Virus record (IMG/VR): IMGVR_UViG_3300022540_000463
Location: 1-46,768 of that record
Length of the DNA: 46,768 nucleotides
Strand: one strand, 5' to 3'
Source: a virus
Shown: in pieces, positions 1-46,768 of the stretch
Numbering within the stretch: position 1 is the first letter of the stretch
How the letters are laid out: each line of letters opens with the position of its first letter
Position numbers and translations under genes: made by a program
The notes under the pieces: model-generated
The model's database searches: none
What the model saw: only the letters and a program-made list of their open reading frames with translations
Told to the model about the DNA's origin: nothing

Positions 1-638
1 AATAATGACATGCGGTCATCTTCACCGAAATAATCTTCGATTTCATGCCATAAGAAGTTAGGTGCAACTACTAATGTTCCACGTTGCGGACGGACACGAA
101 ATTTCTTATTTCCAGCAAAGTAGTAATTTCGTTGCCAACGGGGATCGTGTAATACTAACTTTCCACCATCCTCTTCTGCAACATCAGTAAAATATAATAC
201 ACCAAATGCATCATCTCCATAGTGTGTATGCATATGCATGCGATCATTTGTTTCGGTGATATTAATATTTGCTGATTCTATTTCACACTCTATCTTAAAT
301 TTTTCAGGTCCAACATCTTCACCATACTTATTAGTTAATACATGGTCAGAATAGTTAACAGAGTTGGCGTGAGCTAGGTTTAGACCTTCTTGCTTAAGCA
401 TCTCACCCAACACTTTAATTTCAGGACAAGCTTCATGCACATATTCATTATCCAACATAGGCTTATCTACACCACCTATCCCTACCCAATCTGCTGATGA
501 TAATTTATGTCCGTGTTGAGCATAAAGATCATAATATTGAGCAAGTAGATAACTTCGTATGTTATCTAATGCTTCACTGGATATGTCCAACTGTTTAATT
601 AATACCTTCGTTGGATATATGTCATGTATATCATTCAT
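1..638 (-). CDS. 2OG-Fe(II) oxygenase-like protein, partial (runs off the left edge)
   Basis: The ATG lies at 636-638 and about 212 residues are readable before the window ends; the C-terminus is missing. An HTHYGDD stretch near residues 135-141 is followed by GVLYF, then GGKLVLHDPR, RGTLVVAPNFLWHEIEDY and an R near residue 208. This H...D...H...R order on a jelly-roll pattern fits 2-oxoglutarate/Fe(II) dioxygenases of the kind often seen in phages (TIGR02466-like). Such enzymes hydroxylate proteins or small molecules; the substrate is unknown. The gene starts directly after the stop of another oxygenase and ends an operon led by a radical SAM gene, so a role in the same protein-modification cassette is inferred. 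Confidence 0.65.
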   Translation of the reverse strand, partial: MNDIHDIYPTKVLIKQLDISSEALDNIRSYLLAQYYDLYAQHGHKLSSADWVGIGGVDKPMLDNEYVHEACPEIKVLGEMLKQEGLNLAHANSVNYSDHVLTNKYGEDVGPEKFKIECEIESANINITETNDRMHMHTHYGDDAFGVLYFTDVAEEDGGKLVLHDPRWQRNYYFAGNKKFRVRPQRGTLVVAPNFLWHEIEDYFGEDDRMSL

Positions 639-1145
639 TTAGGAGACTACGAAATCAAAACTTGCTTGTCTGCGGGTAATGCTTGCTTTGTCTGCTCGGT
701 GAAAAAATCCAGCGGCTTGATTTAATAAGATTAGATCACCACGTTTAGGATAAAATGTTTCTTCACCACCTTCCCACTTAAATGCTACGACACCACCAGT
801 CTCTTCATCTTGGTCATCAAAGTATAATAAGAAAAATGCATTCATTCCTTCAAATCCATCATTGTGCCACATTGCAGTATCAGCATCAACACCTTCCCAT
901 AAAATGTATTTTACGAAATTTGCTTCATCAAACATTCTATCCAGATATTTCGTTTTAAGATACTCAGCAACGATATCCATTTGCATTTTTACGTTACTTG
1001 GTAGATCATTTTTGCTATTGTCACGTAGCATTTCTTCGTTATATTTTAATTTAAAACTATCAACATCAATCAAATCTGCGACATTCTCTCCACGTAAGAA
1101 TACGAATCCTTTTTCATTAAAATCTTTTAACCATTGTTCAACCAT
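639..1145 (-). CDS. 2OG-Fe(II) oxygenase-like protein (prolyl-hydroxylase type)
   Basis: The 168-aa protein carries the Fe(II) facial triad pattern: H94-N-D96 in MWHNDGF, a distal H149 in GFFHRAD, and R158/R159 as candidate 2OG-binding residues, with GGVVAFKWEGG and KRGDLILLN strands between them as in prolyl-4-hydroxylase-like folds. It would use 2-oxoglutarate, O2 and Fe(II) to hydroxylate an unknown target. Its ATG overlaps the stop of the radical SAM gene upstream (TAATG), so the two are translationally coupled. The next gene is a second, different oxygenase. The family call rests on motif spacing only. Confidence 0.65.
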   Translation of the reverse strand: MVEQWLKDFNEKGFVFLRGENVADLIDVDSFKLKYNEEMLRDNSKNDLPSNVKMQMDIVAEYLKTKYLDRMFDEANFVKYILWEGVDADTAMWHNDGFEGMNAFFLLYFDDQDEETGGVVAFKWEGGEETFYPKRGDLILLNQAAGFFHRADKASITRRQASFDFVVS

Positions 1146-2200
1146 TATTTTTTCTCCTCAACATACTTAAATACTTCTTTAAATACACAACCTTTAATAT
1201 CACGTACTAAATCTTTATAGTCATTGTGTATGAAGCAACTAAAAGTACAACGATTATAATATTCACACTGGAAACAATTACGATCATCCATAAAATTATG
1301 GATTATATTTGATCCTGTTAGGTTTTCTGTTTTTGCATTCTTTAATATAACTGCTCCTGAACATCCTTTTGGTACACTATTGTCAGCAAATATAGTAAAA
1401 CTATTTCCGCGAGTACAAGGCATTGAGTTCATGGTTGTGGAGTCATCCGTAAATGCAGACATGTTGATACAATCAGGATACTTGTCAGCAAGTATCTTAT
1501 AAAATTCTAATAATTCTGACTCGGCAGGCATCATTGCTTTTAATTTATCATCACCAGGAAGCAGGTGGTCCCAATCACAATCAAATTGACTATACAAATA
1601 GTCAAAGTATTCATCACCATCAATTATTTTTTGCATACTTTGCTTTGTCATTGTGAGACTAATCATTCTGATGTATGGTGCTATGATATCGATGTTTGCT
1701 TTAAACAGTTCGAATTGAGCAGGGTTAAACCTACCAATTGGATCGTAACTTACAGCAACTTTTAGGTCATAAGTTTTACAAAATTTTACAACACGGTCGA
1801 TTTGTTCAAATACTAAATTTGTAATAAAATTGAATTCAATTTTCCTGTGAGGACATCTCTCTCTAACCATCAGCATGAATTCACCATAGTAAGTTAAGAA
1901 TCCTTGATCAATCAATTCATCTTGAAATAACTCACCACCCATCATATGGATGTGAAATTCTTCAGATGGATTTAATTCGATAAATGTACAAATAGGATCA
2001 ACTTTTGATTTTATTTCTTCCCAAGATACACCAGTTCTATCTTCATGATCTTGTGGACAGAATACACACTGCATATTGCAGTGATCGAAAAGGTTAACAA
2101 TTATTTCTGCATATGATGGTATCTTGGAACGAATAAGGTCATATCCAATATGTTTGTTGTGTTCTATAATTTCTTCGGGTGTTGTATGTGTTGTTTTCAT
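1145..2200 (-). CDS. Radical SAM/SPASM-type protein 1
   Basis: The radical SAM cluster motif CNMQCVFC (C41, C45, C48) binds a 4Fe-4S cluster and S-adenosylmethionine; a GGE motif follows in MHMMGGELFQ. The C-terminal third is rich in cysteine (CTRG, GCSGAV, CFQCEYYNRC, TFSC, GCVF), matching the auxiliary-cluster layout of SPASM or twitch domains used by peptide and protein maturases. I start it at the ATG at 2200 (351 aa); a longer TTG-started frame to 2257 would run through its promoter. It has its own early promoter with a strong dyad. A second radical SAM gene lies at 4697-5746, and a Cys-His-Xaa-Ser protein lies between them. The substrate is not known. Confidence 0.85.
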   Translation of the reverse strand: MKTTHTTPEEIIEHNKHIGYDLIRSKIPSYAEIIVNLFDHCNMQCVFCPQDHEDRTGVSWEEIKSKVDPICTFIELNPSEEFHIHMMGGELFQDELIDQGFLTYYGEFMLMVRERCPHRKIEFNFITNLVFEQIDRVVKFCKTYDLKVAVSYDPIGRFNPAQFELFKANIDIIAPYIRMISLTMTKQSMQKIIDGDEYFDYLYSQFDCDWDHLLPGDDKLKAMMPAESELLEFYKILADKYPDCINMSAFTDDSTTMNSMPCTRGNSFTIFADNSVPKGCSGAVILKNAKTENLTGSNIIHNFMDDRNCFQCEYYNRCTFSCFIHNDYKDLVRDIKGCVFKEVFKYVEEKK

Positions 2201-2216
2201 AGTATTATAACCAATA

Positions 2217-2249
2217 AGGGGGTATATGTACTGATAGTATATACCCCCT
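2217..2249. repeat. Perfect 11-bp inverted repeat around the promoter -10
   Basis: AGGGGGTATAT (2217-2227) is the exact reverse complement of ATATACCCCCT (2239-2249), with an 11-nt spacer. One arm covers part of the spacer and -10, the other the first transcribed bases. This suits an operator for a dimeric repressor or a hairpin. There is no T-tract, so a simple terminator is less likely. Confidence 0.6.
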
Positions 2250-2264
2250 ACAAACAAATGTCAA
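2236..2264 (-). promoter_or_regulatory. Early sigma70-like promoter of the radical SAM 1 gene
   Basis: On the minus strand TTGACA (2259-2264) is followed after 17 bp by TATACT (2236-2241). The predicted start near 2229 leaves a leader of about 29 nt with only a weak ribosome site before the ATG at 2200. Confidence 0.75.
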
Positions 2265-2274
2265 CATGATTTTC

Positions 2275-3423
2275 CTAAAGGGTGTAGGGTTTTATCTCTT
2301 TCTTTTTACCCTTGTTGTAAGAATATATAACATGATCAACAAGATAATTGTTTACTGTTCCAGAATCGATTGAGCTATAAGAACCTGCTGCATGTTCTTT
2401 GGTTGTTTCAAATTTGATAATAGTAGTTAATGCTTTATCACTTAATTTTGCTGGTTGCAACAATGGAATAAAGTCAAGCTTCATAATATCAGATTTAATA
2501 AATGAGTAGAATTTTTCTTCATCCCACACTGTACCAACAATTGTTCCATATTCACGAACAAGTTCAATATCTTCTGCAGTGAATCCAGCAAAGTTAATAG
2601 ACCCAGATGATGTTGGTGTAGATAATCCTTTCTTTGTCCAAATTTCAGGTTTAAAGAAAACTTGAACAAGAGGAGATGTATCATTGATTATTTCATTTAC
2701 ATTGGAAAACGTATAAGTCTCAGATGTTTTAAGTTTTTCTTGGAGCTGTGGATGTAATACATGAACGAGAAGAATTTCTTTTAACTCATACAGATATTTT
2801 TCTAAATCCTTGAACAATAATGGTTTGATTCTAGTTTTAAGCTCTTCTTTACAGCTTCCGTTATACATGTATGAAGCAAATAAGTATTCAATACTAACGT
2901 GAGGTTTGATTGATGTTATAAAAGCCGCCGCATCTTTTTTATCGAATACAACGCTGTTAAATATATCTTCGAATTGTGATAATTCTACAACATCTGCTCT
3001 ACTAAAATCAGCAATTACACTAGATAAAGAAAATTTAGAATTACTAAACATTTCTTCTTTAAACACATATGATTCTATAATATCGTACACATTTTTAGCA
3101 CTTACATGCTTGAGTAACATTTTAAACCATGTCGCAACAATCTTTATGAATGTTTGTTCATCGGCAAAAATTATTGTTGTTGTATCTGTAGAGTCGACAC
3201 GAGTAGATAAATTTGTTAACATATCAAGTAGTGTAGAGTATACTGCTCCTTCACCTACCACATCTTCTAGAGTATGTCCGTGGGCGATTAATTCACCATA
3301 AGAAACTTTGTCCAATACATCAAGCATTGGAACACCACAAGTTTCTGATATTACAATCCTATCATAATCGATACTGATTTTTGTATCGAACTCAATGTAT
3401 ACTTTTTTAAACAGGTGAAGCAT
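2275..3423 (-). CDS. Unknown protein of the radical SAM cassette (382 aa)
   Basis: No family recognised. I choose the ATG at 3423 (protein begins MLHLFKKVYIEF) because it has an excellent ribosome site (AAGGAG, 7 nt upstream) and overlaps the previous gene by only 17 nt; a longer frame to 3492 has no such support. The protein looks soluble and mostly helical, with no signal peptide or obvious catalytic motif. It has few cysteines, so it is unlikely to bind iron-sulfur clusters. Sitting between the HxS-tail protein and radical SAM 1 in the same orientation, it could be a recognition, partner or structural protein of that cassette; this is inference from position. Confidence 0.7.
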   Translation of the reverse strand: MLHLFKKVYIEFDTKISIDYDRIVISETCGVPMLDVLDKVSYGELIAHGHTLEDVVGEGAVYSTLLDMLTNLSTRVDSTDTTTIIFADEQTFIKIVATWFKMLLKHVSAKNVYDIIESYVFKEEMFSNSKFSLSSVIADFSRADVVELSQFEDIFNSVVFDKKDAAAFITSIKPHVSIEYLFASYMYNGSCKEELKTRIKPLLFKDLEKYLYELKEILLVHVLHPQLQEKLKTSETYTFSNVNEIINDTSPLVQVFFKPEIWTKKGLSTPTSSGSINFAGFTAEDIELVREYGTIVGTVWDEEKFYSFIKSDIMKLDFIPLLQPAKLSDKALTTIIKFETTKEHAAGSYSSIDSGTVNNYLVDHVIYSYNKGKKKEIKPYTL

Positions 3424-4129
3424 TATGTATCTCCTTAATTGACTCCGTTCTTGCGTCAACATACTCATCACTTGAGAACATATTCTCAGCAATGCCGACA
3501 GTTAACAAAAACATTGGGTTGTTATCATTCGCCCAATAATTAAATAAGTTCGTTCCTTTGAACATATTACGCGTAAAATAGTTTTCATAGAAACGTAAAT
3601 CTTCTATTTTCACCGCTTCGTAGTAGCTATAAAATCCTGGATATTTTAATAAATTAACGAAATTAATTCCATTGGAGGTTGATGTATCATCATGTGGAAG
3701 GTTTTCAGCCCATTCTTTAAGTTCAGGAGATGATACAGTAAACAAATTATATGCGACTAAACTATCCAAAACACTTGCCCAATGTTCAACAATTTCTTTG
3801 TTGTTTTCAATGAAAGCAGTATATTTGTTACCTGTTAATATTCCTCGGTATTCTAACAATACATCGATCGCAACTTGTTCCAGTAATGGAACATTGACCA
3901 TAAATGTAGCATTGAAGTATGATGAAAGTAATTGTTTAAACTCATCGCTATCTTCATCTATTGAAATATCACAAGGCAAATCAAGATTACTAAGATATGT
4001 TAACAATTTAGTTTCTTTAAGTTTGCTATTCGTATAATCTATAGTATATGAAATGCTTTTATCTGAAAAGTATTTCTTTAAGTCGTTGATATCAATTGGT
4101 GCTATAGTATTAATGTTATTTGAGCTCAT
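3407..4129 (-). CDS. Unknown protein downstream of the HxS-tail gene (240 aa)
   Basis: No family recognised. The ATG at 4129 follows the HxS-tail protein stop by 3 nt and the 3' end overlaps the next gene by 17 nt, so it is in one operon with both. It is an acidic, aromatic-rich soluble protein with stretches such as FYENYFTRNMFKG and LFNYWANDNNPMFLLTVG. No membrane segment, no Cys cluster and no nucleotide-binding loop are visible. It may be a partner protein of the modification cassette or an unrelated virion or early protein; the sequence alone does not decide. Confidence 0.65.
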   Translation of the reverse strand: MSSNNINTIAPIDINDLKKYFSDKSISYTIDYTNSKLKETKLLTYLSNLDLPCDISIDEDSDEFKQLLSSYFNATFMVNVPLLEQVAIDVLLEYRGILTGNKYTAFIENNKEIVEHWASVLDSLVAYNLFTVSSPELKEWAENLPHDDTSTSNGINFVNLLKYPGFYSYYEAVKIEDLRFYENYFTRNMFKGTNLFNYWANDNNPMFLLTVGIAENMFSSDEYVDARTESIKEIHNASPV

Positions 4130-4132
4130 ATC

Positions 4133-4696
4133 TTATCTCCTACCACGTGATCCGTGACAACTTGAGTGACAACTTGCGTGACAAACATTCGTTTGAATTG
4201 TTTGTGTTGTATTTCTTCTAGTGTTATAATCTGTTTGTAAATTTGTAAAAAATGTTTGTAAACTTGTGACAGATACATCATTGTCAACTAAAACAGTACC
4301 ACCACTAGTTGATATTGATTGTCTGTATCCTGTGTTCAAGTGAGACACTTGTGTGTCATCAAACACAATACCTGGTGTAGGACGGGTACCTGTATTACCA
4401 CCACCACCAAGAACAAATAATATTGCTCGGCATTTTCTGATGTTTGTATACAAAGCTGTTTCTGTGTTCAATGCACTAACGATTGAAGCAGCAAGTATTT
4501 CAGGACCTGATAAACTTGCACCAGTAACAACTATTGGTTGCCCAGCTGTGGTTCCACCAAATTCTGCAATGTTCATTTCTGTGAATGGTTTGACATTTGT
4601 CCCCCACACAATACTTGCATTTGCAGTTGCAGTTACATAGTCTGCAAATCTATCAACTATGTTTTGTTTGTTGACATCGCCTGTTAAAGTTGCCAT
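4133..4696 (-). CDS. Candidate modified protein with C-terminal (Cys-His-Xaa-Ser)x3 tail
   Basis: This 187-aa protein has a folded-looking body (about residues 1-165; Gly/Thr-rich, including FVLGGGGNTGTRPTPG) and ends in CHASCHSSCHGSRGRR (residues 172-187). The tail holds three exact Cys-His-Xaa-Ser repeats and a basic end. His-Xaa-Ser repeats are the hallmark of HxsA substrates in HXS peptide-modification systems, which use two radical SAM enzymes. Here one radical SAM gene abuts directly upstream (its stop at 4697, this ATG at 4696) and another lies 2 kb downstream. The tail could instead bind metal through Cys and His. The body resembles no family I can name. The substrate role is inference. 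Confidence 0.6.
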   Translation of the reverse strand: MATLTGDVNKQNIVDRFADYVTATANASIVWGTNVKPFTEMNIAEFGGTTAGQPIVVTGASLSGPEILAASIVSALNTETALYTNIRKCRAILFVLGGGGNTGTRPTPGIVFDDTQVSHLNTGYRQSISTSGGTVLVDNDVSVTSLQTFFTNLQTDYNTRRNTTQTIQTNVCHASCHSSCHGSRGRR

Positions 4697-5746
4697 TTAA
4701 AATTCTCCCTTGACATAAATTGTTGTTGGAATTGTGGTTTTTAGATGTTTCATTAATGATTTGGGTGCTCCACAAATTCCACTTTGCCACTCGAGTTGAT
4801 GACAATCACCCCCACAATACCCAAACACCTCACAATTGTAGCAGCTTTCGTTCATTTGACGTTCACATGCTATATTATTAATTCGTTGTGTACTATTTAT
4901 CAGTTCTTCAATACTTTGTTCCATGTTACCAAAATGGTCTTCTGGAGCAGAATTTGGACACCCTGCTATTGTTCCATCTGCATTAATAGTAAACAGCTTT
5001 TCCTCACAGTCTCTGCAGAATGTTCCAGATCTTATGAATCCTGTCTCAAATTTTGCAAGTATATTTTCAAGAAAATCATTTGATACCCAATCTCGTGCAT
5101 CATGTTCAATTGTTTGATGATACATCTTTAAAAACCAAGCATCCTGCTCTAAATTTGTCGGGAATATTTCTGGGTGAAGTGTTGCTGACCCATTTAATGT
5201 TAATCGTTCAAGATCCATTTCTTTTACACCGAGATCTTTAGCAAATTTTAATAAATCAATTGGTTCTATATTCAATAGTTGTGTTGTAACACTGACAAAT
5301 AATTTTACTGTAACACCTTGATCGATTAATGTTTTTACATTTTTCTTCCACAAATCACTTTGTTTTTCATTTGCAAACCTGATAGTTGGATCCCAACTTG
5401 TTGCTATTCTATTCCCTAATGGTCCTTTAATAAAGTCAATAATTTCATCTGTTAACTTAAATGTTAGGTTGGATGTAGCTCCCCAGCTCATTGATGGCCA
5501 CAAACCGTTACAACATTCCCAACATTCTTGCATTGTTTCTAATGGTACCAAAAATGGTTCACCACCATGAAACTCAAGATGAATGTGATTAATATCAGGA
5601 GCGTACTCAGCTAATCTTGTAATCCACTTTATGGTTTTGTTGTGATCCCAGTAAATTTTTCTACCATTGGTTCCACTCGTGAAGCAATGTGAGCAATTAA
5701 GATTACAAGTTTCCGTAGTCTTGAGGTAAACCATTATCTCTTTCAT
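4697..5746 (-). CDS. Radical SAM/SPASM protein 2 (anSME-like maturase)
   Basis: The 349-aa protein starts with TETCNLNCSHCFTSG, giving the radical SAM triad C14, C18, C21, followed by GGEP (61-64). The C-terminus is a clear SPASM pattern: CRDCEEKLFTINADGTIAGC, then CYNCEVFGYCGGDC and GICGAPK, expected to bind two auxiliary 4Fe-4S clusters. Family members include anaerobic sulfatase-maturating enzymes and RiPP maturases that make Cys or Ser oxidations, thioethers or C-C crosslinks. It overlaps the cupin gene upstream by ATGA and directly abuts the gene for the CHxS-tailed protein, its most likely target. The chemistry is not inferable from sequence. Confidence 0.9.
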   Translation of the reverse strand: MKEIMVYLKTTETCNLNCSHCFTSGTNGRKIYWDHNKTIKWITRLAEYAPDINHIHLEFHGGEPFLVPLETMQECWECCNGLWPSMSWGATSNLTFKLTDEIIDFIKGPLGNRIATSWDPTIRFANEKQSDLWKKNVKTLIDQGVTVKLFVSVTTQLLNIEPIDLLKFAKDLGVKEMDLERLTLNGSATLHPEIFPTNLEQDAWFLKMYHQTIEHDARDWVSNDFLENILAKFETGFIRSGTFCRDCEEKLFTINADGTIAGCPNSAPEDHFGNMEQSIEELINSTQRINNIACERQMNESCYNCEVFGYCGGDCHQLEWQSGICGAPKSLMKHLKTTIPTTIYVKGEF

Positions 5747-6246
5747 TTTAATCCTATGCTCAATGCAATCGTTCCTGCTATGCTGAATACACGATGAAGA
5801 TATCCTTTTGGTATATCAACAAACTGACCAGGATTCAGTATATATTTAGAGTTACGTACACACACTATTTTTTTGCCTGTTAATACTAATAACTTAACAT
5901 TAACATTGTCATTGTGCCACTTAAAACTATATCCTGTTTTGTTTGATTTAAACACGTGTACATCTTGCACACGTGACAAGATTGGTTTTATTGCTACTTT
6001 CAGATTCTTGTTCTTTTCAAATCCTTCAATTTTTACAACAGGGAAATCATTAAGTTTAGTTATACATGTTCTATAACTTATAAAATCTACTGCCTTAGAA
6101 TCTAAAGCACCCTTTGAAGAGTGCTTATCAATTACTATGAGGTTTCCACTTATAAACGTTTCGTATTCAAACGTCAAGTCGTGAATATCTTTTAACAAAT
6201 ATTTTGTTGAGTTGGCATTAAACCATTTATTTTGGTGCAACGTCAC
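5743..6246 (-). CDS. Cupin/JmjC-like Fe(II) oxygenase
   Basis: The C-terminal half of this 167-aa protein has a cupin core: WHND (H111, D113), VLTGKKIVCV, NPGQFVDIPKGYLHRV (distal H151) and a final IALSIGL strand. HxD...H on this scaffold is typical of JmjC/cupin_4 protein hydroxylases that act on Asn, Arg, His or Lys side chains with Fe(II) and 2-oxoglutarate. The N-terminal half has no recognised motif. It overlaps FolE2 by 20 nt upstream and radical SAM 2 by 4 nt downstream, so it is expressed with the modification cassette. A purely structural cupin cannot be excluded. Confidence 0.6.
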   Translation of the reverse strand: MTLHQNKWFNANSTKYLLKDIHDLTFEYETFISGNLIVIDKHSSKGALDSKAVDFISYRTCITKLNDFPVVKIEGFEKNKNLKVAIKPILSRVQDVHVFKSNKTGYSFKWHNDNVNVKLLVLTGKKIVCVRNSKYILNPGQFVDIPKGYLHRVFSIAGTIALSIGLK

Positions 6247-7333
6247 TATGTTTCCACACTACGGCGATTGCATTCCATGGATGTAAAGATTCTTCATGTG
6301 AAGTGCTGATAGTAAAGTCAGAAATTTTACCTTCATCGTACCACTCATCTAATGCACTATATACTAAGCGGACTGCATCTTCACTGAATAGTAAATTAGC
6401 ACCATTCAATTCTGCAAATGCTTGTTCATCTCTACGTTTAACAACAACCTGTACTTCTGTTGGAATCTTTTCACGGTGAAGTTCAATCAAATCTTCAATC
6501 CAAACAATGTTACCTGGATCGAATTCTACTGTTGTTGTCATAATTGAACGTTGACTGTGAGCATTAGCTGCAGCATCTCTTAATTCTGTAGCATTATGAG
6601 CTAATTCAAAAGAGCAAGGACAAGTTGAACTGTATGTGTAATTAGTTGTTAAGTAAAACCTGAACTCTTTATAGTCTGGATCTTCATCAGAAGCGTGAAG
6701 ATAAAAATCTGGTTTCTTGTGGTAACGACCTTCAAGTGTCACGTTATATGCAATGTGTCCTTCTACCTTACGGAGGCTAACAGTTGATCCATCTTCAAGA
6801 ACTTCATATAGTCCTTTTTCAATTTCTTCTTTTGTTAAAGGCAAGCGAGTACGAAGTGCTTTCTGAGTCCAAGGATACTTAAACCGTAACTTACAGTATG
6901 CAGAGTTGCTGCCTTGCTTATATGCCATTTCTTCTAATGTTGACTTAATGCCATCAATAGTAAGGTGGTCCTTAATGTTATCATGCATTAACAAATACAA
7001 ACGACTTAAATTTAATCCCTTTGCTTCTGGATCATCTAGTGAGCAATACAAAGATGCTTCTGCTTGAAGGACTTGAGTGGCACCATCTCGACGCATAACA
7101 GTAATAGGTAAGTCTACTGGTGCAATTCCAACTTTTTGCAATGCAACTTTCTTACCAGGAATGATTGGGTCCGTTTGTGGGTCTGGTAATGAAGAATCTA
7201 ATGGATAGAAGTCTTTATCATATCTAAAGATTAAATCATCCATCTTTTCTGCATAATCAGTATAATTATATTCGCCAGTTGGTGCTTGATGATCTTTGCA
7301 GTTGTGTTCGGGTTTGTCGCAATGTTCAGACAT
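6227..7333 (-). CDS. folE2: GTP cyclohydrolase IB (FolE2/MptA family)
   Basis: FolE2 converts GTP to 7,8-dihydroneopterin triphosphate, the entry step to folate and to queuosine or archaeosine-type 7-deazaguanines. Recognisable blocks in this 368-aa protein are VGIAPVDLPITV (68-79), AEASLYCSLDDPEAKGLNLSR (91-111), STCPCS (236-241, metal-binding cysteine region), HSQRS (259-263), QAFAELNGANLLFSEDA (304-320) and HPWNA near residue 351. The N-terminus has an extra acidic, His/Cys-containing lead. It sits between the P-loop kinase and the cupin gene. No other queuosine gene is visible in the window, so whether it feeds DNA or tRNA modification or folate is open. Confidence 0.85.
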   Translation of the reverse strand: MSEHCDKPEHNCKDHQAPTGEYNYTDYAEKMDDLIFRYDKDFYPLDSSLPDPQTDPIIPGKKVALQKVGIAPVDLPITVMRRDGATQVLQAEASLYCSLDDPEAKGLNLSRLYLLMHDNIKDHLTIDGIKSTLEEMAYKQGSNSAYCKLRFKYPWTQKALRTRLPLTKEEIEKGLYEVLEDGSTVSLRKVEGHIAYNVTLEGRYHKKPDFYLHASDEDPDYKEFRFYLTTNYTYSSTCPCSFELAHNATELRDAAANAHSQRSIMTTTVEFDPGNIVWIEDLIELHREKIPTEVQVVVKRRDEQAFAELNGANLLFSEDAVRLVYSALDEWYDEGKISDFTISTSHEESLHPWNAIAVVWKHSDVAPK

Positions 7334-7358
7334 TATTCTTCCTCTTTATTATTTTTCT

Positions 7359-7940
7359 TTATTTGTGATTATACGTTCTATCAAGAATAAATTCAACACG
7401 GTCATCTATATCCGCCATTGTTACTTGATAAAGTGATTTTTCATTTGGGGCCATTAACCATGTATATTTTTTCATTACAAGGTCAACCATAGTACTGTAG
7501 TGTTGATTTGACCCTCTTACTCCATCATGTTCAACATCAAATATACCACCTTCTATATAAAAAACTTTGGCGTATGATTGTTGGTACGATTTACAAGATT
7601 CGTAGTAGCCATTTAACCACTCACTATTAATATTATCTTTTCCTAAACTAACCAATGCATATGTAAACAAGTCAGCGTATGTTCTTTCAGTAAACCACAG
7701 TTCATCTGATTGCATTGCATGCGCTTCATCTTTATATTTTCGAGCAATAATTTCGTCTTGAAATCGTAAAGTCAAATCGCGATTGCTATTAACTTGTTCA
7801 AGAGTAACTCCCCAATCTGTTAAGATAGAACGAGAAGTTTTTCGTGAGACTATGTTATGACCTAATTCTTCTAATTTTTTTAGAACAGTGCTTTTACCAG
7901 CACCCTGTGAACCTGATATTGCTATTAACATATTTTGCAC
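7359..7940 (-). CDS. P-loop nucleotide kinase-like ATPase (AAA_28-like)
   Basis: A Walker A loop, GSQGAGKST, lies at residues 9-17 of this 193-aa protein. SRKTSRSIL and ERTYADLFTY follow in the positions of the substrate-binding and Walker B-like segments, and DVEHDGVRGSN resembles the lid of small phage kinases (AAA_28, NadR or dNMP kinase-like). It probably phosphorylates a nucleotide or nucleoside; the exact substrate is unclear. It is the first gene after a strong early promoter and FolE2 follows 25 nt later, which hints at purine or 7-deazaguanine metabolism. Confidence 0.7.
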   Translation of the reverse strand: MQNMLIAISGSQGAGKSTVLKKLEELGHNIVSRKTSRSILTDWGVTLEQVNSNRDLTLRFQDEIIARKYKDEAHAMQSDELWFTERTYADLFTYALVSLGKDNINSEWLNGYYESCKSYQQSYAKVFYIEGGIFDVEHDGVRGSNQHYSTMVDLVMKKYTWLMAPNEKSLYQVTMADIDDRVEFILDRTYNHK

Positions 7941-7956
7941 CTATAAATTTAAAATA

Positions 7957-7985
7957 ATTATACTGTATTAAAGATTAAATGTCAA
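7957..7985 (-). promoter_or_regulatory. Early sigma70-like promoter of the kinase-FolE2-maturase operon
   Basis: TTGACA (7980-7985) and TATAAT (7957-7962) on the minus strand are separated by 17 bp. Predicted start is near 7950, about 10 nt before the kinase ATG at 7940. The -35 overlaps the stop of the upstream gene. Confidence 0.8.
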
Positions 7986-8407
7986 CCGAAATACATAATT
8001 GGGACAATCTCATCATACATAAATGTTTTACGGACCCCAAAGGTATGTCGCGAATCAGGTTTTATTCCAATATCAACAAGAATATTTAATACTTCTTCAA
8101 CTACATCATCTGTTATTTCATCTTTGTCTATACACACCCTAACTGCAGAATCTTCCCCAATTTGAATAAATTCGTTAACAAAAATTTCACCCGAATTCAT
8201 TATTCGTTTTGCTTTTTCATTCAACCCCTCATCGGTTTGGTCCCAAGCTTTATCATACACACGTTCAAGATATTCAGATTTGAGTGTTACTATAGTTACA
8301 TCTTCAAACCACTCTCGTTCTGCTTCTGCTTCAAAGACAAGTTCGGGCCAATTGATTTTTGATATCTTTTCTTTCAGACTACGTTTGTTCATTAGCTGGT
8401 TCATCAT
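7982..8407 (-). CDS. Unknown small phage protein (141 aa)
   Basis: No family recognised. The start at 8407 is a double ATG preceded by a GAGAG ribosome site and overlaps the previous gene by 29 nt. The protein is acidic and soluble with alternating helix and strand; the C-terminal half (about 85-141, including DDVVEEVLNILVDIGIKPDS) looks like a small alpha/beta domain. It has no Cys cluster or nucleotide loop. It belongs to the short run of small genes transcribed from the promoter at 9029-9057. Confidence 0.6.
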   Translation of the reverse strand: MMNQLMNKRSLKEKISKINWPELVFEAEAEREWFEDVTIVTLKSEYLERVYDKAWDQTDEGLNEKAKRIMNSGEIFVNEFIQIGEDSAVRVCIDKDEITDDVVEEVLNILVDIGIKPDSRHTFGVRKTFMYDEIVPIMYFG

Positions 8408-8786
8408 TACTACTCTCTATTCGGTTTAATCGTTCTAACCGCATAATCATATCGGCTAATTTTTCATTATTTTTTCGTATCTTTTTCAAGTACAAATCTT
8501 TTTTTGGTTTAGTTTTTGCTGTATCAATTTTTTCTTTATACATTTTTGAAATTGTAACAAGACGCTGAACTTCTAGCAATACTAAATCTTTTATTGTTGG
8601 TTCAGTTGGAGGTGCTTTGTGGTCTATGTGACCAGGTGTCCCAACATTTACTACTTCATCATAAGTAATTTCTACTGGGTCATTGATAACGAGTTCAGGT
8701 TCGGGTGTTTTGTATACTCTACCTGGATGACTCTTTTCTTCTGCTTGCATAAAGATGCTATCTACTGTTTCTTTTTCTTCGCTCAT
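8379..8786 (-). CDS. Unknown small protein with C-terminal coiled coil (135 aa)
   Basis: No family recognised. The first 70 residues are Pro/Glu-rich and probably disordered; residues about 70-128 are strongly helical with Leu, Ile and Met at heptad-like spacing and many Lys, consistent with a coiled coil. The start overlaps the preceding gene by ATGA and the end overlaps the next gene, so translation is coupled. The function is unknown; a scaffold or adaptor role is only a guess. Confidence 0.6.
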   Translation of the reverse strand: MSEEKETVDSIFMQAEEKSHPGRVYKTPEPELVINDPVEITYDEVVNVGTPGHIDHKAPPTEPTIKDLVLLEVQRLVTISKMYKEKIDTAKTKPKKDLYLKKIRKNNEKLADMIMRLERLNRIESSNDEPANEQT

Positions 8787-9004
8787 ACTACCACCGTGTG
8801 ATTATCGCCTGCTGATTTAGTTGCAATTATTTCATTGCATCTGTCTATGCCTCTTTGCAGTTGTTGAAGCATAGGTAAGTTATTCATGTTCGCTGCTGTC
8901 ATTGCACGAGTTTGTAAAATTGAAAGCTGGTCATATAGTTCGTTGAGTTGCATTTCTTCCCAACGTTCAGCTTGAACTTCATTGTGGTTATTTTCTTCAG
9001 ACAT
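8783..9004 (-). CDS. Unknown small helical protein (73 aa)
   Basis: This short acidic protein has a central helix pair (WEEMQLNELYDQLSILQTRA, then NNLPMLQQLQRGIDRCNEII) and a flexible tail. It is the first gene behind the promoter at 9029-9057 and overlaps the following gene by 4 nt. The ribosome site (GGAGGA, 7 nt upstream) is strong. No family is recognised. Confidence 0.6.
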   Translation of the reverse strand: MSEENNHNEVQAERWEEMQLNELYDQLSILQTRAMTAANMNNLPMLQQLQRGIDRCNEIIATKSAGDNHTVVV

Positions 9005-9028
9005 ATAAAATCCTCCATATGGTATAGG

Positions 9029-9057
9029 ATTATATAGTATTTTGGGGGGTGAGTCAA
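9029..9057 (-). promoter_or_regulatory. Early sigma70-like promoter for the 9.0-8.0 kb small genes
   Basis: TTGACT (9052-9057) and TATAAT (9029-9034) lie 17 bp apart on the minus strand; predicted start near 9022, about 18 nt before the ATG at 9004. The spacer contains a C6 run. Confidence 0.8.
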
Positions 9058-9071
9058 CTAAAATTTAGTTG

Positions 9072-9605
9072 TTATTGAGGTAATCCAAATATTGCCAACC
9101 ATTGAACATTACCCGAAGTCCATAATTCATATGTTTGGGTTTCGTCTTCTGATTTCATTTTGTTTTTAGGAATATCTGTTCCTGCAAGAATATCTCTACG
9201 TATTTCAAGCTCATCTTTGACTTTATCATTTAACTTATACAACCAAAGTTCTTCATACGTGCCTTCTTCGTCTTTACGTTTGTACACGAGGTGAGCGCTT
9301 TTTACTTTGCGGATAACGCCTTGTTTGTTAGGATCTTCTGGTTCATCTTCTGGTTCATCTTCCATTCCCATATCAAGATCATCTTCTGGTTCATCTTCCA
9401 TTCCCATATCAAGATCATCTTCCATATCAAGATCATCTTCCGTATCAAGTTCGTCACCCATATCAAGATCATCTTCCTGATTTTCTGTAGATTCTTCTTC
9501 TTCAGGGGCAATGTTCATCATACGCTTACCCCACACAGTAGGAATCGCAGTTTCATCTAAATTGAGTTGAGTTAAATATTTTTTGAATGACAGTGGCTTA
9601 GCCAT
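9072..9605 (-). CDS. Acidic repeat protein, probable late (virion or head-core) protein
   Basis: The 177-aa protein has an N-terminal basic segment (LSFKKYLTQL), a very acidic middle (about residues 34-92) made of tandem DDLDMGMEDEPE-like repeats, and a C-terminal ordered domain (about 95-177, VIRKVKSAHLVYKRKDEEG...). It is read from a late promoter at 9633-9640. Acidic low-complexity regions and a late promoter suit a prohead core or internal head protein, but no family match is claimed. The acidic repeats are also direct DNA repeats, so copy number may vary between relatives. Confidence 0.65.
   Translation of the reverse strand: MAKPLSFKKYLTQLNLDETAIPTVWGKRMMNIAPEEEESTENQEDDLDMGDELDTEDDLDMEDDLDMGMEDEPEDDLDMGMEDEPEDEPEDPNKQGVIRKVKSAHLVYKRKDEEGTYEELWLYKLNDKVKDELEIRRDILAGTDIPKNKMKSEDETQTYELWTSGNVQWLAIFGLPQ
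9349..9420 (-). repeat. Two perfect 36-bp tandem repeats
   Basis: Unit 9349-9384 is repeated exactly at 9385-9420 and shorter variants continue to about 9480. Each unit encodes a 12-residue acidic block in frame (DDLDMGMEDEPE type), so slippage would change length without a frameshift. Confidence 0.9.
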
Positions 9606-9632
9606 ATAAATCTCCTAATACATATGATAATG

Positions 9633-9640
9633 TATTTATG
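9633..9640 (-). promoter_or_regulatory. T4-type late promoter (CATAAATA)
   Basis: CATAAATA on the minus strand lies 27 nt upstream of the ATG at 9605 with a GGAG ribosome site between. It is one half of a divergent late promoter pair with 9659-9666. Confidence 0.7.
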
Positions 9641-9658
9641 ACACTCACATTTTAGAGG

Positions 9659-9666
9659 TATAAATA
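9659..9666 (+). promoter_or_regulatory. T4-type late promoter (TATAAATA)
   Basis: A perfect TATAAATA on the plus strand lies 29 nt upstream of the ATG at 9696, with AAAAGGAA as ribosome site. It drives a single plus-strand gene within a minus-strand region. Confidence 0.8.
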
Positions 9667-9695
9667 GTACATACACCTAAAAGGAATAACCGAAT

Positions 9696-10154
9696 ATGGT
9701 AGCAAAGAAACGATCAAAACGCGGTAATCAAGTACCTCTCATAGTTGAACCACATCCAGCAGATTATGATGGTTACCCATTTATAACTCTAATACAATAC
9801 CGCGACCAACACGTTTTGTCAATTATAGACAATTCCACAGATAAAAATATAAAAGCATTTATTCTTGATTTGTGTGGACCTGAACGAGTAAACGAAGAAG
9901 TAATTATAAGTATAGCTGCTGAATGGTATGAAAAAAGTGAATTTAGTTATCCATTGTCTATTGAATTTTCAAGGAGAGGAATGTCTAATGATGTTTCTGG
10001 TATTCTTCGGACATATAATATAGATTTTGTCACTCGTGTAATTGGTCCTCTACCAAATTTTCCAATGGATGAGACGAAGAGTGTAAAGCGCCGTAGACGT
10101 AAAGCAATTTCTTCTAATATAGAAATCCACAAAAAAGTAGTGGTATTAAGATAA
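9696..10154 (+). CDS. Unknown late protein, basic ends (152 aa)
   Basis: No family recognised. The protein has basic N- and C-terminal tails (VAKKRSKRG and KSVKRRRRK) around an alpha/beta core with HVLSIIDNSTDKNIKAFIL and EVIISIAAEWYEKS. Basic tails suggest nucleic acid or acidic-partner contact, which is inference. It stands alone on the plus strand behind a perfect late promoter, and its stop codon directly abuts the stop of the converging gene (TAATTA at 10152-10157), leaving no room for a separate terminator. Confidence 0.65.
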   Translation: MVAKKRSKRGNQVPLIVEPHPADYDGYPFITLIQYRDQHVLSIIDNSTDKNIKAFILDLCGPERVNEEVIISIAAEWYEKSEFSYPLSIEFSRRGMSNDVSGILRTYNIDFVTRVIGPLPNFPMDETKSVKRRRRKAISSNIEIHKKVVVLR

Positions 10155-10718
10155 TTAGAACGTACTAATAAGTTCGTTTAAGTGATCCAGAATCCACGCA
10201 TCAGGATCACCAGTACGAGCTTTTTGAATACCATATGGCATATCACCACTGTTAGCAAAGTAATTATATAATTTATCATATAATGGACTTTCCATATCTA
10301 ATTCTTTTTTGTCTTGTTCAATAGCAACGATGTCTTTCTTTTCTGCATCTGAAAATTGAGTATTTGCAGCTTCGTTGATTTGATTATTTAATGATTTTAT
10401 TAAAGATTCCATTGGTTCTTTTCCTTCTTCGTATGCGAATTTGTTGCCTTCTTCTGTCAACTCACCCATATCATCTATGAGATTTGAATCTTTCATAATC
10501 TTCTCACCTTCTGGAGTTAATGCAGCATATCCATCACGGTATTCAATCAATCCAAGTTTGACTAATAAATCACGAGCTGTAACAAGTGCTCGTCCCTTTG
10601 ATATTTCTTCTGCAGCTAACACTTCTGTGGCTGAAGCAACAATTCTTGTCATCACCTTTTTCTGGTTTTCTGTTAGACGGACGGTAGTAAGAGTGCGTTT
10701 TTCGTTGATTATATTCAT
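10155..10718 (-). CDS. Winged-helix domain late protein (leaderless start)
   Basis: Residues about 12-72 form a winged helix: LTENQKKVMTRIVAS, then AEEISKGRALVTARDLLVKL, then a wing in LIEYRDGYAALTPEGEKIM. The rest is acidic and helical. I choose the ATG at 10718 (187 aa); a GTG start at 10751 is possible but would put the late promoter inside the gene. The promoter CATAAATA ends exactly 5 nt before this ATG, so the mRNA is predicted to begin at the start codon. The function is unknown; winged helices in phages serve both as regulators and as structural adaptors. Confidence 0.6.
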   Translation of the reverse strand: MNIINEKRTLTTVRLTENQKKVMTRIVASATEVLAAEEISKGRALVTARDLLVKLGLIEYRDGYAALTPEGEKIMKDSNLIDDMGELTEEGNKFAYEEGKEPMESLIKSLNNQINEAANTQFSDAEKKDIVAIEQDKKELDMESPLYDKLYNYFANSGDMPYGIQKARTGDPDAWILDHLNELISTF

Positions 10719-10723
10719 AGAAG

Positions 10724-10731
10724 TATTTATG
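10724..10731 (-). promoter_or_regulatory. T4-type late promoter 5 nt from an ATG
   Basis: CATAAATA on the minus strand, followed by CTTCT and then the ATG at 10718. T4 late transcripts start about 5-6 nt after this element, so the message would be leaderless. Confidence 0.6.
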
Positions 10732-10737
10732 ATAGTA

Positions 10738-11313
10738 TTATAATATCCCACCTTTGATTAAATGCAATTGCAATACAATCGTCAGAGCATACGATATTGC
10801 GTGACTTTTCTTAAAATAATACTGGTCATCATCAGGTTTTCTATATAATTCTTGTCTTATCAATTCTTTATTTTTTGGATATGCATTCAAAAGTTGTCGT
10901 TTTGCTGGTCTAATTAACGAAATTGCATCCGCTAATTCTTGCACAGATGTTGGTTTAACTATGCTCAATACTTTATAATGTCTGTGGATTTGAAATAGTT
11001 TACCAACAACTTCTTCATCTTGCAATAATGACCAATCTGGTTCTATTTTAACAAGAGCACGAATTTCATCTTTATTGTCAAAGTTATCAAGAATTGATAA
11101 GTGAAGGAAATCAATTTTAAAGTATCCTAACTCTTCTGCTTGTTCATATGGAATGGAAGCAAGTCCAGTTATTTTATCTTTTGGAATATGTTGGAAGTAT
11201 GCACCGACTGGATGTTTTTTGAGTTGTCCATCCTTAACCATAGAAGCACGAACTGCTTCATCAAAGTAGTCAAGAGGGTCAAAATCTGAGTTGAAATCAA
11301 TGTCAATATCCAT
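10738..11313 (-). CDS. DnaE-like DNA polymerase III alpha fragment B (catalytic half)
   Basis: This 191-aa protein matches the core of bacterial replicative polymerase DnaE, in order: MDIDIDF (1-7; compare PDFDVDF), KKHPVGAYFQHIPKDKITGL (32-51; compare KHAGGVVIAPTKITDF), AEELGYFKIDFLHLSILDNF (59-78; compare VKFDFLGLRTLTII), SIVKPTSVQELADAISLIRP (117-136) and FKKSHAISYAL (168-178; compare FNKSHSAAYAL). D4, D6 and D68 correspond to the catalytic Asp 401, 403 and 555 of E. coli DnaE, so all three are kept. The linking parts of the palm and fingers are greatly shortened and everything C-terminal is absent. It begins exactly where fragment A (24034-24576) ends. It has an early promoter and looks leaderless. 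Confidence 0.8.
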   Translation of the reverse strand: MDIDIDFNSDFDPLDYFDEAVRASMVKDGQLKKHPVGAYFQHIPKDKITGLASIPYEQAEELGYFKIDFLHLSILDNFDNKDEIRALVKIEPDWSLLQDEEVVGKLFQIHRHYKVLSIVKPTSVQELADAISLIRPAKRQLLNAYPKNKELIRQELYRKPDDDQYYFKKSHAISYALTIVLQLHLIKGGIL

Positions 11314-11319
11314 ACATTA

Positions 11320-11348
11320 ATTATACACGGATATTTTGGGTTAGACAA
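11320..11348 (-). promoter_or_regulatory. Early promoter for DnaE fragment B, start at the ATG
   Basis: TTGTCT (11343-11348) and TATAAT (11320-11325) are 17 bp apart on the minus strand. The ATG at 11313 begins 7 nt after the -10, the expected +1, and no ribosome site precedes it. The -10 sits in the loop of a 7-bp inverted repeat (11305-11311 with 11329-11335). Confidence 0.75.
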
Positions 11349-12971
11349 CTACACTGCTTGTAATGAGGTAATCGCTTGATTCTTAATAGTTTCAACTTCT
11401 TCATCAGTAGTAGCTGAACCTATATTCATTTTAGCTCGTAATCTAATTTCTTCTATTTGAGCATTTACTGCAATCCATTGTGATTTTCTTGCAAGAATAC
11501 CATCAACGACTTCATCAGTTGTTTTACCTGTTCCATTTACCTCTGCACGAAGGAGAGGAAATGTTGATAGTTCAGTTGCACCATCAGCAATATAATCTGT
11601 AGCTTCATCAACTTTTTCAGCATATAATGCTTCTTGACCAGGAACGATAGTATTAGTTTTAGCTCGTATTGTAGAAGCAACTTCATCTATTTCTTGTTTA
11701 GCCCATACCTTATGTTCATCAAGGTTGACTGGTACTGGTTCTGGAGCAGCAATTGGTTCTGGCTCTGGTAAATGTTTTTGTACTTCTATTGCAACTAAAT
11801 CTATAACAACTTGCTCATCAATAATTGCTGTAGTTGAAGTTTGAGGGAACCTATTAAAATATTCTTGAATTCCAACCGTAACTAAATGATTGACAGCTGC
11901 TTCATCAATAGTTTCAGCTATTGTATTAATCGGTGCGACAACAGGTATGTTTGCAATCTGTTCAGCAATCATTTTATTAACTGATTGGACATCTACTTCT
12001 GGTTTAGTAAGTTCTTGTCTTGTAATTTCATCTGCAACCAGTTGATTAACTACTTCAGCAGTCATTTCTGGTTGTGCAATTATTACTTCTGGTTGTTCAG
12101 TTGGTATTTTATCAAGCTCTGCAATGACTATTTCTGTAACTGTTTTTTCATCAAGAATTAGAGCATTGTCTCGTAAATGTTTTGCAACAAGATATTTGAC
12201 AGCTTCTTCATCAACCGTTTCAACTACAGTATTGATTGGTTCAAACTCAGGTATATTTGCAATCTGTTCAGCAATCATTTGATTGACTGATTGTACATTT
12301 ACTTCAGGCTTAGTAAGTTCTTGTCTTGTAATTTCATTAGCAATCATTTGATTAACTGACTGTTCGGTTACTTCAGGCTTAGTAAGTTCTTGTCTTGCAA
12401 TTTCATCAGCAATTAGTTGATTAACTATTTGTGTAGTCACTTCTGGTCTTTTATCAAATTCTGCAACAACTAATTTTTCAACTGTTTTTTCATCAAGAAT
12501 TGATGGTGGTGCTGGTGCACGGATTCGTAGTTCTTCTGCAACGAAATATCTAACCGCTTGTTCGTCAATCTTCTCAACTATACGATTGACTGGAGCGATA
12601 GTAGGTATATTTGCAATTTTCTCAGTAATCATTTCATTAACTGATTGTTTAGTTACTTCTGGTTTAGTAAGTTCTTGTCTTACAATTTCTTTGTTGATGA
12701 TTTTTTTAATATCATTTTCATTTATGGTTGGAGCAGGAGCTGGTTGTAATGCTAATCGTTTAGCAACTAACTTATTGACAGTTTCTTCATCCATAGTTGG
12801 CCGTAAAGCTAACTGTTTATCAATTAACCTATTCATAAGTGCAGGGTCAATTTCTTTAACAATTTCCTTTTCGACAATTTTTTCTTGGATGATAGCTTTA
12901 TCTTGAAGATGAATTATAATGTCATCTAATGAAATTCCAAGTTGTTCTAGCCGTATTGGTTTTTGTGCCAT
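11349..12971 (-). CDS. Repeat-rich tail-associated protein with DUF4376-like C-terminus
   Basis: The 540-aa protein has an N-terminal region (about 1-400) of degenerate 20-25-residue helical repeats of the form SVNQMIAxEIxRQELTKPEV and DEExVxxLVAxxL, repeated well over a dozen times. The C-terminal 120 residues (WAKQEIDEVAS..., FPLLRAEVNGTGKTTDEV, IEEIRLRAKMNI) resemble DUF4376-type domains found in phage tail and tail-fibre-associated proteins. It follows the 260-aa structural gene by 12 nt and shares its late promoter. It probably forms an extended helical rod or linker in or near the fibres. Both the repeat role and the domain name are tentative. Confidence 0.6.
   Translation of the reverse strand: MAQKPIRLEQLGISLDDIIIHLQDKAIIQEKIVEKEIVKEIDPALMNRLIDKQLALRPTMDEETVNKLVAKRLALQPAPAPTINENDIKKIINKEIVRQELTKPEVTKQSVNEMITEKIANIPTIAPVNRIVEKIDEQAVRYFVAEELRIRAPAPPSILDEKTVEKLVVAEFDKRPEVTTQIVNQLIADEIARQELTKPEVTEQSVNQMIANEITRQELTKPEVNVQSVNQMIAEQIANIPEFEPINTVVETVDEEAVKYLVAKHLRDNALILDEKTVTEIVIAELDKIPTEQPEVIIAQPEMTAEVVNQLVADEITRQELTKPEVDVQSVNKMIAEQIANIPVVAPINTIAETIDEAAVNHLVTVGIQEYFNRFPQTSTTAIIDEQVVIDLVAIEVQKHLPEPEPIAAPEPVPVNLDEHKVWAKQEIDEVASTIRAKTNTIVPGQEALYAEKVDEATDYIADGATELSTFPLLRAEVNGTGKTTDEVVDGILARKSQWIAVNAQIEEIRLRAKMNIGSATTDEEVETIKNQAITSLQAV
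11900..12700 (-). repeat. Degenerate in-frame repeats within the 540-aa protein gene
   Basis: A DNA block reading ggcttagtaagttcttgtct, or a close variant, recurs near 12000, 12305, 12370 and 12660, each followed by a related helical repeat. The pattern implies internal duplication. Confidence 0.75.
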
Positions 12972-12983
12972 TATGTTATCCTA

Positions 12984-13766
12984 TTATGGAACCTTAGGAA
13001 ATGGTTGATTTCTTTCTGTGGTAAATGATCCATCAGATTGATAATGAAAATCTACATACATCAAGATTGCATCACTACCAAAAGTATCATTTGTAGAATC
13101 ACGGAATATACGAAACATTATAATCGTATCTGGCTCAACATTTGTTCCATCAATTATGTTATTGATTGTAGGTGAACCAGTACCAAGTCCAGCTTCTATT
13201 AGGTGATGTATGTACTGAGCATCAGCAGCTTGTTCAAAATAAATTGTCGTAGAAGCTGGAAATGCTTCTTGATTATATCCCTTTGCAATAGTAAATTCTA
13301 ACCCCCAACGAACAAACCCAGTTGGTGCTGCATTATCATGTGTCCAGTGTATATGTGGATATAAATTTGTACCAATAACATAATCATGTAATATATGAAC
13401 ACTCGACCATGCTTGTTCAAGTGAAGTTGGATCAAATCCCCAACCTCTAATATTGTCACGTATTGTTACAAGATCGGGTGATGTTCCAGGAGCGCCGACG
13501 TCAATATTTGAAGCAGAAGCTAAATAATCATTCCACCCCCAATTTGTCCCTGTTGTGCTTTTTGGTTTTGAAATCCAATTTGTTCCATCAAATATATATT
13601 CACCACCAATATAAGTTACAAATGATGGGGATCCTCCAACGATATCCGTTGTTAAAAAAAACTGCTTGCCAGTGGCAGGTGCACCAGGAAAGGAAGTTCC
13701 AGATTCTAATATGTTCTCGAATGTGCTTTCGTCTACTTGAAATCCTGCAATTGGTGGTTGTGCCAT
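12984..13766 (-). CDS. Virion structural protein, fibre/receptor-binding type (260 aa)
   Basis: The N-terminus has a short module with EYIFDGTNWISKP, similar to the 'WxxxxWxS' display of other fibre genes here. The central part contains TNLYPHIHWTHDNAAPTGFV and RWGLEFTIAKGYN, a jelly-roll-like segment found in many phage tail proteins. It ends with SDAILMYVDFHYQSDG. It carries two GSP tripeptides. A perfect late promoter lies 27 nt upstream. It is probably a tip or collar component working with the neighbouring fibres; which one cannot be told from sequence. Confidence 0.65.
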   Translation of the reverse strand: MAQPPIAGFQVDESTFENILESGTSFPGAPATGKQFFLTTDIVGGSPSFVTYIGGEYIFDGTNWISKPKSTTGTNWGWNDYLASASNIDVGAPGTSPDLVTIRDNIRGWGFDPTSLEQAWSSVHILHDYVIGTNLYPHIHWTHDNAAPTGFVRWGLEFTIAKGYNQEAFPASTTIYFEQAADAQYIHHLIEAGLGTGSPTINNIIDGTNVEPDTIIMFRIFRDSTNDTFGSDAILMYVDFHYQSDGSFTTERNQPFPKVP

Positions 13767-13792
13767 TTATATATTCTCCATATTTTCTAATT

Positions 13793-13800
13793 ATTTATAT
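13793..13800 (-). promoter_or_regulatory. T4-type late promoter (TATAAATA)
   Basis: A perfect TATAAATA on the minus strand, 27 nt upstream of the ATG at 13766, with a GGAG ribosome site between. It lies in the gap after the 507-aa fibre gene. Confidence 0.8.
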
Positions 13801-13801
13801 A

Positions 13802-15325
13802 TTATCCGAACCCGTAGAATTCTACATCATCATTCAATGCTGGAGTTTGTCCAGCATTGAATGTAACTGTATTTGGTGCAGTTATAGTGTATGCTTTACC
13901 TGATCCTTCAACTTGTTTAATACCATTAACAAATACCATTATTGATGCTTCTCCTGGTGGAGAACCAGCTGGATCAGTGAAACTGAAAGCTGTAGTATAT
14001 GCTACAGGAATTTCTGGTGAGCCACCAACACCTGTTCCAGCTTGCAAATCATAATCTGGAAGAGTTGTTTTGTTATCAACGTATTGTTTCGTTGCAGCTT
14101 CAAGTGGTTGTGCAGGGTCAATTGCAAGTGTGACAACACCGCTTCCTGCTACAGTAACATTACCTGTAAATAATGAATCACCAAGAACATCAAAAGGAAC
14201 TGAAGGTGCTACATTAATACCAACTCTGTCAGACCCTGCATCAACATAAAGTGTATCAGTATCAACAAGTAAATTGTTAAGTATTTGAACATTATCATTT
14301 GCATCAACTGCAAGAAGATTACTAGTACCAGCAACGTCTTTAATAAGCAAAGTTGCTGAAGCAACATTGTTCCCTTTAAGCTCCCAAGTAACACCAGTCG
14401 CATCTGTGCGCAAAACTGCTCCACCAACTGCTTTAATACCTTTTGCATTTGCAAATTGTAAGTCATTTGAAAATTGATTATCTAATGTAGTTCCAGTTTG
14501 TTTAAATGAGTTTGTAGTTGATGTGTGACCATCGTGTTCAACACGAAGACGTTCACTTCCAGTTGCAGACAAAACTCTGAAAATTGAATCTGCAGAAGCA
14601 GGATCTATTAATGTACGAAGAGCAGCACCAACATCAGGATAAGATGAATCGCTACCAGAGATAACAACATCAGCCGAAGCTGGTGAGCCAGTACCATTTG
14701 GATTTTCTGGATCAGTTAATATTAATGATCCTGATGATGCCAACGAGACACTAGAAGACCATCCAGATAATGTATACCGATAAAGTGTTTCATCTATTGT
14801 GTTAAACCATTGTTGTCCAATAATAGGATTTGAAGGTGCAGTGCTATTAGCAAAGTTTTCCAATAAATGGACTGAACTTTCTAACATTGCGATACCATAA
14901 TTTAAGTAACCGCGACCAGGAATTAATAATGATGTAGCTTCTTCTGCACCAGGAATTGAATATTTAATTTGTCCAAGTGGTAATGCATCTGAAGTTATTT
15001 GTCCAGTTTCTACAACTGGTATTGTTGTACGATTTGTTCCTGCACTATATGTGCTTCCAACAAGCGGAGAACCACTACCCAAAACAGTATACGTTCCATT
15101 ATTTGGTAACGCAGGGCTTCCAGCAACACCAGTATTCTCTACTGTAAATGTTTGTCCTGGAACGAAACGATAAGTTAAATCACCAGCAAGTTCAAATGAA
15201 GCTCCTATATTGGTTACTTGAATTCGTCTTGGAATTGATAGATTACCAGGACCATTACTTTCTAATGGATAAACATTAAAAGTCGTAACTCCATCTGAAA
15301 GTGTGATTGTGTAAATATCGGCCAT
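13802..15325 (-). CDS. Tail-fibre-like protein, paralogue 1 (507 aa)
   Basis: The N-terminal 180 residues match the module shared with the genes at 15347 and 17796: a YTITLSDGVTTFNVYPLE strand, ESNGPGNLSIPRR, LLIPGRGYLNYG, LLENFANSTAPSNP and IGQQWFNT. The middle has beta-helix-like fibre sequence (DNVQILNNLLVDTDTLYVD) and the classic AATKQYVDN fibre motif (about 405-413). The C-terminus (ASIMVFVNGIKQVEG... VTFNAGQTPALNDDVEFYGFG) is a small beta domain of phage fibre tips. It contains five GSP tripeptides. It is 21 nt downstream of the 778-aa gene, so both are read from the late promoter at 17714. Confidence 0.8.
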   Translation of the reverse strand: MADIYTITLSDGVTTFNVYPLESNGPGNLSIPRRIQVTNIGASFELAGDLTYRFVPGQTFTVENTGVAGSPALPNNGTYTVLGSGSPLVGSTYSAGTNRTTIPVVETGQITSDALPLGQIKYSIPGAEEATSLLIPGRGYLNYGIAMLESSVHLLENFANSTAPSNPIIGQQWFNTIDETLYRYTLSGWSSSVSLASSGSLILTDPENPNGTGSPASADVVISGSDSSYPDVGAALRTLIDPASADSIFRVLSATGSERLRVEHDGHTSTTNSFKQTGTTLDNQFSNDLQFANAKGIKAVGGAVLRTDATGVTWELKGNNVASATLLIKDVAGTSNLLAVDANDNVQILNNLLVDTDTLYVDAGSDRVGINVAPSVPFDVLGDSLFTGNVTVAGSGVVTLAIDPAQPLEAATKQYVDNKTTLPDYDLQAGTGVGGSPEIPVAYTTAFSFTDPAGSPPGEASIMVFVNGIKQVEGSGKAYTITAPNTVTFNAGQTPALNDDVEFYGFG

Positions 15326-15346
15326 TTTTTATTAATCCTTTATTAA

Positions 15347-17683
15347 TTACGTTATTAAGAACTCAACAACTGCCCCTGATGGGACTGCTGTTCTGAATAC
15401 GATAGCATATGCGATTATACCTGCTGATGCTTGAATATACGATATTGAAGGTGAACCAACAAGGTCAGCCTCATAATAAGCACCATCGTTTGTTACTTGT
15501 GTGATGTCTCCTGGATAGTCAGGGAAAATATTATTATAATCATATATAGGCAAACTAACAGTTGCACCGACAGCACCCATTGCAGTAAATAAATCAACAT
15601 CTGTGATGCTTATTGCTGAACCGTTTCCTGAAGTATCTGAGAACACAAAAATACCAACCCAACGAGGATCATATATTGCTGTTGCTCCTGTTACTTGAGC
15701 ATTAATTTGGTCTATGATATCCTGAACTGTTTGTACTTGCGATCCCGTAACATTTACAGTTTGAGGAGTTTGTGGACTACCAGTTGCTTGTCCATCAACT
15801 GCAACAGTAAATGAATATGCTGTCGCATCATCTGGCAAACCAGTTGCTGCAGTTGGTGAAACGTTAAACTCTCTTCTAAAATATATTGTTTGACGAGCAC
15901 GCTGATCGGCATATTGTTTAATACCATTTATAAATACTTGCAATCTATTAAATCCAGAAATATATTCTTCATCATTATCAATTAAGAATTCTGTTTGTGG
16001 TGCAACTGGACGATGAATTTGTTGTAATATTATTTGATTACCAAGTTCTCTTGAAGTTTTACTACCTATTTCTGAACTAAGTTGCTCAACTATAACATCA
16101 ATCGTAGTGTCAAGTTGTTGTGGACTACCACCTGGAACAAGTGCATCACGTAATACTGAATCAACTACAGTATGTGTTACATCAGTTGATGGATGAGTAT
16201 GACTCAAGTCTACTTGTATAGGAACTGGAAGTGGCGAACCACCATCAGATGTTTGAAGATCTAATTGATAGATTGATGAATCCCAAGCTGCACTAATTAA
16301 TACACCATCAGCTCCACCAAGAGCATAAGTGGCAATAGCTTGGTGTACAAAACTACAGGTTGCAATTTGTGTCGTGGTGTTCGTAGCAGGTGTTGCTGTT
16401 GGCGCTATAGGTGTTCCAGTTAATGATGGAGAAGCAAGAGGAGCTGCACCAGCCACATCCGCAATTAATATATTTCTATTTTTCCATTGTCCTGCTGGAC
16501 TACCAACATTGTCATAATATAAAAATTCATCGTGCGATGGAGTAGGTACATAAACATCTAATAAATCATCTATTGAAGCTGGAGTTCCTCCTGATACAAT
16601 AGCTACCACATCATCAACATATTTTTTGGAGGCTGCTGCAGTATCACCAGATGGAAGAGCTGGAAGTCCAAGAACTTCATTGTTACTCTGTATTTGAATA
16701 TTACCAGCAAATGTGCTTGTATCATCAGCATCCGAAACACCAACAGTTAATACTGTCACCCCTACAGAATTCTTAACTACAAAACTACTAAAAAGGGAGT
16801 TGCCAGATTGCATCTCCCAAGTAAATCCGTCTGAACTTAATATTAGTGTTGCACCATCTGCAAGTGGAGAGCCAGCAACATTCCCTATCAAACCTTTTGT
16901 TGCATCAATATTAATATTTGCACCAGTCATTGTTAAATCACCAGTCATTGTATCACCAGTTTGGAGAACATAGTTTCCACCTGATGATGCCCACATACTT
17001 CCATTCCAAACTTTTAAATCGGTGTTTGCAGTATCATACCACAAGTCACCATCAACGGGGGAAGTAGGTGCTGTAGTAGATGCAAATGTGCTACTGGTTA
17101 CAGAAACCCAAGCTTCGCCATTGTACACTTTAAGAGATTTTTCAGGAGTGGCATTTAACGTTATTGGATCAGTACTTCCATTAGAACCCGAGTGAAGAAC
17201 TGTTACCCATGTGTTGGTTAAAGGATGGTCAGTGATAAGTACTCGTCTTTTAAGAGTTAAATTAAGAGTATCAAACCAATATATTCCATCAGCGACTGCA
17301 CCTGGATCGGTGCCTTTAGCGTATGTTACTGTTAATGAATCCCAACTAGACGTACTATCATTCCAACGATACCAACCAGAAGTAGTTAAAGTGGTTTGCC
17401 AATATTCTCTTCGTGAAAACCAAACTTGCCCAGAAATTGGGAGTACAGGAACTGTTGCTCCAGAGAAATTTTCAAGTAGATGAAGAACGTTTTCAGCGAT
17501 TCGTTCGCCGTAATTTGCAGAGCCCCTTCCGTATATTAGTAAACTTGTATCAGCACTAACTGCAGATGAATCAAGTTGCCCAGAGATTGGGAATGTACGA
17601 CCATTTGCCGTATATGGGCTAACTATAAACGAAGACTTAGATGGGTCCGTAAAATGTATAATGTACTGTTCTGGTTGAGCCAT
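15347..17683 (-). CDS. Tail-fibre-like protein, paralogue 2 (778 aa)
   Basis: It begins with the shared module (YIIHFTDPSKSSFIVSPYT, LLIYGRGSANYGE, LHLLENFSG, ISGQVWF), then two repeats of a 'TSPVDGDLWYDTANTDLKVWNG' type, an AASKKYVDD fibre motif near residue 360, and a long C-terminus with LQVFINGIKQYADQRA and a final beta domain ending AVPSGAVVEFLIT. These are features of T4-like long or side fibres. Six GSP tripeptides occur at loop positions. It is the first gene after the late promoter at 17714-17721. The receptor-binding part is most likely the divergent C-terminal half. Confidence 0.8.
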   Translation of the reverse strand: MAQPEQYIIHFTDPSKSSFIVSPYTANGRTFPISGQLDSSAVSADTSLLIYGRGSANYGERIAENVLHLLENFSGATVPVLPISGQVWFSRREYWQTTLTTSGWYRWNDSTSSWDSLTVTYAKGTDPGAVADGIYWFDTLNLTLKRRVLITDHPLTNTWVTVLHSGSNGSTDPITLNATPEKSLKVYNGEAWVSVTSSTFASTTAPTSPVDGDLWYDTANTDLKVWNGSMWASSGGNYVLQTGDTMTGDLTMTGANINIDATKGLIGNVAGSPLADGATLILSSDGFTWEMQSGNSLFSSFVVKNSVGVTVLTVGVSDADDTSTFAGNIQIQSNNEVLGLPALPSGDTAAASKKYVDDVVAIVSGGTPASIDDLLDVYVPTPSHDEFLYYDNVGSPAGQWKNRNILIADVAGAAPLASPSLTGTPIAPTATPATNTTTQIATCSFVHQAIATYALGGADGVLISAAWDSSIYQLDLQTSDGGSPLPVPIQVDLSHTHPSTDVTHTVVDSVLRDALVPGGSPQQLDTTIDVIVEQLSSEIGSKTSRELGNQIILQQIHRPVAPQTEFLIDNDEEYISGFNRLQVFINGIKQYADQRARQTIYFRREFNVSPTAATGLPDDATAYSFTVAVDGQATGSPQTPQTVNVTGSQVQTVQDIIDQINAQVTGATAIYDPRWVGIFVFSDTSGNGSAISITDVDLFTAMGAVGATVSLPIYDYNNIFPDYPGDITQVTNDGAYYEADLVGSPSISYIQASAGIIAYAIVFRTAVPSGAVVEFLIT

Positions 17684-17713
17684 AGCTTCCTCGCATAAAA
17701 TAGACTTTTTATG

Positions 17714-17721
17714 TATTTATG
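17714..17721 (-). promoter_or_regulatory. T4-type late promoter (CATAAATA)
   Basis: CATAAATA on the minus strand, 30 nt upstream of the ATG at 17683, with GAGGAAG as ribosome site. Confidence 0.75.
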
Positions 17722-17750
17722 ATAGGTCAATTCTTGTTCAGTAATAAAAA

Positions 17751-17770
17751 ATAGCGTCCGAAGACGCTAT
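17751..17770. terminator. UUCG-tetraloop intrinsic terminator
   Basis: On the minus strand ATAGCGTC-TTCG-GACGCTAT forms an 8-bp stem with a stable C(UUCG)G loop, followed by TTTTTATT. An A-run on the other side lets the stem extend and could make it work in both directions. It closes the 330-aa fibre gene. Confidence 0.9.
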
Positions 17771-17795
17771 TTTTGTTGGCATGATCAAACTCATA

Positions 17796-18788
17796 TTATG
17801 AGTATTGTGCTGGGAATATTATGTTCCAAGTACTAAACGCATATATTTTTATTTGTGTGTTGAGTGAATCAACCCAAATATCACCATCTTTTGCAGTACC
17901 AGGTGTGCTTGATGAAGTTGTTATCAACGGCTTGGCATCAACGTATGCTTTTGTGGCAGCGTGCAATGTGTTTGTCGGAGCGCCAGAAAGTGTAAGTGCA
18001 CCCGTCATTGTACTGCCAGCTTTTGCAACTTTTGCATCCAATTGTGTTTGTATGCTTGAGGTTACACCACTAATATCTGTTGATATTAATCCTCTATTTT
18101 CCCAAGTAGTCCCATTGAAATATAAAACCTCACCAGTTACAGCAGATGATGTTACATCATCTTCAACATCTGACAATTCCCATAATTCATTATTACTACT
18201 GATTAATCCATCAACATATTCTTTAGAAGCTGCTCCAGTTGCAGATGGTGACGCTGGTAATCCAAGAACTTCACCACCTCCAGCAAATGTAATGTTAGCA
18301 GCAGAGTCCATCGTATCACCAGATTTCAATACATAGTGATCAGCTGTTGATGTCCAAACCATTGCATAATATACTTTAAGTTGAGTTGCGACCGTATCAA
18401 ACCACAAATCCCCATCTTGTGGATTTGGTGGTGCGGTAGCTGATGAGAAAACACCACCAGCAGAAACCCAGTTAGTCCCATCAAACATCATTAATTTATT
18501 GGTAGTTGAGTTAAACCATAGTTGTCCTTTTACAGAATATGCTGGATCAAAAAATGCTGGATCTGGTGCTGTTGTTGCAGGGCTTCCACCCAATTCAGGA
18601 CTTGCGAAATTTTCTAATATCTTGAGGAAATTTTCATTTACGCCTTCGCCATATTGTAGAGAACCTGCGCCATATAAACGAAGATTGGTATTTTGTGTTA
18701 CAGATCCTGGTCCGTCTAGCTTGTTCGGACTGATTCTAAAATTGCCATTCGCTGGATCTGTGTGGTCAATGATGTAAATGGCTGTCAT
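17796..18788 (-). CDS. Tail-fibre-like protein, paralogue 3 (330 aa)
   Basis: This shorter member has the shared N-terminal module (YIIDHTDPANGNFRISPNKL, LRLYGAGSLQYGEG, FLKILENFASP, KGQLWFNSTTNKLMMFDG), one repeat (PPNPQDGDLWFDTVATQLKVY), two fibre motifs (GAASKEYVDG and LHAATKAYVDA) and a C-terminus that again repeats GTAKDGDIWVDSLNTQIKIY. It ends without the long tip domains of its paralogues, so it may be a truncated or alternative fibre or an adaptor. It has its own late promoter and a strong terminator, so it is a one-gene transcription unit. Confidence 0.8.
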   Translation of the reverse strand: MTAIYIIDHTDPANGNFRISPNKLDGPGSVTQNTNLRLYGAGSLQYGEGVNENFLKILENFASPELGGSPATTAPDPAFFDPAYSVKGQLWFNSTTNKLMMFDGTNWVSAGGVFSSATAPPNPQDGDLWFDTVATQLKVYYAMVWTSTADHYVLKSGDTMDSAANITFAGGGEVLGLPASPSATGAASKEYVDGLISSNNELWELSDVEDDVTSSAVTGEVLYFNGTTWENRGLISTDISGVTSSIQTQLDAKVAKAGSTMTGALTLSGAPTNTLHAATKAYVDAKPLITTSSSTPGTAKDGDIWVDSLNTQIKIYAFSTWNIIFPAQYS

Positions 18789-18835
18789 ATTAGTCCATTC
18801 CCCTTAATATTTAATTAGACTTTCGTGCGTTAAGG

Positions 18836-18843
18836 TATTTATA
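18836..18843 (-). promoter_or_regulatory. T4-type late promoter (TATAAATA)
   Basis: A perfect TATAAATA on the minus strand, 47 nt upstream of the ATG at 18788; AAGGGGAA serves as ribosome site. Confidence 0.75.
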
Positions 18844-18914
18844 CAAAGTCAATCTTTGTGTTAATCTATTAGTTTATATTTATCAATTGGGTGGTAGGGG
18901 GATAGGGGGATGTG

Positions 18915-19595
18915 CTAGATATCAAGTTCTTCTACGTACTTTTTCATCATTTCTACATCATTTGGTTGTTTTCCGAATTTATCCACCCAATAATGAGGAC
19001 GGATGATAGACTCCATAATAATTCGTTGTTCATCAGAAGTTTGGTGTATTAATAATTCTTTGAACTTGGGACTGAACAGCAGAATCCAAGGTGATAATCT
19101 ACGTTCACGAAGTAATGTGATTACTTCATTTGGTTGTAATATGTCAAATATTTCATTTACCTCACATTCAGCAGCATCCGCTATTTTGAATAATGTATCA
19201 ATAGTAACCTTGGCTTGACTCAATGGAGATGCACGTCTATCCAAATATTCAAGATATATAGCATACACTTGGTCGTTCGTCCATAGTGTAGGAGAAATAT
19301 CCTTTTCTTTCATTAACGCAACAAATGCATCAACATCAGGAAAGTTTAATTTTTTAACACGTTGTGCAAAACGATTAAATGATTGGTAATACTTTGACTT
19401 TAAAAATGATTGGGAATTCGGAACCATTCGCTTATATGCTTTCATCCACTTCTGGTAGAAAAGCCAAGCTGCTTGTCCTATAGGCGTACGGAATTCTTCA
19501 TTACGTTGCATCTGTTTACAGTGATGCTTGAGGTATCTATCCTCTGTAACAAACTTGGCAGAACAGTACGAACATTCAAAGTGTTCTTTCTTCAT
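18915..19595 (-). CDS. Conserved phage protein with N-terminal zinc-finger-like motif (226 aa)
   Basis: Residues 6-26 (ECSYCSAKF...KHHCK) have the CxxC...H(H)C spacing of a C2H2/C2HC zinc finger. The remaining 200 residues are helical and basic, with KWMKAYKRMVPNSQSF and LSPWILLFSPKFKELL. It overlaps gp62 by ATGA, in the slot where T4 carries regA and then the polymerase gene 43. It is not recognisably RegA or polymerase. A nucleic-acid-binding accessory of replication is plausible from the finger and position. No catalytic motif is seen. Confidence 0.6.
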   Translation of the reverse strand: MKKEHFECSYCSAKFVTEDRYLKHHCKQMQRNEEFRTPIGQAAWLFYQKWMKAYKRMVPNSQSFLKSKYYQSFNRFAQRVKKLNFPDVDAFVALMKEKDISPTLWTNDQVYAIYLEYLDRRASPLSQAKVTIDTLFKIADAAECEVNEIFDILQPNEVITLLRERRLSPWILLFSPKFKELLIHQTSDEQRIIMESIIRPHYWVDKFGKQPNDVEMMKKYVEELDI

Positions 19596-20065
19596 CTATT
19601 TTTCAATTCTCGTTTGATTTTCGTCATCTCTTCTTTCTGTCTTCCCAATTGTTCAGCATACTCTAATATATCATCATTGGTCAACATCGGTAATGCTTCA
19701 ATTGCATGCATTGTGCTATAATTAAAATAGTCTTTAATAACACTAACAGACAATGGTGTTGTAGATGATTTTTTAGATAACGCCTTATTCCAGGTATATC
19801 GTTGAGACTTTCCACTCGTGCAAGTTGTCATCAAATAGTAGATTAATTCCTTATGCGTATGCATTGAAAAGACAAAGGGATTGACTAATTCATTAAGGAA
19901 GTAAACTTGACGAGCATCTGTTGTTCCAGATAACCATCGCATAACAACTAATGGTTGAAATGCTTTCTTTTCTTCGTCTGTTAAGTCTTTAAAGAAATTT
20001 CTATCTTTCTTACTAATATGATTTAACGTTTGGAATATATCAAGTTTATGCTTCGTCTGTGTCAT
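19592..20065 (-). CDS. 62: Clamp-loader small subunit (gp62-like)
   Basis: The 157-aa protein has the pattern I know from T4-superfamily clamp-loader A subunits: IFQTLNHISKKDRNFF, then FQPLVVMRWLSGTTDARQV, FLNELVNPFVFS, ELIYYLMTTCTSGKSQRYTW, VIKDYFNYSTMHAIEALPML and LGRQKEEMTKIKREL. With gp44 it loads the gp45 sliding clamp on primer ends using ATP. It lies four genes downstream of gp44 in one operon, rather than next to it as in T4. Sequence similarity to T4 gp62 itself is low, so the call rests on the family pattern and context. Confidence 0.75.
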   Translation of the reverse strand: MTQTKHKLDIFQTLNHISKKDRNFFKDLTDEEKKAFQPLVVMRWLSGTTDARQVYFLNELVNPFVFSMHTHKELIYYLMTTCTSGKSQRYTWNKALSKKSSTTPLSVSVIKDYFNYSTMHAIEALPMLTNDDILEYAEQLGRQKEEMTKIKRELKNR

Positions 20066-20390
20066 TTGGTATTCCTAATTTCGTTCCGCAAAACTTACAC
20101 ACAATGTGAGTGTCTTTATATAAAAGGTCATCAAGTGGGTGTATGCATTCTTTAACCATCGTTGCACGAAGAGCAGTCACATCATCCATAATAGGCATCT
20201 TTTGTGCCATCAAATCAAGAATCTGTTCTTCAATAGGACGAATGACGGCAATTAGTTTAACCATGTTATCCATTTTACGATTCCAAGATGTCTTCTCACT
20301 TCTTGTTGAACTGTTAGCAACAGACTCAAGACGTTGACGTATTAATGTTTCTTCTGGTGTTTCGTTTTCTGGTCTCTTTCTACGTGCCAT
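20046..20390 (-). CDS. Conserved phage protein with C-terminal zinc-binding motif (114 aa)
   Basis: The N-terminus is basic (ARRKRPENETPEE) and followed by long helices (residues 20-75). The C-terminus has CIHPLDDLLYKD and VCKFCGTKLG, giving Cys-X-His and CxxC ligands suited to one zinc ion. It overlaps gp62 by 20 nt downstream and another small gene by 11 nt upstream, so it is coupled to the clamp-loader operon. The function is unknown; a replication accessory role is suggested by position only. Confidence 0.65.
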   Translation of the reverse strand: MARRKRPENETPEETLIRQRLESVANSSTRSEKTSWNRKMDNMVKLIAVIRPIEEQILDLMAQKMPIMDDVTALRATMVKECIHPLDDLLYKDTHIVCKFCGTKLGIPNDTDEA

Positions 20391-20646
20391 TATTATTCTC
20401 CATTATACTCATTGCGTTTTCGAATCGTTCTTCTATTGATTTATCACCCACATATGATGCATCAGGTATAAGTGTAATTTCTAGTGTTACCTTAGGAGTT
20501 TCTCCCATAGGAACATGTATAGAACGTCCATCCATCGTTTGCTCATCTACATAAGATTTCTCAAATCTTATATCCGTGCTTGTAATCAACGCATCAAATC
20601 CAAATTTTTTAATATATGATTTAAAATCATCTAAAGATGTTATCAT
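20380..20646 (-). CDS. Unknown small protein in the clamp-loader operon (88 aa)
   Basis: No family recognised. The protein starts with a helical SLDDFKSYIKKFGFDALI and continues with strands containing SIHVPMGETPKVTLEITLIP. Start and stop both overlap the neighbouring genes, indicating tight coupling. No Cys cluster or nucleotide loop is seen. It is probably a small alpha/beta protein of the replication operon. Confidence 0.6.
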   Translation of the reverse strand: MITSLDDFKSYIKKFGFDALITSTDIRFEKSYVDEQTMDGRSIHVPMGETPKVTLEITLIPDASYVGDKSIEERFENAMSIMENNNGT

Positions 20647-21272
20647 TATTCTATCCCCTTCATTGCTCGTTCAAAAGCTGTTTTTTGATTCGTATCATAA
20701 TATACTGACCCAACAAACGATTTTGGTTCGTTAGAGGTTGCAGCGAATGTTCCTATTTCTGTTTCTTTCCAACCACCGTTTCGTATTGCTGCGTTTGTTG
20801 TCTGAGTATTCTCCAATCCTGCAAGTTGCTTTTCTGTCTTTTCTGTAGGAATACCCATTGACATTGATTTTTCTAATTTTTCCCTAAAGTACCTAATGTC
20901 TTCGCCTATATCCAAGGCTTGTCTACTTGGTAATGTTTCGATATGAGAACCTCTGCCTTTTACAGGATGTGGGAATGTGAAATCCTCAACTATGGGATGT
21001 GGATCATATCCTTTTGTGACTCTTGTGTCTGCATCCAATTGTTTAATTATTTCATCACACGAATATCCTAAATCTTCTGGAGTCCAACGTTTTGTAATAT
21101 GTGGAAGTGTGAAGTCTTCAGTAGTTGACTGGTTATCTAATATTTTTGTATTCAAATCATTAACTGCACGTAACCTTCTTTTAAGCTCATCAATTTCTTC
21201 CAACATTTCAAACCTTTTTGTTCTCAACTCATCGATTTCTTCCTGCATCGTTATTAGATTTTTATTATTCAT
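20646..21272 (-). CDS. Unknown protein with N-terminal coiled coil (208 aa)
   Basis: Residues about 5-50 (MQEEIDELRTKRFEMLEEID...) form a clear coiled coil. The centre holds two related blocks, DFTLPHITKRWTPEDLGYS and DFTFPHPVKGRGSHIETL, that look like an internal duplication of a short linear motif. It lies 14 nt after gp44. No family is recognised. The paired DFT(L/F)PH motifs could be binding sites for a repeated partner, such as a clamp; that is speculation. Confidence 0.6.
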   Translation of the reverse strand: MNNKNLITMQEEIDELRTKRFEMLEEIDELKRRLRAVNDLNTKILDNQSTTEDFTLPHITKRWTPEDLGYSCDEIIKQLDADTRVTKGYDPHPIVEDFTFPHPVKGRGSHIETLPSRQALDIGEDIRYFREKLEKSMSMGIPTEKTEKQLAGLENTQTTNAAIRNGGWKETEIGTFAATSNEPKSFVGSVYYDTNQKTAFERAMKGIE

Positions 21273-21286
21273 TTTTATTATTCTCC

Positions 21287-22219
21287 TTACACACCTGCTA
21301 AGCGTATAAACATTGCTGATGCATTTATTTCAGTGTCTGCGACAGCTGAATGCTTGTATAAATGGTCAGCGATAATAACAATACCAGCTTCCCACTTATC
21401 TTGATTTGAAAATTTTGCAGATTTTTCTAAATTCTCGTATAAGAAGCGATATACATCTTCCCATTCTTCTGCTGCAACATTTCCACACAATAGTTTACGA
21501 ACTTCAAACCAGTTATCTCTTTCCAATAAATCCAGTAACTTAAATTTGTAATCACCGACTTCGCCAGATGATGTTGGTTCTTGAAGAGCACCATCAATTG
21601 TATTCTGTTGTAGGAGATTTATAATTTTACGGATGTCAGGATATCCTGCAGTTACATATTTGTCAATTAAATCAAGAGTAAATTTAACTTGCTCAGTTGC
21701 AAGTATTGTAACAACTCGTTCTGCAATTTCATCTTTGTCAAACGATTTGAAACGATAGTGTTGACAACGAGAACGAATTGCAGGCATAATTTTATGTTCG
21801 TAATTGCAAGTGAGAATAAAGCGAGCACTATCAGAAAACTCTTCCATCAATCTACGCATTACTGCTTGTCCATTTTGAGTAATGAAATCTGCTTCTTCAA
21901 GAAGAACGACTTTATATTCACCCATTGCAAATGTAGAAATGAAATTCTTTAACTTCTCACGGATGACATCAACAGAGTTTTCATCTGATGCGTTGATAAT
22001 AAGAACATCTGTTTCTTCTAGTTCTAATTCTTTAATGAGCATTAAGGCGAGTGTGGTCTTACCACTACCTTGAACACCAGAAAGCAACAAGTTAGGAATA
22101 CTTTGGTCAGCAACCATTTTTAGGATTGCTAATTTTTGTGTGTGGTTTTGGAAGAGATAATCTTCCACGGTTTGTGGGCGGTATTTTTCCGTCCAGAGTT
22201 TTTCAAGATTTTTTGCCAT
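21287..22219 (-). CDS. 44: Clamp-loader large subunit (gp44-like AAA+ ATPase)
   Basis: It opens with LWTEKYRPQTVEDYLFQ, the standard clamp-loader N-terminus. Walker A GVQGSGKT is at 48-55, Walker B VVLLEEAD at 104-111 and the SRC motif with the trans-acting arginine finger at 150-152. At 310 aa the length fits T4 gp44 (319 aa). It forms the ATPase ring that, with gp62, opens and loads the gp45 clamp. It is the first gene after a strong early promoter (TTGACA-16-TATAAT) and heads a six-gene operon ending in gp62 and a zinc-finger protein. Confidence 0.95.
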   Translation of the reverse strand: MAKNLEKLWTEKYRPQTVEDYLFQNHTQKLAILKMVADQSIPNLLLSGVQGSGKTTLALMLIKELELEETDVLIINASDENSVDVIREKLKNFISTFAMGEYKVVLLEEADFITQNGQAVMRRLMEEFSDSARFILTCNYEHKIMPAIRSRCQHYRFKSFDKDEIAERVVTILATEQVKFTLDLIDKYVTAGYPDIRKIINLLQQNTIDGALQEPTSSGEVGDYKFKLLDLLERDNWFEVRKLLCGNVAAEEWEDVYRFLYENLEKSAKFSNQDKWEAGIVIIADHLYKHSAVADTEINASAMFIRLAGV

Positions 22220-22245
22220 TTATTATTCTCCTTGTAGCAACGTAT

Positions 22246-22273
22246 ATTATACTACAAAGAGAAAAAATGTCAA
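22246..22273 (-). promoter_or_regulatory. Early sigma70-like promoter of the clamp-loader operon
   Basis: TTGACA (22268-22273) and TATAAT (22246-22251) on the minus strand, 16-bp spacer. The -10 lies in the loop of an 8-bp inverted repeat (22230-22237 with 22252-22259, one G-U). AAGGAG precedes the ATG at 22219. Confidence 0.85.
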
Positions 22274-22275
22274 CT

Positions 22276-23427
22276 TTATTCGTTGGGGGTAGGCTGTCTT
22301 TCTAGAACTAATTCAGGGGTACGAACACGAGCGGTAACTTGCTTACGACGAAGAAGCTGCTCAATCTGTTCTTTTTCCATTTTCTCTTGTGGAGTTAATT
22401 CATGTTTTTGGTTCATAGATGATAACATGGATTGTAGCTGCTCAATGCTGCTTGCCAATGGGTTATCAGTATCTTTTTCTTCAACATTATAATCAAGAAG
22501 GTCATCAACTGTTGTTACTGTTGGTTCGGGTTCTTCTGTTTTTTCAATATCTCCATCAGGCAACTCTGTTACTAAAGAACCTCTACCATCTTCGGGATGT
22601 GGATTATCAGGATATTCGTCTTGGTGTGTTTGATGAACATAATCTTCAGCACTAACTTCAACATAATCATTTACGCGTTTGTGTACTTTGTATGTGCCAT
22701 TATCCTTTTGTCGTTGAACAATAGCGATGTTTGAACCAATTGTTAAAATAACGGCAAGCGGGTCAAAGACAAATATGATAAGAAAAATCATCCATTTTGT
22801 CGCATCGTCAACATCACTACCAAATGCTTTAGCAATAAAGATGATTGGTCCAGTATGCGCTTCTTGTTGGATTACCGCATTCTTTATTTTGTGTTGTTCA
22901 GTTGTTGTAGTTTGAAGCTCACGTGCATATCGTTTAAGGTCAATATCAATTTGAGCACGTTCTGCATTTTGTGACTCACGCATTTTTCTTCTGTTCGTGC
23001 TATGGTTACCAGGAATAGAATCAATTTGAGCATCAAGGCGAGCACGTTGATTAATTCGTTCTTGCTTTAAATCTCCAATTTCTTTTTTGCGTTCATCAAA
23101 CAATGCAATCTTTGACTGCATCTCTTTTAATGGAAGTGTGTCTTGTTGATACGCAGCAGAAAGGTAACCAAATATACCAGCCGATGTTATTACCATTAAA
23201 ATAAGGATGGCTGAAATCAAGTATGATTTCATTAAGAATGAAATTGTTGACCAGTATCTATATACGTATGAAGCTGAAATAAGTTTTCCAGCTTCTAGTG
23301 ATGTCGCCATTACTACAACAGGCCAAAAGGAACCTGAAAATATATTTGCTAATCCATAGATACTAAAAAATGCTGCAGAGCCAGCAATTGAAAGTGTAAC
23401 GAGGATGAGTGTAACGATAAATCCCAT
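22276..23427 (-). CDS. Late membrane protein with long coiled coil (383 aa)
   Basis: Hydrophobic segments at about 3-27, 32-57 and 68-92, and again at 211-236, predict four membrane helices. A charged coiled coil (about 98-185) lies between helices 3 and 4, and a disordered acidic, Pro-rich tail (about 240-383) follows. With three helices before it, the coiled coil and the tail fall on opposite sides of the membrane or depend on the orientation of the first helix. It has its own late promoter. Late membrane proteins in T4-like phages include holins and superinfection-exclusion proteins; this one is larger than typical holins and its function is not known. Confidence 0.7.
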   Translation of the reverse strand: MGFIVTLILVTLSIAGSAAFFSIYGLANIFSGSFWPVVVMATSLEAGKLISASYVYRYWSTISFLMKSYLISAILILMVITSAGIFGYLSAAYQQDTLPLKEMQSKIALFDERKKEIGDLKQERINQRARLDAQIDSIPGNHSTNRRKMRESQNAERAQIDIDLKRYARELQTTTTEQHKIKNAVIQQEAHTGPIIFIAKAFGSDVDDATKWMIFLIIFVFDPLAVILTIGSNIAIVQRQKDNGTYKVHKRVNDYVEVSAEDYVHQTHQDEYPDNPHPEDGRGSLVTELPDGDIEKTEEPEPTVTTVDDLLDYNVEEKDTDNPLASSIEQLQSMLSSMNQKHELTPQEKMEKEQIEQLLRRKQVTARVRTPELVLERQPTPNE

Positions 23428-23455
23428 AATTTTTCTCCACTAAAGTAGTTGCATA

Positions 23456-23463
23456 TATTTATG
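23456..23463 (-). promoter_or_regulatory. T4-type late promoter (CATAAATA)
   Basis: CATAAATA on the minus strand, 28 nt upstream of the ATG at 23427, with GGAG as ribosome site. Confidence 0.7.
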
Positions 23464-23484
23464 GTTCAAAATTATGGGACTTTG

Positions 23485-23793
23485 TTATTGTTGAGGATAT
23501 TCTTGTGAAACAAGCATTACTTTACTAGAATCTGTTTTCCAGATTTCAACACCATCATGCTTAATTCCTCTAGTCCACATTAATGGTTCAACAAAAATAT
23601 AATCACCTTTTTGTATATCTTCTTCAGGAACATCAGGTCCAAGTGCTAATACTTTACCCCACCTACCTTCTTGAGTAGTGTTTTGGTGTCCACCTTTAAT
23701 TTCAAACCCCCAATCGGTCTTTTCTTCAAATAATCCACCTTTGACCTCATCGGCGAAAAAGAAAAGTATGCCATTAAATAATGGTGTTATCAT
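23485..23793 (-). CDS. GroES/gp31-like co-chaperonin candidate
   Basis: The 102-aa length and pattern fit the GroES fold: an N-terminal strand (NGILFFFAD), a loop with GGLFEEKTDWGFEIKGGH in place of the mobile loop, then GRWGKVLALGPDVPEEDIQKGDYIFVEP, equivalent to the GKVVAVGPG...VKVGDKVLF core, and an EIWKTDSSKVMLV terminal strand. In T4, gp31 replaces GroES so that the capsid protein can fold. The assignment is by pattern, not strong identity. It overlaps the preceding 73-aa gene by 4 nt in an early operon. Confidence 0.6.
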   Translation of the reverse strand: MITPLFNGILFFFADEVKGGLFEEKTDWGFEIKGGHQNTTQEGRWGKVLALGPDVPEEDIQKGDYIFVEPLMWTRGIKHDGVEIWKTDSSKVMLVSQEYPQQ

Positions 23794-24011
23794 TTGTCTG
23801 CCTCTGTATTATCTGTTATTGTTGGTTCAACATCTACTTCAACTGTTTCAACTTTCTTAATCTTTTTCGTGCGACGACGAAGTTTCTTGTCAATGAAGTC
23901 TTCACGATTTCTAACATCTGTTGGCTTTGGTGCTGAAGCAATTTGGGCTTTGATTTTAAGAAGGTCAAAATCTATAACCTCACCTTTAGCGCTTCTTGTT
24001 TTCTTTGGCAT
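23790..24011 (-). CDS. Conserved small basic protein (73 aa)
   Basis: The N-terminus PKKTRSAKGEVIDFDLLKIK and a basic middle (DKKLRRRTKKIKKVE) precede an acidic tail. I know similar short proteins next to replication genes in T4-like marine phages but no function. It sits between DnaE fragment A and the co-chaperonin candidate, overlapping the latter by ATGA, so it is in the same early operon. Confidence 0.65.
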   Translation of the reverse strand: MPKKTRSAKGEVIDFDLLKIKAQIASAPKPTDVRNREDFIDKKLRRRTKKIKKVETVEVDVEPTITDNTEADK

Positions 24012-24033
24012 ACTGGAATTCTCCTATGTATTA

Positions 24034-24576
24034 TTATTCGACTTTCAAAAAATCATCTATGTTTAGTTCATATTCAACCGAGTCTACATCGTGTACACCT
24101 ATAAGATATAACACAAACGAAGAAACACTGCTTCCTCGTCCAACACCCCATACAATATTTTGTGAGTCTAGGGTATTTATGATATAAATTATCGTACGGA
24201 GAACATTTGTTAATCCAAGTTTTTTATATAGAGAAAGTTCTGTAGAAATGCGGATTAATCTATCATTAAGTTGTTGTTCATTTAATTCGTCACACCGTAT
24301 ATCAAGTTGTTGAGCAATATAATCAACAAGGTCGAGATCCATATATTCTTCTGGAATATTCCACGAAAAATCTAATGATGAGACAGAATCCTTAACCCTA
24401 ATTTGCTCATCTGGTCCAACAAATCTATTAAATTGCTTTATTTCATTAGTAATTTTGTCAGTGAAGATTCCAGACAATGACGCACCAGTTTGTATAAGTT
24501 GCATAAGTGCATCACTAGCAAACATTGAGTCGCCATCATAAAACAGACACCTATCTTTTAATTGTGTACTATTCAT
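24034..24576 (-). CDS. DnaE-like DNA polymerase III alpha fragment A (N-terminal half)
   Basis: The ATG at 24576 overlaps the previous stop and gives 180 aa. Residues 105-180 match the DnaE segment just before its catalytic motif: RLIRISTELSLYKKLGLTNV, then VWGVGRGSSVSSFVLYLIG (142-160; compare GPGRGSGAGSLVAYAL), VHDVDSVEYELNIDDFL and a stop after KVE. In intact DnaE the next residues are the PDFDVDF catalytic loop, which is the first thing encoded by fragment B at 11313. The PHP domain is absent. The GRGSS nucleotide-binding loop is kept. No intein sequence is attached at its C-terminus. It lies in an early operon downstream of uvsW. Confidence 0.8.
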   Translation of the reverse strand: MNSTQLKDRCLFYDGDSMFASDALMQLIQTGASLSGIFTDKITNEIKQFNRFVGPDEQIRVKDSVSSLDFSWNIPEEYMDLDLVDYIAQQLDIRCDELNEQQLNDRLIRISTELSLYKKLGLTNVLRTIIYIINTLDSQNIVWGVGRGSSVSSFVLYLIGVHDVDSVEYELNIDDFLKVE

Positions 24577-24955
24577 AGGAGCTTTTATACTCACCAGATG
24601 ATGTATCAATATCTGGTGTTTTTACTTGCTGTTGTCCCTTCGCAATTGGTGCATTTGGATTCAATTCAATTGGTGCTGGTGGTGCTGGCTGGTGTACTAC
24701 ACCATCCAATGAACTTGGTCCTGGAGCATAAGCAGGTGTTGGTACTGGAATGTATGCGGGTGGGGTTGGAATTGCTGGTACTGGTTCAGGAATAGGAGCA
24801 TCTTCAATCATATCAATCTTATTACGAATTCGTCTCCATTGTTCAATAGAAGGAACCCACTCGTCACCTTGCATTTCTTCAACACCTTCAAGCCAAGCAC
24901 GAAACTCAACTAATGTTGTTTTCTTTCTACTTTTGGTTTTCTTTTTTGCCGCCAT
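24569..24955 (-). CDS. Conserved phage protein with Pro-rich middle (128 aa)
   Basis: A basic N-terminus (AAKKKTKSRKKTT) leads into a small helical domain (about 14-50, FRAWLEGVEEMQGDEWVPS and QWRRIRNKIDMI). A Pro/Ala-rich linker (53-110) and a polar tail follow. Similar genes are known to me next to recombination genes in T4-like marine phages, without function. Its last codons overlap the start of DnaE fragment A by 8 nt, so the two are co-translated. Confidence 0.65.
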   Translation of the reverse strand: MAAKKKTKSRKKTTLVEFRAWLEGVEEMQGDEWVPSIEQWRRIRNKIDMIEDAPIPEPVPAIPTPPAYIPVPTPAYAPGPSSLDGVVHQPAPPAPIELNPNAPIAKGQQQVKTPDIDTSSGEYKSSYE

Positions 24956-24980
24956 AATTATTATCTCTTGTTATTTGTTA

Positions 24981-25469
24981 TTATGTTAATATATCGCCTA
25001 CATATAAGTCTTTCAAATATTTATTATATGTATCAGATGGTGCTATATTTATCCATTCATTTGGTCCGATAGGATGACAAAGCATCTGGTGCTTATTAAG
25101 TGATGGTGCAACATTTTGATGTTCTGGTGTATAATCAACAACTATGATACGACCAGGAACGTGTGAATGAATATCAGGTCCACCAACCAAAGCTGTAAAT
25201 TCTCTTCCAGCAAGATTCCCAATTTCTACAACATCTACTTGTTGAGTATCTTCAGCATATATGAGAACATTCCAATTTGCTGGAACAATAAAGTCAAATC
25301 CTTTAATGCGGAGTGTTACGGATGGACATACGATTTCTTCAAGAACTAACAGTGGAGCTAATGTGAAGTCTAGCATTGCTAAATCTAAAACATAAAAATA
25401 TTCTGTAAGTGTGGGAGTATAGATACTATCCAATATGATTGCTTCGGCATTTTCATCAAATATTAACAT
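24981..25469 (-). CDS. Conserved unknown protein downstream of uvsW (162 aa)
   Basis: No motif of known function. The protein is beta-rich: FYVLDLAMLDFTLAPLLVLE, CPSVTLRIKGFDFIVPANWN and GRIIVVDYTPEHQNVAPSLN, ending in a conserved-looking GPNEWINIAPSDTYNKYLKD. It is the first gene behind the early promoter at 25498-25526 and is followed by the Pro-rich protein and DnaE fragment A. No transmembrane segment is predicted. A role with replication proteins is suggested by operon position only. Confidence 0.65.
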   Translation of the reverse strand: MLIFDENAEAIILDSIYTPTLTEYFYVLDLAMLDFTLAPLLVLEEIVCPSVTLRIKGFDFIVPANWNVLIYAEDTQQVDVVEIGNLAGREFTALVGGPDIHSHVPGRIIVVDYTPEHQNVAPSLNKHQMLCHPIGPNEWINIAPSDTYNKYLKDLYVGDILT

Positions 25470-25497
25470 AATTTCTCTTTTTTATTGTTATTGTTGT

Positions 25498-25526
25498 ATT
25501 ATACTAAATTTAATTGGTATAGTCAA
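25498..25526 (-). promoter_or_regulatory. Early sigma70-like promoter for the DnaE-A operon
   Basis: TTGACT (25521-25526) and TATAAT (25498-25503), 17-bp spacer, minus strand. It overlaps the last codons of uvsW and starts transcription near 25491, before the ATG at 25469. Confidence 0.8.
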
Positions 25527-27033
25527 CCTTTCGTTTCTTATGAGGGTATTCGGCCTCTTTGTAAAATTTAATTCGTTCTCTGACGTGCTTCTTACCATAT
25601 TTCAAATCCGAACATATATCAGTGACGTCAACGTGGTCTTTATCGGGTGCTTTTCTTAGTCCACGTCCAATGGTTTGAATAACCCTAATAAAAGATTTCC
25701 CCACATCAATAAACATTAGGTTAAAAATTCGTTTAATGTTTAATCCTGTACTTGCAATTTGGACCGTTGCAATTACAACAAGGTTATCATTTTCTTTAAA
25801 TAATTGATAAACTTCTTTTCTTGCTTTCTTTTTATCTTTACCGTGAACAAAAATTGCACCAGGAATTAATTTGGCTAACTTCTTACCAAAGTTGACGCCA
25901 TCAACCAAACAAAATACATTACCTTTGCCCACATCTCGTTTTGCTTCAATGTACATTTTAATCCATTCAAGACGGTCCTTGTTCGTTTGCAAATATCCTT
26001 TCTCTGCTGGATACTCAGGGAAGTATGAATCTTTGAATTGTGTATAAGTTAATTTCTTGTGTTCTGACTTTGCTATTGCTGACATCTCTTCATATTCTCG
26101 AAGATATCGTTCATATTGTTCCGTAAAATCTTCTTCAAGCTGCATAATATTAATATGAAGACTTGCTAACCATCCTTGCTTAATTAACTCTGCTGCAGTA
26201 ATAGAATACTGTACATCACCAACTGCAATACGAACAGCCATCGCATCTGTTTCTGCTTTTGGAAGCGTTCCAGTTAAACCAAAACGATATGAAATATTGT
26301 GTCCGTGTTCATTTAAAAGCTTTGTTAATACTTGTCCCTTCAATCCGTGACACTCATCAACTAATACTAATTGAAATTCAGTAATTATTTTAGGATTGTT
26401 CTGCAATGCTTGCCATGTGGAAACAACATGTTGGTGTTTAATATCTTTACAATCACCACTATACTCACCAGTATCCAATCCCCAATAAAGGAAATCAGTT
26501 CTCGTTTGTTCAATTAAATCTTGGTTAGGAACGACAGTAATTGTTTTCAATCCCATCTTTCCATACGAATCAACAAGTGCGGCATTACAAATCGTTTTAC
26601 CAGCACCTGTTCCAGCCAATGCTATACCACCAGCATTTTCAATTAATGAATTAACCAAATCAACTTGATATGGGCGTAACTGGATAGGCTCGCCAGTCTC
26701 TGGGTCTTCTATATGAGAAAAATAATCTTTATCAATTAATGGAGGTGTTATTGCTTTTCCTATTCGTTGGTCTATTAAATCCAACTTATAACCAAAAGCA
26801 GTTAATTTTGGGATTATATCACCCAACAGATACGTATACGTTTTGCCAGTTTTGTGAAAGTATCTGATTTTACCATCCCAACTTCCAAGTTTGAATCTCG
26901 GGTTGAAGAAATGGTTTGGTGCAAACCGTGCGAACTCTTCATAGAAATATAATACGTGGTCTGGTGTTAATCCAACAATAACTGCATTGACTTCATCAAG
27001 CAGTTTTATTTTAACAGTCCTAAATTGTGACAT
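25510..27033 (-). CDS. uvsW: UvsW-type DNA helicase
   Basis: The protein (507 aa; T4 UvsW is 503) has an N-terminal nucleic acid-binding domain with PRFKLGSWDGKIRYFHKTGKTY, then superfamily 2 motifs: Q-motif LRPYQ (119-123), Walker A GTGAGKT (141-147), DECH (226-229), GLTGTL (motif III) and IQTIGRGLRKAP (motif VI). UvsW unwinds branched DNA and R-loops and drives branch migration, switching T4 from origin- to recombination-dependent replication. It overlaps uvsY by 14 nt upstream, as expected for a T4-like recombination cluster. Confidence 0.95.
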   Translation of the reverse strand: MSQFRTVKIKLLDEVNAVIVGLTPDHVLYFYEEFARFAPNHFFNPRFKLGSWDGKIRYFHKTGKTYTYLLGDIIPKLTAFGYKLDLIDQRIGKAITPPLIDKDYFSHIEDPETGEPIQLRPYQVDLVNSLIENAGGIALAGTGAGKTICNAALVDSYGKMGLKTITVVPNQDLIEQTRTDFLYWGLDTGEYSGDCKDIKHQHVVSTWQALQNNPKIITEFQLVLVDECHGLKGQVLTKLLNEHGHNISYRFGLTGTLPKAETDAMAVRIAVGDVQYSITAAELIKQGWLASLHINIMQLEEDFTEQYERYLREYEEMSAIAKSEHKKLTYTQFKDSYFPEYPAEKGYLQTNKDRLEWIKMYIEAKRDVGKGNVFCLVDGVNFGKKLAKLIPGAIFVHGKDKKKARKEVYQLFKENDNLVVIATVQIASTGLNIKRIFNLMFIDVGKSFIRVIQTIGRGLRKAPDKDHVDVTDICSDLKYGKKHVRERIKFYKEAEYPHKKRKVDYTN

Positions 27034-27478
27034 CTTCCAATGCGCTCACTCTTATTTTTGTAATGTTATTGAGGGCGTATCCACGAGACTTGAATGCTTC
27101 TATTACAGCATCATACCTATCATACAACTCTTTAACTTCAAGAAAAACTTCAAGCATATCCAAGTATGCTTTTTCATTATCAATGTATTTGTCTTTTGCT
27201 CTATCAGATAATTCACGAGAGTAAGTTTCAGTATATGATTTAAACAGTTTACCTCTAACCCTACTAATTTGTCCATCATAATACTTAACGAGAGAATATA
27301 ATTCAATTCTTCGTTGGTCATAATAACTCTGCCAACCAGGATGTTCGCGGTTTGCGTGTTCTAATTTCTTCCCTTTAATTTCAAGGTTCTTTTCAAATCC
27401 ATCAAGCGCTGATTCATACTCTGTCAGAATATCTGGTAGAGATTTTTTATTTTCAACAAGGTCAGCAATTAAGCTCAA
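27020..27478 (-). CDS. uvsY: UvsY recombination mediator
   Basis: A helical, charged 152-aa protein whose second half matches UvsY: YYDGQISRVRGKLFKSYTET, an AYLDMLEVFLEVKELYDR helix and the signature EAFKSRGYALNNITKIR (compare DAIKSRGFAIKHIQDMR in T4). UvsY loads UvsX on gp32-covered single-stranded DNA. It lies between a conserved unknown gene and uvsW with overlaps on both sides, in one transcription unit from the promoter at 29107. All three partners (UvsX, UvsY, gp32) are within 4 kb. Confidence 0.85.
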   Translation of the reverse strand: MSLIADLVENKKSLPDILTEYESALDGFEKNLEIKGKKLEHANREHPGWQSYYDQRRIELYSLVKYYDGQISRVRGKLFKSYTETYSRELSDRAKDKYIDNEKAYLDMLEVFLEVKELYDRYDAVIEAFKSRGYALNNITKIRVSALEDVTI

Positions 27479-27993
27479 TGTATTTTATCCTTATCCAAAT
27501 GTTGCATAATTTGTCGTATTTTATCTTCAGATAATCCTTCGGTATCAAACCCTGTTATTGATGTGGCGGCTTGTGTTTCAAGATTGTCAATTGCATCAAC
27601 AATTTCTTCAATGTTTTCATAATTCTTTTCTTTTCGCTGGATAAAGTATTCAGTTATTTCTTCTACTGAACCATTTTCAACTAAATCAAGAGGAATGCCA
27701 ACACGGAGAATCCGACGAAATGTTTCTGCGTTATCTTCTGTTATAGAAATTGTTTTACCTGTATCAAGTACTATATTTTCACCTGGTATGAGTTGAATGA
27801 AACCAATGAGGACGATTACATCATCTTCTGGTGCCAATTGAGCATCTTCCCAAACAACATTAGAACCAGCATCCTCCTCAAGAGCAAGGAGGACACCTTC
27901 TAATACATGAGGCATTGATTGTAGGATTAAATCAGTATTTTCATAATAAAGACGACTCCGTTCTTCAAACAGTTCTTTAATATCTAGCATCAA
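27475..27993 (-). CDS. Conserved unknown protein upstream of uvsY (172 aa)
   Basis: No functional motif seen. It is an acidic alpha/beta protein with VVWEDAQLAPEDDVIVLIGF and GENIVLDTGKTISITEDNAE, then a helical charged C-terminus (about 110-172). Both ends overlap the neighbouring genes by 4 nt (nucleotidyltransferase upstream, uvsY downstream). Co-translation with uvsY suggests a role in recombination or its control, but this is inference. Confidence 0.65.
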   Translation of the reverse strand: MMLDIKELFEERSRLYYENTDLILQSMPHVLEGVLLALEEDAGSNVVWEDAQLAPEDDVIVLIGFIQLIPGENIVLDTGKTISITEDNAETFRRILRVGIPLDLVENGSVEEITEYFIQRKEKNYENIEEIVDAIDNLETQAATSITGFDTEGLSEDKIRQIMQHLDKDKIH

Positions 27994-29069
27994 CTACCCC
28001 ACACAAGGTCCTGAGCATCCATAAGCAAAGCAGCGGCAAATTTAAGGTCAGGTTTCTTACGAAGGTCAGTTTTCTTATACCAAACTTCACGTACTTCCCT
28101 ATCCATTTCTTCTGCGTATGCTACAACTTCATCATATGTCCATGCACCATCACGAATGCTCAATAGTTCCTGAGCATCAGGTCGTTTAACGATAAGCTCT
28201 CCATCACGAAGCGCTTCTACACCCATACGAAGTAAACGCACAAGATGCATTGCATGCTTAGTATCGTACCCGAATTGTTCTTCAAGTTTACCACGAGCTT
28301 CGTTACGGTTCTTTTTCCAATCCCAATACTGCTTGTGCTTATCTTTTGCAAGATTGTATTCTTCTTTGTTATATTTAACAACAAATGAAGGAATGCGTTC
28401 ACTACCAGTAAGACCAATAACAGTTTCGTCATTGGTGTTCAGTGTAAAGTCATCAGAATAAGTTTGATATCCTTTTGATTCAAGTACACCAAAAATATTG
28501 TGACCATATGGAATCAATCTCCAATCGTTACGAAAATCTTCCAAATCAATCCGGAACATTTTGTTACCAGTAAAGTTTTGTACCAAAGATACAAAATCAA
28601 TTTGACGAGGTGGTTCAATAGATTGAGGATTATTAATCCATTTGTTGTGGCCTTTAATTCGTTTCAATTGAGCTAACGCATAACCACTTGTCGTGAATGC
28701 GATTTTTGAAGAAAGCAATGCGTGACGATTTTCACGAAGTAAATCATACGCAGGCGTTCTGAAAGTAATATCAATATCATCCACCCACAATGTTTCTACA
28801 ATGTTAGGATTACAATCAAGTGTCAACTTCATAAAATGAGATAACTCAAATAACTTGGTATCCTCTTCTGTAACGTCTTCACATTCACGGACAGTGAAAA
28901 ACGGTGTACGTACATTGATTGGGTCGGCACAAAAGATACCACGAAAATCAATATCTGAAGTTGGTAAATTTGTTCCATACGAAATTGAACCTGCATAGTG
29001 TTTAACCAGCATATTGTCTTTCATTAATTCTTGTGCGCTTCTAAGCGATTTAATCTGATGTGTTTGCAT
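27990..29069 (-). CDS. Predicted nucleotidyltransferase (COG3541-like)
   Basis: A nucleotidyltransferase signature appears at residues 27-44: GSISYGTNLPTSDIDFRG, with GS and the two metal-binding aspartates D39 and D41. ETLWVDDIDITF supplies a likely third acid. The C-terminal half is helical (HAMHLVRLLRMGVEALRDGE), as in the YcgL/COG3541 family found in many T4-like phages and linked there to RNA repair or tailing. The target is unknown. It is the first gene after a promoter embedded in a terminator hairpin and is coupled to the next gene by ATGA overlap. Confidence 0.8.
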   Translation of the reverse strand: MQTHQIKSLRSAQELMKDNMLVKHYAGSISYGTNLPTSDIDFRGIFCADPINVRTPFFTVRECEDVTEEDTKLFELSHFMKLTLDCNPNIVETLWVDDIDITFRTPAYDLLRENRHALLSSKIAFTTSGYALAQLKRIKGHNKWINNPQSIEPPRQIDFVSLVQNFTGNKMFRIDLEDFRNDWRLIPYGHNIFGVLESKGYQTYSDDFTLNTNDETVIGLTGSERIPSFVVKYNKEEYNLAKDKHKQYWDWKKNRNEARGKLEEQFGYDTKHAMHLVRLLRMGVEALRDGELIVKRPDAQELLSIRDGAWTYDEVVAYAEEMDREVREVWYKKTDLRKKPDLKFAAALLMDAQDLVWGS

Positions 29070-29087
29070 TACAATTCCCCATAAAAA

Positions 29088-29128
29088 TATAGCCAGTTCA
29101 GAGTATATTATACCCTAAACCAGCTATA
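29088..29128 (-). terminator. uvsX terminator hairpin enclosing a promoter -10
   Basis: On the minus strand TATAGCTGGTT (29118-29128) pairs with AACTGGCTATA (29088-29098), 11 bp with two G-U pairs, followed by TTTTTAT. The 19-nt loop contains the -10 of the next operon. Confidence 0.75.
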
Positions 29129-29135
29129 AAGTCAA
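29107..29135 (-). promoter_or_regulatory. Early promoter nested in the uvsX terminator
   Basis: TTGACT (29130-29135) and TATAAT (29107-29112), 17 bp apart. Start is expected near 29100, so new transcripts carry only the 3' arm of the hairpin and would escape termination. Confidence 0.8.
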
Positions 29136-29141
29136 CAGATA

Positions 29142-30227
29142 TTATAGTTTATCAGCTTTCTTTTTGCGGCGAGTTTTTGCAGTCTCTTCTTCATCCATAT
29201 CTTCATCAACTACATCAGATACGTTCAGAATTGCGTGAGTTTGTTTTTCTGCTTCCATTAAAATATCACCAGAATAATTATTAAACTCTTTAGCGTACCA
29301 AGATTTTTCTTGTCCTGTAACAGAAAGACGAGAACCTTTCTTTACCAAAAGTCCCATATCTACAGCTACGTCAATCAATCCTGAGTTAGGATCCATTCCT
29401 GATTCATAAGGTACTTCAATGGTAACATTCTGGAAAGGTTTAGTGAAGCGAGTTTTATATCCCATACACTTCATCTTAATTCCTAAGAATACTCCAGCAA
29501 GAGCGTCCTTTTCTTTCAGTTTTAATTTCGTCAATAAGACAATCTGTGAAAGAGAATAACGAACAGCATCACTAACGATCCAAGTACCTTCACCATTTTT
29601 CAAATCTTGATTACGATAAACTTGACAAGTCACTGCCATAGAAACATTCAAGTCTTTAATGTCTTGAACGAATGTACGAAGCATTGCTTTAAGTTGTTTG
29701 TTTCGTTGTCCTTGATCACCTTTAGTTACACCTTTACCATAATGGTCCAATTCAGTCTCAGTCATTAACATATCAAGAGAATCAATTGCGATGAATATTT
29801 GAGGTGCGTCTGGATCATTGCCATATTCTTTTTTGTATCCAGTGAGGAATGTTGATACAACTTTAGTTACTTGAGGAATCGTAGTCACAGCTTTGTAGTT
29901 GTAGTTGTTTTCAACATCAACACCAATCGCTGTCATAAATCCATCATCTAAAGCATTTTCAGAATCAATAACAAGAATGTAAGCACCTGCTTGTTGAGCA
30001 CTTCTTACAAGGTTACCAATTACGAAACTTTTACCTGCACCGGACGGTCCGGCTAATCCTGTGATGCGTCCTTGTGGGACACCTTTCATAAAACTACCAG
30101 ACATGATTCGGTTTAATACATAGTTACCGAATGAATACCAGTATCGTGGTGGTTGAGATGAACCACCAACACCTGCTAATTTATCAATAGTCTTTTCAAA
30201 ATCTTTTAAGAAATTAAGTTTTGACAT
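29142..30227 (-). CDS. uvsX: UvsX recombinase (RecA family)
   Basis: Walker A GPSGAGKS at residues 60-67, VIDSENALDDGF in the catalytic-acid region, IFIAIDSLDML as Walker B, and GQRNKQLKAMLRTFVQDIKDLN, AVTCQVYRNQDL in the L1/L2 DNA-binding loops. At 361 aa it is slightly shorter than T4 UvsX (391). It forms filaments on single-stranded DNA for strand exchange and recombination-primed replication. The acidic, then basic tail (DEDMDEEETAKTRRKKKAD) is typical. It lies 59 nt after gp32. Confidence 0.95.
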   Translation of the reverse strand: MSKLNFLKDFEKTIDKLAGVGGSSQPPRYWYSFGNYVLNRIMSGSFMKGVPQGRITGLAGPSGAGKSFVIGNLVRSAQQAGAYILVIDSENALDDGFMTAIGVDVENNYNYKAVTTIPQVTKVVSTFLTGYKKEYGNDPDAPQIFIAIDSLDMLMTETELDHYGKGVTKGDQGQRNKQLKAMLRTFVQDIKDLNVSMAVTCQVYRNQDLKNGEGTWIVSDAVRYSLSQIVLLTKLKLKEKDALAGVFLGIKMKCMGYKTRFTKPFQNVTIEVPYESGMDPNSGLIDVAVDMGLLVKKGSRLSVTGQEKSWYAKEFNNYSGDILMEAEKQTHAILNVSDVVDEDMDEEETAKTRRKKKADKL

Positions 30228-30252
30228 ATTATACTCCTATTAAAATGATAGG

Positions 30253-30273
30253 GTGGGAGACATTGCCTCCCAC
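30253..30273 (-). terminator. Hairpin between gp32 and uvsX genes
   Basis: GTGGGAG (30253-30259) and CTCCCAC (30267-30273) form a 7-bp stem with a 7-nt loop just after the gp32 stop. The following T-rich stretch is weak, so it may only attenuate or protect the gp32 message. Confidence 0.6.
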
Positions 30274-30286
30274 TTACTATATTATA

Positions 30287-31162
30287 TTACTCAGATTTAG
30301 CTTTCTTGCGGTTACGAATCTGTGCGAGTATATCGTCAGCTTCGGCTTCAAGTTCACCATCATCTTCAGGAGTAGTAGTTTTAGCTGCTGCAGGTTTAGA
30401 TTCAGCGGCAGGTTTAGATTCAGCGGCTGGTTTTGGAGTAGAAGAATTATCTTCTGCGTAGTCAGCACCAGTAAGTGCTGCTTCAAGCATAGCTTCAATC
30501 TTATCGCGACCTGGATTCTTTGGTAAAAGAGTTTCAAGTTCAATAAGGTCAATATTAGCTATTATATCTTCATCAAGGTCAGATGATTTACGAGCAAATT
30601 TTGAGCCTACTGCGTAAGTTGAATATTCACCTTGTTGAGATTTCTTAATGATGAAATTACAACCACCTTCATATGCAAATGGAACATCATCCAATTCACC
30701 ACTTTCAAATGCTTCTTTAATAACATTAAAAAGTTGGTAACCGAGAGCAACATAACGAACTTTGCCTTCGTGTGTTTCTTGAGTTGTTTCATCAGCTGGT
30801 AATGGGTCTTCAACAACTAATGCTTGTGCAATGTGTTGCTTTTTCTTCCAGTATTTCTTTCCATTTTCTTTATCATCAGCTTTATAATAAGCCTGTGATA
30901 CAGCACAAACAGGACAGTCTTCGCCATACATAGAAAGACAAGGAACAGATTTACGTTCACCATTAATTTCTAAATTGTGCATTACTTTTTCAACGAGGAA
31001 GCCAAGAGCATTCTCGGTATTTGAATCTGGTAAGAAACGAATAACTGCTGATTCGCCATTTTTCATATTCCAAAATGGGAAGTAGTTATTTGGTAGGTTT
31101 GCACCTTCGGTGCGTTCTGGGGTTTTAAATGCTGCTTTGAGTTGGTCTATAGATAGAGTCAT
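30287..31162 (-). CDS. 32: Single-stranded DNA-binding protein (gp32-like)
   Basis: The ATG at 31162 follows AAGGAG; the longer GTG frame would cover the leader. The protein (291 aa; T4 gp32 is 301) has the zinc subdomain HNLEINGERKSVPCLSMYG and EDCPVC (one His, three Cys) and a core with KYWKKKQHIAQALVVEDP and RYVALGYQLFNVIKEAF. An Ala/Pro/Lys linker with PAAESKPAAESKPAA repeats leads to an acidic DDGELEAEADDILAQI tail that in T4 binds UvsX, UvsY and helicase loaders. It coats single-stranded DNA in replication and recombination. The leader shows a pseudoknot and a purine-rich operator typical of self-control. Confidence 0.9.
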   Translation of the reverse strand: MTLSIDQLKAAFKTPERTEGANLPNNYFPFWNMKNGESAVIRFLPDSNTENALGFLVEKVMHNLEINGERKSVPCLSMYGEDCPVCAVSQAYYKADDKENGKKYWKKKQHIAQALVVEDPLPADETTQETHEGKVRYVALGYQLFNVIKEAFESGELDDVPFAYEGGCNFIIKKSQQGEYSTYAVGSKFARKSSDLDEDIIANIDLIELETLLPKNPGRDKIEAMLEAALTGADYAEDNSSTPKPAAESKPAAESKPAAAKTTTPEDDGELEAEADDILAQIRNRKKAKSE

Positions 31163-31231
31163 TGTGTATCTCCTTTTTCTCTTCTTATTATTATTCTCTT
31201 CTTTGAGAGTCTTTTTCACTTCTTTTTTGTC

Positions 31232-31282
31232 AAGGGTACAAATAATTGCTTACCTTTTAAGTCAGAAACCCTTTCCCTGACT
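31232..31282 (-). promoter_or_regulatory. Putative H-type pseudoknot in the gp32 leader (autoregulation)
   Basis: On the minus strand AGTCAG (31277-31282) pairs with CTGACT (31260-31265), and AAGGGT in their loop (31268-31273) pairs with ACCCTT (31232-31237). Loops are 3, 2 and 22 nt. It starts about 14 nt after the predicted transcription start, and about 70 nt of A/G-rich, unstructured leader separate it from the ATG, as in T4 gene 32. Confidence 0.65.
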
Positions 31283-31302
31283 GAATGCTTTTGACGAGAT
31301 GG

Positions 31303-31331
31303 AGCATACCATAACCATCTTTAAGAGTCAA
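31303..31331 (-). promoter_or_regulatory. Early promoter of gp32
   Basis: TTGACT (31326-31331) and TATGCT (31303-31308), 17 bp apart, minus strand. The -10 sits in the loop of a 6-bp inverted repeat (31297-31302 with 31315-31320). Confidence 0.65.
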
Positions 31332-31353
31332 CAACTTTCGTTTTCTCTAATTC

Positions 31354-31361
31354 TATTTATG
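31354..31361 (-). promoter_or_regulatory. Possible late promoter upstream of gp32 (CATAAATA)
   Basis: CATAAATA on the minus strand, about 190 nt before the gp32 ATG. Gene 32 of T4 also has several promoters including late ones. Support is the element alone. The rest of the gap 31163-31393 holds the leader, pseudoknot and early promoter. Confidence 0.5.
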
Positions 31362-31393
31362 GTCAAACTATTTAAAGATGACCATTTTTATTA

Positions 31394-33622
31394 TTAAATA
31401 ATACTGTTTATAGTAACCCCAATATCTGCTAATGTTGCATCTTGTGAACCTGGAGCGACGATTGTAATTACGTCACCTGCAACAACCGAAACCGATACAA
31501 TAGGTGAACCAGTTAATGTAACAACGCCTGTAGCTGATGTCGTGAATGTAATAGAAGCAACTGAACCACCATTTAATTGAACATCAAAAACTGCAGTGCC
31601 TGTTGAGGCTGTGTCTGCTTTTGCTTGATGTCCTGTAGTTTCAATAGTAAAAGCACGTACTGAAACAAACCTTAATACTACTGCACTTGCATCTGGTAAT
31701 CCAACAACTTGTGCAGCAAGGTCATAAGGAATAACGTGAGTATGAGCAGTATCAGATTTTTCTGTATCCAATTCTGCTAATGCTGCTTGCACATCAGTGG
31801 CTGCAATATTTCCTACTGGAGTAAAATCAACTTCGCTTGCAGTTACGACAACTCCTGCACCAGAAATCTCAACCCACTTAGTTAAATAATCACTATAAAC
31901 ATATTGGTGATACGCATGCAATGATTCGTCATTGTTAACAAATACTGCTGCACTTCCTGTTGGAGCAATAAAACTCCAAGTTGGTGTTGCAGGATCATCA
32001 AGAACATAAATGTAATCTTTCTTACCTACAAATGTACCACCTGGTGTTGTTGTAGATTCCATTGCAATACCGAATCGTGTACCAGCGGAATGATTTGAAA
32101 GTAATCCTTCGTGGATATCTGCATACCAACTTGAACCATCCCAGATAACAACACTTCCTATTGGGAAGCCAGACCATGCTCCACCTATTCCATCCGTGAT
32201 GTACACATTAGAAGCATCTGCAGCAGTCAAAGTTGGTGCTGTTGTTAAACTATCATCTATTAAGTTAATGAAATGTACTGGATCTTGCCAATTTAATCCA
32301 CTAACAAGTCCATCAACGTATTGTTTTGTTGCTGCGTGAAGAACGTTTGTTGGGTCAGCATTAAGTGTTAAAAATCCAGTTAATGTTCCACCTGCTAATG
32401 ATAATTTTTCATCATCTAATTCTTGAATCGCTAACTGTGCTGTAGCCGATGATATGTCACCATATGGAGTAAATGTAATCGTTGATGCGGCTTGATTGTG
32501 AGCTGTTGGTGCACGAGCATCCGTAAGGCGAGAATCATTAGTTCCAACAGCTATTGGAGATTCTGGGTCGTCTGGTGCTGCTGATAAAAAGACAACACCT
32601 AATTGTGATATTGTTGATGGTGTTGCATTTGCTGAAACACCTGCTGGGCCAGTTTTTCCGATTCCACCGAGACCTTGTTCAAATATAATTTCTGTTCGTG
32701 AAAGAATTCTTGCAACTGGGATAGTTCCTGATACATTTGGGTCAGTTTGTGTAAACGTGCCAGAAGCACTAACCCACAATTCGTTACCTATTGTTGCATC
32801 TGTCCAATTCCAGCTAGGATTTGTTATTATACCTTGAAGTATAACTGAAACACTGTCTCCAATTCCAGCTCCTTCTGTGACAACACCAAGAACTGTATTA
32901 CCAACATCATCTTTACCTGCTGGGGATACCTTTCCACTTGCAACATACTTAACAATATTATACGCACCAAGTGACACGTTAGCAGTTGCAAAATTGATAT
33001 TAGATTCAAGACGAACTGAATTTACACGTGAGCCAGTTGCAAAGAATTGGTCTTCTGTTGTGAATAATTCACCAGATGAGCGTTTGATGACTGCACCAGA
33101 ATCGTCAAAAACGATACGTCCTGTTAGGTTCGAAAAGTTTGTTATCCCTACTTGAGATCCTGCGAATGAAAGATTTGGCAATCCTGCTGAAAGAGAAGTA
33201 AATGTTGTCACACCATCGAATTTTGCAGCAAATACACGAACAACTTCTACAAATGCGCCAGATTGATAAACGAACATTATTTCATTTGTGGTATCATACC
33301 AATGCAAATCAGCAACTGGTGATACAGGTTCGGTTGGTCCAAATACAGGCTCAATTAATGTGCTACCGAAAGTTCGTGCACCTGTTGTTAAATTAATATC
33401 CCAATATAACCATTGGTCAGTAGATACAGCAAATGACGGCCAAGCATCATCAATCGTAGCATTTTCTATGTGAAGATAATTCGTATTCCGATGTGCAAGT
33501 GTGACTTCAATTGGCCCATTATCAGCCTTTAATCCAACATCTGACCCAACAACAGCTAAAAATTGCTGAATACTTCCACTATATGGATAGCGAACAATGC
33601 CCTGTCTGAACAGTAATCTCAT
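31394..33622 (-). CDS. Large fibre-like virion protein (742 aa)
   Basis: The protein has an N-terminal head without the shared fibre module, mixed beta segments (TGRIVFDDSGAVIKRSSGEL, a GLGGIGKTGPAG collagen-like spot), the fibre motif VLHAATKQYVDGL (about 416-428) and a C-terminal carbohydrate-binding-like domain (PYDLAAQVVGLPDASAVVLR through TGSPIVSVSVVAGDVITI). This C-terminal domain recurs in phage receptor-binding proteins. A late promoter lies 32 nt upstream, and a divergent one faces the next gene. It is probably a side fibre or baseplate-attached fibre; which is uncertain. Confidence 0.75.
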   Translation of the reverse strand: MRLLFRQGIVRYPYSGSIQQFLAVVGSDVGLKADNGPIEVTLAHRNTNYLHIENATIDDAWPSFAVSTDQWLYWDINLTTGARTFGSTLIEPVFGPTEPVSPVADLHWYDTTNEIMFVYQSGAFVEVVRVFAAKFDGVTTFTSLSAGLPNLSFAGSQVGITNFSNLTGRIVFDDSGAVIKRSSGELFTTEDQFFATGSRVNSVRLESNINFATANVSLGAYNIVKYVASGKVSPAGKDDVGNTVLGVVTEGAGIGDSVSVILQGIITNPSWNWTDATIGNELWVSASGTFTQTDPNVSGTIPVARILSRTEIIFEQGLGGIGKTGPAGVSANATPSTISQLGVVFLSAAPDDPESPIAVGTNDSRLTDARAPTAHNQAASTITFTPYGDISSATAQLAIQELDDEKLSLAGGTLTGFLTLNADPTNVLHAATKQYVDGLVSGLNWQDPVHFINLIDDSLTTAPTLTAADASNVYITDGIGGAWSGFPIGSVVIWDGSSWYADIHEGLLSNHSAGTRFGIAMESTTTPGGTFVGKKDYIYVLDDPATPTWSFIAPTGSAAVFVNNDESLHAYHQYVYSDYLTKWVEISGAGVVVTASEVDFTPVGNIAATDVQAALAELDTEKSDTAHTHVIPYDLAAQVVGLPDASAVVLRFVSVRAFTIETTGHQAKADTASTGTAVFDVQLNGGSVASITFTTSATGVVTLTGSPIVSVSVVAGDVITIVAPGSQDATLADIGVTINSII

Positions 33623-33654
33623 TTGGTAACCCCTATTTCAATATGATTCTCGTA

Positions 33655-33662
33655 TATTTATG
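33655..33662 (-). promoter_or_regulatory. T4-type late promoter (CATAAATA)
   Basis: CATAAATA on the minus strand, 32 nt upstream of the ATG at 33622, with AGGGG as ribosome site. Part of a divergent pair. Confidence 0.75.
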
Positions 33663-33694
33663 TAAGGTGTATGTTGTGCGTAGAGTTTACATAA

Positions 33695-33702
33695 CATAAA
33701 TA
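33695..33702 (+). promoter_or_regulatory. T4-type late promoter (CATAAATA)
   Basis: CATAAATA on the plus strand, 26 nt upstream of the ATG at 33729; CAGGAA serves as ribosome site. Confidence 0.75.
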
Positions 33703-33728
33703 TAATCAACAAAATACAGGAATTTTTG

Positions 33729-36224
33729 ATGGCAATAACATATTCAGCTGGTGCAGGTACAATAATTACTTCGTTTCTAGTTACTCAAGTATTAGGAGAT
33801 CAGACTCAACAGACGGGAAATAATACAATAGTATTAGATAATATTCCGTCTGCAGCTTCAGGGTATGGTGGCAATGTCGGTGATGGTACATTAGGTATAG
33901 GAGACTCATACGATACTCGACGTATCATGATAGGTCGTGGAGGTACAATACAAGAACGTATTGTGACCAATGATGCTGCTGGTACTGGTGCTACTCGTAT
34001 TCTAACTGTACATGAGGATTGGGATACTAACCCTATAGCGACTACTGATACTGTTGACGTATACTACGAGATTGCTGATGTTGAAGATGGTGGATCAAGT
34101 GGTGGTATCAGTTTTGCGGCACGAACAGGTCTATGGACACTCAGTAATGATTTCTCAGTAGGCAATGGCACTGATCCAGCTGGTTTGGCCATACACGGTG
34201 GTCAAGCAATTGAAGTCTCTGATGAGGGTGTAACAGAAGCATTTAATATATTGAACAACGGGTATTTTCGTGCAGGATATTATTCGGTAAGCAAAGCAAT
34301 ATCTGGTGGTGTAATTACTATAACAGCAAATTCAGATGATGAGCCTGCTATGCGCTTTGATTCTGGTTCTGATGCAGCTTTCTTAGATACGTTAATCTGG
34401 GCACAAGTTGCAACACTAAGTCAAATAAGTAATGGTGGTGGGGTTGTAGTTTATGATAAAGTAAAATTACTGAAGACTACTCAAGAGTGTGAGTTATATG
34501 GAGATACAGTTACTGATTTAAGTATATCAGGAGAAGCTAAGACTACTGAAATAATACGTGTTGACTCATCTACTAATTGTGCTGCATTAGTTCTTGTAGA
34601 TGTACAAGTATTAGATTCAGCAGCTGATACTATTACAGAAACTATTACTTTATCTGGAGTAGTGTTCTCTGGTGTAGTTGGATATGTTGATGTTCGGCAG
34701 AATAAGACATGGAATTTAATCAATCCAGAGTGGGATGTAACAATTTATACTCAACTAACATGGACAGGGACGTCGACGGGCAATGAATTAAACGATAAAC
34801 GTAGTGTTGCTGCTATTGTACAACAAGCTGATGGTACTAAGTTACAAAATGCAGTGGTTATTGTTTATGAAGGTACTCAACTAGATGATCTAGTAATTAC
34901 AGAGATAACTGATGTAAATGGGTATGCTGAAAATTCGTTTATATATCTTAAACATGCAACCAACTCAGTAACAACCACATATGGTAATCATGCTCTTCGT
35001 ATTTTTAATTATGGGTATACTCCATTTGTTGCATCTCAATTATCAACTGAATCATTTAGTGGAGCAGTTACATTAACAACTGATTCAGCGATTATAGAAG
35101 CAACCCAAGCAACGGCAATTTCAAACGGTTTAGGAATTACTCCACAACGTCATGGTACTGGTGAAACAGATACTCGTCCAATGAAAGTATTAAATTATGA
35201 TGGTGGTACTGGAAGCGTTCCAACTATTGGTGAAACAATAACACAAGGTTCAGCAACTGGTGTTGTAGTAGAATATCTTGGTGACGCTGTTAGTGGTACT
35301 CTTGTTCTTGAAACCTGGAACGGTACTGAATTTACCGACAATCAAACAATGACTGGTGGTACATCTTCCTTTAATGCTCAAACAGATTTAATTGGTGGTA
35401 CAGGATTCTATGAAGAATATACTTGGGAAGTAGATTGCAGCAGTAAATCACTTCAAATTACATATGATTATCTTGCTGCCAAAATGGCTGACTATTCAGG
35501 CTCACCTCTTGCATTTGATGCAATATTTGAAAAACTACACGAATGGGGACAAGAAGAACAAGGACAAGCAATATATTCTGGTGGTTCTGGATATTATACA
35601 GAGCGGTCTGATACATCAGGAAGTCCATTAGTTGGTGAAGGTGTATGGTTGAGCAATCGTGGTTCAGGGACAATTGCATATTTGACTTCAGATAGTGGAA
35701 CTACATATACACCACCAGCTTCTTATACATTCTCAGTTACTGGTGTTCAAACCGATTCAGAAGTTAGAATTATTCAAAACAATGCAGCAAGAGATTTTAT
35801 TGATGGTACAGAAAGTACAACAGGTGGAGTAACGAAGGCAGCGATATCAAATGTTGGTTCTGGTTATACAGTTAGTGATGTATTGACAGTTATTGGTGGT
35901 ACTGGAACAGCAGCAACGCTGACTGTTACTTCTGTTTCTGGCGGTCAAATTACAGGTGTTAGCATTACAGATCCTGGGGTATATTCTGTTAATCCAACTA
36001 ATCCAGTTTCAGTAACAGGTGGAACGGGAACTGGTGCACAATTCAGATTAACACTTTCAGGGTCATTTTCATACACATATACATATAGTACAGATATTGA
36101 CGTTTATGTGGTTGTTTTTCATCTTGACTTTAAAGAAGTTCGGTTAATTGATTTAACGCTGACGAATTCGGACCAACCTATTCCAGTACAACAACAAACA
36201 GATAGGGTTTATAGCAATCTTTAA
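33729..36224 (+). CDS. Large Gly/Thr-rich virion structural protein (831 aa)
   Basis: I use the ATG at 33729; the codon before it is TTG. The protein is almost all beta strand with many GG and TT pairs. The C-terminal part has the VGSGYTVSDVLTVIGGTGTA and VYSVNPTNPVSVTGGTGTGA blocks that repeat in phage tail and decoration proteins. The middle contains a LNDKRSVAAIVQQADGTKLQ region resembling an Ig-like or carboxypeptidase-regulatory-like fold. It has two GSP tripeptides. It heads a plus-strand late cluster. A fibre, spike or whisker role is likely; enzymatic motifs are not seen. Confidence 0.75.
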   Translation: MAITYSAGAGTIITSFLVTQVLGDQTQQTGNNTIVLDNIPSAASGYGGNVGDGTLGIGDSYDTRRIMIGRGGTIQERIVTNDAAGTGATRILTVHEDWDTNPIATTDTVDVYYEIADVEDGGSSGGISFAARTGLWTLSNDFSVGNGTDPAGLAIHGGQAIEVSDEGVTEAFNILNNGYFRAGYYSVSKAISGGVITITANSDDEPAMRFDSGSDAAFLDTLIWAQVATLSQISNGGGVVVYDKVKLLKTTQECELYGDTVTDLSISGEAKTTEIIRVDSSTNCAALVLVDVQVLDSAADTITETITLSGVVFSGVVGYVDVRQNKTWNLINPEWDVTIYTQLTWTGTSTGNELNDKRSVAAIVQQADGTKLQNAVVIVYEGTQLDDLVITEITDVNGYAENSFIYLKHATNSVTTTYGNHALRIFNYGYTPFVASQLSTESFSGAVTLTTDSAIIEATQATAISNGLGITPQRHGTGETDTRPMKVLNYDGGTGSVPTIGETITQGSATGVVVEYLGDAVSGTLVLETWNGTEFTDNQTMTGGTSSFNAQTDLIGGTGFYEEYTWEVDCSSKSLQITYDYLAAKMADYSGSPLAFDAIFEKLHEWGQEEQGQAIYSGGSGYYTERSDTSGSPLVGEGVWLSNRGSGTIAYLTSDSGTTYTPPASYTFSVTGVQTDSEVRIIQNNAARDFIDGTESTTGGVTKAAISNVGSGYTVSDVLTVIGGTGTAATLTVTSVSGGQITGVSITDPGVYSVNPTNPVSVTGGTGTGAQFRLTLSGSFSYTYTYSTDIDVYVVVFHLDFKEVRLIDLTLTNSDQPIPVQQQTDRVYSNL

Positions 36225-36234
36225 TAAATAACAT

Positions 36235-36242
36235 TATAAATA
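36235..36242 (+). promoter_or_regulatory. T4-type late promoter (TATAAATA)
   Basis: A perfect TATAAATA on the plus strand, 38 nt upstream of the ATG at 36281, with TTAGGAGA as ribosome site. Confidence 0.8.
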
Positions 36243-36280
36243 TTAAAACTAAGCAAATAGTTAATTAGGAGACTTAAAAA

Positions 36281-38947
36281 ATGGCAATTATCGTCGACCC
36301 AGACAACCTAGATCGTCAACAACTTATTTTTGGAACGAACACACAGAAAATGTCGTTCTATCCCGTTGGAGCGTTAGTCTTCAATAACGGAGTAGACGGT
36401 GCAGTCGTTGTAGGTGGTAGCCCAGTTGGGATTTCGTCTCAATTTACAAGCACAACATATGCATTTACAGCGAATCACGTTGGATCTCATATCATTATTC
36501 AAGCTGCATCTGATCCGCTTAATATAGGTAGTTACGAAATTACAGCATTTACTGATGCAAATACTGTTACAGTTGACCGAGACTTTAACTCATCAGAATC
36601 AGGAATGACATTTAATGTAGCATCAGGTTCAACAGCAGGTACACTTGACTTTACCGATCTCGATGGTGATTTTATTACCGATGGTGTTGCTGTTGGTGAT
36701 ATTCTTTGTATCTTCAGTGGTCCAGATTCTGGACACTACCGAATTAATGCTCGTACGGCGACGACCGTTACAGCAGATACATTTAATGGATTCGCAGCAT
36801 TCCAAACATATGGTGCTGTTGGTTCTCCTTCATTTGAAGTAATTGCTTATACAATTCACCAAGAAACTGGTGGCTCTGCTGCTGATGGTGCTACGATTCA
36901 GTCAATGTACTCTTTCGGTAAGGAAGAATGGCGTTCTGATTCAATGCAATTCAACCGTGATGATTTAATCAAACACGAATTCCCATTTGAAGCAATCACA
37001 TCGGAACAATTTGAAATTGGTGGTGGTGCTGCTCACTTTGATTGGACATGGCACAATGGACCAACTGATACTGACGAAACAATTCACTACATCAGAACTG
37101 GTGGGTGGGCTGATAAAGATAATACTGGTACAACTTCATTTGAATATGCTGGTATCATCACGTTGGGTAGTATAGACATAGATGCTCAAGTTTACTATCA
37201 ACAAATTGATGATACACAGACTCCTCAAGACTTCGTTTTGACTGGTCCTGTAAACCAATCAATTTTGATTTTAGATACAGCAGGTTCTCCAGATGATGAT
37301 CGAAGAACTTACTTGAAATTGTTCGTACGTAAGAAAGCTCGTACATATGCGCAATCAGAAATCGCGGATATTGGTGTATCAACAATCAAAACAATCGTTA
37401 ACCGATTCCCTCTTTCTCATGCAGTTGATGCTGCTATTTTAGATATAGATGGTGACATTATTGTTACCACACCATATACAAATGCAACGGTTGCTCGTTC
37501 ATTAACTGGTACATTAACATCTGGTGTAACTACAGCTGGTACTGGTATTTTTACTGCGACTGCTACAGCATTCTTAACTGAAGTCAAAGTTGGTGATGCA
37601 TTAAGACTTGTTTCTGGTGCAGATGCTGCTGACCTTATCTACTGGCACGTCATTAGTGTTGATTCTGATACACAATTAACAGTTTCTACAGCTGATGCAA
37701 CATTTGTTGGTGATACTGTAATTACGTTTGAAGTACACTCAAGTGAACTTCTTGCTGATAGAATAGATGGTGCTCTTGCTAATGTTGATGGCGCAACTGG
37801 TACATTAACAACTGCTGTTGGTTTGACTGCTGCTGGTGTTACTACTGGCGATATGGTTATTATCACAGAGCCTGCATCTGACCATCGTGGTGTTTATAAA
37901 GTTATTAGTTCTACAGATACAGTAATAACTCTTAACACAGAAGATAAAGCATTCACAACACAAACAAATATTGACTTCTCTATAATTGAACCTTCTATAA
38001 AGCTTCAATATAAATGGGAACAAATTGTTGCTCCTGTTGTTGATGGTGGTACTGGTTATGACTTTGCTGATGTAAACCCAGATACTATTACTACTACTGG
38101 TGCTAAATGGGGTTCAGTTTTGGCTGGTGATGTTGCAATTGTTTCTGGTTCAACATCTAATGATGGTTCATATACAGTTGCATCTGCTACAGCTACAGTT
38201 CTAACACTTATTGACACTGATGGTCTTGCTGCAGAAGTAGATAACACAATAGCAACGATTGAAATTCGACGTGGATTCTCAAGAACAATTGCTGGTATTA
38301 CATATGGATTTAAGTGGCGCTTACTTGGTAACAATGCTACTGCTATTGATTGTTATCAATTTGTTCAGCATCAGCTCCGTCAAGTAGATGATGTTGATTT
38401 TGGACCAGGCGTAAGTCGTGGTGACGTAACCGATTTGTTAATGTCATTCTCAACTCCAACTGGTATCGCAATCAATATGCACATTGATGATATTTCATCT
38501 GCTGACTTGAATAATGTTACCTTTAGGGATGCAACTGGTACTGACCGTCTATATGCATTCGTTGCTGCTGGATCAATTGTATTCAATGATAACCTCCAAT
38601 CTGATACTAATGCTAAGTACTGGATGTTCTTTACTAACGATAATGCTGGTGATAACCTTGCTCGTGACTATGGTACGAAGGATGCTATCATAGTTCTCGA
38701 TGCTTCTGAAACACCTGCACAAATCACTGGTAACGTTAACAGTCAACCTTCTGTTAGCTTCACGTATGATTATACTAATAATGTTCAGCGTGGTGCTGCA
38801 TCAGCGGGTATAGATGCTCCAATAACAATTGTGGCAATTGGGTTAGACACAGCACAATTCGTTATAACAACAGGAAGTATTACTGAAAGTAAAACGAATA
38901 ACTTCTCACTTGTTGCGGCTCTTGAACGTAACTACAGTAATCCTTAA
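36281..38947 (+). CDS. Large beta-repeat virion structural protein (888 aa)
   Basis: At least four related 50-60-residue beta modules of the form 'F..DG/V..GD...I..G.....G.Y.V.S.T.T.LTV' occur near residues 120-165, 405-465, 490-540 and 590-640. The centre has TWHNGPTDTDETIHYIRTGG, then FEYAGIITLGSIDIDAQVYY and LTGPVNQSILILD, a block I know from structural proteins of several marine phages. Three GSP tripeptides are present. It has its own perfect late promoter and is closed by a strong terminator, so it is a single transcription unit and likely abundant. The exact virion part is not assigned. Confidence 0.75.
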   Translation: MAIIVDPDNLDRQQLIFGTNTQKMSFYPVGALVFNNGVDGAVVVGGSPVGISSQFTSTTYAFTANHVGSHIIIQAASDPLNIGSYEITAFTDANTVTVDRDFNSSESGMTFNVASGSTAGTLDFTDLDGDFITDGVAVGDILCIFSGPDSGHYRINARTATTVTADTFNGFAAFQTYGAVGSPSFEVIAYTIHQETGGSAADGATIQSMYSFGKEEWRSDSMQFNRDDLIKHEFPFEAITSEQFEIGGGAAHFDWTWHNGPTDTDETIHYIRTGGWADKDNTGTTSFEYAGIITLGSIDIDAQVYYQQIDDTQTPQDFVLTGPVNQSILILDTAGSPDDDRRTYLKLFVRKKARTYAQSEIADIGVSTIKTIVNRFPLSHAVDAAILDIDGDIIVTTPYTNATVARSLTGTLTSGVTTAGTGIFTATATAFLTEVKVGDALRLVSGADAADLIYWHVISVDSDTQLTVSTADATFVGDTVITFEVHSSELLADRIDGALANVDGATGTLTTAVGLTAAGVTTGDMVIITEPASDHRGVYKVISSTDTVITLNTEDKAFTTQTNIDFSIIEPSIKLQYKWEQIVAPVVDGGTGYDFADVNPDTITTTGAKWGSVLAGDVAIVSGSTSNDGSYTVASATATVLTLIDTDGLAAEVDNTIATIEIRRGFSRTIAGITYGFKWRLLGNNATAIDCYQFVQHQLRQVDDVDFGPGVSRGDVTDLLMSFSTPTGIAINMHIDDISSADLNNVTFRDATGTDRLYAFVAAGSIVFNDNLQSDTNAKYWMFFTNDNAGDNLARDYGTKDAIIVLDASETPAQITGNVNSQPSVSFTYDYTNNVQRGAASAGIDAPITIVAIGLDTAQFVITTGSITESKTNNFSLVAALERNYSNP

Positions 38948-38958
38948 TAGACTAAATA

Positions 38959-38985
38959 GCTGGATGGTATTAAATACCATCCAGC
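38959..38985. terminator. Strong hairpin terminator after the 888-aa gene
   Basis: GCTGGATGGTA (38959-38969) pairs perfectly with TACCATCCAGC (38975-38985) around a TTAAA loop. On the plus strand CTCATTTTGGGGTTTTG follows, a moderate T-tract. Confidence 0.8.
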
Positions 38986-39032
38986 CTCATTTTGGGGTTT
39001 TGTATAATTATAAAAAATATAAAGGGTGAATT

Positions 39033-39350
39033 ATGTCTGTAAATAATGAAGTATTAAACTTAGCGGAAGAATTAAAACTTCCACCAAGAATAAAAGAAAA
39101 TAGACGGAATGTTAGATATAGATTATTCCGAATTCAGGAAAACAAAGATGTAGTCAATGATGACCTTAAGCAGTTTGTTGAATCTCAATTTGAATTTGGG
39201 ATGACGTGGAAAACCTTTACATTTACTTGGGATGTTTCTCCTCGAGACCCATTAAAAGTTATTACAGAAGATATGTGGGATGACGAAAAAGGTGGATACG
39301 ACCCAGTCACAGGTGTTAAATCACCTCCTGGATTTACTCACCAATCATAA
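39033..39350 (+). CDS. Unknown late-region protein (105 aa)
   Basis: No family recognised. The protein is soluble and acidic/aromatic with FGMTWKTFTFTWDVSPRDP in the centre. It starts with a clear ribosome site (AAAGGGTG) after the terminator. An AT-rich stretch upstream (39001-39020) has no perfect late element, so its promoter is unclear. It precedes a small leaderless gene and the 639-aa structural gene; a virion or assembly role is inferred from position. Confidence 0.6.
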   Translation: MSVNNEVLNLAEELKLPPRIKENRRNVRYRLFRIQENKDVVNDDLKQFVESQFEFGMTWKTFTFTWDVSPRDPLKVITEDMWDDEKGGYDPVTGVKSPPGFTHQS

Positions 39351-39370
39351 ATTTGCTAAATTTTAACAGG

Positions 39371-39378
39371 TATAAATA
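39371..39378 (+). promoter_or_regulatory. T4-type late promoter 5 nt from an ATG
   Basis: A perfect TATAAATA, then TCTCT, then ATG at 39384. The transcript is predicted to begin at the start codon. Confidence 0.7.
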
Positions 39379-39383
39379 TCTCT

Positions 39384-39539
39384 ATGGATAACGATTTACA
39401 ACAAGCAATAAACAACATTGAACAATTAATAACAAAGTTAATTAATGAGCCACCTGAGGGTCTTGATATTAATCAACTTGTTCGTGATTACAATGTTGTT
39501 CGTCGAGCAGTAACAGAAAAATTAGTGAATAAAGAATAA
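39384..39539 (+). CDS. Small helical protein (51 aa), leaderless start
   Basis: An uninterrupted frame from ATG 39384 to TAA 39537-39539 encodes a 51-residue, two-helix protein (DNDLQQAINNIEQLITKLI, then DINQLVRDYNVVRRAVTEKL) with regular hydrophobic spacing. It has no ribosome site, but a perfect late promoter ends 5 nt before its ATG. The next gene begins 20 nt later. The helical pattern and promoter argue that it is real. The function is unknown. Confidence 0.6.
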   Translation: MDNDLQQAINNIEQLITKLINEPPEGLDINQLVRDYNVVRRAVTEKLVNKE

Positions 39540-39559
39540 GAGATTTGGAGAAATAATTA

Positions 39560-41479
39560 ATGTCTGTAGAAAATATTAGAGTCCCACCAGATAGTACAGG
39601 TAAACGTGTACACGTCCAACACAATATTGAACTTGTATATTCTTCAGGAACTATTGACTTTAAAGTTGGTGATGTAGTAGTTGGACAATCATCTGGTGCA
39701 TCGGGCGTAGTTGCTCAAGTAGAAGGGACTACATCAGCAGGTGACCTCTATCTGGCTCATGTTGATTCGACGCCTGAAACTTTTACTGTTAGTGAAAACT
39801 TACAGGTTGCTACTGTAACATATGCGGTTGCTGATTCACAGACTGATTTCTATACACAGTATACTGTAAACGTTGGACAGAATAATCCTTTCAATGGACA
39901 ATATGTTGATAACCAAGGTGCAGCATATATGCGGTTTGCTGAGGGTGCTCCTCAGTTCGATGCCTTTGGAAAAATGCAAGTTTCCAATGCAACAGTTCTT
40001 GGTGAATACATCAACACGTACGAAAGAGATGACAAAAACTGGTGGTATGAAGAAATAGAAGGTGGTTCACCTGTAACAGGTAACGTTTCTGTTGAACACA
40101 TTCCAAGCAATCAAGGAACATTGTTTAAAGTTGGAAGTGTTTCTGGAGATAAGGCTGCTGCAACTACTCACTTATATCACAAATATCAATTAGGTACTTC
40201 TCAACTTATCGAATTCACTATGATATGTGGTGATGTTGGAAAGACTAATCTTCGTCGCATGTGGGGATATGGCGATGCTCAAGATGGATTATTTTTCCGT
40301 TTAGAAGGCACAGCATTCCAAGTTTACATGAGAAGTTCAACTGTTGGTGACCATATTATTGAACAAGCTGATTTTAATTTTGATAGATTAGATGGAACTG
40401 GTCTCGCTGGAATTACCTTAGATGTAACAAAAGATAATATCTACTGGATAGACTTCCAGTGGTTGGGTGCAGGCCGTGTTCGTTTTGGTGTTATCATTGA
40501 TGGTGTTCGTATCGTTGTTCACGAAATGTATCATGCAAACAAATATGCTCAACCTTACATACGAACTGGTTCACTTCCTGTTCATTATGAAATGTCAAAT
40601 TTGGATACAACAATTTCTGGTTCAGAAATGAAAGTATGGTGTTCTGTTGTTAAGACAGAAGGTTCATGGGAACCAGATGTTAGAGAACATTTCCATCACA
40701 TACGCGCAAATGAAAAAGTAGATGGTGGATTATATAAGAAACGTATCTTTAACTGGCATCCAGGACGATCTTTATTTTCAGTTCGCTCTAAACTAACAGT
40801 TAATGGATTAACGAATAGAACAGTAGCGATACCTACACATATAGCGTTTAGTAATGAAGGAAATAGCCCTTTGTATATTCAAGCAAGACGTGGTGCACAA
40901 TTATTGGGTACTCCTTCTTGGCAAGACTTCCATGTTGAATCCTCTTTGGAGTATAATGACCGAGGTGTTGAAATTGATATGGATAACCGAGGCGTTCAAA
41001 CTGGTATGTGGGTTATTCCTCCAAATAGTACTGAGAATGTATCTCTTGAAAAAGTGTTTGGTTATCGTAAAGAACGTATCTTATTAAATGCAGATGGAAT
41101 TACTCAAGATACATTTACGTATACATTTACGGCTTGGAATATGAATCCTATTCTTGGTGGAGCAGATGCAGGTACATTAACTTGTAATTTTGGTACATCT
41201 GGTAGCCCAGCTATTGCAACGATTACTAAAACTGTTGGTTTTGATTTTGATACAGAAGGATTTGTTACTGGTCAAGGTTTGTATGTTCGTAACAGTCTTA
41301 ATAATCAAAATGATGGTTACTATATAATTGTTAATGTCACTTCTGATACCTTAACCGTCACAAAATTTGATGGAACTGCTGCTTCATTTGTAGCTGAAAC
41401 GGGAACAGCTGGTGTGACACTACAAGCTGGAGATACTACAAAAGCATTTGGTTCTCTTAACATGGAAGAGATTTGGTAA
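39560..41479 (+). CDS. Virion structural protein, conserved phage lectin-like domain (639 aa)
   Basis: The N-terminus has beta repeats (FKVGDVVVGQSSGASGVVAQ). Residues about 150-390 hold a domain common in phage structural proteins: QLIEFTMICGDVGKTNLRRM, GYGDAQDGLFFRLEGTAFQV, DRLDGTGLAGITLDVTKDNI, then YWIDFQWLGAGRVRFGVIID, resembling concanavalin/laminin-G-like jelly rolls. The C-terminus has YIQARRGAQLLGTPSW and a final beta module. It has two GSP tripeptides. It follows the 51-aa gene, with GGAG as ribosome site. It probably forms part of a fibre or the baseplate periphery. The domain name is descriptive. Confidence 0.75.
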   Translation: MSVENIRVPPDSTGKRVHVQHNIELVYSSGTIDFKVGDVVVGQSSGASGVVAQVEGTTSAGDLYLAHVDSTPETFTVSENLQVATVTYAVADSQTDFYTQYTVNVGQNNPFNGQYVDNQGAAYMRFAEGAPQFDAFGKMQVSNATVLGEYINTYERDDKNWWYEEIEGGSPVTGNVSVEHIPSNQGTLFKVGSVSGDKAAATTHLYHKYQLGTSQLIEFTMICGDVGKTNLRRMWGYGDAQDGLFFRLEGTAFQVYMRSSTVGDHIIEQADFNFDRLDGTGLAGITLDVTKDNIYWIDFQWLGAGRVRFGVIIDGVRIVVHEMYHANKYAQPYIRTGSLPVHYEMSNLDTTISGSEMKVWCSVVKTEGSWEPDVREHFHHIRANEKVDGGLYKKRIFNWHPGRSLFSVRSKLTVNGLTNRTVAIPTHIAFSNEGNSPLYIQARRGAQLLGTPSWQDFHVESSLEYNDRGVEIDMDNRGVQTGMWVIPPNSTENVSLEKVFGYRKERILLNADGITQDTFTYTFTAWNMNPILGGADAGTLTCNFGTSGSPAIATITKTVGFDFDTEGFVTGQGLYVRNSLNNQNDGYYIIVNVTSDTLTVTKFDGTAASFVAETGTAGVTLQAGDTTKAFGSLNMEEIW

Positions 41480-41487
41480 TTTGACAG

Positions 41488-42327
41488 ATGCTTACTTTAT
41501 TCTTTGGAAATTGGGAGTATTGGGAACTTAGCCACAAAGTTACATTTGATGGTGAGAATCGTATTATCATTATCAATGATGAAGTAACTACTCTTGATAT
41601 TAAAATAGATGTATACTCTGATTGGAAAGAGTGGGTAGACTTAGAAAATAATGGTAAGTACTTAGCAGCACTAAGAACAATCGGTGGAGATCCCACGATT
41701 GACATACAAACAGCTGGTGATATTTACTTCACTATTAATGGGTGGCGGGTTGCTGTTGATTTAACAACAGCGAGAATCACTGGTACATTATTCAGTGATA
41801 ATTATGAATCGGCTTGGATTGATAAAAATAGTTATGTCAATGATGGTTTAATTGTTCCTGTATTCCCCGCTCTTGCATCAAGTTTGGTTACTGGTATCGA
41901 TTCTTCAAGTCTTCCTTCTTCCGCAAATACTGCTGAAGCAGTTCGTACAGAATTAACACCAGAATTATCTCTTATAGATATTTCTATTTCATCACGTGCA
42001 TCACAAACTTCTGTTGATAATATTCAAACTGATGTTACAACAATAGATGGAAAGGTTGATGCTATTGATTTACTTGTCAATAATATCGACACAACTGTTA
42101 CAAGCGTTGATGGTAAGGTTGATGCGATTCAACTTGACATAACCAATATTCTTACTGTTGTAGATGATATTATAAAATATCATGCAAATAGGACTTTCAT
42201 TAACAAAAATAACCACACTTTAACTATATACGAATCTAATGGAACTACTCCATTTAAGGTATATGATCTTAAAGATGATCTTGGTGTTGCTTCTGTTACG
42301 AAGATATTTGAACGTCTTCCTCAATAA
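41488..42327 (+). CDS. Virion protein with trimeric coiled-coil region (279 aa)
   Basis: The first 110 residues form a module frequent in marine phage virion proteins: SHKVTFDGENRIIIINDEVT, LDIKIDVYSDWKEWVDLENN, YLAALRTIGGDP and FTINGWRVAVDL. Residues 165-235 are a heptad-like repeat region (QTSVDNIQTDVTTIDGKVDA, then VTSVDGKVDAIQLDITN), a typical trimeric coiled coil of fibre stalks. The C-terminus is a small domain ending in VTKIFERLPQ. It starts 8 nt after the 639-aa gene and is probably part of the same late message. It may form a stalk or connector. Confidence 0.75.
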   Translation: MLTLFFGNWEYWELSHKVTFDGENRIIIINDEVTTLDIKIDVYSDWKEWVDLENNGKYLAALRTIGGDPTIDIQTAGDIYFTINGWRVAVDLTTARITGTLFSDNYESAWIDKNSYVNDGLIVPVFPALASSLVTGIDSSSLPSSANTAEAVRTELTPELSLIDISISSRASQTSVDNIQTDVTTIDGKVDAIDLLVNNIDTTVTSVDGKVDAIQLDITNILTVVDDIIKYHANRTFINKNNHTLTIYESNGTTPFKVYDLKDDLGVASVTKIFERLPQ

Positions 42328-42335
42328 TAATTTCA

Positions 42336-42343
42336 CATAAATA
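42336..42343 (+). promoter_or_regulatory. T4-type late promoter 5 nt from an ATG
   Basis: CATAAATA, then TTGCT, then ATG at 42349. Again the predicted +1 is the start codon. Confidence 0.7.
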
Positions 42344-42348
42344 TTGCT

Positions 42349-42795
42349 ATGACTGACGTAGCACCTGGAATAATTACATTTGGTCTCGGTGGAGACCACT
42401 CCAATATGATAGTTGGAAATATATTCAATCTTGGATTTTTCGAGGTTGAAGTCATCGTTACGCCTCCTCCTACGGGTGGTCAAGGTGGTGGTTCAATCCC
42501 ATTCCTTCCTGGACGAATCAAAGATTTTTATAGACCTGTTGATAACAAATGGCAAGTTCCGTACTTATATCCACGAGATAGAAGAGTTCCTGTAACAATA
42601 CGGATAACTTTTATGGGCAAGACTATTGAGAAGAATTACAAAGTTCAACCGAAGCGCAGTGATATTATCATCACAGTATTGAATATGATTAATACAATAA
42701 AAAGCCGCATTTCTGTAACAGTTAAGAACATTAGACGCGTTCCATCGCGGATTGTTGCGTATGTTAAAAACCTTCGCCACAAAGACGAAGAGTAA
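42349..42795 (+). CDS. Conserved small virion protein, leaderless start (148 aa)
   Basis: It begins TDVAPGIITFGLGGD, a start seen in short structural proteins next to the preceding gene type in several marine phages. A Pro/Gly-rich link (TPPPTGGQGGGSIPFLPG), a middle strand region and a basic helical C-terminus (KSRISVTVKNIRRVPSRIVA) follow. It is read from a late promoter ending 5 nt before the ATG, without a ribosome site. It probably joins the same virion structure as the 279-aa protein; its role is unknown. Confidence 0.7.
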   Translation: MTDVAPGIITFGLGGDHSNMIVGNIFNLGFFEVEVIVTPPPTGGQGGGSIPFLPGRIKDFYRPVDNKWQVPYLYPRDRRVPVTIRITFMGKTIEKNYKVQPKRSDIIITVLNMINTIKSRISVTVKNIRRVPSRIVAYVKNLRHKDEE

Positions 42796-42801
42796 TAAAT
42801 A
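42794..42801 (+). promoter_or_regulatory. Late-promoter-like element (AATAAATA)
   Basis: AATAAATA on the plus strand, 24 nt upstream of the ATG at 42826. The first base departs from T/CATAAATA, so it is weaker than the others. Confidence 0.4.
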
Positions 42802-42825
42802 TATAATACGTAAAAGGGGAAATAT

Positions 42826-43716
42826 ATGGAAAATGTTGTTTCAATAGTCAATACACGAGAGAATCCACTTGAATTTGATATATCAATTCAGGGTGTAGTT
42901 GATAAAGATACATCTGTAAAATTTGTTATTGAGACAAATCCTGTTCATTTTAGCTTTCTTTGTCATAAGGGAGAAGGTGATAAATGGGTTGTTAATATTC
43001 CTCCACTTCCTCACATTGAGCGTGTATCATATCCCTTCCATATTGAAATTGTTGTTGATGGTTATTACTTTGAGCCATATAGTGGCACATTAATTGTAAC
43101 TGCTGAACCAGAAGTGAAAGCTACTGATGTCCATAAGACTCGTCCTGCTGCTCCAATCGTTGCTCCTGTTGTTAAAAATGTTGAAGTTCAAGAAGATGAA
43201 GAATCTATAACAGATGATGAATTCAAAAATCTTGCTGAAAAGATTATCAACAAACATAAAGAGAAGAAAGAAAAGAAAGCAGAAAAGCCTGAAAGGAAAA
43301 CTGACCCAGCAAAAGAAAAGGCCATTAAAGAGGCTATTGAGCAATTTAAGAACACCCCATTAAAAGTAGAAAAGCCAAATGAAGTGATTGAGGAGTCTGG
43401 TGCCAAAAAAGCATATAGTATGGGGTTAGATGATGGAAAGAATTCAAGACCTAAAAAGAAAGCAGAAAAATCGTTTGGTGATTATGCCAATGAATATTAC
43501 AAAGGGTATGAAGACGGAAAGGCTGCTGAAGAACATGAAGCTTGGAAAGAAAAAACTGCTGCAAAGAGAACTGGACGAGACTATCACGAATCAACTGATG
43601 AAGTTAAACCTCGTAAGTCTAATTTAGCTGGTGCTATTGAGAAGTTAGAAGAAGGTCCAGAATTATCAGAACAAGCAAAACGTGTTCGTGATATTGTTAA
43701 TACCACAAAACATTAA
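42826..43716 (+). CDS. Late protein with beta N-domain and Lys/Glu-rich tail (296 aa)
   Basis: Residues 1-90 form a beta-rich domain (FVIETNPVHFSFLCHKGEGD, then YPFHIEIVVDGYYFEPYSGT). Residues 120-190 are a long Lys/Glu-rich, coiled-coil-prone stretch. The C-terminus holds two related blocks, AKKAYSMGLDDGKNSRPKKK and YYKGYEDGKAAEEHEAWKE, both with an (Y/G)xxGxxDGK pattern. Its stop codon shares a TTAA with the stop of the converging gene (43713-43716). It may be an internal head or scaffolding protein, inferred from charge and position. Confidence 0.65.
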   Translation: MENVVSIVNTRENPLEFDISIQGVVDKDTSVKFVIETNPVHFSFLCHKGEGDKWVVNIPPLPHIERVSYPFHIEIVVDGYYFEPYSGTLIVTAEPEVKATDVHKTRPAAPIVAPVVKNVEVQEDEESITDDEFKNLAEKIINKHKEKKEKKAEKPERKTDPAKEKAIKEAIEQFKNTPLKVEKPNEVIEESGAKKAYSMGLDDGKNSRPKKKAEKSFGDYANEYYKGYEDGKAAEEHEAWKEKTAAKRTGRDYHESTDEVKPRKSNLAGAIEKLEEGPELSEQAKRVRDIVNTTKH

Positions 43717-44291
43717 GAAGTAACCAATCCAGCTTGTCTTAAAGATTGAATAGTCTTAATCAAATGTTTGCATATGCCTGGAGTTCTATTAGGATTTGCT
43801 GGTGGACGTGTTTCAGTCTTACGTTGATAAGGTGGAGGTGGCTTTCCATACAAAGCACCTCTATCATCATTCCAAACAGAAAATCTCCATCTAAAATCTA
43901 AACAATTACAAGTAACTTTACAGTTGCTTCTTGATAATGATATTGGTTGAATATTATAGTCATCTCCATCAGCAGCAGTAAATGTTACATTTGTTCTTGT
44001 ATCTTCATCTTCAAAAGTTGTATCAAGAAATAAAATCTTTGGGTCGTATGTTTTAGGACCACTCTTTGCCACAGCATCACAAATTAAATCACCAGTTGGA
44101 CGAGCAGGAACTAATTTCATTTGAGTAATTTGAACTGGGTCTGTAGCGTGTTGACGTTTTGTAGTATTAGGAAATCCAGAAACTGTATCTCGCTCAAGGT
44201 CGGCAAGTGTAACTTCTTCCAAAGTTTCATCTTCTTCAGCCCATTGAAGTAATCTTGCACCACGTATAAATTTGAAGTTTTTTGTATCCAT
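43713..44291 (-). CDS. SWIM-like zinc-motif protein (192 aa)
   Basis: The C-terminal half carries CNCLDFRWRFSVWNDD and, 30 residues later, a PPPPYQRKTETRPPANP stretch and GICKHLIKTIQSLRQ. CxC...CxH with this spacing is the SWIM zinc-finger pattern, normally used to bind DNA or proteins. The N-terminal half is unremarkable. Related proteins occur in T4-like marine phages near structural genes. It follows the 67-aa gene by 8 nt and both are read from the late promoter at 44526, so a virion or assembly role is plausible. Confidence 0.65.
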   Translation of the reverse strand: MDTKNFKFIRGARLLQWAEEDETLEEVTLADLERDTVSGFPNTTKRQHATDPVQITQMKLVPARPTGDLICDAVAKSGPKTYDPKILFLDTTFEDEDTRTNVTFTAADGDDYNIQPISLSRSNCKVTCNCLDFRWRFSVWNDDRGALYGKPPPPYQRKTETRPPANPNRTPGICKHLIKTIQSLRQAGLVTS

Positions 44292-44299
44292 ACGAGTGG

Positions 44300-44503
44300 T
44301 TAATTTCCTTCGGGTTTTCTTTTACTAAGAGCTTCTGACATATCTTCAAATGCATCAAGTGCTGACATTTCATTCGTAGCAGGGCCAACTTTCAATACTT
44401 TTCCTACTGCATCCAAAAATCTAGACATGGCTTCTTCATAATCCCCTATCGATGCCTCATCTATTTGAACGCCAGCTAATTCCATTAATCTTTCTTTATC
44501 CAC
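44300..44503 (-). CDS. Small acidic late protein with GTG start (67 aa)
   Basis: The GTG at 44503 has a good GGAG ribosome site 7 nt upstream and a perfect late promoter, which supports it over internal ATGs. The protein is short and helical (ERLMELAGVQIDEASIGDYE, then EAMSRFLDAVGKVLKVG). No family is recognised. It is translated just ahead of the SWIM-like protein. Confidence 0.6.
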   Translation of the reverse strand: MDKERLMELAGVQIDEASIGDYEEAMSRFLDAVGKVLKVGPATNEMSALDAFEDMSEALSKRKPEGN

Positions 44504-44525
44504 AATATTTCTCCAAGTTGTGGAG

Positions 44526-44533
44526 TATTTATA
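44526..44533 (-). promoter_or_regulatory. T4-type late promoter (TATAAATA)
   Basis: A perfect TATAAATA on the minus strand, 22 nt upstream of the GTG at 44503. Confidence 0.8.
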
Positions 44534-44537
44534 AGGT

Positions 44538-44557
44538 AACTGCCCCGAAGGGCAGTT
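44538..44557 (-). terminator. UUCG-tetraloop hairpin after HD-Pnk
   Basis: On the minus strand AACTGCCC-TTCG-GGGCAGTT is a perfect 8-bp stem with a UUCG loop directly after the HD-Pnk stop. The T-tract is short (ACCTTAT). The late promoter at 44526-44533 begins 4 nt further on. Confidence 0.75.
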
Positions 44558-44559
44558 AA

Positions 44560-45696
44560 TTAGAGGTTAGAAGGAGTGACAAGAATTCCGTCAAAATCAC
44601 CATATGATGGCAACTGTAATCCCATATACATACGTTCTATGGCGTAAACAGGGACAGTCTTGTCAGGACGAGAAGTTTGACGGTCAATTAATTCTTGCAA
44701 TTCAATTGGGAATACAATTGCTTGAATGTAATAACCACGTTTGCGAGCCTCTGTAATATAGAATCTACGGCGCTTTGCAGATGTGTTTGTGTTATCAACA
44801 TACAAGTCATTGCCAGTTTTAATCATCTCCATATAACGAGCGTTTGCTTTTGAGTTGAATGTATTATCACCACAAGCACGTTCAAACGCTTTGCTGTATG
44901 CTTCTCTGAGAGAATATTCTCCATCTTCTTCTGCGTCAATGTACCATTCCAATCGCAAATCATCCAAAGAGAAAACTGGAAGGTTTGGCAAAGAGTTCCG
45001 GAATGTAGATTTCCCTGTTCCTGCTGCTCCAATCGGTACATACAAGATTGGTTGGTCATCAGCAGCTCGTTCAGGAGACGACTCACATTCATCCATTAAC
45101 GAAAAGAATTCTACAATCCATTGGTTGACTTTTGCTTTCTTTTCAGAACCATCATCAGAAATTCGTCCCCAAGTATCAGCAAGAAGCAAATCAACGAATG
45201 CAAGTTTCAACCCCGTATCGTGAAGAGTCTGAGCGATTGCTTTACGCTTCTCAATTCTTTTAACTCCCCAAGGCAAATGATGTTCAATCATCCAACCAAC
45301 GTGGTAGATATCCTCTACAACAAGTCCAAATTCCATCAACCGTACCCATTCACGAACAGCAAAGTCTTCCCACATACGAGCGGAGAGAATTTCGTGTCCG
45401 CCAAAAGAAAGGTAGTTACCTCTTTCTGGTTTGAATTTGATACCATTCTTTTTACAAGCGGCAGGTTTGCCAACATCATGAAAAGCACAAGCTAACGCTC
45501 CAAGCAAAGTTGGAGTATCCCACATATTGTGATTACGGCCAAGATATTGAGCCACAACCATATCCGTATGAATACCAACATTCGCTTCTCTGTGCCAAGG
45601 TGAACCCTCAACGGTTTCGACCATAGACTGATATAAATCAGTTAGGTGAAACTCATTGAAGTACCAAGTTGTAAATTCTGTTCGTAAATCTAACAT
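44560..45696 (-). CDS. HD-Pnk: HD phosphohydrolase fused to polynucleotide kinase
   Basis: The N-terminal HD domain shows H43 (GIHTDMV), H73-D74 (AFHDVGK), H101 (GGHE), H139/H140 (IEHHLPW) and D174. The C-terminal P-loop kinase has Walker A GAAGTGKST (223-231), SLDDLR (243-248) and a lid VDNTNTSAKRRRFYITEARK. This order matches bacterial HD-Pnk enzymes, which remove 2',3'-cyclic or 3' phosphates and phosphorylate 5' ends to heal RNA or DNA breaks. T4 uses a kinase-HAD fusion for the same job. It overlaps the SpoT-type HD gene by 7 nt. A ligase partner is not in the window. Confidence 0.85.
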   Translation of the reverse strand: MLDLRTEFTTWYFNEFHLTDLYQSMVETVEGSPWHREANVGIHTDMVVAQYLGRNHNMWDTPTLLGALACAFHDVGKPAACKKNGIKFKPERGNYLSFGGHEILSARMWEDFAVREWVRLMEFGLVVEDIYHVGWMIEHHLPWGVKRIEKRKAIAQTLHDTGLKLAFVDLLLADTWGRISDDGSEKKAKVNQWIVEFFSLMDECESSPERAADDQPILYVPIGAAGTGKSTFRNSLPNLPVFSLDDLRLEWYIDAEEDGEYSLREAYSKAFERACGDNTFNSKANARYMEMIKTGNDLYVDNTNTSAKRRRFYITEARKRGYYIQAIVFPIELQELIDRQTSRPDKTVPVYAIERMYMGLQLPSYGDFDGILVTPSNL

Positions 45697-46127
45697 TCAT
45701 ATAATCCTCTTAAATACTCAACAGCGCGAAGATATTTTTCTAAGCGGTCAAAATCTTTCTTACGCAGTCCTTTCATTCTGGTAACTTTACAGTTGTGTTC
45801 CAAGTCTCGTAACTTAATCAGCGTAGCGATTCTGTTCACAGAGATTCGCTTAATATAATCTTCATATGCTTCACCATTACGGTGAGTCAAACAATCAATG
45901 ATTGTAATAACTTCTTCTGAAAATCTTTCTACTCTTAAATCATCGAATGTCCATTTAGTGTCTTCAATTAAGTCATGAAGCACTGCTGCAATCATTGCAA
46001 TGACACTAACATGACGCACCTTGTTCATTACATATAAACAATGTAATATATAAGGTTTTCCACCTTTATCAAATTTACCTTCAAACTCAACTGCTGCGAT
46101 TGCAATTGCTCTGTCTAATCCTGCCAT
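45690..46127 (-). CDS. SpoT/Mesh1-like HD hydrolase (145 aa)
   Basis: The HD pattern of RelA/SpoT hydrolase domains is clear: H29 (PYILHCLYV), H51-D52 with E55-D56 (AAVLHDLIEDT), and the downstream KLRDLEHN (105-112; compare KLADRLHN in SpoT) supplying D108. The length equals stand-alone small alarmone hydrolases or Mesh1, with no synthetase domain. It could remove (p)ppGpp made by host or defence toxins, or act on another 3'-phosphorylated nucleotide. It is translated together with HD-Pnk. Specificity is not decided by the sequence. Confidence 0.8.
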   Translation of the reverse strand: MAGLDRAIAIAAVEFEGKFDKGGKPYILHCLYVMNKVRHVSVIAMIAAVLHDLIEDTKWTFDDLRVERFSEEVITIIDCLTHRNGEAYEDYIKRISVNRIATLIKLRDLEHNCKVTRMKGLRKKDFDRLEKYLRAVEYLRGLYEC

Positions 46128-46328
46128 TTAATTATCCACCATAACTTTTATTGGAGTTTCAGCTACCATATACCAATCTGGAGTGTAAGATAAGTTATTA
46201 TCTTTATTGAAATCTGTTACAAACGTATTTGCAGATTCTTCATCATCAAAGAACTTTATTTCATCTACTTTTTGTCCCCAACCTCTTTCACTTTCAATTA
46301 TGTTGACTTTCCAACGATATTTTGCCAT
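46128..46328 (-). CDS. Unknown small protein (66 aa)
   Basis: I start it at the ATG at 46328, which overlaps the previous stop (ATGA) and follows GGAGAG; a frame four codons longer lacks this logic. The protein (AKYRWKVNIIESERGWGQKV, then DEIKFFDDEESANTFVTDF) looks like a compact alpha/beta fold. It ends directly before the SpoT-like gene. No family is recognised. Confidence 0.6.
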   Translation of the reverse strand: MAKYRWKVNIIESERGWGQKVDEIKFFDDEESANTFVTDFNKDNNLSYTPDWYMVAETPIKVMVDN

Positions 46329-46573
46329 CAGTCTCTCCATTCTGGTAATGGGCCAAATAATGATTCAGCCATTGTTTGTGGAATCTTACTACCCCACTGT
46401 GCAATATGTTCAGCATCAGTTTGTTCATTAATGCCTTGACCAACACCAATATAGGCTTTAACATAATGCATTGTCATATCTTCACACAATACCACACCAA
46501 TAGTATCTTTCCCACTAAACCAGTGAACATCCACCAGTTTTAGATTAGTGTTTGGAATAAGTATTAATTGCAT
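46328..46573 (-). CDS. Unknown small protein (81 aa)
   Basis: First gene after the early promoter at 46596-46624, with an AAAGGAG ribosome site. The protein has strands (LILIPNTNLKLVDVHWFSG, TIGVVLCEDMTMHYVKAYIG) and a helical C-terminus ending FGPLPEWRD. No family is recognised. It heads the small-gene, SpoT-HD and HD-Pnk operon. Confidence 0.6.
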   Translation of the reverse strand: MQLILIPNTNLKLVDVHWFSGKDTIGVVLCEDMTMHYVKAYIGVGQGINEQTDAEHIAQWGSKIPQTMAESLFGPLPEWRD

Positions 46574-46595
46574 AATTATCTCCTTTCTACGCTTT

Positions 46596-46624
46596 ATTAT
46601 ACCCTATATTGGGAGGGTTTTCAA
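46596..46624 (-). promoter_or_regulatory. Early sigma70-like promoter of the HD-Pnk operon
   Basis: TTGAAA (46619-46624) and TATAAT (46596-46601), 17-bp spacer, minus strand. The -10 context TAGGGTATAATA is the same as at 29107-29112. Confidence 0.8.
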
Positions 46625-46654
46625 CAGGAGATTTAGGGGTGTTAAATCAAGGAG

Positions 46655-46768
46655 TTAGAACGACATTGGGACTGGTTCATCATCTTCATCATAATTATCA
46701 TTTCCATTATCTTTGAACCAATCATCATCTTCTATGGAATATAGCTTATCATGAGCTGCTTGTTCATA
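46655..46768 (-). CDS. Acidic C-terminus of an unknown gene (partial, enters from the right)
   Basis: Thirty-seven codons are readable to the stop at 46655-46657: a YEQAAHDKLYSIEDDDWF stretch, then a very acidic run ending DEDDEPVPMSF. Acidic tails ending in Pro and Phe are used by single-strand-binding-type proteins for partner contact, but the body of the gene lies outside the window, so no assignment is made. Confidence 0.55.
   Translation of the reverse strand, partial: YEQAAHDKLYSIEDDDWFKDNGNDNYDEDDEPVPMSF

Follow-up and report, generated by a model that had tools for sequence, protein, structure and literature searches.

An operon of many phages, shared with a few predatory-type bacteria, encodes enzymes of radical chemistry for the probable remodelling of an invariant Cys-His-x-Ser terminus on a variable protein

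The window, i.e., the whole stretch of 46,768 nucleotides of the IMG/VR virus record IMGVR_UViG_3300022540_000463 that was analysed, opens with a minus-strand gene cassette (Table 1) containing every gene that the original prediction had named, including that of a 187-aa protein whose C-terminus is the predicted repeat tail (CHASCHSSCHGSRGRR). The cupin and rSAM1 genes overlap by 4 bases, rSAM1 directly abuts the tagged-protein gene (4697/4696), and the UnkB and UnkA genes overlap by 17 bases. Because the record ends at base 1, the window cassette is incomplete; two radical SAM (rSAM) genes are present, and in its relatives rSAM3 and rSAM4 usually come next. The FolE2 gene immediately upstream was rejected as a core part, as it is present in 1 of the 87 loci described below and therefore probably lies outside the cassette core.

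Table 1. Features of the cassette in the window, with coordinates, strand, and characteristics.
Feature	Position	Strand	Characteristics
2OG-Fe(II) oxygenase-like protein, partial	3..638 (638-<1)	-	PF13759 25.9 bits, cut-off 27; phrog_81
2OG-Fe(II) oxygenase-like protein, 168 aa	639..1145	-	PF13640 19.9 bits, cut-off 27; phrog_19592
rSAM2, 351 aa, ATG at 2200	1145..2200	-	Second radical SAM; SPASM-like cysteines CX2CX5CX3C
UnkB, 382 aa, ATG start	2275..3423	-	Conserved partner, evolves fast
UnkA, 240 aa	3407..4129	-	phrog_20767 (1.2e-58); conserved partner
Tagged protein, 187 aa	4133..4696	-	Body, residues 1-171, plus C-terminal tag CHASCHSSCHGSRGRR, residues 172-187; presumed substrate
Tag DNA, 16 residues plus stop codon	4133..4183	-	Pattern used for the DNA search
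rSAM1, 349 aa radical SAM/SPASM enzyme	4697..5746	-	CX3CX2C; CX10GX4C, CX2CX5CX3C, C
Cupin/JmjC-like protein	5743..6246	-	HxD...H triad; GTG start at 6246 uncertain, overlaps folE2
FolE2-type GTP cyclohydrolase	6227..7333	-	190 bits; immediately upstream

A CX3CX2C motif combined with SPASM cysteines is the signature of radical SAM/SPASM enzymes, and rSAM1 belongs to this class by its cysteine motifs and by its match to the SPASM domain model TIGR04085 (33.0 bits, over the cut-off of 27). When the window rSAM1 was aligned with those of six phages, C14, C18, C21, C247, G258, C263, C302, C305, C311, C315, and C325 were invariant in all seven sequences. Both enzymes matched phrog_1802, rSAM1 at 5.2e-66 and rSAM2 at 2.2e-28, the rSAM2 query in these searches being three residues longer than the reading from the ATG at 2200. 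Campylobacter phages were not among the matches of the rSAM1 homologue search (E<=1e-5). For the small-class rSAM, the sole match, a weak one, was in pPa_SNUABM_DT01, and blastn with the small-class DNA gave no matches. The genes of the three proteins predicted to be Fe(II) oxygenases are all in place, but each product scored below the Pfam cut-offs. The second 2OG-like protein (3..638) matched phrog_81, annotated as '2OG-Fe(II) oxygenase', at 1.8e-14, the first (639..1145) matched phrog_19592, a family of unknown function, and the HxD...H triad was retained in 72/72 aligned cupins.

To describe the tag, we used 87 loci, window included, found via rSAM1 or UnkA; the tagged gene was cut by contig ends in 4 of them, and the window was the sole locus among the remaining 83 to have been picked by its tag. 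All 83 loci with a complete tagged gene showed the form CHxx-CHxx-CHxx-R[G/S]RR-COOH, and the only invariant columns of the 83-row alignment (C172, H173, C176, H177, C180, H181, R184, R186, and R187) fall within the tag, the Cys, His, and Arg residues being kept while the protein bodies diverge. Every Cys and His was likewise kept in the 85 complete tags (36 distinct) of the rSAM1/UnkA-anchored loci, whereas the Ser was often replaced by Asn or Ala. Synonymous codons in these tags, with the window left out, were used almost equally (TGT:TGC 127:125, CAT:CAC 134:118), and the tag did not occur outside the tagged-gene family among 5,614 ORFs of the same loci. Chance is excluded as an explanation. 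Of the 175 distinct tagged ORFs, a few of which may be incomplete only because some are partial, 127 have no cysteine ahead of the tag. In the predicted structure of the window protein (pLDDT 86), the body was modelled as a well-folded alpha/beta domain, and the tag had values of 55-63; comparison of the body model with 537 aligned chains gave none at Z>=2. The bodies tolerate inserted stretches, including a Gly-rich insert in four loci, and their rate of divergence is no higher than that of the cupin or UnkB.

The tag cassette extends far beyond the window. The tag DNA pattern by itself retrieved at least 120 viral stretches and 19 genomic stretches. Among the matches listed, 119 viral stretches had a tag ORF, and 113 of these also had a radical SAM gene; for the genomic stretches the figures were 16 and 15. 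Most of the exceptions were short or truncated. Carriers comprise jumbo phages of several lineages, shorter phage contigs, and a few bacterial genomes. Each of the 38 viral tag loci that continue for 6 kb or more downstream has 3-7 rSAM genes; UnkA was present in 36 of these loci, and the other two had the UnkA-like cluster c4. Across the 87 loci, UnkA was found in 81, UnkB in 74, and a 2OG gene was traced in 61, many loci being truncated. This co-occurrence in related phages, the absence of which had been put forward as grounds for refutation, upholds the prediction of one phage-borne functional unit and supports the repeat tail as its likely substrate. Profile searches by sequence with UnkA and UnkB gave no convincing solved structure, and the UnkA model had no PDB chain at Z>=5 among 999 aligned, a result that rules out nothing.

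The cassette often lies next to tail-fibre genes. A fibre gene bearing the fibC domain, one C-terminal domain type of the neighbouring tail-fibre genes, ended at most 300 bp upstream in 69/86 rSAM1/UnkA-anchored loci, in 33/59 large tag-anchored loci, and in 24/24 loci of a third set; representatives of the neighbouring fibre genes carry PHROG tail-fibre labels. In 15 of the 86 loci, the window among them, and in 23 of the 59, the 1.5 kb upstream contained no fibC fibre end; in 4 of the 15, another tail or virion-structural gene ended there. Fibre adjacency, as computed, is a property of most loci and not of all. The fibC domain also occurs without the cassette: among 31 phage records that have it, 28 belong to Campylobacter and Pseudomonas phages and are not among the seven cassette records, four of which had no fibC match. 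At genome scale, the fibC profile recognised 0/9 of the Bacteriovorax-type neighbours. A neighbouring protein of 184-209 aa in three bacterial loci had seemed a possible homologue of the fibre C-terminal domain, with a best score of 12.5 bits (hmmsearch --max, three sequences) and an hhalign probability of 19%, but the 0/9 genome-scale result did not support this. In PA5oct, gp360, encoded after a fibC fibre gene, resembled the tag body unconvincingly, its best-matching stretch scoring 10 bits. A further line of evidence comes from phage Atu_ph07, for which excerpts of PMC6102473 place most of the virion proteins detected by mass spectrometry (MS) in CDS 31-76, 170-215, and 284-329. The second cluster begins exactly at gp170, which is the tagged protein, and ends with gp215, the major head protein; from this boundary, we infer that gp170 is among the MS-detected virion proteins. 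Together with the frequent tail-fibre neighbours, the boundary indirectly supports a virion location of the tagged protein.

The original prediction had likened the cassette to HXS systems (HxsA-D), and a likeness exists in that both loci encode a substrate with His-x-Ser repeats together with two radical SAM enzymes. The window tag contains three His-Xaa-Ser units, the substrate region has an rSAM on either side, and HxsB is the best, though weak, NCBIfam match of rSAM2. The label did not withstand comparison with the models, as rSAM1 and rSAM2 scored 30.9 and 20.7 bits against HxsB (TIGR03978, cut-off 370 bits), rSAM2 scored 16.2 bits against HxsC (TIGR03977, cut-off 267.9 bits), and HxsC was not in the best 25 NCBIfam matches of rSAM1. 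Neither the window tagged protein (E<=1) nor three other tagged proteins matched the HxsA (TIGR03979) or HxsA2/A3 models, and HxsB exceeded its cut-off in 0/11 tagged genomes (MAGs by title). As to HxsD, UnkA and UnkB had no NCBIfam match at E<=1, a result with confirmed positive controls for HxsC and HxsA but not for HxsD. The genuine HXS locus of Bordetella sp. LUAb4, used as a control, reached 333 bits for HxsC and 159.6 bits for HxsA (cut-off 121.65), and its HxsA carries Cys-free repeats of period 3 (HRSHSSHRSHSSHSSHYS). In contrast, the Cys-His repeat of the cassette has a period of 4 and forms the very C-terminal end of its protein, and its Ser, unlike Cys and His, is replaceable; the cassette also has more rSAMs, Fe(II) oxygenases, and a phage fibre setting. 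We rejected the HXS assignment, and a genuine phage-borne HXS system is very improbable.

Several other explanations account for part of these data. HxH motifs bind metal at known spike tips, and the CH pairs could coordinate Fe or Zn directly in an unmodified tip, the rSAM and oxygenase genes serving another purpose; Cys and His bind metals well, and here they never vary, lie at the C-terminus, and are frequently encoded beside fibre genes. This is unlikely given that the tag rarely occurs without radical SAM genes (the 113 of 119 viral stretches, among the matches listed, and 15 of 16 genomic stretches) and that 3-7 rSAM genes are maintained near it. It is similarly doubtful that the system is a RiPP, in which cleavage of the tag would set free a small modified peptide (toxin, signal, or metallophore) and the body would be a mere leader. 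The repeat is core-like, and peptide maturases are the models that rSAM1 fits best over its full length (scores given below), but neither a protease nor a transporter was present among the traced families (the ORFs being partly identified), the window body is modelled with confidence as a folded domain, variation falls in the 'leader' and spares the 'core', and gp170 stands first in a virion cluster of Atu_ph07. The gene of T4 gp38 sits after a fibre gene, and by analogy, the tagged protein, whose gene adjoins a fibre gene, could be a carrier or chaperone with a tag that guides the enzymes to the fibre or to a host protein. Such a role is unlikely, as a 28-row alignment, confined to the conserved C-terminal domain of the fibre, shows no Cys or His that is invariant.

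We favour, as rather likely, a dedicated post-translational modification cassette in which a fibre-associated virion protein bearing the tag is modified by radical SAM enzymes. The tagged protein would consist of a variable alpha/beta body, probably at or near the tail-fibre end, and a C-terminal tag that is flexible and does not vary. Presenting or scaffolding the substrate would fall to UnkA and UnkB, and the SPASM-type enzymes and Fe(II) oxygenases would act on the Cys-His pairs. The products would most likely be cross-links and oxidations, such as Cys-to-backbone or Cys-His bonds, and the finished tip, basic and metal-capable, may serve host adsorption. A broader proposal, which we consider tentative, is that a whole group of phages, along with some predatory-type bacteria, makes an enzyme-built chemical tip on interchangeable bodies at the ends of adhesive fibres. 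Several radical SAM enzymes, together with Fe(II) oxygenases, would turn the invariant CHxxCHxxCHxxR[G/S]RR end into a group that is cross-linked, holds metal, or reacts covalently.

Until now, phage radical SAM genes were catalogued under auxiliary metabolism or as genes of unknown function; here they gain a likely substrate, with a tag conserved enough to be found by sequence alone. No paper describing this tag was found in searches of one open-access library. Modification of the tag in virions, should it occur, would open a field of post-translational chemistry not yet explored for virus particles, provide a test for the function of these accessory operons, and offer enzymologists many orthologous multi-enzyme pathways. 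It would also be a previously undescribed means of equipping a virus particle; we know of no earlier radical-SAM-built virion part, and an enzyme-built tip, if true, would be the first and would represent an adhesion chemistry common to phages and Bdellovibrio-like predators.

When compared to other characterized systems, rSAM1 had its best full-length NCBIfam matches in the ranthipeptide maturase PapB family (NF047865, 51.8 bits, cut-off 340), DynA (51.1 bits, cut-off 450), and the anaerobic sulfatase maturase (49.6 bits, cut-off 349.45), sharing their SPASM cysteine pattern at scores far below the cut-offs. The name of the CXXX-repeat target rSAM maturase family (TIGR04115) implies a SPASM enzyme whose target is a Cys repeat of period 4, as proposed here; rSAM1 scored 28.2 bits with this model, against a cut-off of 350. 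Sulfatase-type formylglycine formation uses the substrate motif C/S-x-[P/A]-x-R; it was rejected for the tag since, although the C-to-R spacing fits, the strict motif occurred in 1/36 distinct tags (third position of the last repeat: A in 1/36, P in 0/36). Abundant rSAM genes are known from other phages, with 12 in a T4-like genome from TARA (PMC5332604), 11 in CP220 (PMC2853527), and others inside the tail-fibre region of the pelagimyophage host-recognition cluster (PMC7029224); excerpts of these papers, whose phages resemble ours in being rSAM-rich, read the genes as Fe-S or host metabolism or leave them open, and mention no substrate tag. The word 'radical' is absent from the main text of a jumbo-phage overview (PMC7824862) and from that of the paper on Bdellovibrio MAT fibres (PMC10769870). 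Two S74 proteins of the bacterial tag loci bear a pilin methylation motif. Excerpts of the latter paper describe the MAT fibres as phage-fibre-like trimeric adhesive proteins for prey recognition, many with an S74 domain, and it is through this domain that they resemble the S74 proteins located 2-8 kb from the tag gene in three bacterial tag loci.

The cassette lies at the left end of the window; this is an entire virus record (46,768 bases), possibly a fragment. Its gene anatomy had been described correctly in the original prediction, with the cupin, two radical SAM genes (rSAM1 and rSAM2), the 187-aa protein, two conserved partner proteins (UnkA and UnkB), and two 2OG-like genes all present. 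Directly upstream lies a FolE2-type GTP cyclohydrolase gene (6227-7333), found in one of the 87 loci compared, followed by a gene for an AAA_28/thymidylate-kinase-like protein (7359-7940). In the Chiangmai-type phages (L004-L006), two dihydrofolate reductase genes are situated inside the cassette in place of FolE2.

Genes of the cassette in the window
Gene	Position	Strand	Remark
Cupin	6246-5743	minus	
rSAM1	5746-4697	minus	
Tagged protein	4696-4133	minus	187 aa; C-terminal end CHASCHSSCHGSRGRR
UnkA	4129-3407	minus	
UnkB	3423-2275	minus	
rSAM2	2200-1145	minus	
Two 2OG-oxygenase-like genes	after rSAM2	minus	second one cut by record end

The expectation that these genes co-occur in related phages was borne out. 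In tblastn searches of 50,697 phage records, rSAM1, rSAM2, and UnkA each retrieved the same seven records, namely Atu_ph07 (two records), Phosso, FLC6, FLC8, SURPRISE13, and pPa_SNUABM_DT01, and the gene after rSAM1 ended in the tag (CHxx-CHxx-CHxx-R[G/S]RR at the C-terminus) in all six distinct loci, encoding proteins of 178-306 aa. The window's own tagged protein gave a single weak match (E 0.3) in this collection because the bodies of the phage tagged proteins are so unlike it. Aligning rSAM1 against IMG/VR matched 394 stretches, 361 of them encoding a relative; the best 80 of these 361 were combined with the window and the six loci from isolated phages into a set of 87 loci. The cupin was present in all 87, a tag-family ORF in 86, UnkA in 81, UnkB in 74, and a 2OG oxygenase in 61, many loci ending early. 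The usual order was cupin, rSAM1, tagged protein, UnkA, UnkB, rSAM2, and two further radical SAM genes (rSAM3, rSAM4); the 2OG oxygenases had no fixed place in it. A complete tagged ORF was found in 83 loci (85 ORFs); in the other four (L046, L073, L075, L079), the sequence stops inside or just before the tagged gene. With the window left out, the distance from the rSAM1 stop to the start of the tagged ORF is at most 400 bp in 72 of 86 loci; in six (L011, L018, L019, L031, L064, L081) the ORF lies elsewhere, farther on or with a different start. In four more (L054, L055, L058, L062), the gene is split in two, giving an N-terminal part of 308 aa with a Gly-rich stretch, ending in RYRFLFVS, and a C-terminal part of 140 aa on which the tag is retained. 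Two loci, L081 and L087, carry two tagged proteins each in tandem.

The tag predicts the presence of the enzymes. A homology-free DNA pattern for CHxxCHxxCHxxRxRR-stop, used as the sole search key, retrieved at least 120 stretches from viruses and, from 84,980 prokaryote genomes, 19 more; the reversed pattern was found in none of the 12 tagged genomes tested. Among the viral matches listed, 119 have a tag ORF, and 113 of these also have a radical SAM gene. The six lacking one are three short stretches (L119, L187, L199; 1.1-3.0 kb), two that end about 300 bases or less past the tag (L115, L162), and one with homologues of UnkA and UnkB only (L194). A tag ORF was present in 16 of the 19 genomic stretches and a radical SAM gene in 15 of these 16, the exception (L217) being cut at the tag. 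The remaining three matches were taken for chance, L211 and L218 being without a tag ORF and L212 having just a 29-codon frame.

Selection on the tag was assessed in the rSAM1/UnkA-anchored set (36 distinct tags, 85 ORFs), which provides the fair test because many rows of the larger alignment had been picked up by the tag pattern itself. The Cys, His, and three Arg residues did not vary; the three Ser positions held Ser in 35, 27, and 29 of the 36 tags and otherwise Gln, Asn, or Ala, and the x residues were variable. Synonymous codons were nearly equal in use (Cys 127:125, His 134:118), and the constraint therefore acts on the protein. The 83-row alignment (the window plus 82 of 90 non-redundant homologues, eight divergent ones left out) has nine invariant columns, which coincide precisely with the Cys, His, and Arg of the tag. 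Three repeats occur in 174 of 175 distinct tagged ORFs and four in one, the tagged protein of L118 (CHSNCHSNCHSNCHTNRSRR), whose stretch holds seven radical SAM genes. Because Cys and His are constant while the Ser positions vary, the chemistry is probably centred on the Cys-His pairs, more so than on the Ser after which the HXS (HxsA-D) system is named.

AlphaFold2 confidently modelled an alpha/beta body for the window's tagged protein (mean pLDDT 86, pTM 0.81), after whose last strand the tag hangs loose (pLDDT 55-63). In BFVD, the model's top relatives are phage proteins that lack a name or a characterisation, including a 296-aa Atu_ph07 protein of the length of gp170; of 537 PDB chains aligned, none reached Z 2. 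For locus pairs sharing 60-70% rSAM1 identity, median identities were 0.65 for rSAM1, 0.48 for UnkA, 0.27 for the tag body, 0.27 for the cupin, and 0.25 for UnkB; the body thus outpaces rSAM1 and UnkA in divergence but does not exceed the cupin or UnkB. A second class of small tagged proteins (124-140 aa) comprised 27 tag-anchored loci among the matches listed, 24 viral and three of one Rhodobacteraceae bin, with tandem pairs in 24 of the 27. Usually next are a radical SAM gene (~400 aa), a 350-370 aa unknown protein, an UnkA homologue, and more radical SAM genes; neighbours farther off, tested in two loci, include a major head protein plus a tail tube (L148) and a second major head protein (L189). 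The two classes may be remotely related, since at E<0.01 the large-body profile picks up five of 41 small bodies, and two large bodies are reached with the small-body profile.

One recurrent upstream gene cluster was present in 69 of 87 loci, mostly as the last gene before the cupin, and the C-terminal part of its representative matches tail-fibre family phrog_19602; among the clusters preceding it are matches to a DUF4815 protein and to a virion structural family. The profile of this C-terminal fibre domain (fibC) was present in 73 of 87 loci and, among the matches listed, in 69 of 137 tag-anchored loci, many with little upstream sequence. Counting loci with at least 700 bases visible upstream, the end of a fibC gene is no farther than 300 bp from the cassette in 69 of 86 rSAM1/UnkA-anchored loci and, among the tag-anchored matches listed, in 33 of 59 large-class and 24 of 24 small-class loci. 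In 15 of the 86, the window included, the nearest 1.5 kb upstream contain no fibC fibre end; in four of these (L001, L004-L006), a tail or virion-structural gene ends there, and the window has tail-fibre-like genes about 9-12.5 kb upstream (15347-18788). The phage records speak against an exclusive pairing: 31 of 50,697 carry fibC, 28 of them (17 Campylobacter, 11 Pseudomonas) outside the seven cassette records, only three of which have it. Campylobacter phage CP220 and PA5oct bear fibres with the same rare domain, and no CHxxCHxxCH motif was found in the 28-32 kb around them; CP220 has 11 radical SAM genes, described as of unknown role (PMC2853527). Regarding the virion itself, 131 proteins of Atu_ph07 were detected by ESI-MS/MS, the majority from CDS 31-76, 170-215, and 284-329 (PMC6102473). 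RefSeq numbering agrees with that paper (gp181 baseplate wedge, gp198 portal, gp204 prohead core, gp215 major head); the tagged protein is gp170. That the second virion cluster starts exactly at the tagged protein and ends at the major capsid protein suggests that gp170 is among the proteins detected.

The genomic tag loci that have a radical SAM gene number 15: eight are on contigs labelled Bdellovibrionaceae, Bacteriovoracaceae, Bacteriovorax, or Halobacteriovoraceae, L224 is a ninth bacterial locus, and six are on contigs viral-looking by layout. Five of the nine, viewed in wider context, are surrounded by ordinary chromosomal genes as judged by eye. Three (L237, Bacteriovorax; L239, Halobacteriovoraceae; L241) have a C-terminal Peptidase_S74 protein (48-60 bits, cut-off 22) at the cassette edge, the tag gene being 2-8 kb away, and two of the three proteins also carry a pilin methylation motif above cut-off; no S74 protein was noticed when L242 and L243 were read by eye. 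The same three loci have in common a 184-209 aa neighbour. Trimeric adhesive fibres of Bdellovibrio are among the S74 proteins (PMC10769870), and the adjacency of such proteins to the cassette suggests, no more, that the tag may serve adhesive fibres in predators too.

Earlier mentions of such genes note a similarity of the cupin, radical SAM, and 2OG genes of FLC6 to proteins of phage RSF1 (PMC8066314), class those of SURPRISE13 as accessory or of unknown function (PMC11898562), interpret 12 radical SAM genes of a marine T4-like genome as Fe-S metabolism (PMC5332604), and place radical SAM cassettes of pelagimyophages in a host-recognition cluster (PMC7029224); the accessible portions of these four papers describe neither a tag nor a substrate.

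As for the chemistry, rSAM1 has the SPASM cysteine pattern, and among NCBIfam models it matches PapB, DynA, and sulfatase maturase best over the full length, in each case far below cut-off. SPASM-type enzymes like these introduce thioether, C-C, or aldehyde modifications on peptides. The HxD...H triad of the cupin, invariant in 72 of 72 aligned cupins, and the 2OG proteins point to a putative Fe(II) hydroxylation or oxidation. In the most economical reading, which leaves the bonds unspecified, the three Cys-His pairs would be remodelled stepwise on the folded carrier, which would then be built into the fibre. The HXS label proposed for the cassette did not hold: no scanned phage protein came near any cut-off of the HXS models, which ruled out membership, whereas a genuine HXS locus, in a Bordetella sp. 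LUAb4 genome reached through a chance match of the tag pattern, scored above cut-off for HxsC (333 bits) and HxsA (159.6 bits). The repeats of that HxsA differ from the tag (HRSHSSHRSHSSHSSHYS), and the cassette may work in a way comparable to HXS.
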